A stretch of 43,010 nucleotides of DNA from Pseudobdellovibrionaceae bacterium. GTDB taxonomy: Bacteria; Bdellovibrionota; Bdellovibrionia; Bdellovibrionales; Bdellovibrionaceae. The stretch is taken from NCBI GenBank assembly GCA_021731025.1, contig JAKFYD010000030.1, positions 1 to 43,010 on the forward strand, given 5' to 3'. The stretch's first letter is position 1; each line of letters opens with the position of its first letter. Below are positions 1-43,010 of this stretch, piece by piece. Both the position numbers and the translations under genes were made by a program. The notes under the pieces were generated by a model. That model searched no databases. It saw only the letters and a program-made list of their open reading frames with translations, and was not told the DNA's origin.

Positions 1-86
1 TCAAGGAATTCTTAGAAAAGACCCACGAATCTCCGGCAGAGGATATTGCCTTTTTAAATCTCGATTTCATGTGGATTAGGAAATAA
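1..86 (+). CDS. 3' end of an unidentified protein (partial)
   Basis: The third forward frame is open from the window edge to a TAA at 84-86 and would encode a C-terminus ending FLNLDFMWIRK. The other two frames stop within it (TAG at 13-15, and TAG near 76). The amino-acid mix is protein-like, but only about 27 residues are visible, so no family can be named. It could be a chance open stretch. Confidence 0.45.
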   Translation, partial: KEFLEKTHESPAEDIAFLNLDFMWIRK

Positions 87-168
87 TTCTTTAAATAACT
101 CCGCGTTATTTTCTCTAAATTTACATTAATAATTTGACATCGCTACTAACAATGGTAAATCATCATCC

Positions 169-750
169 ATGAAAGATAAGAAACGCCCCTCCCAGCTTTC
201 ATTTTTCGAGAACAATGTTCCAAAGTTTTTTGGCGGAAGCCTATTGAAAGGAAATGCCAAAGTTAAACGTCCTTTGTCGACCAAGCACTCTTTGCATTTG
301 GTTTTAAAATCAAAGAACGCGGTCGGCCAGAACTCAATGCTGCAGAAAAGGAATGCGACTGCAGTGGATCGTATTCTGAGGAAGCAAGCGCAGCGGTTTG
401 GTATTAAGATTTATCGATTGGTGAATGTGGGTAATCATTTGCACCTGGTTGTGCGGATCACTAATCGACAATTGTATACAAGGTATATTCGCTCAGTGAC
501 TGGTCTTATTGCTCGACACGTGATGGGCAAGGAAAGAGGCAGTGCCACGGTGGCAGTGAAATCTTCGTCAAGCAACACTCCAACTGCAAGATTCTGGATT
601 GCCCGGCCTTTTACTCGATTGGTTGAAGGAGGACAGGACTTTCAACGCGTGTGTCGCTACATGAATAAAAATATTCGACAGGCTATTTTTATCGCTTGGG
701 GATTTGAGACTACAAGCTATGAAGATATCTATTGGCTGAATACAGGGTGA
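169..750 (+). CDS. RAYT-like HUH (Y1) transposase
   Basis: 193-residue protein of the REP-associated tyrosine transposase type, single-stranded DNA nucleases that cut and rejoin at hairpins. The family HUH metal site is seen as H90-L91-H92 in the segment VGNHLHLVVR, and a candidate catalytic tyrosine is Y164 in VCRYMNKN. The N-terminus carries the basic KRPLSTKHSLHLVLKS strand typical of the group. Length is normal, so the protein may be active. No obvious Shine-Dalgarno precedes the ATG at 169. A second, broken relative lies at 18022-18545 and shares the (R)PFTR-(I/L)V motif and the Tyr-containing helix. No clear REP palindrome was found beside the gene, apart from a 5-bp hairpin just after the stop. 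RAYTs are usually single-copy domesticated genes, so the role may be housekeeping rather than transposition (inference). Confidence 0.75.
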   Translation: MKDKKRPSQLSFFENNVPKFFGGSLLKGNAKVKRPLSTKHSLHLVLKSKNAVGQNSMLQKRNATAVDRILRKQAQRFGIKIYRLVNVGNHLHLVVRITNRQLYTRYIRSVTGLIARHVMGKERGSATVAVKSSSSNTPTARFWIARPFTRLVEGGQDFQRVCRYMNKNIRQAIFIAWGFETTSYEDIYWLNTG

Positions 751-769
751 AGTAGCTTCAATCAAAACC

Positions 770-2128
770 CTACTTCTGTATCGTCTTCAGTGTTTTCCAA
801 GTCTTCAAATAGCTAAAAGCCTGATAAACCTGATAGTCCGACTTAAATAACTTTTCCTTCGGGGTCAGATTATCCGACTTCTTACTTCCAAGATCTTTCC
901 ACCAGGCCAAGGCGCCAGCCTCTTGCTTGTTATTATTCGTATCTTTGTTTTCCTTAGCAGCAACTTTTTCACGATCGCCGCGCAAATGTCCCTGGATATC
1001 TTTTTCTCGGGGGCCTTTGCTCTTAATAATAGCTTTCGCAAAACCTTCGGCGTCGACGTCCTCTAACTCAATGTCAGGTTTGATGCCTTCGGATTGGATC
1101 GAAATTCCGTTGGGAGTGTAATAGCGTGCTACCGTCATCTTTAAGCCGCTGCCATCGGGAAGTTTCACTACGGATTGGACAGAGCCCTTACCGAAAGTTC
1201 TTTCGCCGACAATCAAGCCGCGTTTGTTATCTTGCAAAGCTCCTGCTAAAATCTCGCTGGCACTGGCCGAATATTCGTTCACCAACACGATTAAAGGAAA
1301 ATCAGTGAAGCGGGCTTTTTTTGTCGCCATCGTTACTTCTTTATCTTTTTTATTGCGACCGATAGTGCTGACGATAACTCCGTCTTTGATAAAAAGATCA
1401 CTCGCCTTAATAGCTTGATCTAATAATCCACCGGGATTGCGGCGTAAATCCAAAAGCAATCCTTCGACCTTTTTATTTTTTGAGATGTGCGAGTCGATGG
1501 CCTTTTCGAGATCTCGCGCTGTTGTTTCATTGAAAGCAGTAAGTTTGGTGTAAAGATAACCGTCCTCAAGATCTGTTGATTTGACAGATTTAATTTTCAC
1601 GCTTCCTCGCGTGATGATGATATTGCGAGGATCATCCTCGGTTTCGCGCACGATTTTTAAATTAATTTTGGATCCGCGTTTTCCTCTCATCAACTGTGAA
1701 GCTTCCACCAGGCTTAAGCCTTTTGTTGATGTGCCATCCACAGCAATAACTTTATCACCGGGTTTAATTCCCGCTTCCCAGGCTGGCGTGTCTTCGATGG
1801 GCGAAATGATAGTTAGGATTCCGTTTTGAATCGAGATCTCGATTCCTAATCCACCAAATTCTCCACTGGTTTCGGATTCAAAATCTTTAAACAAATCAGG
1901 TTGCATAAAGTTTGTGTGAGGATCCAGTTCCCGCAACATCCCTTTGATTGCACCGTAGATTAATTTTTTGGTATCAACCTCTTCGACATAATATTGCTGA
2001 ATCAAATTCAAAACTTTGCTGAAGTTTTGCAACTCGGAATAGCGTTCGTCATTGGCCGCGTTGACCGATCCCGAAAAATGAAACAGCAGTAAGCCTGCGA
2101 TCAGAATTGGAAAGATAATTTTTTTCAT
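770..2128 (-). CDS. ctpA: Carboxyl-terminal processing protease (S41A, CtpA)
   Basis: Periplasmic serine protease that trims or degrades exported proteins, in other bacteria including cell-wall hydrolases. A signal peptide covers residues 1-24 (cleavage after SVNA). A PDZ domain with the GGLGIEI start spans about 92-165. The tail-specific protease core follows, with the catalytic dyad at S289 (in EYSASASEI) and K314 (in TFGKGSVQS), 25 residues apart as in family members. The C-terminal 90 residues are Lys/Asn-rich and polar. Length (452) is normal. It is the last gene of the ftsE-ftsX-envC-ctpA run; its ATG immediately abuts the stop of the envC-like gene, so the two are probably co-transcribed and translationally coupled. 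Its substrate may be the murein-hydrolase machinery encoded just upstream (inference). Its 3' end faces the transposase stop 19 bases away. Confidence 0.93.
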   Translation of the reverse strand: MKKIIFPILIAGLLLFHFSGSVNAANDERYSELQNFSKVLNLIQQYYVEEVDTKKLIYGAIKGMLRELDPHTNFMQPDLFKDFESETSGEFGGLGIEISIQNGILTIISPIEDTPAWEAGIKPGDKVIAVDGTSTKGLSLVEASQLMRGKRGSKINLKIVRETEDDPRNIIITRGSVKIKSVKSTDLEDGYLYTKLTAFNETTARDLEKAIDSHISKNKKVEGLLLDLRRNPGGLLDQAIKASDLFIKDGVIVSTIGRNKKDKEVTMATKKARFTDFPLIVLVNEYSASASEILAGALQDNKRGLIVGERTFGKGSVQSVVKLPDGSGLKMTVARYYTPNGISIQSEGIKPDIELEDVDAEGFAKAIIKSKGPREKDIQGHLRGDREKVAAKENKDTNNNKQEAGALAWWKDLGSKKSDNLTPKEKLFKSDYQVYQAFSYLKTWKTLKTIQK

Positions 2129-3262
2129 CTATTGTCCCTTCATCCATTTTTGCGGATCATCAGGTTCAGAAAAGTGTCTTACTTCAAAATAAATCCCGGG
2201 TTCGTTCATGTGAATATTCATTCCACTTTGAGCAATCACCTGGTGCTTCTGAATCTTCTGTCCTTCATTCACGTCAATTTTTTTGTTGTTACCATAGACA
2301 GTGTAGAAGTGATCTCCGTGATCGACAATCACAGTTGGACCAAAGCCAGGGAGAATTCCTACATAAGTGATTTCACCTTCAAAAACAGATTTAACAGGTG
2401 AGCCCTCGGGTGCAGTGATATGGACTCCACGATGTTGAATCTGGATAGGATGAATAAGATCGCGTTCTAGACCATACTGTCGAGTCACTTTGCCTTCTAC
2501 TGGGGCTAGCAAGCGACCCTTTTGTTCATAGAAAGAAGGTCTTAAAAAACCATCCAGGATCCCATTGTCTTCTAAATCCATGCCTTGAGTTTTTTTTCTT
2601 AACTCTGAAATTTGCTTGAGTTTGAAAAGTCGATTTTTTCTCAGAGTATCAACCAGGTCTTTTTTGAGGTCCTGCTCGTGGGTGAACATATACTCTTGCT
2701 GCGAAAGCTCTAAGTTTTTGGATTGAAGCACATTCATCCGCTCGGTCAGCTTGTTCTTTTCCAAGGCGAGCTCGTGGTTATTGGTTTGAAATTCCTTAAT
2801 CATTTTTTGATCTTTTTGAACGATAAGTCCCAAAATTTTTAAATTCCGTTCAAGATCTGCAGCGTTCGAGGAGCTCAGCAAAAAACCCATGACCTGTGAA
2901 GCACCCATCTTCGAGATAGCTCTTAAGCGTTCGGCCAACAAAGATTTTTGCTTCAAAATAACCGCTTCCAATTCGGTGATATGGCGATTGGTTTCATCCA
3001 AATGAACTTGAAGTTCATCAATAGAGTTTTGAATTTTAGATTTATTTTTAACAATTTTTTTTATCTTTAAATTCAGTCGTTGCAAAACATCCAGGGCTTT
3101 TCTTTGTTTCAGCTCGTCCTGCTCGAGACGCCTTTTCTTTTTTTCGAGCTGTTCAATCAGCTCCTGAGATGGCGCCACATCGGCCGGTAAACTTTGCTTT
3201 TGTGCAAGAACCGCGAAGTCGCTCGAAAATAGGAAAAAAATAAAAAGAGATTTAAATCGCAT
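2129..3262 (-). CDS. envC: EnvC-like murein hydrolase activator
   Basis: Exported coiled-coil protein with a degenerate LytM (M23) domain. Numbered from the chosen ATG at 3262, residues 1-20 form a signal peptide (cleavage after AVLA), about 30-225 are Lys/Glu/Gln-rich coiled coil, and about 240-377 are the LytM domain. The zinc-ligand positions are altered: HRGVHITAP has His where the catalytic Asp would be, and the final motif reads HGDHFYTVYGN instead of ending in Y-x-H. This matches EnvC-type activators, which do not cut murein but switch on amidases when pulled by FtsEX. An in-frame upstream start at 3292 would overlap ftsX by 28 bases; the 3262 start, followed directly by MRFKSLFIFF, makes a proper signal peptide and sits 2 bases after the ftsX stop. 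The alternative is that it still cleaves using a non-standard site. Confidence 0.88.
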   Translation of the reverse strand: MRFKSLFIFFLFSSDFAVLAQKQSLPADVAPSQELIEQLEKKKRRLEQDELKQRKALDVLQRLNLKIKKIVKNKSKIQNSIDELQVHLDETNRHITELEAVILKQKSLLAERLRAISKMGASQVMGFLLSSSNAADLERNLKILGLIVQKDQKMIKEFQTNNHELALEKNKLTERMNVLQSKNLELSQQEYMFTHEQDLKKDLVDTLRKNRLFKLKQISELRKKTQGMDLEDNGILDGFLRPSFYEQKGRLLAPVEGKVTRQYGLERDLIHPIQIQHRGVHITAPEGSPVKSVFEGEITYVGILPGFGPTVIVDHGDHFYTVYGNNKKIDVNEGQKIQKHQVIAQSGMNIHMNEPGIYFEVRHFSEPDDPQKWMKGQ

Positions 3263-3264
3263 TT

Positions 3265-4155
3265 TCAGGTGCGCCTTCCCGCTGCGGCCCAACCCGTATT
3301 GATTTTACGAAGACAAAGATAGGAAGCAAACGATCCTAAGGCAGGTCCCAAAACAAGGAACAAAATGATGCTCTTAAAATCTAAAAAGTGAATCATGTCA
3401 GACATCTTTAAAAGTGATAATGGAACATCAAAGTGAGTGAGTATGAATTGCAACAATCCCCAATTCAGCGTCAACGCGAGAATGATCGAAAGTGCACCGA
3501 TGGTTGCACCCTCGATTAAAAAAGGACGACGGATCATCGAAGCCGTCGCGCCTAAAAGTTCTAGCACTTCAATTTCATTCTTTCTTTGACGAATAGAGGT
3601 TTGCATAACATTTGAAATCACAAAAAGTGCGGCCATCCCTAAAGAGATTCCCAAAATGGCCACCAGTCCACGAAAGAACCCCGTAAGTTGGGTGTATTTT
3701 TTAACCCAGTCTTGGCCAAAACTGATTTCTTCGATGCCTTTTTCATTCTTTAAATCTATCTGAATTTGCTCCATGATCTGAAGCTGCTCAGTGCCTTGGA
3801 TTTCGGGTTTGAATTTAACTTGCAAACTTGAGGGAATCATTTCGACAAGCTCTGAATCTTTCAATAGATCGGGTGCATAAGAAGACATTTGCGTGCGGAA
3901 CTTTTCTAAGGCATTTTCGCGGGTCACATAACTAACGCCTTCGACAGCAGCATAGGAGGACAACCTTTTTTGGATTTGATTTCGCTCGGCCTCGGTTTGA
4001 GTGTGATCGAGATAAATGGTCATCTGAAGATCTTGGCCCCACGAGGTTAAAACTGACTCTAGATTTTTCAGAATTAAGGCCCCGCCAGTCAGGAAAGAAA
4101 AACACAAAGTGAGAACAGCTAAAGTTGTGACTTTCAAAGTGAGAGAATTTTTCAC
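3265..4155 (-). CDS. ftsX: Cell division protein FtsX
   Basis: Membrane half of the FtsEX complex, which resembles an ABC transporter but transmits ATP hydrolysis across the inner membrane to control murein hydrolases at the septum. The sequence has one transmembrane helix near residues 8-30, a periplasmic domain of about 130 residues with the alternating pattern of the FtsX extracellular domain, and three further helices at roughly 165-190, 215-235 and 262-284. Length 296 fits the family. Its ATG overlaps the ftsE stop by 4 bases (ATGA at 4152-4155 on the minus strand), and the envC-like activator that its periplasmic domain would grip follows after 2 bases. Confidence 0.93.
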   Translation of the reverse strand: MKNSLTLKVTTLAVLTLCFSFLTGGALILKNLESVLTSWGQDLQMTIYLDHTQTEAERNQIQKRLSSYAAVEGVSYVTRENALEKFRTQMSSYAPDLLKDSELVEMIPSSLQVKFKPEIQGTEQLQIMEQIQIDLKNEKGIEEISFGQDWVKKYTQLTGFFRGLVAILGISLGMAALFVISNVMQTSIRQRKNEIEVLELLGATASMIRRPFLIEGATIGALSIILALTLNWGLLQFILTHFDVPLSLLKMSDMIHFLDFKSIILFLVLGPALGSFASYLCLRKINTGWAAAGRRT

Positions 4156-4814
4156 TTGATATCCCCGCTTAAAATTCCTTCGCTGATTGAAACCGTTCTC
4201 TTTTTTCTTCGCTCGACCATAGAATGATCATGGGTTGCGACAAAGACCGTCGTGCCCTGTTGGCAAACGTATTCCAACAGATCCATAATTTCTTCGCTCA
4301 TCTTTGGATCTAAATTTCCCGTGGGCTCATCGGCGATTAACAGTTGAGGTCTATGAATAATAGCACGAGCAATGGCGGCACGCTGTTGTTCCCCACCCGA
4401 AAGCATTTCGGGATGATGATCAGCGCGATGAATAAGATTAACTTGCTCCAGAGCTTCTTTAACTTTTTCTTCGATCACAGACGACTTTTCGTTTCGTACC
4501 CACAAAGAAAGTCCTATATTTTCAGCGACCGTTTTTTCGGGTAAGAGCTTGAAATCTTGGAAGACAACACCAATCTGTCTGCGGAAGTAAGGCAAGTCTT
4601 TCGCCTTCATTTCATTGAGATCATAACCCGCAACAACAACTTGCCCTGAAGTGCAGCCATCAAAAGCTGACATCACTTTAAATAAAGTGGATTTTCCGGC
4701 ACCGCTTGGGCCCGTTAAAAATATAAACTCGCCCTGATTTATTTTAAGATCAATATTCCGAAGAGCATGAACCGGCCCCGGATAAGTCTTATAAACATGT
4801 GAAAATTCAATCAT
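4152..4814 (-). CDS. ftsE: Cell division ATP-binding protein FtsE
   Basis: Cytoplasmic ATPase of FtsEX. All ABC motifs are present: Walker A GPSGAGKST at 35-43, Q-loop VVFQDF near 83-88, signature LSGGEQQR at 138-145, Walker B LLIADEP at 158-164 and the switch histidine H195 in ATHDH. Length (220) is typical. It is the first gene of the minus-strand run ftsE-ftsX-envC-ctpA. The AAAAGG that could act as ribosome binding site touches the ATG directly, which is unusually close, so initiation may be weak. LolD or a macrolide-type ATPase would look similar; the FtsX and EnvC neighbours settle the name. Confidence 0.95.
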   Translation of the reverse strand: MIEFSHVYKTYPGPVHALRNIDLKINQGEFIFLTGPSGAGKSTLFKVMSAFDGCTSGQVVVAGYDLNEMKAKDLPYFRRQIGVVFQDFKLLPEKTVAENIGLSLWVRNEKSSVIEEKVKEALEQVNLIHRADHHPEMLSGGEQQRAAIARAIIHRPQLLIADEPTGNLDPKMSEEIMDLLEYVCQQGTTVFVATHDHSMVERRKKRTVSISEGILSGDIK

Positions 4815-4927
4815 CCTTTTATTTTAAATCCACAACTGAAAGGAGATTATTCTTTTTTGCAGATCGCGACTTTTAGCTCGGAAATTTTTAGAAGAAAGTC
4901 GGGGCAGACCATAGAGTCGGAACAAAC

Positions 4928-4978
4928 GTACTGCATTTTGGTACGGACCATTTTGCAATTGACTGCAATATGGTCCGG
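4928..4978 (+). promoter_or_regulatory. Three-copy repeat before the DUF4143 ATPase gene
   Basis: A motif of the form ACTGCA-N4-GGT-CGG occurs directly at 4930-4946 and again at 4962-4978, with an inverted copy between. The inverted pair, 4944-4957 and 4964-4977, matches at 13 of 14 positions around a 6-base loop. The last copy ends 16 bases before the preferred ATG at 4994 and covers the alternative ATG at 4970. This arrangement suggests an operator that represses or autoregulates the gene, or a hairpin in its mRNA leader (inference). Confidence 0.6.
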
Positions 4979-4993
4979 TTGTATTTTAAGGTT

Positions 4994-6124
4994 ATGAGCT
5001 CGGTAAAAACCATCAGAAGATCAATAAGTCCTTTTCTTGAAGAATTTTTGGAACAAAAAATTGTTCTTTTATCTGGACCACGGCAAGTTGGAAAAACCTT
5101 TTTATCAAAAAATATCGTCAGCTCTTTCGATTACCTCAATTTCGACAGCGAAGAACACCGTCAAATCATTGCCGAGAAAAGTTGGAATCGTTCGAAAAAA
5201 TTAATCATACTTGATGAAATTCACAAAATGAAAAACTGGAAACGCTGGTTAAAAGGTATTTACGATACTGAAGGAATTAAGCCTCCTTTGCTCGTCACGG
5301 GCTCTGCGAAATTGGATACTTACAAAAAGTTGGGAGATTCATTAGCTGGCCGGCATTTGTCGCTGCGCTTAAATCCATTTTCTGTTAAAGAACTGGGATC
5401 AACATCAAAAGAAACTATTTCTGAAATGATGAGGTTAGGCATGTTTCCAGAACCATTTTTATCAGGCTCCGAAAGAAAGGCGGCTCTTTGGCGTAAATCT
5501 CATTTGGAAATTATTCTTCGGCAAGATCTCATTCAGCTTGAAAATGTAAGAGAGATTGTGCAACTTGAGCTTCTCGTCGAGATTCTTTCCCAAAGAGTTG
5601 GATCCAGTTTATCTGTGGCTCATTTAGCAAAAGATCTTAGCGTCAGCCCCCATACTGTTAAAAATTGGCTGCAAATTCTAGAAAATTTATATGTTATATT
5701 CCTGGTCTACCCCTACTCGAAAAATTTAGCTAAGGCCATTCGTAAAGAACCCAAAGTTTATTTTTATGATGTTGCTCAAACTAAGAATGACAATGGCGCA
5801 AGATTAGAAAATGTTGTGGCTTTACATCTTTTAAAAAGAAATCAGTTTCTTGAAGACAGTCAGGGAGCTAAATTAAAACTTTATTACATCCGCGACAAAG
5901 AAAAGCGGGAAGTTGATTTTCTGATAGAAGAAGGACAAAAAATTACTCATTTAATCGAAGTAAAAACATCGGATGATCAACTTAACACTTCATTAAACTA
6001 TTATTCTAAAAAGCTTAAGGCAACTCAAGCCTTGCAACTTGTTCTTAACTTAAAACGAGAAAAAGATTTCGAGTATTTCAAAATGCGTGATCTTCACCAA
6101 TTCTTGTTCGATTTAGAAACCTAA
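4994..6124 (+). CDS. DUF4143-family ATPase (AAA_14 plus DUF4143)
   Basis: 376-residue protein numbered from the ATG at 4994. Walker A GPRQVGKT is at 28-35 and Walker B LIILDEI at 70-76, followed by a TGS sensor-like segment (LLVTGSAKL). A central winged-helix-like part (LAKDLSVSPHTVKNWL) leads to a C-terminal DUF4143 part with a PD-(D/E)xK-type nuclease motif: D308 in REVDFLIEE and E322-x-K324 in LIEVKTSD. Such proteins are common, often solitary and mobile; their biochemical role is not established, although defence or toxin-like functions have been suggested. The frame extends to an ATG at 4970 inside the upstream repeat, but translation from there adds MVRLYFKV, unlike family N-termini. 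Both starts have weak ribosome sites. The last 12 bases overlap the convergent gene at 6113-6376. Confidence 0.85.
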   Translation: MSSVKTIRRSISPFLEEFLEQKIVLLSGPRQVGKTFLSKNIVSSFDYLNFDSEEHRQIIAEKSWNRSKKLIILDEIHKMKNWKRWLKGIYDTEGIKPPLLVTGSAKLDTYKKLGDSLAGRHLSLRLNPFSVKELGSTSKETISEMMRLGMFPEPFLSGSERKAALWRKSHLEIILRQDLIQLENVREIVQLELLVEILSQRVGSSLSVAHLAKDLSVSPHTVKNWLQILENLYVIFLVYPYSKNLAKAIRKEPKVYFYDVAQTKNDNGARLENVVALHLLKRNQFLEDSQGAKLKLYYIRDKEKREVDFLIEEGQKITHLIEVKTSDDQLNTSLNYYSKKLKATQALQLVLNLKREKDFEYFKMRDLHQFLFDLET

Positions 6125-6376
6125 CTGCAAGCGACCCGATATCAATCGATCAACCATATCCCCATGCTGCCGCCGAAGGGCCTGCTTGATCACCATCTCG
6201 GTTTGTTTAGCCGCGATTTCAGGAATTTCTGAATAGGATTTTTTAAGAGTCATGACCACAGCGCCATTTCTAAAAATTCGACTGACGATGAAAGGATTCT
6301 GCTGGCCCCAGTCCTCGGTCTGCACGTGGTAAGTGCAACCTTTGTAATTCACATCTGAGTTAAACCCTTTTTGCAT
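6113..6376 (-). CDS. Small conserved hypothetical protein (87 aa)
   Basis: Soluble 87-residue protein with no signal peptide. The pattern FNSDVNYKG-x-YHVQTEDWG followed by an IFRNGAVV strand is one I associate with a short conserved family in delta-type proteobacteria and Bdellovibrio, function unknown. The C-terminal half (EIAAKQTEMVIKQALRRQH) is an amphipathic helix. It is monocistronic and overlaps the end of the DUF4143 gene tail to tail by 12 bases. No catalytic motif is visible. Confidence 0.75.
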   Translation of the reverse strand: MQKGFNSDVNYKGCTYHVQTEDWGQQNPFIVSRIFRNGAVVMTLKKSYSEIPEIAAKQTEMVIKQALRRQHGDMVDRLISGRLQLGF

Positions 6377-6465
6377 CTTCGCTTTACCGATTCATCTTTG
6401 ACTGTCTGATAAGAAGAGAATATCTAAGCTAAGTTCGATTGAAAAGGGATGTTTTTCATTCTTTT

Positions 6466-6495
6466 TTGACGCCAACGGCAAGTTTAGGTCCGATA
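6466..6495 (+). promoter_or_regulatory. Possible sigma-70 promoter of mscL
   Basis: TTGACG at 6466-6471 is a good -35 hexamer. The best -10 candidates, TCCGAT (17-base spacing) or CCGATA (18), are poor, so the call rests mainly on the -35 and on its place 20-50 bases before the mscL start. Confidence 0.3.
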
Positions 6496-6517
6496 AAAAT
6501 TTAAAGGAGATCTCGAA

Positions 6518-6949
6518 ATGTGGAAAGAATTTAAGCAGTTTATTTCTAAGGGAAATGTTTTGGATTTAGCCGTGGGTATCATCATCGGAGCCGCCTTTGG
6601 TAAGATCGTCTCTTCTTTGGTCGGTGATCTTTTAATGCCCATCATAGGTTTGATCGTTGGAAAAGTTAACTTTGCCAGTTTGTTCTTAGCCCTGGATTTA
6701 GGAACCTATGAAAATATCGATGCCGCCAAAAAAGCAGGCGCCCCTGTTTTAGCCTACGGAAATTTTGTGCAGTCGGTTCTGGATTTTGTCATTATCGGCT
6801 TCGCGGTTTTTATTATTGTTAAACTGGCCAATAAGGCCAAAAGCCCAGCTGCCGCGAATCCCACGACAAAAGATTGTCCTTACTGTTTGTCGACAATTCC
6901 CTTGCGGGCAAAAAAATGTGCCCATTGCACAAGTGAAGTCCCAGCCTGA
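6518..6949 (+). CDS. mscL: Large-conductance mechanosensitive channel MscL with zinc ribbon
   Basis: Homopentameric inner-membrane channel that opens under membrane tension and releases solutes during osmotic downshock. The N-terminal amphipathic helix and TM1 (about 3-45, with GNVLDLAVGIIIGAAFGKIV) and TM2 (about 83-104) are typical. The periplasmic loop between them is short and contains YENIDAAKKAGAP. The usual C-terminal cytoplasmic helix is followed by or replaced with a compact zinc ribbon: C120-P-Y-C123 and C134-A-H-C137. The start is supported by AAAGGAG seven bases before the ATG. The gene stands alone, and its stop overlaps the palindrome at 6948-6962. Confidence 0.95.
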   Translation: MWKEFKQFISKGNVLDLAVGIIIGAAFGKIVSSLVGDLLMPIIGLIVGKVNFASLFLALDLGTYENIDAAKKAGAPVLAYGNFVQSVLDFVIIGFAVFIIVKLANKAKSPAAANPTTKDCPYCLSTIPLRAKKCAHCTSEVPA

Positions 6950-6962
6950 CTCATTCTGAGAC
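6948..6962. promoter_or_regulatory. GTCTCA-N3-TGAGAC palindrome, copy 1
   Basis: GACTCA-TTC-TGAGAC, one mismatch from a perfect inverted repeat of 6-base arms with a 3-base centre. It overlaps the mscL stop and lies about 80 bases before the start of the exported coiled-coil gene at 7042. Related copies are at 16139, 25494 and, weaker, 19715, 32912 and 40874. Confidence 0.5.
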
Positions 6963-7041
6963 GGCACATCTAAACTTTTAAACAAAATCAACCGATTGGG
7001 CCCTTGAATTGCATTTTTTTAAGATTCCTGGGGAGGGCCCG

Positions 7042-8733
7042 ATGTATTCATTCTTAAAGTCTAAACTTCAGACAGCTGTCGTTATTTTATTAACACTGTT
7101 GATGGTGAGTGAGACAGGCTTTACTCAAGTGAGTGAAACTAACCCTTTCAAGGCTGGCGCAAAAAAATCTCGCTCATCTCCTCAGGAAACCAATCCTTTT
7201 CTTAAAAAAAACAACAAAGCTCAGGTTAGAACAACTGCGGCACAACCATCTCCTATTGCAGTAGTTGCGGCGGCAGCTGCTACGACCCCGGTAGCACCAA
7301 CTGCCCCAGCTTCCGAAGGTGTACCACCATCCAACAACAGTATGCCATTTGGTATTGGTAAATCTGATGCTCAAGTTAAACAAGAAACTCGACAAGAATG
7401 CGCAATGGAATTTCGTTCCGTGACAGACCCGGATGAACGAGAAAATAAGATTAATTCGTGTGTGAGAAACCGACTTGATAGTATGGACCCAGCTCGAACA
7501 GAATCACTGTGCTCAGACCTCCGAAAACAAATGAATGAATCTATAACTAAGTGTCCCTCACAAGGTTGTCAGGACGTCGTCGACAGTTGTACAGCTGCGG
7601 GAGATAGTCCAGAATCAGAATCCGTCGTCAATGCCTTACTGATGCAAACAACAGGTTTTGGTATGACTGGCCAGAGTAATGTCGTCAACTGCAATATCAC
7701 TTACAGTGAGCATCGATCGGAACTCAAAGAACGAATGACCGACGTTGAAACGATTCAAAAAGATATTTCAAATCAAAATAAAGATAACCTCAAAGACCAA
7801 GAAGATTTCCAAAAGCAATCCCGTGATATCGAAGACAAACAGAGAGAGCTTAAAAAACAACAGCAAGATTTGATTAAAGAAGCTAAGACCAAGCAACGAG
7901 AAAGCTTTCAAAAGAAAATGGAAGAACGATTAAAACTTGATGCTCAAGTTCGACAATCGATGCTGGAAATATCACAAATGCGAAGCAAGTTGTTACAGAT
8001 GACGAACGCAAAAAAGAAAATGTTAGGTAACTTTGACGTTAATAACTTCGTTCGAGCTTGCCGTGGGGAATACACCAAATCCCGAGCTGAATATTGCGCA
8101 AAAACTCGCGACAATTGCAAACAACAAGTTTACACCAGCGTCGGTACCGCCTTTACGTCGGGAGGAATTAATAAAAGTGACCGTATTGCAAGTTTCGACA
8201 ATTGTGTGAAAAATACTCTTTTGGATTACTCGACTCAAATTGACAGCGCCTCTGAAGATTTAAAGATTATGCAAGGGCAAATTATCGCAAAAAATGAAGC
8301 CTTAGATGCAGCAAAAGAAGCCCAACAGAAAAGTGACGAGTTCTTGATGCAAGAGCTGAATGAAATGCAAAGTGACACTAATGCGCAAATGCAAGTCATT
8401 GGAGAGGCCTTTCAGACCCTGGAAAAACAAAAAATGGAGCTTCAAACTAATTTTCAAACTCAACAATTAGAAAATCTTCGTCGAAGAATGGAATTGAATA
8501 ACAGGTTGGGAATGAAGTCGAGCGCTCTTGGCCAAGTTGGTAAGCGCCCTGGGAAAATTCATAAAGACTTAACTGGAAATGAAGCTATTGGCGAAGTCAC
8601 TAAGCAGCAAGGTTTCCGACAAGATGCTGAAAGATTAGGTTGCTGTAAAACTGGCTATTCTGGTACAGAACTCTGCAAAGAATCTGCTGCCGCTAAGTCC
8701 TCCAAAAATTCTAATAAAAAATCGGGAAGATAA
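7042..8733 (+). CDS. Exported cysteine-rich coiled-coil protein, unknown function
   Basis: 563 residues from the ATG at 7042, chosen because GGGGAGGG (7030-7037) lies just before it and the product begins with a clean signal peptide (MYSFLKSKLQTAVVILLTLL, cleavage likely in the GFTQ region); the frame also opens at 7009. The order of parts is: NPF-containing linker (two copies of ETNPF(L/K)K), an Ala/Pro/Thr-rich stretch, a Cys-rich block with about eight cysteines (QECAMEF to DSCTAAG), a long Gln/Lys/Glu coiled coil, a second Cys-bearing block (FVRACRG, YCAKTRDNCKQQ, FDNCVKN), another coiled coil and a Cys-containing tail (LGCCKTGYSGTELCKES). The even spread of cysteines suggests periplasmic disulfides. 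I do not recognise the family. It resembles in style the exported Cys-rich protein at 23874-25421, and both have the GTCTCA-N3-TGAGAC palindrome upstream. Confidence 0.8.
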   Translation: MYSFLKSKLQTAVVILLTLLMVSETGFTQVSETNPFKAGAKKSRSSPQETNPFLKKNNKAQVRTTAAQPSPIAVVAAAAATTPVAPTAPASEGVPPSNNSMPFGIGKSDAQVKQETRQECAMEFRSVTDPDERENKINSCVRNRLDSMDPARTESLCSDLRKQMNESITKCPSQGCQDVVDSCTAAGDSPESESVVNALLMQTTGFGMTGQSNVVNCNITYSEHRSELKERMTDVETIQKDISNQNKDNLKDQEDFQKQSRDIEDKQRELKKQQQDLIKEAKTKQRESFQKKMEERLKLDAQVRQSMLEISQMRSKLLQMTNAKKKMLGNFDVNNFVRACRGEYTKSRAEYCAKTRDNCKQQVYTSVGTAFTSGGINKSDRIASFDNCVKNTLLDYSTQIDSASEDLKIMQGQIIAKNEALDAAKEAQQKSDEFLMQELNEMQSDTNAQMQVIGEAFQTLEKQKMELQTNFQTQQLENLRRRMELNNRLGMKSSALGQVGKRPGKIHKDLTGNEAIGEVTKQQGFRQDAERLGCCKTGYSGTELCKESAAAKSSKNSNKKSGR

Positions 8734-8758
8734 TAAATCCAGTAATCCCCTTCTTTAG

Positions 8759-8790
8759 CCCAGTTCGATAAGCACCTCGACCTGGGATTT
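8759..8790 (+). terminator. Hairpin after the coiled-coil gene, possible terminator
   Basis: CCCAGTTCGA (8759-8768) pairs with TCGACCTGGG (8777-8786) at 9 of 10 positions across an 8-base loop. Only a short ATTT follows, so termination would be inefficient. It separates the exported coiled-coil gene from the pbp1A operon. Confidence 0.45.
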
Positions 8791-8858
8791 CCTAACACGG
8801 TTGATGATGACCCTTCTGACAAGTCTTGGTACATTCAGAGACTCGTTCGGAGGTTCAT

Positions 8859-11567
8859 GTGATTCTTAAAAAAGCCATTATTGGTGGTTCGATTGCTATT
8901 GTGGTTGGTGCACTTGTTACTATTGGTGCCTTGCTCGCGATCAAATCCAGTTTACCAAAAATTTTAGAAATTAAAGATTATGAGCCACTGCTTGTGAGCC
9001 ATGTCTTTGATCGCAATGGAAAAAAGATTGGTGAATTTTTTCGTGAGCGTCGGACTCTGGTTGCTTACGACAAGATTCCTCAACATCTTATCAACGCATT
9101 TTTAGCTTCGGAAGATGACCAGTTTTTTAAACACAATGGCATTAACTACCTGGCGATCCTTCGTGCGATGATTGCTAACATTCGCGCCGGAAAAAATGTT
9201 CAAGGGGGATCGACGATCACTCAGCAGGTCGCAAAAACATTCTTCCTTTCGCCGGAAAAAACGATTGTCCGAAAAATTCGTGAAGCGATGTTGGCTATGC
9301 AACTGGAAGATAACCTCTCGAAGGAAGAAATTCTTTACCTTTATTTAAATCAAATATTTTTTGGAAATACCGCTTACGGTATAGAAAATGCGGCTCAAAC
9401 TTATTTCCATAAATCCGTTGATAAAATAACTTTGGAAGAATCAGCCATTCTTGCGGGCTTACCCCAAGCTCCTAGTCGATACTCGCCGGTACGAAATCCA
9501 CGGGCTGCGAAAGAAAGACAAATCTATGTTTTGCGCCGAATGGCTGAAGTGGGCTTTATCAGTAAAGACGATGCAGAAAAAGCGATTCAAACGCCTGTGA
9601 AAGTTCACGTGCGTGAAAACTATGAAGAGTTTGCTCCTTACTACCTCGAAACGGTTCGTCAAATTTTAGTGCAACAATTGGGTGAAGAAATTGTTTTGGA
9701 TAAGGGGATCAGTGTTTACACAGGTCTTGATATCGACAAACAAAAAGCCGCTCAAGAATCGGTTCTGGCGGGTTTAAAACAATTGGATAAACGCCAAGGA
9801 TATCGGGGCGCACTACGACGTCTTGAAACAAAAGAAGATATACAAAGATTTCTGATGGACCAACAAAGAAAAATAATTTCGAGTGCCACGGCAGAACGAA
9901 CCATTCTTCCCACAGGCGAGTTTGAAGAAATTATTTCCTTAAAAAAAGAAGACCCCAGTCAACCTATGCCCAGTTACTTGAAACTCGATGAATCTTACGA
10001 AGTTTTGGTCACTGACGTGAACGACGCCTTAGGTTTAACTTACGTTCAGTTTCCAGAATCTAAAGGCGTGATTGATTTCGAAACCATGAAATGGGCTCGT
10101 AAACCTGACACCAACAAGCGCTACGATCTTGATTTGATCAAGAAACCTTCTGATGCTTTAAAAGTTGGTGATGTTATTTTAGTGAAAATTTCCGCGCCCA
10201 GCGTTTCTATTCCTCGCCTTTCCCAAGTGAAACCACCTAAAAAAGGTGTTGCACCTACGCCAGCTCCGGTGCTTCCTGATTTTAAAGGAACACTGATGGT
10301 CGAGCTTGATCAACAGCCTGTCGTTGAAGGGGCCTTGCTCAGTTTTGATCAGCATTCCCAAGATGTTTTAGCTATGGTGGGTGGTTCTAATTTTGTTCGT
10401 AACAAAAATGAATTCAATCGCACCGTGCAAGCAGCTCGGCAAACGGGCTCTTCATTCAAAGCCATTGTTTATGCTTCAGCTTTGGACAAAAGCTACACCC
10501 CATCGACACCCATCATGGATGCTCCTATTGTTTACGAAGAAACTCAGCAAGACAATGAAGGCCAAGAGGAAACAAAAACTTGGAAGCCCACCAATCATGG
10601 AAAAACTTTTGGTGGAGAAATTATTTTTCGCAATGCTTTAGTGCAATCGTTGAATGTGCCTACGGTTAAAATCGTTGAAGACATCAGTGTTAAATGGGCG
10701 ATGGATTATGCTCGCCGTCTTGGAATATTTTCGCCACTAAATCCTGATTTCACTATGGCCTTGGGATCCAGTGGTGTGACCTTGTACGAAATGACCAAAG
10801 TCTTTTCCGAATTTGGTCGATTGGGAAAACGCATTCGTCCCGTCATCATTCACAAAGTCACTGATAGTAGCGGTAAAGTTTTAATGGAAAAAACTTCTTT
10901 GGATATTCGTTTTAAAAATGAAATCGAGGCTCTTGATCAAGAGTTCGAAGAACGAAGAAAAAAATACATTGATTCGAAAGCTTCAGCAGCTGCTGACAGT
11001 GCCGCCGCACAACAAACAACCAACGATCAGCAGAAATCGAATCAAAAAATAAACACGGATCCTTTTTTGTTTTTTGAAGATCCCGAACAGCTCATTCGAC
11101 CCCAAACCGCTTCCATCATGAATTCCCTTTTACGCGGTGTTATCGAAGACAAAAACGGCACTGGTGGTCGAGCGAAAGCCTTGGGACGAGAAGTCGCTGG
11201 TAAAACAGGCACAACCAATGGTTATGTTGACGCGTGGTTCATTGGTTACACGGCCCAAATTGCCACAGGTGTGTGGGTTGGATTCGATAAGGAAAAAAGT
11301 ATTGGCAAAGGGGAAGTCGGCGGCCGAGCTGCATTGCCTCTTTGGCTCGACTATATGAAATCAGCGCACGAAGGACTTCCTCAGATGACATTGCCTGTTT
11401 CCGAAGGTATTGTTTTTGCCAATATCGATGGGGAATCGGGCCAACTTGCCAGCGCGTCCAGTAAGAATGTTTTACGACAAGCTTTCATCGAAGGAACCGA
11501 ACCCACCAGCACTTCGAATAAAAACGAAGAAGCTACGGAATTTTTAAAACAGGAACTCAACGAATGA
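8859..11567 (+). CDS. mrcA: Penicillin-binding protein 1A (class A, GT51 plus transpeptidase)
   Basis: Bifunctional inner-membrane enzyme that polymerises lipid II into glycan strands and cross-links the peptides. Numbered from GTG 8859 (902 aa): a membrane anchor at about 5-30; glycosyltransferase domain with the catalytic Glu at E85 (LASEDDQFF) and GGSTITQQ at 117-124; a middle OB-like domain; transpeptidase with S531 in the SSFK motif, SLN in VQSLNVPTV, and KTGT from K782. The GTG start is chosen because CGGAGG lies 5 bases upstream; the frame opens at a TTG at 8826 without a ribosome site. An Ala/Gln/Asn-rich low-complexity insert (about 705-735) lies between the SxN and KTG motifs. It overlaps uvrA by 4 bases, so it heads the pbp1A-uvrA-msbA operon. 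Confidence 0.94.
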   Translation: MILKKAIIGGSIAIVVGALVTIGALLAIKSSLPKILEIKDYEPLLVSHVFDRNGKKIGEFFRERRTLVAYDKIPQHLINAFLASEDDQFFKHNGINYLAILRAMIANIRAGKNVQGGSTITQQVAKTFFLSPEKTIVRKIREAMLAMQLEDNLSKEEILYLYLNQIFFGNTAYGIENAAQTYFHKSVDKITLEESAILAGLPQAPSRYSPVRNPRAAKERQIYVLRRMAEVGFISKDDAEKAIQTPVKVHVRENYEEFAPYYLETVRQILVQQLGEEIVLDKGISVYTGLDIDKQKAAQESVLAGLKQLDKRQGYRGALRRLETKEDIQRFLMDQQRKIISSATAERTILPTGEFEEIISLKKEDPSQPMPSYLKLDESYEVLVTDVNDALGLTYVQFPESKGVIDFETMKWARKPDTNKRYDLDLIKKPSDALKVGDVILVKISAPSVSIPRLSQVKPPKKGVAPTPAPVLPDFKGTLMVELDQQPVVEGALLSFDQHSQDVLAMVGGSNFVRNKNEFNRTVQAARQTGSSFKAIVYASALDKSYTPSTPIMDAPIVYEETQQDNEGQEETKTWKPTNHGKTFGGEIIFRNALVQSLNVPTVKIVEDISVKWAMDYARRLGIFSPLNPDFTMALGSSGVTLYEMTKVFSEFGRLGKRIRPVIIHKVTDSSGKVLMEKTSLDIRFKNEIEALDQEFEERRKKYIDSKASAAADSAAAQQTTNDQQKSNQKINTDPFLFFEDPEQLIRPQTASIMNSLLRGVIEDKNGTGGRAKALGREVAGKTGTTNGYVDAWFIGYTAQIATGVWVGFDKEKSIGKGEVGGRAALPLWLDYMKSAHEGLPQMTLPVSEGIVFANIDGESGQLASASSKNVLRQAFIEGTEPTSTSNKNEEATEFLKQELNE

Positions 11568-14386
11568 AAGAAATTCACCTCTGGGGGGTGAAGCAAAATA
11601 ATCTGAAAAACATCGAGGTCAAAATTCCTGTCGGTCAAATGACAGTGATCTGTGGTCCCTCGGGTTCAGGAAAAAGCTCTTTAGCTTTTGAGACTCTTTT
11701 TGCCGAAGGTCAAAGACGTTTTATCGAGAGCATGAGCAACTATGCTCGACAGTTTTTAAATAAAGCCCCGAAGCCTTTGATCGATGGCATCAACAATATT
11801 CCACCAGCGATTTCTATTGAACAAAAAAATACCATTAAAAGCTCGCGCTCAACGGTAGGTACCGCCACTGAAGTTATTGATTACTTGCGATTGCTCTATG
11901 AAAAAATTGGTCAGCCCCACTGCCCTAGTCACGGAGTTCCTACAGAAAAAGAAAGCGTCACTGAAGCGACGGATAAAGTCCTTCGAGAATTTCAAGGACA
12001 GCGCGGTTACATTCTGGTTGAAATTAGCGAAGAAGGTCGCACCGCTGAAGGAAAAAAATTATTATCTCTCTTTTTGCAAGATGGCTATCTGCGAATTTAT
12101 CAGCCCGCTAAAAAAGAAAAACAGCCAGGCACTGTCATCGAGATTAATACTCCTGCAGCGATGAAAAAAGGTCTTCCCACGGAAAGCTTTTTTTTAGTTA
12201 TTGATCGCATGTCCTTTACTGACGATGAACGAGGACGCTTAGCTGATTCTTTGACTCAAGCTTACGAGGCTTCTGTTAAATACAACCGGCACATTCTCAC
12301 GCGACGAGCGACCATCATCACAACGGAAGGAAATGAAATCCGTGCCAGCGAAGAAAATTCTTGTCCCATTTGTGGCTACACTCCTCCGTTACTCAGCTCT
12401 AAACTTTTTAGTTTTAATTCTCCCATCGGCGCTTGCCCGACTTGCAAAGGCTTTGGAAATATACTGGAGCTTGATGAAAAGAAAGTAATCCCTAATCCTA
12501 ATCTTTCTTTGGATCAGGGAGCACTTCATCCCTTCACTATGCCTAGTGCAGCTCACGAGCGAAAACAGCTTATGCAGTTTTGCAAGAAGATGAAGATCGA
12601 CGCGGATATTTCTTGGAAAGATCTTCCGAAAAAAGTACGCGATATGATTTGGAATGGGCACGAGAAATTTTTTGGTGTGAAGGGCCTGTTCGCTTATTTA
12701 GAAGAAATAAAATACAAGATGCACGTCAGAGTTTTTATTTCTCGCTACCGCAGTCCTTCCCAATGTCCTGATTGCAAAGGTTCACGACTGCGAACTGAAG
12801 TTGATACGATTTTAGTTGCGGGAAAAAATATTAATCAAATCACTCAAATGACGATCGAAGAAATGACTCAGTTTTTTCGCCAGATTCAGCTTTCGGCTTT
12901 TCATGAAGAACTCGCTGGCGAAGTCTTTAAACAAATTCGCTCTCGCATTGAATTTTTAATGCGTGTTGGAGTCCACTATCTGTCATTGTCTCGGGAAACT
13001 CGCACTTTATCTGGTGGAGAATATCAGCGTCTGATTTTAGCGAATCAATTGGGCATGGGACTTTCGCAAACTTTGTACGTTTTGGACGAGCCCACCGTGG
13101 GCTTGCATCCCCGGGACAATGAAAGATTGATTTCGATTTTAAAAGATTTACGGAACTTAGGAAACACACTGGTCATCGTCGAACATGATCAAGATGTCAT
13201 TCGCAGCAGTGAAAATCTTATCGAGATGGGTCCCGGTTCAGGAATCCATGGTGGAGAAGTTGTTTATTCGGGGCCTTCGGTTGATTTTTATGACAATAAA
13301 GAATCCGTCACAGCACATTACCTGCGCAATAATACGGCCCAGTTAATTTCGCATGAAAATCGTCCTGTGAATATTGATAATTATAAATTCAAAATTCAGC
13401 TTTTGGGTGCAAGTGGAAATAATTTAAAAGACATTGATGTGAGCTTTCCTTTGCATCGTTTGATTTCTATAACTGGCGTCAGTGGTTCCGGCAAATCCAC
13501 TTTAGTTACGAAGACCTTGTACCCAGCCTTAGCTCGCAGTTTAGATATCGAATTTATTCCAACTCAAGGTTTTAAAAAACTTACGGGTGTTGAACATATT
13601 AAAAATGTTTTATTGATTGATCAAAGTCCCATTGGGAAATCGGCCCGCAGTTCTCCGATCACTTACATGAAAACCTTTGATGCTATTCGCGCCATTATGG
13701 CCGCCACCCCCGAATCGAAAGCTCGCGGTTATACACCGGGAACTTTCAGTTTGAATGTGGATGGTGGACGATGCCCTTCTTGCCGGGGAACAGGCTTCGA
13801 AGAAATCGATATGATGTTCATGGATAATGTCATTATTCCTTGCGATGTCTGCGATTCGAAAAAATATCGTCCTGAAATTTTGGAAGTCCTGTACCGGGGA
13901 AAAAATATTTTTGAAATTCTTTCGATGACCGTGAATGAGGCCATGGGGTTTTTCGTTGCCCATCCAAACATTCGACGCCCCTTGAGTGTGCTCAAAGAGG
14001 TCGGCTTGGATTACATTCAGCTGGGTCAACCCGCCAACAGCTTGAGTGGTGGTGAATCTCAACGATTGAAGATCGCCAGGGAGCTTTCAGAAGTTCAACA
14101 AAAAAGCACTCTCTACATCCTTGATGAACCGACAACAGGTTTACACTTTCGTGAAATAGAAATGCTGATGAAGGTCCTTCATCGTCTGATCGACAATGGC
14201 GGCAGCGTTATCGTCGTTGAACATAACCTCGATGTGATTCTAGGTTCTGACTACGTCATCGATCTAGGCCCTGAAGCTGGGAAAAAGGGGGGCCAAATCG
14301 TTGCTAGTGGTTCCCCCCAAGATATCATGAAGGTAAAGAACAGTTTGACCGGGCAGTACTTGAAAAAATATATTGAGAGTCCATGA
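11564..14386 (+). CDS. uvrA: Excinuclease ABC subunit A (UvrA)
   Basis: DNA-damage recognition ATPase of nucleotide excision repair; dimerises and loads UvrB at lesions. Both ABC modules are complete: Walker A GPSGSGKSS at 31-39 and GVSGSGKST at 638-646, signatures LSGGEYQR near 482 and LSGGESQR in the second half, Walker B with LDEPTVGLHPRDN and LDEPTTGLHF. The C-terminal zinc module has C737/C740 and C760/C763; the first zinc pair is CPICGY/CPTCKG. At 940 residues it is of normal length. Some conserved stretches differ from the commonest form (for example PPAISIEQKNTIKSS and LANQLGMGLSQT), so this may be a lineage-specific or second UvrA. It overlaps genes on both sides by 4 bases (ATGA). 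A DNA-repair gene inside an envelope operon is unusual. Confidence 0.95.
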   Translation: MKEIHLWGVKQNNLKNIEVKIPVGQMTVICGPSGSGKSSLAFETLFAEGQRRFIESMSNYARQFLNKAPKPLIDGINNIPPAISIEQKNTIKSSRSTVGTATEVIDYLRLLYEKIGQPHCPSHGVPTEKESVTEATDKVLREFQGQRGYILVEISEEGRTAEGKKLLSLFLQDGYLRIYQPAKKEKQPGTVIEINTPAAMKKGLPTESFFLVIDRMSFTDDERGRLADSLTQAYEASVKYNRHILTRRATIITTEGNEIRASEENSCPICGYTPPLLSSKLFSFNSPIGACPTCKGFGNILELDEKKVIPNPNLSLDQGALHPFTMPSAAHERKQLMQFCKKMKIDADISWKDLPKKVRDMIWNGHEKFFGVKGLFAYLEEIKYKMHVRVFISRYRSPSQCPDCKGSRLRTEVDTILVAGKNINQITQMTIEEMTQFFRQIQLSAFHEELAGEVFKQIRSRIEFLMRVGVHYLSLSRETRTLSGGEYQRLILANQLGMGLSQTLYVLDEPTVGLHPRDNERLISILKDLRNLGNTLVIVEHDQDVIRSSENLIEMGPGSGIHGGEVVYSGPSVDFYDNKESVTAHYLRNNTAQLISHENRPVNIDNYKFKIQLLGASGNNLKDIDVSFPLHRLISITGVSGSGKSTLVTKTLYPALARSLDIEFIPTQGFKKLTGVEHIKNVLLIDQSPIGKSARSSPITYMKTFDAIRAIMAATPESKARGYTPGTFSLNVDGGRCPSCRGTGFEEIDMMFMDNVIIPCDVCDSKKYRPEILEVLYRGKNIFEILSMTVNEAMGFFVAHPNIRRPLSVLKEVGLDYIQLGQPANSLSGGESQRLKIARELSEVQQKSTLYILDEPTTGLHFREIEMLMKVLHRLIDNGGSVIVVEHNLDVILGSDYVIDLGPEAGKKGGQIVASGSPQDIMKVKNSLTGQYLKKYIESP

Positions 14387-16107
14387 GACAAATTATCTTT
14401 CGATTGCTGCGAGAAACGAAACCTCACAGGAATAAAATCATTATTATTGCCATCACTGGGCTTCTTTATTCCGCTTGCTATGCGCGCGTGCTGCTGATGC
14501 TGAAAGATATCAGCGACAGCTTTGAATCTGGAAAACAAGCTCAAGTGGGACAAATCGCTTTGGTTGCCGTCGGTCTGGCCTTGGTGGTTGCGATTAGCCG
14601 TTACGTTCACATCTTTTTAATGAATTACGTCGCTGAAATGGTGACCAACAGTTATCGATTGCAACTGCAAAAAAAATTCATGAGTTTAAGTCTGACCTTC
14701 CATGGAAATTATCTTGCGGGATCCGGGGGCCTTTTAAGCCGCATCATGAATGACATCCGCGTTGTTCAGGATGGATTGCGAATGGTCGCCGATATCTTTC
14801 GTGAGCCCTTGCTGATGGCCTTGCTTTTGGGAAATCTTTTTTATCTGAACTGGCGATTAACATTGATGATGATGGTTCTTTTGCCTGTCGTGATTTATTT
14901 TTTAAGACAAATTTCGCGCAGTCTTAGAAAATATGTTTTGTGGGGACAAGAAAATCTTGAAAAGATGACCTCGACGATCAAGGAAAGTTTAGATGGTGTC
15001 CGCATCATTCAGTCCTTCAATCTTGAAGAGGTTCTGCAAAATAAACTAAAAAAAGAATCTAACGAATACGTCGACATTCGAAAAAAAGTCCATGCTCGGG
15101 TTGAGATCATGGGACCCGTAACCGAATTTATTGCTACCCTGCTGATCTTAGGAATCTTTTTCTATTTTAGCGTTGAGGTTGCTAAGGGAACGATTTCTCC
15201 TGGAAGTGTTCTGGCTTACATTGCGTCACTAATGGCGACCAATCAGCCTATCAAGAAATTTCAAGAAAGTTATGTGCGCATCCAAGAAACTGTTGTTGCT
15301 TGCTCGCGGATTTTCCAAGTCCTTGATGAAAAGAGCGAAGTCCCACAAGCCCAAGCCAACTTAGATTTTCCAAAAGATTGGAAAAAAATTATCTATAAAA
15401 ATGTTTCCTTCCGTTACGCCAATGAATGGATCTTAAAGGATATCAATTTAGAAATTGAGCGTGGGCAAAGTATCGCCTTTGTCGGTTCCAGTGGTAGCGG
15501 AAAATCAACTTTGGTGAACCTTCTTGAAAGATTCTATGATCCCACTGAGGGCGAAATTTTTATTGATCAAACTCCTATCCAAAAAATCAAACTCACAGAT
15601 CTTCGCCAAAACGTAGCTCTGGTGTCCCAAGATGTTTTCTTATTTAGCGATAGTATCGAAAACAACATTCGCTCGGGTGACTTTAAAAAAGATCCTGCAA
15701 CTATCACTGCCGTTGCCAAGTCCGCAAATGCCCACGACTTTATTATGCGCACACCCCTTCAGTATCAGAGCCGAGTTGGCGACCGCGGAAGTTTGCTTTC
15801 AGGCGGAGAAAAACAGCGCATCAGTTTAGCTCGTGCATTTTTCAAAGATGCTCCTGTACTTATTCTCGACGAGGCCACCAGTGCGCTGGATAGTTCAAGC
15901 GAAATAGAAGTGCAAAAAGGCATTGATCAGCTGATGAAAGGACGCACGAGCTTAGTTATTGCTCATCGTCTATCGACTATACAGAATGTCGATAAAATTT
16001 ACGTTTTAAAATCGGGCCAAATCGTTGAAGCCGGAAATCATCAAGAACTGCTTCAAAGCTCGGGCGAATACTTTAAATTTTACACTCAGCAAACTCGCAC
16101 TTCTTAA
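14383..16107 (+). CDS. msbA: MsbA-like lipid A/phospholipid ABC exporter
   Basis: Homodimeric ABC exporter with a six-helix transmembrane domain (about 15-310) fused to a nucleotide-binding domain. Walker A GSSGSGKST is at 368-376, the signature LLSGGEKQR is near 472-480, Walker B LILDEATSALD near 494-504 and the switch histidine is in VIAHRLST. In Gram-negatives this family flips core-lipid A across the inner membrane. The assignment to lipid A rather than another lipid or drug is by overall resemblance and by the neighbouring pbp1A. It is the last gene of the operon, overlapping uvrA by 4 bases; no strong terminator follows. Confidence 0.85.
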   Translation: MRQIIFRLLRETKPHRNKIIIIAITGLLYSACYARVLLMLKDISDSFESGKQAQVGQIALVAVGLALVVAISRYVHIFLMNYVAEMVTNSYRLQLQKKFMSLSLTFHGNYLAGSGGLLSRIMNDIRVVQDGLRMVADIFREPLLMALLLGNLFYLNWRLTLMMMVLLPVVIYFLRQISRSLRKYVLWGQENLEKMTSTIKESLDGVRIIQSFNLEEVLQNKLKKESNEYVDIRKKVHARVEIMGPVTEFIATLLILGIFFYFSVEVAKGTISPGSVLAYIASLMATNQPIKKFQESYVRIQETVVACSRIFQVLDEKSEVPQAQANLDFPKDWKKIIYKNVSFRYANEWILKDINLEIERGQSIAFVGSSGSGKSTLVNLLERFYDPTEGEIFIDQTPIQKIKLTDLRQNVALVSQDVFLFSDSIENNIRSGDFKKDPATITAVAKSANAHDFIMRTPLQYQSRVGDRGSLLSGGEKQRISLARAFFKDAPVLILDEATSALDSSSEIEVQKGIDQLMKGRTSLVIAHRLSTIQNVDKIYVLKSGQIVEAGNHQELLQSSGEYFKFYTQQTRTS

Positions 16108-16128
16108 ATCATCTCTACTGGACCTAGG

Positions 16129-16165
16129 CTCTCAAATTGTCTCATTCTGAAACAAAAATGAGAGT
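16129..16165 (+). promoter_or_regulatory. GTCTCA/TGAGAC site cluster before the sigma-54 activator
   Basis: The main near-palindrome GTCTCA-TTC-TGAAAC is at 16139-16153 (one mismatch). It overlaps a partial site, CTCTCA-AAT-TG, at 16129-16139 and is followed by half-sites TGAGAG and TGAGAA at 16159-16170. The cluster is 110-150 bases before the activator start at 16277, so it is suited to regulate that gene. A TTGACG at 16227-16232 with a weak TTAATT 16 bases on could be the promoter. Confidence 0.5.
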
Positions 16166-16276
16166 GAGAAGCAATTGAATAGGCGTCCAACATTTTTACA
16201 TATCCTCCTTAAGTTTGATCAAAATTTTGACGATAAACTTTTTGTCACTTAATTCAAGTTTGAAGGAGTAAAGTGT

Positions 16277-17851
16277 ATGTCGATGATTAATTGGGATGAG
16301 TTTGAACATATACATGTCATTAAAAAATTGAAGCAGATCTTAAGCACATGGTGGAATATCGACGTGGTATTTACTGATGAGCGCGGTGTGATCAAAGGTT
16401 TTGATGGCGAAAAGAACATTTTTAACAACCCCGCCGTCAGTTACCTTGTCAATAAAGAGACAGGTCAATCGAGTCTTGGCGATGTTGTTTCAAAAACCTT
16501 GGAAGAATTGCGAACTTCGCAAAATCGATATGCCATTCGCAAATGGGATATGGCTGGGTTTGATATTGGCATCTTCCCTATCATGATTGAGAATGATTGT
16601 GTTGGTTGCGTTGTGGGTGTGAGCTTTTTGAAAGATCACGAACAAAATCAACGTATGCAAGAAATTCGCGAACGTCTTGCGAGTTTAGGCGCCTCTTCCG
16701 ACATCATCGAAAAATCCCTAGGAAAAATTAAATTTCTTGATGATCAAGAGCGACAACACTTCTGTGAAATCTGCGATCTCGTTGCTCAAGAAGTTGTGAC
16801 TCTCCATTTGGAGATTTCATCTCGTGAAAGCCGAATTCGTGAACTTAACAAAGAATTAGGCAATCGTTTTAAATACGACAATATGATTGGGAAATCAAAA
16901 CCCATGCAATCTCTGTATGCTCTTTTAGATAAAATCAAAGGTGCAGATACAACAGTGATGGTGCAAGGGGAAAATGGAACTGGTAAAGAGCTCATCGCTC
17001 GCTCGATCCATTATAATTCACATCGTAAGGACAAGCCTTTTGTGATTCAAAACTGTTCAGCTTTCAATGATAATCTCCTTGAGTCTGAACTTTTCGGTCA
17101 CGTAAAAGGTTCTTTCACTGGCGCTATTAAAGATAAAAAAGGTCTTTTTGAAATGGCCGACAAAGGAACTTTCTTCCTGGATGAGATCGGTGATACTTCA
17201 CCTACAATGCAGGTTAAGCTACTTCGCGTTCTTCAGGAAGGCACTTTCACTCCGGTGGGTTCTACGGAAATGAGAAAAGTTGATGTCCGTATCATCGCCG
17301 CTACAAATCGTAACTTAAAAGAGATGGTTGAAGCCGGAACATTCCGTGAAGATCTTTACTATCGTTTAAATGTTATTAATATCCGCGTTCCTCCTATGCG
17401 CGAAAGAAAAGAAGATATCCCTTACTTGGTCGATTATTTCTTGCAAAAATCTTCTGAGAGCCAAGGCCAAAATGGTGCGAAAAAAGTTTTAACTAAGAGA
17501 GCTTTAGAAAAACTTTATGATTATGCTTGGCCAGGTAACGTTCGGGAATTGCAAAATGAAATCGAACGTCTGGTTGTCTTGTCTGGCGAAGAAACAAAAT
17601 TGATGGCGGAACATCTTTCGCCAAAGATTTTAGAAGCTGGCGAAAAGAACAAGGTTCAAGGTTCAAGACTTCAAGGAAAATTGAAGGATGCACTGGAAGA
17701 ACTTGAACGCGATATGATTCGCGAAGGTTTGCGCCGTACAGGCTGGAATAAATCAAAACTGGCCAAAGAATTGGGTATCAGCCGCGCCGGTTTGATCATG
17801 AAAGTCGAAAAATACGGCCTCGACAAACGCAAACTCGCCCGCGCTCAGTAA
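16277..17851 (+). CDS. Sigma-54-dependent transcriptional activator (NtrC family)
   Basis: Enhancer-binding protein that uses ATP to open sigma-54 promoters. Residues 1-190 are a sensor domain that is not a receiver; the fold looks GAF- or PocR-like, with the ligand unknown. The AAA+ core has Walker A GENGTGKE at 231-238, sigma-54 contact loop GSFTGA at 278-283, Walker B GTFFLDEIGD at 297-306, and FREDLYYRLN at 357-366. A Fis-type helix-turn-helix (NKSKLAKELGISRAGLIMKV) ends the protein. The GAFTGA loop has Ala-to-Ser at position 2, a minor variant whose Thr and Gly are intact. The ATG at 16277 is preceded by GAAGGAG. The gene stands alone between a repeat cluster and a strong terminator; a degenerate relative lies downstream at 18797. 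Confidence 0.93.
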   Translation: MSMINWDEFEHIHVIKKLKQILSTWWNIDVVFTDERGVIKGFDGEKNIFNNPAVSYLVNKETGQSSLGDVVSKTLEELRTSQNRYAIRKWDMAGFDIGIFPIMIENDCVGCVVGVSFLKDHEQNQRMQEIRERLASLGASSDIIEKSLGKIKFLDDQERQHFCEICDLVAQEVVTLHLEISSRESRIRELNKELGNRFKYDNMIGKSKPMQSLYALLDKIKGADTTVMVQGENGTGKELIARSIHYNSHRKDKPFVIQNCSAFNDNLLESELFGHVKGSFTGAIKDKKGLFEMADKGTFFLDEIGDTSPTMQVKLLRVLQEGTFTPVGSTEMRKVDVRIIAATNRNLKEMVEAGTFREDLYYRLNVINIRVPPMRERKEDIPYLVDYFLQKSSESQGQNGAKKVLTKRALEKLYDYAWPGNVRELQNEIERLVVLSGEETKLMAEHLSPKILEAGEKNKVQGSRLQGKLKDALEELERDMIREGLRRTGWNKSKLAKELGISRAGLIMKVEKYGLDKRKLARAQ

Positions 17852-17882
17852 TCTCGCAGACCAACACTCAATGCTTCATACA

Positions 17883-17908
17883 AACCCCGGCCACTCCCGG
17901 GGTTTTTT
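17883..17908 (+). terminator. Rho-independent terminator
   Basis: AACCCCGG (17883-17890) pairs perfectly with CCGGGGTT (17897-17904) across a 6-base loop, and the run of six T extends to 17908. It lies 32 bases after the stop of the sigma-54 activator. Confidence 0.88.
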
Positions 17909-18021
17909 ACTTGGCGCGCTACCTGGCTCGGATCCTCACTTCTCGTTCTATAAGCTGACCGCGTATTCACCGAAGTCTGGCATTTGCTCTACCTCCTTCG
18001 AACGCGGGGGGTATCGGTCAC

Positions 18022-18545
18022 ATGCGAAGAACTCGGCAGCAACTGGAATTTTTGACGACACGGTGGTCACATCGCTATTCTCACGGAGGCGAACTGCGAA
18101 AGCTTCGTGCTGGTCGTGGAGCGAGGCCGCTTCTGCGAAAAACCCCAATCCATTTGGTGCTTAAAGCGAACAGGAAATCTTTGCGAGGTGGATTTCGCAC
18201 TTACCGGAGATACTTTCTTATTCAAAAAATCCTCGATAGGTACTCACGGAAATTCTTCGTTAAAGTGGAGCAAGTGAGTATTCAGCATCTGGTTCCAGGC
18301 AGCACTCTGGAAAATCCGTGACCGATACCCCCGCGAGTGGACGGCTGACTTCGCGGGCCACAGAAACTCGACCGAAGCTTTGGAGGCATCGGCCGTTCAC
18401 TCGGATCGTGAAGGGGCGGAAGGCTTACGAGATTGTCAGGAAGTACATTGATCTTAATGAGCACGAAGCTATGGGATGGATTCCTTATCAAGTGAAGAGA
18501 CTTAAAGGACTATCGTCTGCTGAGTGGAATCTGTTGTGGAGTTGA
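18022..18545 (+). pseudogene. Broken RAYT-like transposase
   Basis: The first frame (18022-18321) encodes a recognisable RAYT N-terminus: MRRTRQQLEFLTTRW, a basic segment and PIHLVLKAN. It then loses similarity at the point where the HUH motif should be; only QHLV remains at about 18276-18287. The C-terminal part resumes in a different frame (18318-18545) with WRHRPFTRIVKG and EIVRKYIDLNEHEAMGW, which matches the PFTR and Tyr-helix region of the intact gene at 169-750. At least one frameshift and a deletion of the core are needed. The local GC content is much higher than nearby (38 of 60 bases in the line at 18301), which suggests foreign origin. The surrounding non-coding DNA, 17909-18021 and 18546-18796, shows nothing else I can support. 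Confidence 0.75.
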
Positions 18546-18796
18546 GTGAAGTCCATCCAAGATCGGGCATGTAAGTTTTATCACAATGACTAAATCATTG
18601 CTGGGAATCTTAGAGGAAAAGTGGCTTTTCGAAAGCAAGTCAGCGTCTACAAAGTTGACAGGAATGTTTTTCATCCAGGAATTTCTCCTGCTATTTCCGC
18701 GATTTATCACAACGAATGCTTCGTCTTGAGCTTGCTCAACAAAAATCCCCGTCCTCGGCACAGGCTTTGAATTAGGAGTACGCAAGGGGTGTTCAA

Positions 18797-19699
18797 ATGC
18801 TTAATCAACAATTAGATCGGTCGGCGATTGAAAAGCTTCAAAAGCTGATTAGAAATCGTTTCGGGAAAGAAATCCAACTTCGACAATTGACAGACATTCG
18901 TCTTCAAGACTCTTTGAATGATTATCATCTGATTGGTGAGGATCTTCATGTAGCTTTGAAACAGAATGATCAGTTTCTAGGAACAGTGGTTGTTCCCGAT
19001 GCTTTGGATCTTAAAAAAGAATCTCGACAACAAATGACCCAGATGATTCGCATGGTGATGGAACCAACACTCTATTCATGGTTCTTAGAAAGAAAAGAGA
19101 ACAACTTAAAACAGATCAATAACTTCAGTTTCTCGACAGAGAACCTCAGTGTCTTTGAAGAATTACTGAGAGAAGAAACAGATCTTATTAATGACGAAGA
19201 CGATATCGAATTCTTCAATTCAGATATGGAAGTCGAAAAGGACTTTGAACAGCGAAAAAAAGGTAAGCTCATCTCTCGACTGATTCACTTGACTGGAAAA
19301 ACAGAAACGATCAATCGCAAAGTGGCTTTGCAAATTCATGATATGGCTCATCGCTGGGCTTTTGTCCCGATTCAAGATATTGCGCCCTCATTGGCCAACG
19401 TCGATGATCTTCGTAAATTAGGAGCACTGACTATCTACGCTGCGGATATCGAAAAGTTAGATCCAAAGATACAAGCTATTCTTGTCGCTTATCTGAACGA
19501 AGATAATAACGATGACGAGCCATTGATCATTTCGACTTCGATAAAAACGAATTTTGATTTGCAAGTTGACGAGTCTTTAGTCTTGGACTTGAAAGAGCAA
19601 ATCTTAATTAATAGCTTCGAAGTTGATCAGGCTCCTCTAAGTTACAATAACTTAAAAGAAGTGCTCGAGATGTTCTTCTTTAAGCCATCGTTATCTTGA
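18797..19699 (+). CDS. Degenerate sigma-54 activator-like protein lacking ATP-binding motifs
   Basis: 300-residue soluble protein. Residues about 155-295 follow the layout of an NtrC-type AAA+ domain: LIHLTGKTET (157-172 region) in place of Walker A, LQIHDMAHRWAFVPIQ matching IH-x-S-R-PF, LGALTIYAADIEKLDPKIQAILVAYL in place of GTLFLDEIGELPxxLQ, EPLIISTS in place of VRIIAATN, and INSFEVDQAPLSYNNLKEVLEMFF in place of the INVIRVPPMRERKEDI segment. The phosphate-loop glycines, the Walker B Asp-Glu, the GAFTGA loop and the DNA-binding domain are all missing. This suggests a non-catalytic relative that may act as a partner or decoy for an active bEBP such as that at 16277. The acidic patch around 126-146 (EETDLINDEDDIEFFNSD) is distinctive. 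Database confirmation is needed; the alignment is by eye. Confidence 0.7.
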   Translation: MLNQQLDRSAIEKLQKLIRNRFGKEIQLRQLTDIRLQDSLNDYHLIGEDLHVALKQNDQFLGTVVVPDALDLKKESRQQMTQMIRMVMEPTLYSWFLERKENNLKQINNFSFSTENLSVFEELLREETDLINDEDDIEFFNSDMEVEKDFEQRKKGKLISRLIHLTGKTETINRKVALQIHDMAHRWAFVPIQDIAPSLANVDDLRKLGALTIYAADIEKLDPKIQAILVAYLNEDNNDDEPLIISTSIKTNFDLQVDESLVLDLKEQILINSFEVDQAPLSYNNLKEVLEMFFFKPSLS

Positions 19700-19730
19700 T
19701 TTTTAAATGTGAATTTGTCATTCTGACTTT

Positions 19731-20750
19731 ATGCCCGCAGATGAATTGCAAATTCATGCCTTTTTAAAAAAGCATTTTTCTTCCGAAGATTTTAAAATCT
19801 TTGCCTTGGCGGGCGATGCCTCGTCCCGTCGGTATTACCGAATTGTCATGGGACAAAAGTCTTGGGTGCTCATGAGCTGGGAAAGTTTTGTTCCCGAAGA
19901 CTATCCCTTTTTAAGTGTCAGGAATCATTTCGATGATTGCGGAGTCCGAGTTCCTTCGGTTGAAGCCATGGATGAAAACTTAGGTCTGCTTTTGTTGGAA
20001 GACCTTGGGGATCTGACCTTAGAACGAAAGTTTTGGGAAAATCAAAGTCAGATTAATTCATTGATTTTTTATCGTATGGCGATCGACGAAATGATCAAGA
20101 TTCACTACCACGCCACTGAAAAAAAATCCTCCTGCACAGCCTTTAAAATTAAGTTCGATACCGAAAAGTTTCTTTGGGAAATGAATTACGGTAAAGACAA
20201 TCTGCTGACCGGTGTTCTTAAATTAAAAATGCCCGAAAAGTTGCAAACCGAAATCCAAAAGATTTTCTTAAGCATTTGCCAAAGGCTCGATCAGCAGCCC
20301 AAACGAATTGCCCATCGGGATTATCATTCGCGCAACTTGATGATCAAATGGGATGAAATGAGTGTCATCGATTTTCAAGATGCTCGCTTGGGTCCAATTC
20401 AATATGATTTGGTCAGTCTACTGAAAGACTCCTATGTGGATCTCAATCAAGAAATGACTGACATTCTCTTGCACGATTACATCGATCGAATGCAGGAGCG
20501 GACAAAAACAAAATATTCGATCGAAGAATTCAATGTGATTTACGAGCTGCAAAGTGTCCAACGCTGTTTCAAGGCCTGCGGTAGTTTTGCCAGCTTCTTT
20601 CACCAGCGCGACGATCGTCGTTACCTTAAATATCTATCAGGAACTTTGAACCGAGTGATGAAAAGTCTTGAGCATTTTCCCGAATACCAAAGTTTTTCTA
20701 GTCTTCTCACGGATTCAGGTGCTCTCGAGAAAAAGTACGAACTATTATGA
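19731..20750 (+). CDS. amgK: N-acetylmuramate/N-acetylglucosamine 1-kinase (AmgK-like)
   Basis: Anomeric sugar kinase of the aminoglycoside-phosphotransferase fold that makes MurNAc-1-phosphate (or GlcNAc-1-phosphate) for direct reuse in UDP-sugar synthesis, bypassing fosfomycin-sensitive MurA. The catalytic loop is AHRDYHSRNLMI with H195, D197 and N202; the metal-binding segment is IDFQDARLGPIQYDL with D214, which matches AmgK closely. Length 339 is normal. The ATG has no good Shine-Dalgarno but the alignable N-terminus begins here. It overlaps the next gene, a MurU-like nucleotidyltransferase, by 4 bases, as in known AmgK-MurU pairs. A general choline/aminoglycoside kinase is less likely given this partner. 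Confidence 0.88.
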   Translation: MPADELQIHAFLKKHFSSEDFKIFALAGDASSRRYYRIVMGQKSWVLMSWESFVPEDYPFLSVRNHFDDCGVRVPSVEAMDENLGLLLLEDLGDLTLERKFWENQSQINSLIFYRMAIDEMIKIHYHATEKKSSCTAFKIKFDTEKFLWEMNYGKDNLLTGVLKLKMPEKLQTEIQKIFLSICQRLDQQPKRIAHRDYHSRNLMIKWDEMSVIDFQDARLGPIQYDLVSLLKDSYVDLNQEMTDILLHDYIDRMQERTKTKYSIEEFNVIYELQSVQRCFKACGSFASFFHQRDDRRYLKYLSGTLNRVMKSLEHFPEYQSFSSLLTDSGALEKKYELL

Positions 20751-21712
20751 AAGCCATGCTTCTTGCCGCTGGCGAAGGAACACGTTTTCGACCTCACACT
20801 TTAAAAGTTCCAAAACCCGCTCTCCCCTTTTTGAATGTTCCCTTGGGATTTTATTCCGTAGCGACACTTCAAGAGCTAGGAATTAAAGATTTTGTTATCA
20901 ACACCTTTCACCTCCCGGAAAAAATCGTTAGCGGCTTTGAAACTTTAAGACCGGGTTTGAAATCTTTGAACTTTTCCCTTGAAGAAAATTTGCTCGGCAG
21001 CGGAGGAGGGCTGTGGCAAGCCCGAGATCACTTTTCCCTGGAAAAAGATTTTGTTTTAATGAATGCCGATGAAATTATTCTCCCTCGCAAAGAAGATGAG
21101 ATCCGAAAAGCCTTGGAAAAACACCGCAGAGAAGAAGCACTTTCTACTCTTGTCGTTATGGATCATCCCGAAGTGGGCACAAAATTCGGCGGGGTCTGGG
21201 TCAACAATCGTGAGCAAGTCATCGGCTTTGGTAAAACTCGCCCTGCTGAAGCGGTTCATGGATATCACTTTATTGGTCTTCAATTCTTGTCAAAGAATAT
21301 TTTTTCTTATCTTCCCGAAGGAGGGTCTAATATTTTGTTGAATGGAGTTCTTGAAGGAATTCAAGCTCAGGAAAAAGTTCAGGTGCATAAAATTGACTGT
21401 GATTGGTTCGAAACCGGAAACTTGAGTGATTATTTGAAAGCTACTGAAACCTGCTTGCGGCTGCTCCAAAAAAAATCATCACCCTTTTTAAGTTCCGTGC
21501 TGAAGCAATTCGCTCCGCACAGCCAATTGAAAAGTAATTCACAGGGTCTGTTCTTAATTGATTCATCAGCGCAAGCCGACCTGGGGCAGTTGCATGGTTT
21601 TGCCGTTGTTGGCGCAAAGGCCAAAATCCACTCCCACTGTAAAATTGAAAATTCGATTCTTTCCGAAAATACATTGGTCTCGACAGATATCACTAACGAA
21701 TTGATTTTGTAA
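20747..21712 (+). CDS. murU: MurNAc-1-phosphate uridylyltransferase-like protein (MurU-like)
   Basis: Nucleotidyltransferase with the N-terminal signature LAAGEGTRFRPHTLKVPKP (residues 6-24) and a MNADEII metal motif further on. Together with AmgK it would convert MurNAc to UDP-MurNAc. At 321 residues it is about 100 longer than Pseudomonas MurU (about 220 residues); the extra C-terminus (after about residue 230) ends in hexapeptide-like repeats (VVGAKAKIHSHCKIENSIL) resembling the left-handed helix of GDP-mannose or GlmU-type enzymes. A GlcNAc-1-phosphate or mannose-1-phosphate specificity is therefore possible. It overlaps amgK by 4 bases and is convergent with anmK, sharing 20 bases at the 3' ends. 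Confidence 0.75.
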   Translation: MKAMLLAAGEGTRFRPHTLKVPKPALPFLNVPLGFYSVATLQELGIKDFVINTFHLPEKIVSGFETLRPGLKSLNFSLEENLLGSGGGLWQARDHFSLEKDFVLMNADEIILPRKEDEIRKALEKHRREEALSTLVVMDHPEVGTKFGGVWVNNREQVIGFGKTRPAEAVHGYHFIGLQFLSKNIFSYLPEGGSNILLNGVLEGIQAQEKVQVHKIDCDWFETGNLSDYLKATETCLRLLQKKSSPFLSSVLKQFAPHSQLKSNSQGLFLIDSSAQADLGQLHGFAVVGAKAKIHSHCKIENSILSENTLVSTDITNELIL

Positions 21713-22820
21713 TTTTACCCAATAAGGCAGGAGCTTTAGCCCCCGTTGTCTTTGGATAATTCGAAGGAATTTCCCAAAAGCGGTAAGCAGCCAGTAAAGC
21801 AAAGGCTGCGCCTTCGATGCTCGAAACCGGCCAACCTAAATCCAGTGTTGTTTGGATTTTTATATTGGGAAGTTGCGCTTGAATTCGCTTCAGTAAAAAC
21901 AAATTGTGAGCTCCACCGCCACAAAAAATAATGGCTTCGGGCAGTGGTTTAGCGTAACGCTTGTAAGCTTCAGCGATTGTTGTCGCCGTCAGTTCGGTCA
22001 GTGTGCACAAGGCATCTTCAAGATCTAAATTCACCAGATTCGGCTTAAACTGATTCAAGAATGATTCACCAAATTCTTCGCGGCCACAGCTTTTTGGTGG
22101 CGCTTGCTTAAAGTAAGTGTGATTTAACATTTGTCGAAGCAAAGGCTCTTGAATTTTTCCTTTGGAAGCTCTTTCCCCGCTGTGATCATAAGCAGTTTCT
22201 CCATGAGTGCGGGATTGGATGTACAAGTCCAAGAGCATATTTGCCGGCCCAGTATCAAAAGAAAGAAGAACCCCTTTTTTACTGATAAGGCTGAGATTGC
22301 TGATGCCACCTAAATTATGAATGGCAACACGAGATTTGGTTTTTAAATTTCCCGCAAGAATTTTTTCGTGAAAGAGAGTAGCAATCGGAGCGCCCTGCCC
22401 ACCAAGACTCAAATCTGCAGATCGAAAATCACTGATGACTGTTTTCCCACTGACTGTGGATAAATAGGAGGATTCCCCAATTTGCAAAGTAGCCCGAGGA
22501 GCCTCGTGATAAACAGTTTGCCCATGAAGACCAATCAACTTCGCTTTTTTGAAAGCGGGTGGAAGCTTTTTATAACATTCGGCATAGAAGCGGCCGAGAT
22601 CATGATGAAGGCGTGCTAAATCTTTAACTTGAAGTTCATGCCGAGCAGCTCGGGCCAATTGCGATTTCATTTCTGCGGGGAATGAAAAATTCTTTTCTGC
22701 ATGAAACTTAGCTTTGGGTTTTTGTTTCGAAGACAAAGGTTTATGAATTTCAGTAAGTACGAAATCAATTCCGTCCAGTGAAGTTCCATTCATGATGCCG
22801 ATTACAAGTTGTTTGCGCAT
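21693..22820 (-). CDS. anmK: Anhydro-N-acetylmuramic acid kinase (AnmK)
   Basis: Cytosolic kinase that opens the anhydro ring of anhMurNAc from turned-over murein and yields MurNAc-6-phosphate. The phosphate-binding start GIMNGTSLDGIDF is at residues 8-20; GLHGQTVYH and SDFRSADLSLGGQGAPIA follow, and FDTGPANMLLD and ICGGGAHN are in the family positions. Length 375 fits. The start has GTAGGG upstream and lies 15 bases after the stop of the exported protein gene 22836-23873, so it may be part of that minus-strand run. It is convergent with murU and overlaps it by 20 bases. No MurQ etherase gene is visible in the window, so the further fate of MurNAc-6-phosphate is not shown. Confidence 0.93.
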   Translation of the reverse strand: MRKQLVIGIMNGTSLDGIDFVLTEIHKPLSSKQKPKAKFHAEKNFSFPAEMKSQLARAARHELQVKDLARLHHDLGRFYAECYKKLPPAFKKAKLIGLHGQTVYHEAPRATLQIGESSYLSTVSGKTVISDFRSADLSLGGQGAPIATLFHEKILAGNLKTKSRVAIHNLGGISNLSLISKKGVLLSFDTGPANMLLDLYIQSRTHGETAYDHSGERASKGKIQEPLLRQMLNHTYFKQAPPKSCGREEFGESFLNQFKPNLVNLDLEDALCTLTELTATTIAEAYKRYAKPLPEAIIFCGGGAHNLFLLKRIQAQLPNIKIQTTLDLGWPVSSIEGAAFALLAAYRFWEIPSNYPKTTGAKAPALLGKITKSIR

Positions 22821-22835
22821 TCCCTACCCGATGAA

Positions 22836-23873
22836 CTACTTTTGAAAATTCGTTGCCGTATTTTCGATAAAGCTGTTTTGCTTTTCCTTAAGTTTATATC
22901 GTCGAGTCATCATTTGGAAGATCGAATCTGCCGCAACTCCAATGGGATCACCATTAAAATTTTTCGTAAGGCCAGCAACATTGATTGAGGCCGGATCACG
23001 AGGAACTCGACCAGTGCCAGAATAAGTTGGACTTGAGTCTGTGTTGTAATTGCTACTTGCTGCAGAAGCCGACGCTGAACCGCCGCCTTCTTCATAACCC
23101 ATGGCTGCGGTGTGAGCTCCTAATCTTTTGGCAGCTTCTTTTTCCAGTTTACCAGCAGTAGCCATCGCCGATTTAATTAAATCAGGAGAAATTCCTGCAG
23201 CAGCCATAGCTTGAGGGCTCGAAAGATCGGAAGCGCTGTATTCCTTACCATTAATTTTCACCGGGCTTTTTCCGTCAATTCCCAATTTTTTTGCTTCTGC
23301 AATACCTTGCTTCACTTTATTAACATCAATTAAATCTCTTAATGCGGGATTGGCTAAGGGATCGGCGCCTACGTTCTCACCGATATTTCCCCATCCGCTT
23401 GAATTGTAAGACGCGGTACTTCCTGCAGTTCCTGATGCTCCACCCGAGCTCATGAAATTTGTAGCTGATTGTTGAAGAGCCATTGCACCCATCGCAAAAT
23501 TCATTACGGCTAAGCCATATAAAGGCGCCGAGACGCAGGGAGGAGCAGCACTGCAAGCATTAGCAGCTTGCAAATTAAAATAACCCATTGTCATCATTCC
23601 TGCGCCAACAACTCCCGACACAATTCCTGAGACCATATTCATGGATTGTGATTTCTTAGCAGCATTATTGATCGAAGGAGCAGGGCTTGGGCTGCTTGTT
23701 GGCTTAGCAATAGTTCCACTTTGCACGGGTGTAGCTTGAGTGGACTTATTGATTTGCACCGCCGTTGCTGACGGAGCTTCTGCCGATGTGCTCGAAGATT
23801 TTTGCGCGAATGCACTTTGTGAAAAAGAAAGAACAACACAAAGTACATAAACTTGTGACTGTTTATATTTCAT
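22836..23873 (-). CDS. Exported low-complexity protein, unknown function
   Basis: 345 residues with a signal peptide (cleavage after QSAFA, near residue 23). A Ser/Thr/Pro/Ala-rich stretch to about 70 is followed by a possible hydrophobic hairpin (MNMVSGIVSGVVGAGMMTMGYFN... and LYGLAVMNFAMGAMALQ) flanking a short C-x5-C segment (NACSAAPPCVS), then a soluble helical C-terminus. No enzyme motif is visible. It abuts the stop of the upstream gene with no gap, so the two are probably coupled. I do not recognise a family; the gene set 22836-27673 suggests an envelope or surface-structure role. Confidence 0.8.
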   Translation of the reverse strand: MKYKQSQVYVLCVVLSFSQSAFAQKSSSTSAEAPSATAVQINKSTQATPVQSGTIAKPTSSPSPAPSINNAAKKSQSMNMVSGIVSGVVGAGMMTMGYFNLQAANACSAAPPCVSAPLYGLAVMNFAMGAMALQQSATNFMSSGGASGTAGSTASYNSSGWGNIGENVGADPLANPALRDLIDVNKVKQGIAEAKKLGIDGKSPVKINGKEYSASDLSSPQAMAAAGISPDLIKSAMATAGKLEKEAAKRLGAHTAAMGYEEGGGSASASAASSNYNTDSSPTYSGTGRVPRDPASINVAGLTKNFNGDPIGVAADSIFQMMTRRYKLKEKQNSFIENTATNFQK

Positions 23874-25421
23874 TTATTCGCCTTTGAGTGTTCGACGATT
23901 ATCGTTGTAGCGAGCTCTTACCTTTTCGAAATTAGATCGGCCTCCTTGCGGAGAAACTTCTCGAGTCCATGCCTGAGCTGCTACTTTTGTAGGGTTTAAG
24001 TTTCGACGATAGTTTGCCAGCGCTCTTTTCGCATCTAGTTCAGATCTGAAACCGCCGCGCCCTCCACCACCACCGCCACCATCATATCCGCCCATGATAT
24101 TGGTGTTATATCCAGCTTTATTGAGTCGGCCTGGCATTTCACGACTTCCGCCGCCTTTTCCATCGGTTCCTGCTGCGCCTCCGCCACCACCGCCGACGGG
24201 AGCACCAGCTTGGGCACCACCGATATTTTCAGAACTAGGTTTTTGTGCGACACCAGCGGGATCACGATCTACGGCGTTTCCTGCTGGAGCTAAACTACCT
24301 CTTGTTGATAACGAAGAAGACATGCCAGAGCTAACACTCGAGGAAGTCACTTCACTTCCAGCACCCCCCGCTTTAACTAAAGCATTGGGACAACCCTGAG
24401 AGCGAGGATTTTTTAAGCAAATGCAATCAGGAACATTGGCGTTTTTAGGATCTTCACAATTAAGAGGAGTAGGTTGAGCTGCGGTTTGTTGATCACATGC
24501 GCTAGCCTGAAAATATGATTGCACAAGCGACCCTGTTGTCGCTGCCGCCGCCATAAGCATATTTTTAAAATCGATTTTGCATATTTTTTCTTTACCCGCA
24601 AGCGACTCCAATTCGTTTGCGTCTAGCTCTTCGGTAAGTTCAAAATTTAATCCATTGACGGCAAGTTGAAGTTGCTCAGCGGCAGCTGTACATTCTGGGG
24701 GCTTCACAGGCCCAGCTGCAGGAGCACTGTCCACTATTGCTCTATCGGTATCCTTAAGGTCCTCATACGTACAATGGACTTTTAATACTTCGCCAGCATC
24801 AGCAACATATTTTTTGAATTCTTTAAGACTCACAACAGTTTTTCCGCAAACTGAGTCACAATAAGCTTTTGCACCTTCACATGCTATCGCGTAACCAGCC
24901 ATACCTTTTTTAATCACATCAATGGATTTAGCTGCCATGCTACAACTGTCTTTTATGGCAAAAGAAGCTGCTGATGATAAAGTCTGTACTGCGGTAGTCA
25001 CTGTCGCGATATCAATACTACGACCTGCTAAACAAAATTTAGCTGCTCCCCAGGCCCACTTGTCACAGTCGGGACGATTCAAAGAGTAACGGTCACATTG
25101 AACTTTTAACTTTGCAGCTATTTTTCCATACTTCCCTGCAGGGTTAAAACCAGGAATTGCTGCATCTACATGTTTACATTTAGCTTCAATTGTCTCTTTA
25201 TATTTCTTATGGGGCAGAGAAGGATCCATTGCATCTGCAATCTTTTTTTGTTCTGCCTCAGAGGCACCGACGGAAACAGAGCTGGGTGCAGGGATACTGC
25301 CCTTTGGTGCATCACCTGCAGGCAAGCGTTCCGAAAGATCAACTTCTTTCAGAGCTTCTGCAAACGAAAAGTTCAAAAAGAAAAACGTCGTTAAAGCATA
25401 GCCGAGGGCTTTGATTTTCAT
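23874..25421 (-). CDS. Exported Cys-rich, Gly-rich protein, unknown function
   Basis: 515 residues from the ATG at 25421, chosen because GGGGAGA precedes it at the right distance and the product starts with a normal signal peptide (MKIKALGYALTTFFFLNFSFAEA); the frame opens at a TTG at 25436 that would spoil it. The N-terminal half carries about 15 cysteines in the CxxxxxxxC style (DRYSLNRPDCDKWAWGAAKFC, CEGAKAYCDSVCGK), then comes NCEDP-...-DCICLKNPRSQGCP. The C-terminal third is Gly/Ser-rich (PVGGGGGGAAGTDGKGGG and GYDGGGGGGGRGG) and ends in a basic helical tail. Probably periplasmic or surface with disulfides. The gene lies between the TadE/G-like gene and the exported protein 22836-23873. 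Confidence 0.82.
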   Translation of the reverse strand: MKIKALGYALTTFFFLNFSFAEALKEVDLSERLPAGDAPKGSIPAPSSVSVGASEAEQKKIADAMDPSLPHKKYKETIEAKCKHVDAAIPGFNPAGKYGKIAAKLKVQCDRYSLNRPDCDKWAWGAAKFCLAGRSIDIATVTTAVQTLSSAASFAIKDSCSMAAKSIDVIKKGMAGYAIACEGAKAYCDSVCGKTVVSLKEFKKYVADAGEVLKVHCTYEDLKDTDRAIVDSAPAAGPVKPPECTAAAEQLQLAVNGLNFELTEELDANELESLAGKEKICKIDFKNMLMAAAATTGSLVQSYFQASACDQQTAAQPTPLNCEDPKNANVPDCICLKNPRSQGCPNALVKAGGAGSEVTSSSVSSGMSSSLSTRGSLAPAGNAVDRDPAGVAQKPSSENIGGAQAGAPVGGGGGGAAGTDGKGGGSREMPGRLNKAGYNTNIMGGYDGGGGGGGRGGFRSELDAKRALANYRRNLNPTKVAAQAWTREVSPQGGRSNFEKVRARYNDNRRTLKGE

Positions 25422-25449
25422 AGGAAATCTCCCCAATTTGTATAGTTAA

Positions 25450-25478
25450 ATTATCGTCTTATTTTGTGATTTTCTGAA
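25450..25478 (-). promoter_or_regulatory. Possible promoter of the Cys-rich exported protein gene
   Basis: On the minus strand TTCAGA (25473-25478) and GATAAT (25450-25455) are separated by 17 bases; the -10 matches the consensus at 5 of 6 positions. The TSS would be about 22 bases upstream of the ATG at 25421. The GTCTCA-N3-TGAGAC palindrome at 25494-25508 is about 15 bases further upstream, an activator-like position. Confidence 0.4.
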
Positions 25479-25493
25479 TGAAATTCGTGGCGA

Positions 25494-25508
25494 TTCTCAA
25501 TCTGAGAC
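25494..25508. promoter_or_regulatory. GTCTCA-N3-TGAGAC palindrome, copy 3
   Basis: TTCTCA-ATC-TGAGAC (minus strand GTCTCA-GAT-TGAGAA), one mismatch from the ideal. It lies in the 98-base gap between the TadE/G-like gene (stop at 25520) and the exported gene starting at 25421. Confidence 0.5.
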
Positions 25509-25519
25509 AGTCTAACTTT

Positions 25520-27673
25520 TTACCAGGTAGGGTCAGGCGCATTGATTATAGACCCACGTGATGTAGGTCCACCTAACTCAAGGTCTCGTGATCTTAAATA
25601 ATCACTGGAAATAAGTTTTACAGAGTAACCCGTGCGACCACCCAGAATACAATCTCCAGGATAAGGTGAGCGTTTATCACTTGGAATCTCGTTCACAGAC
25701 TTTAAACATCCGCCAAAATACTTTCCTTCAGGAATTGTTGTGTAGTCCAAAAGATCCTTCGAATTCCAACTGGTCAAAAGCTGAAATGGATCACGAACCA
25801 CGTGAGTCAATTTGGAATCGTGATCTAAAAGTTGCTGGGGAATCTTAGTTTTCACAATTTCAATTTGATCCTTCACCGAAAATTTTTCCAGCTCGGCTGT
25901 CCCGTCAAAACGTGAACCAATATCTCCACGCAGAGGCCAGGTGTAACCAATTTTTTGCAAGAGTTTCCCATCCTTCAAACGTTTAAAATAATTTTCATAA
26001 AAATTAGAATCGATAGAGTAATAGGTAATATCAAACTGGTCAGGAGCAACAGCTGCAGCTTCGATCTCACGAAGAGGTGGTCGTTGATTACTAGTCCAAC
26101 CCCAAGCCAACATGTCCCCTATGGGATTTTTCCCGGCAATCAACATGGATTGGGAGCTGCGATCAAACAAAATATGATCCCAGTCGTTGATCACAATAGG
26201 AACATTTTTGTCATGAAGTGCCTTTATATATTGGCCCAAGGGCTGCATCGACATTAACCCCAGACGGTCACCTGGAAATCGCGAATAGTTAGCGGCACGC
26301 ATTTCACTTTGAAAAGTTTTAGGATCACCGATTTGATTGGGATCATTCAACCGAGGCGGCGCTAAAGGATCAATTTTTTCATCCAGATTTTCGTTGCTTC
26401 CACTTGAACGTGTCGAACCTGAAGGCCAATTTTTAAAATACCAGGGACCAATTTTTCCTCCGAAAGGTTTTGCAAAAGCTCTTGCAGTTAGTTCAAAATC
26501 AGCCGGTGAAAATGGAATCTTTGGTTTAGACTTTGCCTTAACTCCCACGTATCCCATGCACCAGGGATTTTTTTCAAAACCCAAAGTGTACTGGTAAGGA
26601 GCCGACGGCACTCCAAGAAATGTCGAAAGTTGAGAAACAGTTTCTTTTTGGAATTGATTTGTTTGATATTGAGGCAAATCTTTTGGTTCTTGAGAAAGTA
26701 ACTTCACATCTGGTGTGATTTGTTTATCGGAGCAAATATTGTCTTGATAAATAAATCCAGGGTAGAAGGCAATTTCACTGAGCCAAGCAGGGGGATCAAA
26801 TTCGTTGGCAGGATTTCCGTAACATTCTCCCTGACGAAATCCATTCAGGACCTCAAACTCGACACTGTCCCTATTAGCTTCTGTTAAATTATTCATTAAA
26901 GTATTTTTTATTCCTTCTTTCCCACTCTCGCCATCAATGTCTAAAAAATCATCTGTTGAAAGACTTAAACCTTTCGCCATTTTTGCAATCAGCAACCGGC
27001 GAGTTAATTGATCAAAGTTAAATCCAACCACCCAAGTGCTTAGAGTTGTAAAATTAAAATACCCCGACCATTGACACCGATCCGTGATGTTCCCGAGCAT
27101 TTGTCGCGTGAACACGCTAGCAATTGAGGCCAGACTAATGAAGGCCGCCGAAATTTTTGGTACGGTAAAAAGGTTAACTCGCGAGCCTCCACTGAGAATG
27201 CCTTTGCACAAGTTCTCGTCTTTATCTGAACGGACCTCTCCGTTGACATCAAACACCTTTAAGGGTGAATACATTCCGCAAAATACGGGGCGCTTGTAAG
27301 TTTCAGCAATTCGCGGATGAGCGCCTTCCTGATCCAATCCTGGATCAAGTTGCATGGTCCGATGATTAAAAGGGGTTAGACCAGGTTCATCCGCTCCGCC
27401 AGTCCCTACAACTCGGTAGCGCCAGGCCAAAAGTTTCCAGCTTTGTCGAATTTGGTAATTCACATGAGCCATGGCGTTCAGCATTTCGGCTTGTTTCATA
27501 GCCCCATAGTAGGCTGCTAAGTCCACGGAGTTTTGCAAATTGATTTTGTGATGGACCAGCAAACCAACATTGATGATCATCGCGAAAAAAAGGAAAAGAA
27601 GTTGAAAAATCAATGCTACGAAAATAGCAACCTGACCTTTTTCATTTCGACTTATTTTAAAAAATGATTTCAT
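25520..27673 (-). CDS. TadE/TadG-like membrane-anchored protein
   Basis: 717 residues. The N-terminus (NEKGQVAIFVALIFQLLFLFFAMIINVG, about 11-38) is the Tad-type (Flp pilus assembly TadE/G-like) leader: a GQVA motif followed by a membrane helix and NLQNSVDLAAYYGA. The large exported part has a Tyr/Trp/Pro-rich composition, Cys pairs and no clear catalytic motif. Such proteins are found in tight-adherence pili and in surface systems; the rest of a Tad locus (CpaF, TadB, TadC) is not present in the window. It is the first gene of a probable run with the exported proteins 23874-25421 and 22836-23873. Function unknown; pseudopilin-like or surface scaffold is inference. Confidence 0.8.
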   Translation of the reverse strand: MKSFFKISRNEKGQVAIFVALIFQLLFLFFAMIINVGLLVHHKINLQNSVDLAAYYGAMKQAEMLNAMAHVNYQIRQSWKLLAWRYRVVGTGGADEPGLTPFNHRTMQLDPGLDQEGAHPRIAETYKRPVFCGMYSPLKVFDVNGEVRSDKDENLCKGILSGGSRVNLFTVPKISAAFISLASIASVFTRQMLGNITDRCQWSGYFNFTTLSTWVVGFNFDQLTRRLLIAKMAKGLSLSTDDFLDIDGESGKEGIKNTLMNNLTEANRDSVEFEVLNGFRQGECYGNPANEFDPPAWLSEIAFYPGFIYQDNICSDKQITPDVKLLSQEPKDLPQYQTNQFQKETVSQLSTFLGVPSAPYQYTLGFEKNPWCMGYVGVKAKSKPKIPFSPADFELTARAFAKPFGGKIGPWYFKNWPSGSTRSSGSNENLDEKIDPLAPPRLNDPNQIGDPKTFQSEMRAANYSRFPGDRLGLMSMQPLGQYIKALHDKNVPIVINDWDHILFDRSSQSMLIAGKNPIGDMLAWGWTSNQRPPLREIEAAAVAPDQFDITYYSIDSNFYENYFKRLKDGKLLQKIGYTWPLRGDIGSRFDGTAELEKFSVKDQIEIVKTKIPQQLLDHDSKLTHVVRDPFQLLTSWNSKDLLDYTTIPEGKYFGGCLKSVNEIPSDKRSPYPGDCILGGRTGYSVKLISSDYLRSRDLELGGPTSRGSIINAPDPTW

Positions 27674-27768
27674 GATGTCCCTAAAAACACTTTGACTGAC
27701 GTTAAAGACCTGGTCAAAATTTTAAAGTTGCTTCGTGGTGAATCTATCTGACAAAAGTCGAGGTTAAA

Positions 27769-28689
27769 ATGTCATCTCGCTTCTACTGTTTTTCGAAATT
27801 TCAGCAGCTATTATTTATTTTTCTATTCGCGATTTCGTTCACTTCATCGAGCTTCGCTAAAGATGGCAATGATGTTTTGTTCGAGGGCTATCACAAACTC
27901 GTTTCGGGTGGAGTCCACATTGGCTATACGATTTCCCGTTATGAGTATGATCCTAAATCCAAAAAATTTATCGCCATTCTTTTTACAAAAACAGGAGCTC
28001 TAGGTTCTGATGTCACTGAAAGCACTTATGCTGTTGCTGATGCTGATTTAAATCCAATCAGTTACGCCTACACTGCAATGGTGGGAAAAGATATCAAGAC
28101 CATCGATGCAAAGTTCAGCAAAAATCACATGTCTGCGGTCGTCAAAGACAAGGGAAAAACTCAGAAGATTGAACAAGATGTTCCTAAAGGAGTTTTTCTT
28201 AGCCAATTCCTAATTTACTTGATGCTCAAAAGTAAAACGGGTTTGCAGTCGGATCTGAATTATAAATATAAAGCTATCGCCGAAGAAGATGGAAAAATTT
28301 ACGATGGCCAGGCCTTGGTGACCCAGCAAGAAAAATACAATGGTTTTCAAGCTTTCAAAATTTTAAATAATTACAAAGATCTTAAATTTATTGCCTACGT
28401 CACTGACCGTGGCGAAGTTCTTGGCGTCAACAATCCCGCACAAAGTTTATCCAGCGAACTTGTCGCCAAACCTTCCGAAGCCACTGGTCAATTCGGTGTT
28501 GGTGCAACAATTCTTAAAAATCTTTTTGGTGAAGTTCCTGTTGGGACGAACAATATCATATCGAAAGCTCTTAAAGCCGAAGCTCTAAAGCCTGCCGAAT
28601 TAGAAAATCCTAAACAGCACGGAGTTCCTCAAGGACAAGGTATAATTATTAAAGCTCAACCTTCACCCAAAGAGAATAAAACAAAATGA
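27769..28689 (+). CDS. Exported protein upstream of nagZ, unknown function
   Basis: 306 residues with a signal peptide ending around SSSFA (30). The mature part is beta-rich (GVHIGYTISRYEYDP, ESTYAVADADLNPISYAY, YKAIAEEDGKIYDGQALV), with no cysteine and no catalytic motif I can identify; the C-terminal 40 residues are Pro/Lys-rich. It overlaps nagZ by 4 bases (ATGA), so the two are co-translated. It may be a periplasmic accessory to wall recycling or envelope stress, which is inference from position only. No promoter was confidently found; the 95-base gap to the TadE/G-like gene is divergent. Confidence 0.75.
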   Translation: MSSRFYCFSKFQQLLFIFLFAISFTSSSFAKDGNDVLFEGYHKLVSGGVHIGYTISRYEYDPKSKKFIAILFTKTGALGSDVTESTYAVADADLNPISYAYTAMVGKDIKTIDAKFSKNHMSAVVKDKGKTQKIEQDVPKGVFLSQFLIYLMLKSKTGLQSDLNYKYKAIAEEDGKIYDGQALVTQQEKYNGFQAFKILNNYKDLKFIAYVTDRGEVLGVNNPAQSLSSELVAKPSEATGQFGVGATILKNLFGEVPVGTNNIISKALKAEALKPAELENPKQHGVPQGQGIIIKAQPSPKENKTK

Positions 28690-29792
28690 ACCATATGATT
28701 GGCCAATTGATGATGATCGGGATTTCCGGAAAATCCCTCACGACCGACGAGAAAAAATTTATTAAAGAAAATAATATCAGCGGGGTCACCCTGTTTTCCC
28801 GCAATGTAGAAAGTCCTCAGCAGATTCGCCAACTTTGTTTAGAGCTTCAATCTCTTCGCCACCAAATGCCGGACAAAGCGCCTTTATTTATTGCTATTGA
28901 TATGGAAGGCGGTCGAGTGGCTCGCCTGAAAGAGCCTTTTACAATTTGGCCCCCCATGAAAAAATTAGGCGATCTTGATAATCCTACAGTTTCCTTTCAC
29001 TTCACGAACAAGATGGGTATGGAACTGAAAGCCGTGGGAATTAATTTGGATTTCTCACCCTGCTTGGATGTTTTTACAAATCCTAAAAACACAGTGATTG
29101 GTGATCGTGCTGTCAGCACTGATCCTGAAATTGTGGCTAAACATGCTTCCGCTTTAATTCGTGGTTTTATCAAAGCCGATGTAATTGCCTGTGCGAAACA
29201 CTTTCCTGGTCACGGTAATACCTTGATCGACAGTCACGAAGATCTTCCTGTCGAAAACGCAGATAAAAAGCGCTTAGACGAAGTTGAGCTTGTTCCCTTT
29301 AAGCGGGCTTTTCGGTCGCGAGTTGATTTGATCATGACGGCGCACATGAAGTTTCCAAATATCGATCCCGATTGGCCAGTGACACTTTCTGAAATATTTT
29401 TGAAAAATATTCTGCGCGATGAATGTCGCTACCGTGGTTTAGTCATAACTGACGACCTGGATATGAAAGCCATGGCGAAACATTATGACCCCGAACTTAT
29501 TCCCGTTCGATCTTTGCAGGCAGGAGCCGATATTTTACTTTACTGCAATGAGCCCACTTCTCCGCCGAAAGCCATTGAATCCGTTACGAATGGAATCGCC
29601 CAGGGTCAGCTGGACAAAAAGCTGATCGAAGCTCTGCACACAAAAGTTTTGAATTATAAAAAAGATAAAATTAAAAATCCCGATCCGCTGCCGTGGGATC
29701 AAGTCATGCAGATTGTGGGAAGTGCAGATCATTTAAAATTATCTTCGTGCATTGCTCAGGGTATAGTTCCTGAAGGACTTTTGGTCGAGTAG
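28686..29792 (+). CDS. nagZ: Beta-N-acetylhexosaminidase NagZ (GH3)
   Basis: Cytosolic enzyme that removes GlcNAc from GlcNAc-anhydroMurNAc peptides during peptidoglycan recycling. The family motif KHFPGHG is at 171-177 and is followed by D182-S-H184 (catalytic dyad residues); the nucleophile is D256 in VITDDLDM. The substrate pocket segment DMEGGRVARL is present. Length 368 is normal for the single-domain NagZ. There is no signal peptide, so it acts in the cytoplasm. The gene is 3' adjacent to a receiver-only regulator on the other strand with a gap of 2 bases. It supplies the substrate of AnmK (21693-22820). Confidence 0.94.
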   Translation: MNHMIGQLMMIGISGKSLTTDEKKFIKENNISGVTLFSRNVESPQQIRQLCLELQSLRHQMPDKAPLFIAIDMEGGRVARLKEPFTIWPPMKKLGDLDNPTVSFHFTNKMGMELKAVGINLDFSPCLDVFTNPKNTVIGDRAVSTDPEIVAKHASALIRGFIKADVIACAKHFPGHGNTLIDSHEDLPVENADKKRLDEVELVPFKRAFRSRVDLIMTAHMKFPNIDPDWPVTLSEIFLKNILRDECRYRGLVITDDLDMKAMAKHYDPELIPVRSLQAGADILLYCNEPTSPPKAIESVTNGIAQGQLDKKLIEALHTKVLNYKKDKIKNPDPLPWDQVMQIVGSADHLKLSSCIAQGIVPEGLLVE

Positions 29793-29794
29793 AC

Positions 29795-30184
29795 TTAACC
29801 CTCTTTAAAAACGTCAGCGATAATACTTGGAAATTTTTCAACGAAGAAAGGTTTTTCAAGGCAGATAAACTGATTTAAAAACTCGGGCCTGAGTTCTGGG
29901 TTTTCAATATCACCCGAAATAATCATCACTTTTTTTGGTAAAATATTCGCGTCCTGACATTGACTTAAAAATTCAGGGCCAGACATGCCAGGTAAATGCA
30001 GATCACAAATCAATAAATCATATTCATTCTGTCTTAAAAGAGGCTGGGCTTCTTCAGCACTGGAGACTGAGGTGATACTGTCATTGCGATCGCTCATCAG
30101 ATCGATTAAAAGCTCGACCAGCTCGGGATTATCCTCGAGGATAAGAATCCTCTTTGCAGCTTTTGAAGTTACCTGTTTGTTCAC
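29795..30184 (-). CDS. Receiver-only response regulator
   Basis: 129-residue CheY-like receiver: acidic pocket E17-D18, phospho-acceptor D61 (LLICDLHLPGMSG), conserved switch residue S90 and K111. No output domain is present, so it signals through protein contact. The start is a GTG at 30184 with GGAGA 6 bases upstream; an overlapping ATG at 30188 is in another frame. A histidine kinase partner is not visible in the window. Confidence 0.9.
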   Translation of the reverse strand: MNKQVTSKAAKRILILEDNPELVELLIDLMSDRNDSITSVSSAEEAQPLLRQNEYDLLICDLHLPGMSGPEFLSQCQDANILPKKVMIISGDIENPELRPEFLNQFICLEKPFFVEKFPSIIADVFKEG

Positions 30185-30258
30185 TCATTATCTCCAAATA
30201 AACTGGATTACTTTGTAAATTAGACTTCAGATATTTACTCGGCACAAAAACAATTTTC

Positions 30259-30287
30259 TTGACGCAGGTGAGCTTAATGTTTAGAGT
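30259..30287 (+). promoter_or_regulatory. Sigma-70-like promoter of the XRE gene
   Basis: TTGACG (30259-30264, 5 of 6) and TAGAGT (30282-30287, 4 of 6) are 17 bases apart. The predicted transcript starts about 40 bases before the ATG at 30335. Confidence 0.5.
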
Positions 30288-30334
30288 CACCACTAATCAT
30301 AGGTCTAGTTCCCAAAGCCGAGGAAGGAAATTCA

Positions 30335-30616
30335 ATGAAAAAACTCAATATTGAATTAGGTCATCTTGTAAAAGAATACCGCAATAAGAAAGCGATGACT
30401 CAATTAGAACTCTCCGAAAAACTCGGTTACGACACTCCCCAATTCGTTTCTATCATTGAGCGTGGATTAGCCAAAGTGCCCTTGAATGTACTTGGCCAGC
30501 TAATTGTATTATTGGGCATCCCTGAACGAAAAGTGACTAAACTTTTAACAACGGCTTATCAGCTGGAAGTCCAAAAAGAAATTGCTACTGGTAAAACAAA
30601 GGTTGTTAATAGTTAA
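30335..30616 (+). CDS. XRE-family helix-turn-helix regulator
   Basis: 93-residue DNA-binding protein with a Cro/C1-type helix-turn-helix over about 8-62 (VKEYRNKKAMTQLELSEKLGYDT and QFVSIIERGLAKVP). The C-terminus is a short helix. It may act as a transcriptional repressor of its operon or of the divergent cassette. GAGGAAGG precedes the ATG. The next gene, 30635-31375, starts 18 bases downstream and is likely co-transcribed. Confidence 0.9.
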   Translation: MKKLNIELGHLVKEYRNKKAMTQLELSEKLGYDTPQFVSIIERGLAKVPLNVLGQLIVLLGIPERKVTKLLTTAYQLEVQKEIATGKTKVVNS

Positions 30617-30634
30617 TTGAACAAAGGCGAATTC

Positions 30635-31375
30635 ATGCTTCAAAAGAAAATGCCATATAGCTCAAACAAAAAGGAGTTTTGTTTATTAGCTGAGCAAATT
30701 TCTAATATTGCGGGTAAGCATGGAATTAAAATAGCGCCTTACAATTCAGAAGCTCTTCCCCATTTTTCTAAATTAGATGAAAATGCACAAGTTGAAATTC
30801 TAAATCAATTACGAATGTACGTTCATATTTGCCAGAAGACTCTCGAGATTTATGGCAGTCTTCATTTTTCAACCCAAATGATATGGGTTGCTTTAAAAGA
30901 ACTTCAACTAATTCCCTGTTCTGATTTGTTCACAAAAATAACTTCCGAGGACGTCATTGAAATTCATGACCTAGGGAATAAACAGATTTTTAGAAATTTA
31001 AGATACTTTGAGTTTTGCAGCTATACCCTCGAAGAAGTGCATTGCGTTCCCTGGACCGAGCTTTATTATCGCCCGGTGGAAGACCTCAGTGTGCTTCTTA
31101 GTTTTGCTGAGAATATTATTAAGAACCCGCCGCGCAGTACAATTGCCTGTGATTTTGGTCCCCAATTAATACAGGAACTCAATTCGAGTGCACGCTTAAG
31201 CATGAGTAATACTATAAAGTATTACTCACCTCTTTTTGACAACACAGGGAGCATGGTCGCGGCAATGGCTATTGAATCCCCTAAGCTTATTAAGAGCACA
31301 GAGAAAAATATTTCCCACTTTCCACCAATGGAAATGCCCGCCGCAAATATCTTAAACTTTGAGTTTAAAAATTAA
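30635..31375 (+). CDS. Orphan protein partnered with XRE regulator, unknown function
   Basis: 246 residues from the ATG at 30635; the frame opens at a TTG at 30617 that lacks a ribosome site, whereas AAAGGCG precedes 30635. Soluble, no signal peptide. A helical region (FSKLDENAQVEILNQLRMYVHICQKTLEIYG) is followed by a motif-like run LPHFSK...TLEEVHCVPWTELYYRPV and a C-terminal Ser/Thr-rich strand region. No known family recognised; a sensor or regulatory partner for the XRE protein is possible. It is convergent with the diiron protein gene and overlaps it by 4 bases. Sequence here is more A/T-rich than the window average. Confidence 0.75.
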   Translation: MLQKKMPYSSNKKEFCLLAEQISNIAGKHGIKIAPYNSEALPHFSKLDENAQVEILNQLRMYVHICQKTLEIYGSLHFSTQMIWVALKELQLIPCSDLFTKITSEDVIEIHDLGNKQIFRNLRYFEFCSYTLEEVHCVPWTELYYRPVEDLSVLLSFAENIIKNPPRSTIACDFGPQLIQELNSSARLSMSNTIKYYSPLFDNTGSMVAAMAIESPKLIKSTEKNISHFPPMEMPAANILNFEFKN

Positions 31376-31995
31376 GCTGCTTTCTTAGAAAGATTTTTTC
31401 GAGCGTAATCTGCAGCTTCTTTCAAAACTAAATCGTAAGCGACAAAGGTTTGATGACAGTTTTGTTTTATTCTTTCCATCTGTTCACCAGGAAATTTATT
31501 AATTAGTTCCTCGGCATGATCTGAATGTTCCACATCTTCTTTAACGTGAACTTTCAAAAAATTACTTTCTAAACCCGCCTTTTTGATACGCTGATAGATA
31601 GTTACTCCAACGTCTACCGCTAACCATTCGAGCATTAAACCGAATCCATAAAAACTAATTGGATCATAAGATGCTTTAAAATACTGTGGCTCATAAAGCA
31701 GACGAGTCGATGGTAATTCCGGGAAATGGGCTAAATCAAAACCTAATTTTTCGACATCCTTTTCTGCAATTCGATGATGTCCCCATTCCTCACGAAGATG
31801 CTCTATAAAAAATTTATGAGCGTCTTCGTGTTCAAATTTACACTGAGCCGAACACAGGGCCATAATCCGAGTTATATGTTTAGTAAAATAGTATGTCTGA
31901 GCTGACCATGAAGCTAAAAAATTTTTGTCATCCCAAGGACAGTTCAAAAATGTCTCACGGTATTGTGTGTTGAGTTCTTTAAATAACTTTTTCAT
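31372..31995 (-). CDS. Haem-oxygenase-like diiron oxidase (HDO) family protein
   Basis: 207 residues from the ATG at 31995, chosen because the preceding codons of the longer frame to 32034 lie in the upstream gene and AGGGCGG stands just before this ATG. The fold is the all-helical haem-oxygenase-like (TenA/PqqC/CADD) type. Candidate metal ligands are spaced as in HDO enzymes: E69/E70 and H73/H74 in IEHLREEWGHH, E123 in LMLEWLA, and H150, E153, H157, D159 and H160 in KVHVKEDVEHSDH. Known HDO proteins use a two-iron site for oxidative chemistry, often in natural-product or cofactor pathways. Its TAA/ATG junction with the GNAT-like gene (TAATG) makes coupled translation likely. The substrate is unknown. 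Confidence 0.8.
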   Translation of the reverse strand: MKKLFKELNTQYRETFLNCPWDDKNFLASWSAQTYYFTKHITRIMALCSAQCKFEHEDAHKFFIEHLREEWGHHRIAEKDVEKLGFDLAHFPELPSTRLLYEPQYFKASYDPISFYGFGLMLEWLAVDVGVTIYQRIKKAGLESNFLKVHVKEDVEHSDHAEELINKFPGEQMERIKQNCHQTFVAYDLVLKEAADYARKNLSKKAA

Positions 31996-32654
31996 TAAGC
32001 CGCCCTTCTGTAATCGCGTGCATTTGCATTCCATATTGTTTCTATTTGATCGTGGTACTTAGGAAATCTGAAATCTTTCATCTCTTCTCTTTTCCAATAT
32101 AACAAATCGACGATGAGCCCTTTTTCTTCAACATTCTCCTTCAGGAGATGGGCAGCGTTGACCACACTTATGTCACTCATGGATTTTTTGACGGTTGTCC
32201 CAATCATAAAGGGATTACCCATATCGACGAATTGCTTCAGCGATAAACCGTGTAGAATGGCTTTATAATCAGTTCCACTTGTCTTCTTTCTAAAATCTGG
32301 TGCAATCGTAAAATTAGTACAGATCAAAGCTTTGTCAGAAGACGGCCAGCGCGAAATTTCTTCTAGAAGATTTTTTGGCCACATCCTAAAAAAACTATCG
32401 TCATAAAAAAGCGGGGCACGTAAATTTTTTTCGTCAAAGAAGGCAGCCCCAATCGGAGTATTACCTTGATAGAAACCTAACACGAGATCTTGCCTAACCC
32501 ACTGGTCGGAACAAACACTTTTAGGATCCCAACCAAAATATTTGTAAGAATCTCTCCACACATTAACCCACATTTCATATGTAGCGTTGTAAAGCTTTTC
32601 AGAAATATTCATTGGCTTTTTAGGTGAAAAAGATAAGCAGTACAAATCATTCAT
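31995..32654 (-). CDS. GNAT-like acyltransferase candidate
   Basis: 219 residues from the ATG at 32654, chosen because GTGGAGG lies 5 bases upstream; the frame extends to 32798 with no good start. The arrangement resembles an acyl-CoA N-acyltransferase fold: helix MNISEKLYNATYEMWVNVW, strand VLGFYQGNTPIGAAFF, motif-A-like NFTIAPDFRKKTSG, then helix and C-terminal strand LIVDLLYWKREE. Sequence identity to any named family was not recognised, so the fold call is inference. An acyl-homoserine-lactone synthase is a weaker alternative because its conserved residues are absent. It overlaps the next gene in TAATG and is the first gene of the pair. Confidence 0.6.
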   Translation of the reverse strand: MNDLYCLSFSPKKPMNISEKLYNATYEMWVNVWRDSYKYFGWDPKSVCSDQWVRQDLVLGFYQGNTPIGAAFFDEKNLRAPLFYDDSFFRMWPKNLLEEISRWPSSDKALICTNFTIAPDFRKKTSGTDYKAILHGLSLKQFVDMGNPFMIGTTVKKSMSDISVVNAAHLLKENVEEKGLIVDLLYWKREEMKDFRFPKYHDQIETIWNANARDYRRAA

Positions 32655-33096
32655 CCATTCCTCCACTAAGAATATAAATAAATTTTGTTTATACCTTTTC
32701 GTCCGTATTTCCAAAACGCCGAGTCTAGAAAAAATATTATTCGCAATTTTGTCGTGATTTAGATCTAAGCTTGGGTAGGCTCTACATGATGTAAACAATT
32801 ATCTTGCGAAGGTTATTTCTACGACAAAAATCTAGATTAAAATTCGGCAAACAAATGAAATTACTTTAATACTTTTAAACTAATCTTGATTTGAATGTGC
32901 AATATCGAGAACTCTCAAATTGAGCTTCTGCACATCCAATGTTTTTAGGCGCTTTAGGAATGAGTCAAAAAACTAGACAGACCTGTAACTATTGCATTGT
33001 TTTGAATCGAAGATGGTCTCTCCTCGAAACAGAAGCTTTTTAAGCTTAGAATTGCCGGCCTTCTTTTTGAAACAGTCCTAGCCGCCGAGGTAAAAT
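32655..33096. other. 442-base non-coding gap before the TonB-like gene
   Basis: No credible reading frame was seen. The A/T-rich gap holds the promoters of the divergent GNAT-like gene and TonB-like gene, the inverted repeat at 32895-32935, a 6-base hairpin AAGCTT-TTT-AAGCTT at 33033-33047, and an AGCCGCCGAGG just before the TonB-like ATG. A regulatory RNA is possible but not shown. Confidence 0.6.
32895..32935. repeat. Nested inverted repeat with GTCTCA/TGAGAC-like core
   Basis: ATGTGCA (32895-32901) and TGCACAT (32929-32935) are perfect arms. Inside, CTCTCA-AAT-TGAGCT (32912-32926) is a weaker copy of the GTCTCA-N3-TGAGAC site, with the central CTCA-N3-TGAG perfect. Confidence 0.5.
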
Positions 33097-34488
33097 ATGT
33101 CAGTGCGAAATTTTGATTTAAATCAAAAAGAAAAGTCTTCAGAGATCAATTCTGATCCTCAACAATTGAATTTCAGCGACTTGCAATTTCATTTGCCTCA
33201 TGTCGATTTTACTGAAATTCCTGAATTATCAGAGAGCGGATGGACTTCCCTGCGTGCTCTTTCTTACCAAAGAGTTACAAAAAGATATTTTAGTTTATCA
33301 ATTATTGTTCATGCTCTTTTGGCATCGGCTGTGCTCTTTCTAAATATCCCAATCTCTGAAGAGCCTAAAAAAGAAACTATTACTATCGAAATTCAGGAGC
33401 TTTCAGGAAATGAAGCGCCTGTTGTAAACCCCCTACCTATTAAAGCAGCAAAAGCACCCGTAGCTGCACTTCCCGAAAAGGCTGAAGCTCAGGCAACCCC
33501 CGTAGCATCTGCCACGCCTGCGACTCCTGCGCCCGCGCCTGAAGATTCATCCGAAGTGATTGATGAACCTGTTATCAAACTTAAACCTATCGCAGCGGCA
33601 CCTATCCCTAAGCCTGTTAAGACTGAAGTAAAGCCGAAAGCACAAGCTGTTAAATCTGTGCCAGCTGCCCAGAAACCCGCAGCTCCAGCAAAAACTTCAA
33701 GCGCAGCAAAGCCTCAACTTCTTTCCGAAGAATCTGAAGTCGCGGTTCCGGAAAGTTTAGATGATATTCAATCTCCCGATCTTGACGAAACATCAGTGAA
33801 AGACAATCACCCTCAACAAGCTGAAGCAAAAATCAGCAAGGATGTTGAGAAAGATCTTAAACATTCGGATGAGCAAGATGAAGACTTAGTTGCCAAAGAG
33901 TCAGAACAACTTAAGGCCATTGCAAAAAATCTCGAAGATGAATCTCAAGAAAATTTGAAAGCGATCGAAGCTCAAGATAAAGCCGAGCAAGAAGCGGTTC
34001 AAAAAGCCAGTGCTCGTCGACGTCAGCAAGAAGCCCAAGCCATTGCCGCAGCCAATGCAAAAGCTGAAGCTGAAAGAGCCTCCGCCGCAAAAGCAGCTGC
34101 CGCCGCGGCCGCCGCCAATCAAGGTGGCAACGGTCAAGGTGATGGCGAGGCCGAACAAACCGGAGCTGCTCCTGGAGTTGGCGATGTGCGCTCGCTTCAA
34201 GATATGAGACAAATGCCCGGCAATCCGAAACCTTCTTATGACTACAATGAACGTCTTCGCGGTGATGCTGGTGAAGTGGTTTTCTTGGCTTACGTCACTC
34301 GTGATGGATCAACGAGCCAGTTCAAAATGATGAAAAGTACAGGTCATAGAAATTTAGATTTAAAAACTTTAAAAGCTTTGAAAAAGTGGAAATTCTATCC
34401 AGGACAAGAGGGATGGGTTGAATTCCCATTCCGTTGGGATTTGAACGGCGGCCCTGCTGAAATGCCGACCATGTTGCGACGACGCTAG
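33097..34488 (+). CDS. TonB/TolA-like energy-transducing protein
   Basis: 463 residues: a cytoplasmic tail of about 65 residues, one membrane helix (YFSLSIIVHALLASAVLFLNIPI, about 67-89), a Pro/Ala/Glu/Lys-rich periplasmic span with Ala-rich coiled-coil (KAEAERASAAKAAAAAAAANQGG), and a C-terminal TonB-type domain (GEVVFLAYVTRDGSTSQF to the WVEFPFRWDLNGG end). It would couple inner-membrane energy to outer-membrane proteins or to cell-envelope constriction. The long N-terminal tail and mixed linker are between TonB and TolA in type. ExbB/ExbD genes are not visible nearby. RBS GAGG precedes the ATG. Confidence 0.88.
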   Translation: MSVRNFDLNQKEKSSEINSDPQQLNFSDLQFHLPHVDFTEIPELSESGWTSLRALSYQRVTKRYFSLSIIVHALLASAVLFLNIPISEEPKKETITIEIQELSGNEAPVVNPLPIKAAKAPVAALPEKAEAQATPVASATPATPAPAPEDSSEVIDEPVIKLKPIAAAPIPKPVKTEVKPKAQAVKSVPAAQKPAAPAKTSSAAKPQLLSEESEVAVPESLDDIQSPDLDETSVKDNHPQQAEAKISKDVEKDLKHSDEQDEDLVAKESEQLKAIAKNLEDESQENLKAIEAQDKAEQEAVQKASARRRQQEAQAIAAANAKAEAERASAAKAAAAAAAANQGGNGQGDGEAEQTGAAPGVGDVRSLQDMRQMPGNPKPSYDYNERLRGDAGEVVFLAYVTRDGSTSQFKMMKSTGHRNLDLKTLKALKKWKFYPGQEGWVEFPFRWDLNGGPAEMPTMLRRR

Positions 34489-34509
34489 GACTAAGCGCCT
34501 CTCCAAAAT

Positions 34510-34555
34510 GGACTCATGAATTCTGCAGTATATATGCTGCAAAACTTGTGAGTCC
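34510..34555. terminator. Long imperfect hairpin between convergent genes
   Basis: A 19-base arm (34510-34528) pairs with 34537-34555 across the loop TATATATG; outer GGACTCA/TGAGTCC and inner TGCAG/CTGCA are perfect, with two mismatches and two G-U pairs in between. On the minus strand it is followed by ATTTTGG, so it may end transcription of the 42-residue protein gene. There is no T-run on the plus side. Confidence 0.5.
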
Positions 34556-34578
34556 TCAAACACTTAATCTATTTGAAA

Positions 34579-34707
34579 TTAATCTTTGAAAAGAACTTTG
34601 GCAGATTTAGTTGTGCCTTTATTGCGAAGAGCTGCTTTTCGTTTTGTTCCAGAGCCCGCTTTTTTGTGTTTACGAATTAATTCTGTACGCTTTGTTTTTG
34701 AAGCCAT
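34579..34707 (-). CDS. Small basic conserved protein (42 aa)
   Basis: A short frame not long enough for usual ORF cut-offs. The protein starts MASKTKRTELIRKHKKAG and ends KGTTKSAKVLFKD; it has 14 Lys/Arg among 42 residues. GGGAG lies 5 bases before its ATG, which strongly supports translation. I associate this MxxKTKRTE-xxR-KxxxxGxxRKxxLRxKGTT pattern with a small basic family in Bdellovibrio and delta-type proteobacteria, perhaps nucleic-acid or ribosome associated (inference). It is convergent with the TonB-like gene with a long hairpin between. Confidence 0.75.
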   Translation of the reverse strand: MASKTKRTELIRKHKKAGSGTKRKAALRNKGTTKSAKVLFKD

Positions 34708-34744
34708 AACTACTCCCATTCCCGGTTAATGCCCTGCATAGCTA

Positions 34745-35557
34745 TCAAAAGGGAACAGCCAAGTCAACGGAATGGCGAGAATCCGAGGAATCTTGGACTT
34801 CGCCCTCGTAAGCATAATTCAGCTTAAATCGCGGTAAATCAAAGCCAAACCCGGCGGTCGCTAATTGGCGGCGAGTAGAATTCTCGTCACGGTAGCCAAA
34901 TCGAAGCAACATCCACTTGTTCAGATAGCTTTCAAAACCAAACATTGAAGTGAGACGAGCAAAACTGTTGTTAATATCGCTGAGGACATCGGCTCGAAGA
35001 CGAAAAAAGTCCTGCATAATGTAATTTGTGCCCAGTCCGACCTGAGGGTAAACCTTATAAGCCTGTGGAAAATCTTTTGTTTCCCCAGTCACGTTGTAAA
35101 AAACAAGCCCAAATCCCAAGCGCGGCATCGGGGCATAAGCGAAAGCCACATCACCATTGATGTGATTGATAGATCTTTCGGCTTGAACCACTTGGTAATA
35201 GTGAGCTGAAATCCCTGCCGTCCATTTACGACCCAGAAAATCAGCAATGGACAGTTTGAAATCCTTCAATGAGTCGCGCTGGTAATAAGAAAAGGCCGCA
35301 GGAACTAGGGCCTCGGGAGTGTTATCGGAAAAGCCGACTCCCAATTCTTTTGAGCCCACCAGCGAATAAAAGTAGTAGCCCCGCAAGTAAGGTAAAGTGG
35401 CAGGATTTAAAAAGCTTGAGTCTCCTGCGCTGACAGCAGCACGCCCTGTGCCCCCAGTGGCTGCCGAGACCGAGCCGTTGTAGACCTGGGCCGAAGCCTC
35501 TCGGTTGAGAGTGCAAAACAATAAACCACAAATGCTAACGGAAATAATGAACTTCAC
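34745..35557 (-). CDS. Outer-membrane beta-barrel-like protein
   Basis: 270 residues with a signal peptide (cleavage after REASA, about 23). A Gly/Ser-rich stretch (ATGGTGRAAVSAGDSSFLNPATLPYLRGYYF) like the start of FadL/PorV-type barrels is followed by repeated amphipathic strands separated by Asn/Asp/Gly turns, and the protein ends in Phe (VDLAVPF), the usual outer-membrane assembly signal. Start is GTG at 35557 with GGTGAGG 5 bases before it. It lies 58 bases downstream of the lipoprotein gene on the same strand. Substrate or partner is unknown. Confidence 0.78.
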   Translation of the reverse strand: MKFIISVSICGLLFCTLNREASAQVYNGSVSAATGGTGRAAVSAGDSSFLNPATLPYLRGYYFYSLVGSKELGVGFSDNTPEALVPAAFSYYQRDSLKDFKLSIADFLGRKWTAGISAHYYQVVQAERSINHINGDVAFAYAPMPRLGFGLVFYNVTGETKDFPQAYKVYPQVGLGTNYIMQDFFRLRADVLSDINNSFARLTSMFGFESYLNKWMLLRFGYRDENSTRRQLATAGFGFDLPRFKLNYAYEGEVQDSSDSRHSVDLAVPF

Positions 35558-35615
35558 GAGGACCTCACCTTTACAAGGAGTATCCTTATGACTGTAGGGA
35601 AATCAGAATCAAAAA

Positions 35616-36974
35616 TCAATTGCGAACGCAGATAGTAGCGACTTCAGCACAATAAGGGGTTGGCGGCGTCGCAGGATAGTTCTGACGACTGTCTTGAGTG
35701 TTGTAAAAACAGGGTTCAGTTAAATCGTACTGAACCGGAACCATTCCGTAGGATGTTCCCCCGGCATTTGAGGGTAATCCTTCATCCAAATAACAGCGAA
35801 AATTTAAAGGAACAATACAACGACCATCGACACTGACATCGTAGTCTTTTGCAGGGAAATGCCGACGTAAAATCTCTAACTCTTTTTTGTAATTGGCATC
35901 GGTCATGCGAGCGATTTTGTCTTTAGGACAGTGCCCAGGTTGATCTTCTTTACGAACGATGGAATATCTTCGAGAGATAGGACAGCTCCAAGTTCGCCCT
36001 GAAGGTTTACCGGTCTCGAGGTTCACTTCACTGACTGCAGTTAAAATATGCCGTGGATTCCACGGATGAGGTGCATTTCCTGGGTGAATCGCGCTGGTGT
36101 AATAATCGAGATCTTGTTGAAAGAGAAGCTTAAACCCTAAACCGTAGGCAACAGTTTTGCTGCCAGCCGTAGGAGTCCGCAAAAGTGTTTGGTCAATGCT
36201 GTCATCGAATCCGACTGTTAAAAGAGCCTCACTATCAAATTTATTACGAAATTCATTAGCGATTTCTTCATTCTTATTCAGTGCGAGTGAACCTTCTAAA
36301 ACTCGAAATTCATTTTCAGCTAATGGAAAAAAATTAACGAAAGCTGGTTCTGTTGATGAGTAAGCTGCATTCATCATCTTACCTAACCAGCGATCATCGG
36401 TTAAGAGTCCCATCATTGGGACAACTTCAATTCCGTAAGTAATATTACTTTGTGACGAATACACTTGGCGAAGATCATTGGTTTTTCGCATGCTGAATTG
36501 AATTTGAGCAGCTTCATTTCGTTTGGATTGGGCTAAATATATTTTTGCGTCGGTCGCGGTCGGAACGGTATTGTTCGGATTGTTGGGATCATAATTGGGC
36601 CTGATGTTTTGCTTCACCCAATCCACATAACTTTTAGTGATGCGTACACCTGATGTTACAACATCGGGAGCACTTGGGTTCAAAGGCTTCTGAACTTCGT
36701 AAGCACCAACTTTAAAAGTAAAAGCTTTGCTGGCCGAATTCGGACTAGCACAAGACATGTAAGTGAGTTGATCAATGGCGGCCTCGAAGGCAAATGGCGT
36801 AACATCCGACTGAACCGCTAACTGCTGCATTTCAACATTTTCTTGTTGAGTCGCTTCGAACCCGGCCTTACCACAATTTTGAAATGTTGTGACGACGATA
36901 GCTCCGCCAACAATGACAGTAAGAGATACAAATCTCCACGATTTGATTGAAGAAAATGATGCTTTAAGGCTCAT
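35616..36974 (-). CDS. Putative lipoprotein with FQNCG motif
   Basis: 452 residues. A long N-terminal hydrophobic segment (about 15-30) ends in TTFQNCGKAGF with Cys34 in a lipobox-like position; the -3/-1 residues (F, N) are not the usual LAG, but FQNCG recurs in Bdellovibrio lipoproteins as far as I recall. The mature part has a few Cys and is beta-rich with no enzyme motif. GGGGGA precedes the ATG at a spacing of about 10. It probably forms a unit with the downstream barrel-like gene (58-base gap). Confidence 0.7.
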   Translation of the reverse strand: MSLKASFSSIKSWRFVSLTVIVGGAIVVTTFQNCGKAGFEATQQENVEMQQLAVQSDVTPFAFEAAIDQLTYMSCASPNSASKAFTFKVGAYEVQKPLNPSAPDVVTSGVRITKSYVDWVKQNIRPNYDPNNPNNTVPTATDAKIYLAQSKRNEAAQIQFSMRKTNDLRQVYSSQSNITYGIEVVPMMGLLTDDRWLGKMMNAAYSSTEPAFVNFFPLAENEFRVLEGSLALNKNEEIANEFRNKFDSEALLTVGFDDSIDQTLLRTPTAGSKTVAYGLGFKLLFQQDLDYYTSAIHPGNAPHPWNPRHILTAVSEVNLETGKPSGRTWSCPISRRYSIVRKEDQPGHCPKDKIARMTDANYKKELEILRRHFPAKDYDVSVDGRCIVPLNFRCYLDEGLPSNAGGTSYGMVPVQYDLTEPCFYNTQDSRQNYPATPPTPYCAEVATICVRN

Positions 36975-37077
36975 TATTGATGTATCCCCCAGTTAGTTCA
37001 GAGTAACACAATCCGTCTTTAAATAACTTCCAAATCTTTGACTTGTCTTAGTATGAAACGTTTGTAATTGATAGGAT

Positions 37078-37965
37078 ATGTCTAAAATTAAGAAAGCCCT
37101 TATCCCAGCGGCTGGTCTAGGCACCCGCTTTTTACCTGCAACTAAAACCGTTCCGAAAGAGATGCTCACTCTTGTTGATGCACCTATTATTTTATACGTG
37201 GTTGAAGAAGCCATTCAGGCTGGGATTGAAGATATAATTCTGATCGCTGGTCGGGGCAAATACGCCATTGAAGATTTTTTTGATTCCTCCTATGAGCTTG
37301 AAGATAAACTGGCTCGCACGGGACAAACCCATCTGTTAGATCGTTTAAACCACGTGCGGGACAATGCAAACATAATCAGTATTCGCCAAAAGCAAGCCTT
37401 AGGTTTGGGTCATGCGGTTCTCTGTGGCGCCCCGGTTTTAGGGAATGATCCCTTTGCAGTACTCTTAGGTGACGAAATCACTTTGAGTGATAAAAAAAAT
37501 TCCAGTTTAACTTCACAACTTTGCGAAATTTACGCAAAAACTGGAAACACAGTTGTGTCCATTATGCCGGTCGAAGAAAGAGATGTTTCAAAATACGGAA
37601 TTGCTGAAGTTGAAAAAACGGCTGAAAAATACTTTCGAGTTAAGAGCTTAGTTGAAAAACCTCAGCCCACGGAAGTGCAAAGCCGATGGGCTCTGACCGG
37701 CCGTTATGTTTTTGAAAACGAAATTTTATCTGTTCTGAAAGAAGCTCGACCAACTTTAAACGGCGAAATTCAATTGACCGACAGCATGAATCTTTTAGCG
37801 CAGCGATCTGCGATGTGGGCCAGTTCTTTTAATGGCGTTCGCCATGATGCTGGTGATAAGCTGGGATATCTTAAAGCCAACGTTGAACTCGCCTTAAAAA
37901 ACGATGAACTAGGGCCCGAGTTCAAAAAATATTTGCGCGAAGTTTATACTCGCATAAAGGAATAG
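37078..37965 (+). CDS. galU: UTP-glucose-1-phosphate uridylyltransferase (GalU)
   Basis: Makes UDP-glucose from UTP and glucose-1-phosphate for envelope sugars. N-terminal signature IPAAGLGTRFLPATKTVPKE (residues 9-28) and the VSIMPVEERDVSKYGIAEV and VEKPQP segments are those of bacterial GalU. Length 295 is normal. It lies 3 bases before the exported protein gene 37969-38808, so the pair is co-transcribed. A TGTAAT element at 37063-37068 is too close to the start to be a reliable promoter. Confidence 0.93.
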   Translation: MSKIKKALIPAAGLGTRFLPATKTVPKEMLTLVDAPIILYVVEEAIQAGIEDIILIAGRGKYAIEDFFDSSYELEDKLARTGQTHLLDRLNHVRDNANIISIRQKQALGLGHAVLCGAPVLGNDPFAVLLGDEITLSDKKNSSLTSQLCEIYAKTGNTVVSIMPVEERDVSKYGIAEVEKTAEKYFRVKSLVEKPQPTEVQSRWALTGRYVFENEILSVLKEARPTLNGEIQLTDSMNLLAQRSAMWASSFNGVRHDAGDKLGYLKANVELALKNDELGPEFKKYLREVYTRIKE

Positions 37966-37968
37966 ACG

Positions 37969-38808
37969 ATGTGGAAATTATTTTTAGCTTTAACTTTATG
38001 GGCCTATATTCCTCCAACAAAAATGATTTTACAAAGAACCGTCGAAAATTCTGGAAGTGGAGTTTATGCCATTGATCAAGAAGTGCAATTTTCGAATGGA
38101 ACTGACACTGTTTCTTGGCGGGAAATTTGGTTGGTTGAAAATGAACGTAATCTGCGTTTGACGGTGGTTCCTCCGAAAGACCAGGCCGATAAAATTAAGA
38201 TTCAATACGTGTATGCGGGTGGACAAAGATGGTCTTTGGCTTCGGGAAAGAAAAAAGAATCCCAAAAAATTTCTGAGGATTTTGTCGAGAGATGGTTTCA
38301 TTACCGTCACGTTGATGCTTTCCAAAATGCTTTATTACAGAACCAAATTATTCCTGAGCTACCAAAGGCGACAACCGTTTCTAAGAAATCAAAATCAACG
38401 GATGAACCTAAATATGAGCCAGAAAATTTTGTCCGTTTAGGACGCTCGCAAAATGTCGTCACTTATTCTTTTGGTACTCCAACTCCTGCCCCAGATGAAA
38501 AGATGAATCCGGGTCTGTGGATTGAACAAGATCTTTTCCTGATTCGAAAAATCCGTTGGGCTAATCAAGCAGAAATTACTGCCGATGATCACGCTCCTTA
38601 CGCGAAGGGTTTGCAATTTCCAAAAACTCGCGTTCTGAAGTGGGGGCCAAACACGGTCACCATGAAGGTTCTGAACGTGGTGTCCCGTTCAGGTAAAGTA
38701 AATAATTTTTTCCAACCTCAATCTTTGGATTACGTGACGACTTTTGAAGGAATTCAATCTTCCCCATTGAAACCCATGATCGAGGAGTTCTACACGAGAT
38801 TCCGATGA
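37969..38808 (+). CDS. Exported protein between galU and priA, unknown function
   Basis: 279 residues. The first about 18 residues (MWKLFLALTLWAYIPPTK) form a short hydrophobic export-like segment. The rest is beta-rich (ILQRTVENSGSGVYAIDQEVQF, SWREIWLVENERNLRLTVV, FLIRKIRWANQAEIT) with no Cys and no catalytic motif, reminiscent of LolA/outer-membrane lipoprotein-sorting-like sheets, but that is impression only. AAAGGA in the galU end provides the ribosome site. It overlaps priA by 4 bases. Confidence 0.75.
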   Translation: MWKLFLALTLWAYIPPTKMILQRTVENSGSGVYAIDQEVQFSNGTDTVSWREIWLVENERNLRLTVVPPKDQADKIKIQYVYAGGQRWSLASGKKKESQKISEDFVERWFHYRHVDAFQNALLQNQIIPELPKATTVSKKSKSTDEPKYEPENFVRLGRSQNVVTYSFGTPTPAPDEKMNPGLWIEQDLFLIRKIRWANQAEITADDHAPYAKGLQFPKTRVLKWGPNTVTMKVLNVVSRSGKVNNFFQPQSLDYVTTFEGIQSSPLKPMIEEFYTRFR

Positions 38809-40877
38809 GTTTAAACTCTCACTTGTGGAAAATTGCGGTTGATGCCCCAATCAGATACGTCCTTACTTATTCAACCGTTGGCTTCGAGAAAGATCTAGCG
38901 CCTGGTCAGTGGGTGCAAGTTCCTCTGGGTCGAAGAAAAGTAGCTGGTCTTTGCTTGGGGCCTGCCACCGAAGCCGATCTTAATGAAAACTTTAAAGTGA
39001 AATCCATCGAGGCCATCGATTCAGAATATCCCCCTTGGTCTAAACCCTTTTTGCAGTGGTTGGATTGGTTAGCCCAGTATTACATTCATCCTCCGGGCTT
39101 AGTGGCATCACTGGCGCTACCCCCACTGCGAAGAAATCCCAACGGGAAAACTCGCAAGTCGAATAGAGCCGCAGTCATTCCTGTCTTGCCTTCAGAAGCT
39201 CCGCTCCAACTTAACCAGGAACAGAAAGTTGTGGTGGATAAAATTGCACAGGCTTCTGGATTTTCGACTCATTTGATCTTTGGTGTTACCGGTTCGGGGA
39301 AAACAGAAATTTATTTACAGTTGCTCGAGAAAATTCTTGATGAAGGAAAAACCGGTCTTGTTTTAGTTCCCGAGATTGCATTGACCCCGCAGTTGATCCA
39401 AAGATTTGCACGACGTTTTGGAAATAAAATTGCAGCTCTGCACTCTCAATTGACTGATCGAGAACGCACCAATCAATGGTGGGACATGGTCGAAGGACGA
39501 AAACAAATTTTGATTGGAGCTCGTTCGGCTTTATTTTGTCCTGTACCAAATTTGGGTTTGATCATCGTCGATGAAGAACATGAACCCAGTTACAAGCAAG
39601 ATGAAAAATTAAAATATAACGGGCGCGACGCTGCAATCATGTTGGGAAAACATATGAATTGCCCTGTGCTGTTGGGATCGGCGACTCCCAGCTTAGAAAG
39701 TTGGAAGAACGCTATCGAAGGCCGATATCATTTGCACCAACTGAAACATCGCGTGGCCGACCGTTCACTTCCTGAATTCACCATCATCGATTTTAAAGAA
39801 AAGAATTCTTCGAATCCGGAAAGCTTGGCTTTTTCTCGTGCGAAATCAAAGGAATCTCTGCCCTTCTGGTTAAGTCCCCAACTTCACGACGCTTTAAAAT
39901 TTCAACTGGAGCAAAAAAATCAATCGGCACTTTTTTTAAATCGACGAGGACTAGCCCAGATGGTTTTATGCCCTGATTGTGGTCACACTCGTGAATGTCC
40001 CAACTGCGATATCAGCTTAACACTTCATGCGAACACACACTTGATTTGTCACTATTGCGATTATCACGAAAATTTCAAAACTTTATGTCCCGATTGTCGA
40101 GAGGGCGAATTAAAGCCCCTGGGTCTTGGAACAGAATTAGTTGAAACTGATTTGCGAAAACTTTTCCCTGAAGCTCGTATTGCTCGAGCCGACCGAGATG
40201 AAATCCAAAATCGGCAGGAACTTGAAGATTTAATCAGTCAGATGGAAAATGGAGAAATCGATTTTCTGATCGGAACGCAAATGATTGCGAAGGGCTTAGA
40301 TTTTCCAAAATTGAAATTGGTTGCTTTTGTTTTAGCGGACGTTGGTTTTAACTTTCCCGATTTTCGAGCCACCGAAAGAAGCTTTCAATTATTGACTCAA
40401 ATGAGTGGAAGATCAGGACGACATGTATTAAGTGGGGAAACTCCGGGGCAAGTTGTGGTGCAAACTTACAATCGGGAACACGAAAGTCTAGTCAGAGCCC
40501 AAAAAACAGATTTCGAGGGGTTCGCCGAACAAGAGCTTCTTCATCGCAAAGCTTTGAATTATCCACCCTATGGACGTCTTGTCTGTTTTCGCGTTCAGGG
40601 AGCCAAGCTCGGTGAAGCTCGGGACAGTGTTCAGGCTTTGGCACAAAGGGCTTTTGCTTTAAAGACAAAATTCTCCGCTTACGATAATTTAGAAATTTTA
40701 GGTCCAGCTGAAGCTCCCTTGTCTCGCATCCGGGGGCAATTCCGTTTTCATTTGCTCGTCAAAGGCTCACAAGCTCAGGTTCTAAATCAATTTTGCCGGC
40801 AACTCGTCGGTGACGAGAAATGGTTTCCTCATTCAGTGAAAGTTCTCGTGGATATTGACCCTATCCACCTCCTGTAA
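38805..40877 (+). CDS. priA: Primosomal replication restart helicase PriA
   Basis: 3'-5' DNA helicase that restarts collapsed replication forks. An N-terminal DNA-binding part (PLGRRKVAGLCLG) is followed by the helicase core: Walker A GVTGSGKT at 160-167, DEEH at 256-259, GSATPSLES, and the zinc module with eight cysteines in CPDC, CPNC, CHYC and CPDC pairs, then GTQMIAKGLDFP and SGRSGR. Length 690 fits. It overlaps the gene 37969-38808 by 4 bases and is followed after 12 bases by the zinc-ribbon protein gene. Confidence 0.95.
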   Translation: MSLNSHLWKIAVDAPIRYVLTYSTVGFEKDLAPGQWVQVPLGRRKVAGLCLGPATEADLNENFKVKSIEAIDSEYPPWSKPFLQWLDWLAQYYIHPPGLVASLALPPLRRNPNGKTRKSNRAAVIPVLPSEAPLQLNQEQKVVVDKIAQASGFSTHLIFGVTGSGKTEIYLQLLEKILDEGKTGLVLVPEIALTPQLIQRFARRFGNKIAALHSQLTDRERTNQWWDMVEGRKQILIGARSALFCPVPNLGLIIVDEEHEPSYKQDEKLKYNGRDAAIMLGKHMNCPVLLGSATPSLESWKNAIEGRYHLHQLKHRVADRSLPEFTIIDFKEKNSSNPESLAFSRAKSKESLPFWLSPQLHDALKFQLEQKNQSALFLNRRGLAQMVLCPDCGHTRECPNCDISLTLHANTHLICHYCDYHENFKTLCPDCREGELKPLGLGTELVETDLRKLFPEARIARADRDEIQNRQELEDLISQMENGEIDFLIGTQMIAKGLDFPKLKLVAFVLADVGFNFPDFRATERSFQLLTQMSGRSGRHVLSGETPGQVVVQTYNREHESLVRAQKTDFEGFAEQELLHRKALNYPPYGRLVCFRVQGAKLGEARDSVQALAQRAFALKTKFSAYDNLEILGPAEAPLSRIRGQFRFHLLVKGSQAQVLNQFCRQLVGDEKWFPHSVKVLVDIDPIHLL

Positions 40878-40889
40878 CAGAATGAGAAC

Positions 40890-41720
40890 ATGGCTCAATG
40901 TCCTCGGTGCGGTTCACAAGTCGATTCACTCCTTTCTGTTTCCAATGCGGACTCTACAGAGGATGCAACCGTATCCCAAGTTTGTAACAACTGTTTAGAT
41001 GAAATCCGAAGCTCCAGTGGCCCAACGTCCACCAGCGGCGGCGTCTTGATGGCGCAAGAAAAGGCCAAAGAGCATCATCGCTTAATGCTTTGGAAAAGCC
41101 GAGTGAATCTGATTAAAAAAGCTCGCATGCAGATGAATGCCAAAATGTATTCTGAAGCCGCCGTGTCTTACGAAAAATATTTAAAAATTCTTGAGCTTGT
41201 TTTTAATCTCACAAAAGGCACAACTTTAACCCCGGAGCATTTTAAAGCCACAGCTCGCACAACCGAGATCACCGTTGTTACTTCTGTTTACTGGGATTTG
41301 TTGCGAATTTATGATTCGCACGAAAAGTATTACGAAAGGCAACAGCAGGCTGCTCGGCAGCTGGCGCTTTTTGTTCGTTTTTCTCCCATTTTCCCAGATA
41401 TCATCAAACGTGCTGAGCACTATGTACGAAATGCAAAAAATCCTTCGGTCTTTCGCAGCTTTTTGAAAAACGCTGCTGATCAACGGCCCCGTTGTTTCAT
41501 CGCTACGGCTGCGTTTAATGATCCTTTAAGCCTTGAAGTTTTACGTCTGCGAATCTATCGCGATTTCGTTTTAGACCATTCCCCAATTGGGAAAGTTTTT
41601 ATCACTTTTTATTACTGGACCTCTCCCTCAGTGGCGAAATTTCTTGAAAAGCAAGAGCTTCTTAAAGCATCCACCCGCTTTGTTTTGCGGCGTTTAATAA
41701 AGATTTTAAAGATCGATTAA
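40890..41720 (+). CDS. Zinc-ribbon protein with C-terminal CFIATA domain
   Basis: 276 residues. An N-terminal zinc ribbon has C4-P-R-C7 and C32-N-N-C35. A helical middle (KIL...VFNLTKGTT, and residues about 55-200) resembles repeat-type scaffold helices. The C-terminal domain starts at CFIATAAF (202-209) and continues LSLEVLRLRIYRDFVLDHSPIGKVFITFYYWTSP, the pattern I know from a family of unknown function, often joined to zinc ribbons or signalling domains. The motif Cys202 is intact. It lies 12 bases after priA in the same direction; the palindrome-like sequence at 40874-40889 runs into its ATG. Confidence 0.82.
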   Translation: MAQCPRCGSQVDSLLSVSNADSTEDATVSQVCNNCLDEIRSSSGPTSTSGGVLMAQEKAKEHHRLMLWKSRVNLIKKARMQMNAKMYSEAAVSYEKYLKILELVFNLTKGTTLTPEHFKATARTTEITVVTSVYWDLLRIYDSHEKYYERQQQAARQLALFVRFSPIFPDIIKRAEHYVRNAKNPSVFRSFLKNAADQRPRCFIATAAFNDPLSLEVLRLRIYRDFVLDHSPIGKVFITFYYWTSPSVAKFLEKQELLKASTRFVLRRLIKILKID

Positions 41721-41758
41721 ACCTTGCCAATTCCTTGGTCGTTGAGGATTGTTTTTAT

Positions 41759-42874
41759 ATGAGTACAAATTTTGATTACATTGTTATTGGTTCAGGATTA
41801 TCTGGTCTTTGTATTGCTCATCAATTGAGCCAACAAAACGCCAATGTTGCCTTAGTGGAATCCCTGGATGTCGCCGGCGGCAGCAATAAGAAAATTTCTT
41901 TTCCACACAGTGAAGTTAATAATGGCTTGCGCTTAATGCCAGCAACAGAATCCGCACTGAAGTCCGTGGAATTTTTAGAAAATCTTTTAAGTTTAAAAAT
42001 AGTTAAATCCATTCAGGAAACTCAACCGGTCACTTTTGAAGGTGGACAAATCAAGCCCTTCTTAGGTTTTGGTGAGAATCCTCCGGATTTCTTCGAAGAG
42101 CTTCAGTACTTCACCTCTGCCACTTTGATCGATTGGAATCTTGAACCTTACGAATGGACGCGTTTACTTTTTGAAAGATTCAAGGGACAGTTTTTTCCTC
42201 GATCGATTGCAACTCGCTTTCAAATTGAAAACGATAAAGTCGCTTCAATTTTAGTGAATGGTTCAAAGACTCTGAAAGCTGAAAATTTCATTTTCTGCGG
42301 TCCCCTGCGCGAATTGCTTTTACTTGTCCCCGAAAAATTCTTGAATTCTCGACTGCGCCAACGATTAGCTAAAAATAATTTTTGGACTCTGGTGGGGATT
42401 GATTTTTCTCACAGTTCCCGAATCACTGATTTGAATTCAGTCCATGTTCTTAACGGAACGACTCAAGATGAAATCGGTCCTTGCTTAGGGCGCTTCTTGC
42501 CTTCGACCGATCAAGCTCATCAAGTTTCCCAATGGATTACTTTTGTTGATGAAGCCGAAGCTGAAGACACTGAGGTCATCGCCGCTTCATTGAAAAAAAT
42601 GAAACGCCAAATTAAACGTGCTTACCCTGAAGCTCTCGAAAATTTACAGACGGAACGCATTTCCGTGACTCCTTTGTATTCCGGAATCAATGAAATCAAA
42701 TTGCAAGGGAATCAAACCTTGCCGGGCATTGAAAATCTCTGGATCGGCTCAGGACAGGCTCATATGCAGAAGAATCTCATTGGAGCTCTATCTCAGGCTC
42801 AATTGGTGCTTGCGGCTTTAGGGTTTGCTTCTGCCGCAGCGGACCAACCCGAATTAAATCCTGATCTGGCTTAA
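41759..42874 (+). CDS. FAD-dependent oxidoreductase, amine-oxidase/phytoene-desaturase type
   Basis: 371 residues from the ATG at 41759. A Rossmann FAD site IGSGLSGLCIAHQLSQQNANVALVE is at the N-terminus; VKSIQETQPV and the C-terminal IWIGSGQAHMQKNLIGALSQAQ resemble the NAD(P)/FAD-binding protein end. Oxidases or isomerases acting on amines, carotenoids or quinones belong here, so the substrate cannot be named. The frame begins at a TTG at 41735 with no good site; 41759 has GAGGA 10 bases before it. It follows the CFIATA gene by 38 bases. Confidence 0.82.
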   Translation: MSTNFDYIVIGSGLSGLCIAHQLSQQNANVALVESLDVAGGSNKKISFPHSEVNNGLRLMPATESALKSVEFLENLLSLKIVKSIQETQPVTFEGGQIKPFLGFGENPPDFFEELQYFTSATLIDWNLEPYEWTRLLFERFKGQFFPRSIATRFQIENDKVASILVNGSKTLKAENFIFCGPLRELLLLVPEKFLNSRLRQRLAKNNFWTLVGIDFSHSSRITDLNSVHVLNGTTQDEIGPCLGRFLPSTDQAHQVSQWITFVDEAEAEDTEVIAASLKKMKRQIKRAYPEALENLQTERISVTPLYSGINEIKLQGNQTLPGIENLWIGSGQAHMQKNLIGALSQAQLVLAALGFASAAADQPELNPDLA

Positions 42875-42912
42875 GATTCCTTGGACTCAAGCCTGGTCGA
42901 GTTGTGTTCTTC

Positions 42913-42924
42913 ACATTCGAATGT
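42913..42924. repeat. 12-base perfect palindrome
   Basis: ACATTCGAATGT is its own reverse complement and lies 43 bases before the next start, where an operator could sit. A short palindrome of this length is not rare by chance. Confidence 0.35.
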
Positions 42925-42967
42925 TCAAATAATAAAAGACACTCACAGTCCGAGGTTTAGGGTGAAT

Positions 42968-43010
42968 ATGAAAACAATATCTAGATGGTTTCTAGTTTTT
43001 AGCTTTTTGC
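42968..43010 (+). CDS. 5' end of a probable exported protein (partial)
   Basis: The ATG at 42968 follows a GGG-containing stretch and opens MKTISRWFLVFSFL, which looks like the start of a signal peptide. Only 14 codons are visible before the window ends, so no name is possible. Confidence 0.55.
   Translation, partial: MKTISRWFLVFSFL

Follow-up and report, generated by a model that had tools for sequence, protein, structure and literature searches.

What is the role of four small genes that lie tail to tail, two on each strand, in the genome of a Pseudobdellovibrionaceae bacterium, and do they form a single system? The window, that is, the whole stretch of DNA analyzed (43,010 nucleotides, contig JAKFYD010000030.1 of assembly GCA_021731025.1), carries on its plus strand a gene for an XRE-type helix-turn-helix protein of 93 aa (positions 30335..30616), the proposed DNA-binding output partner, followed by a gene for a 246-aa protein, SEN (30635..31375), consisting of a helical N-terminal half and a predicted C-terminal PAS domain and considered here as the proposed signal receptor. 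The mechanical ORF call for SEN begins at a TTG codon at 30617; the start was taken at 30635. On the minus strand, a gene for a 219-aa remote GNAT-superfamily protein, SYN (31995..32654), assigned by profile match and proposed to be an acyltransferase and signal synthase, precedes the gene for a predicted haem-oxygenase-like diiron oxidase of 207 aa, HDO (31372..31995). SYN and HDO are joined by a TAATG overlap, and the stop codons of the convergent SEN and HDO genes overlap as TTAA. A preliminary description of this DNA had placed four ORFs at these coordinates and recognized the TAATG coupling, and both are present in the sequence. It had overlooked that the tail-to-tail SEN/XRE pair belongs to the same system as SYN/HDO.

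The A/T-rich composition reported earlier was also borne out: the GC content of the four-gene locus is 37.5% versus 42.4% in the rest of the window, and about 2% of equally long stretches within the window have a lower value. The nearest relatives of SYN and HDO fall outside the window's own genus, a placement that would fit either transfer or an old duplication followed by loss. Upstream of SYN and divergent from it, a gene at 33097-34488 encodes a protein of 463 aa that is rich in proline and alanine and resembles TonB in a C-terminal segment. Inverted repeats were sought upstream of SYN and XRE, and nothing convincing was found.

HDO matches PF14518 in Pfam (E = 1.3e-13), and its family profile matches 3dde at 1.9e-22 and MboA at 1.2e-6, the latter being its best match of known function. 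Six residues, numbered as in the window's HDO, are identical in 61 of 61 relatives: E70, H73, E123, H150, D154, and H157. In the same set E69 is conserved at 93% and E153 at 75%, while H74 and D159 are not conserved. The ligands of MboA are E86, H89, E143, H172, D176, and H181 (PMC13108848, PMC13185094), and HDO has the full set of three histidines and three carboxylates as in MboA (PMC13185094). Judged from its sequence, HDO is thus a predicted member of the haem-oxygenase-like diiron superfamily, and the earlier assignment is upheld by the PF14518 match and the invariant ligand set. The candidate ligands named at that time need correction: E70, H73, E123, H150, and H157 stand, H74 and D159 do not, E69 and E153 are incompletely conserved, and D154 had been omitted. 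The PF14518-type domain and the full 3H/3C set of ligands are common to HDO, MboA (a mangotoxin acetylenase), UndA (a fatty-acid decarboxylase), and BesC, whereas the partners of these enzymes differ from those found here, where the substrate of HDO is probably an acyl chain or an acyl conjugate.

No significant matches to SYN were found in Pfam, NCBIfam, or PDB sequence searches. Compared with the ordinary GNATs (Acetyltransf_1) of the same genome, the SYN profile gave E = 4.4e-4, versus 0.1 for the reversed SYN profile and no better than 0.09 for any of the reversed and unrelated profiles against the GNAT set. LuxI proteins scored 5.3e-4 against this set; by this measure SYN appears to be about as distant from ordinary GNATs as LuxI is. 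The AlphaFold model built from a two-sequence alignment is weak (pLDDT 44, pTM 0.48). All 50 of its 50 top structural matches were GNATs, with Z up to 8.2, and the same weak model (pLDDT 44) aligned with the AHL synthases BjaI, LasI, and RpaI over 147-157 residues (BjaI, Z 7.4 over 149); Z values near 8 may reflect just a common arrangement. Direct kinship of SYN and LuxI was considered and rejected, the profile-profile E value of 0.2-0.26 being not significant. The alignment is collinear over 144 columns, likewise without significance, with conserved W and D residues at similar places; of the LuxI residues checked in it (R25, F29, W35, D46, D49, R70, E101, R104), E101 and R104 are not conserved. 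PF00765 (LuxI) had no match in 36 members of the SYN family, and canonical LuxI was found above the cut-off in 0 of 60 genomes of the class. SYN is therefore classified, by profile, as a putative remote GNAT and not as LuxI. The preliminary description's "GNAT-like protein" holds at the level of the profile (4.4e-4), while the fold itself comes from a low-confidence model (pLDDT 44) with GNATs alone among its top 50 matches.

For SEN, too, Pfam, NCBIfam, and PDB sequence searches returned no significant match. In profile-profile comparison its C-terminal half aligned with PAS domains at E = 9.1e-8 over 98 of 105 PAS columns, with 0.34 for the reversed decoy and 0.0037 for the best unrelated profile, so SEN is predicted to be a PAS-domain protein. 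A structure model based on two sequences was unusable (pLDDT 38). No Autoind_bind or GerE domains were matched in SEN or its relatives. XRE matches Pfam HTH_3/HTH_31. Thus, of the earlier picture of an XRE regulator and an unrecognized protein facing the enzyme pair, the regulator and the tail-to-tail layout remain, and the second protein can now be assigned to PAS proteins. An XRE gene lies within 350 bp on the same strand for 37 of the 92 SEN genes, and SEN-XRE fusions were not seen among the SEN loci. Genomes of genus g7 contain up to 8 SEN genes versus 1-3 SYN genes, a surplus of SEN paralogues that resembles LuxR solos. Some SEN-XRE pairs without SYN are convergent with a gene for a protein of 925-929 aa (L097, 823-4669; L102, 766-4574), which in L097 is an Omp85/POTRA protein, possibly representing a solo receptor beside an outer-membrane gene. 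In the closest cassette (L003, 8639-9345), the reading frame of the SEN relative is broken in two at a T-run, owing to a frameshift or an assembly error.

A conserved four-gene neighborhood had been proposed as a check, and the search of Bdellovibrionota genomes found it. Whereas a single-sequence search detected SYN in 51 of 100 relatives, the profile detected it in 95 of 144 genomes of the class and 107 of 291 genomes of the phylum. SEN occurred in 99 of the 144 class genomes. Counted by hand from the lists, 91 genomes of the class have both SYN and SEN, 4 have SYN alone, and 8 have SEN alone. The locus counts rest on 107 SYN loci in Bdellovibrionota with duplicates removed, and ORFs were tagged by profiles built for this analysis with cut-offs of 1e-4 or stricter. 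HDO was found near SYN at 87 of the 107 loci and SEN at 75. Among the first 69 loci, 56 of 58 HDO genes share the strand of SYN, and 46 of 54 SEN genes are on the other strand. The order seen in the window (SYN followed by HDO, facing SEN and XRE) is repeated in many loci from dozens of divergent genomes, so this arrangement is not due to chance. Two genomes carry tandem cassettes about 3-5 kb apart (L051, 5041-11012; L064, 5705-13228). The distance matrices of SYN, HDO, and SEN are significantly correlated (r 0.42-0.45), to an extent indistinguishable from shared ancestry. Relatives were found neither in viral contigs (queried with HDO and SEN) nor in plasmids (queried with SYN) or phages (queried with SEN only), and a pattern scan reaching beyond Bdellovibrionota matched one locus, from Bdellovibrionales.

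Beside HDO or instead of it, the loci encode fatty-acid desaturases (18 of 107 SYN loci), acyl-CoA dehydrogenases, FAD_binding_4 oxidases, and an FAD-dependent oxidoreductase. SYN and HDO form a single chain in two genomes (L074 and L075), and SYN is fused to an FAD oxidase in one (L073). Therefore, SYN probably works with an oxidizing enzyme. The list of exchanged enzymes points to the acyl chain as the oxidized part; MboA is a desaturating enzyme, and the alternative enzymes at SYN loci would desaturate as well. A two-enzyme step that oxidizes and acylates a metabolite had been called conceivable before, and the SYN-HDO fusions and the exchange of HDO for desaturases, dehydrogenases, and FAD oxidases strengthen this idea.

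The enzymes have another property in common. Relatives of SYN and HDO often end in K, R, or H, followed by 0-2 residues, a small residue, and A (A/V), as do the proteins of the window (RRAA in SYN and KKAA in HDO). In the first set of loci, on which the pattern was chosen, such tails were found in 42 of 70 SYN, 33 of 61 HDO, and 10 of 15 desaturases, versus 17 of 668 other genes, 0 of 69 SEN, and 1 of 50 XRE. The second set, serving as a separate check, yielded 22 of 38 SYN and 17 of 32 HDO, with a weaker signal for desaturases (2 of 7), versus 5 of 189 other genes, 0 of 24 SEN, and 0 of 19 XRE. Similar ends occur in FAD oxidases adjacent to SYN (VKVAA, SKFAA), acyl-CoA dehydrogenases, and a methyltransferase (KKLAA), and the tmRNA tag of the genome ends in LAA. 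The tail marks the enzymes of the pathway across unrelated folds, and such a common terminal tag suggests joint proteolysis or a shared docking partner.

The candidate receptor is exchanged as well. A histidine kinase is encoded near 27 of the 107 SYN loci, and just 5 of these also have SEN (Fisher 7e-11; since the loci are related by descent, Fisher values overstate independence and p values are a guide only). According to a simple Kyte-Doolittle scan of the first 260 residues, 18 kinases have 5-7 hydrophobic segments, and all of them belong to SYN loci without SEN, whereas the 5 kinases at loci with SEN have 0-2 segments. Scans of the N-termini with 5-7 segments recognized no sensor domain. 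The window's own genome carries both receptor types, the SEN/XRE cassette described here and a kinase cassette on contig C27 (L033, G000:C27:28000-46000, 7425-13060). This second SYN+HDO cassette has an upstream histidine kinase of 471 aa with six hydrophobic segments and, directly downstream, an 873-aa PAS/HK/receiver/Hpt protein. The exchange of sensors between loci points to signaling rather than to a generic metabolite pathway.

A single synthase that is combined with various acyl-modifying enzymes and with either of two kinds of receptor represents the build of known autoinducer systems, and for this reason we regard it as fairly likely that the locus encodes the production of an acyl-derived signal by SYN and HDO and its sensing by SEN/XRE. 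SYN, as a remote GNAT-fold acyltransferase, would join an acyl group to some acceptor, and oxidation of either the acceptor or the acyl chain by HDO, through desaturation, hydroxylation, or another reaction, would give a small, possibly diffusible signal. The PAS domain of SEN would bind this signal, and SEN together with XRE would alter transcription, be it of the synthase genes that converge on them, of other targets, or of both; where a locus has a multi-spanning sensor histidine kinase instead, that kinase may serve the same synthase. The computation shows the order and conservation of the genes, the ligand set of HDO, the PAS domain of SEN, the remote kinship of SYN with GNATs, the exchange of enzymes and receptors, and the fusions; from these we infer an acyl substrate, an order of reactions, binding of the signal by SEN, the SEN-XRE partnership, a transcriptional output, and a role between cells. 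The output route is uncertain where XRE is missing, XRE being directly beside SEN in only 37 of 92 cases. Extended to the phylum, the proposal is an undescribed form of cell-cell signaling in Bdellovibrionota, in which a new family of GNAT-type synthases nearly always accompanied by an acyl-oxidizing enzyme (HDO, desaturase, dehydrogenase, or FAD oxidase) would make a product for which the reader is either a 7-transmembrane kinase or a receptor split into PAS and XRE proteins, while the tail shared by the enzymes would tie together how they are turned over or assembled, for instance by serving as a ClpXP degron. We put this wider version forward tentatively, as having slightly less than an even chance.

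PAS and histidine kinase neighbors would also make sense if they regulated a metabolite pathway, be its product intracellular or secreted. The locus could then be a small pathway whose acylated, oxidized product is an antibiotic, a surfactant, a membrane lipid, or a siderophore-like compound. SEN/XRE or the kinase would act as a local regulator that responds to precursor, product, or envelope state, and there would be no role between cells. HDOs of known function are mostly found in natural-product pathways (PMC13108848), the closest of them, MboA, makes mangotoxin, and tailoring enzymes that can replace one another are a usual feature of these pathways. However, just one or two enzymes recur here, recurring carrier proteins, synthetases, and exporters are absent from the neighborhoods, and, apart from the oxidase, SYN is accompanied most regularly by a sensor, whose paralogues also occur without SYN. 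We therefore consider this explanation rather unlikely, although it retains appreciable weight.

Many GNATs modify proteins, and sensing of O2 or redox state is common among PAS domains and diiron proteins. Such parts could make up an intracellular module for sensing stress or oxygen, in which SYN would modify a protein or a lipid, HDO would respond to O2 or iron, and PAS/XRE would report the redox state. Nevertheless, this seems improbable, since the enzymes that take the place of HDO (desaturases, acyl-CoA dehydrogenases, or FAD oxidases) point to acyl-chain chemistry and not to metal-based sensing, and SEN is exchanged for kinases with 5-7 hydrophobic N-terminal segments and no recognized sensor domain. 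XRE weakly matches the HipB-like model TIGR03070, below its cut-off, as might be expected if it were the antitoxin of a toxin-antitoxin or defense cassette. This is very improbable, because XRE is often absent and the constant link to oxidases and sensors is unlike toxin-antitoxin modules. Anti-phage defense was rejected: PADLOC had no match for SEN, HDO, or SYN, and for XRE it reported nothing beyond generic HTH matches.

If the signaling proposal is correct, the module would work like LuxI/LuxR or LuxM/LuxN, but it belongs to neither. As in LuxI/LuxR, where a GNAT-fold synthase adjoins a cytoplasmic sensor, often convergently, SYN adjoins SEN. Ligand domains of LuxR type are PAS-like, and receptors without a synthase and nearby acyl-modifying enzymes are known there as in the module described here. 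In contrast to LuxI, SYN has neither PF00765 nor any LuxI profile match, its candidate receptor consists of two proteins, PAS and XRE, instead of a single Autoind_bind-GerE chain, and oxidases of the diiron or flavin type almost always accompany it. The pairing of SYN with histidine kinases of 5-7 segments at 18 loci recalls the combination of synthase and membrane kinase in LuxM/LuxN and CqsA/CqsS, whose synthase families are not known to be related to SYN. In DSF signaling, a fatty-acyl signal is read by a membrane kinase (RpfC) or a PAS protein (RpfR, the PAS domain of which binds DSF). An acyl signal with a kinase or PAS reader resembles the present proposal, although RpfF is a crotonase and not a GNAT, and DSF systems are not known to include HDO.

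A module of this kind was not described in the literature searched, and no signaling system of Bdellovibrio's own was found there. SYN is linked to SEN or kinase genes, while the roles of synthase and receptor are those we infer. If true, the proposal would add a synthase family without a Pfam model and two interchangeable types of receptor, and it would offer both named genes and a class of metabolites as targets. Moreover, it would show a way in which these bacteria, predators in many cases, may sense each other or their own density.
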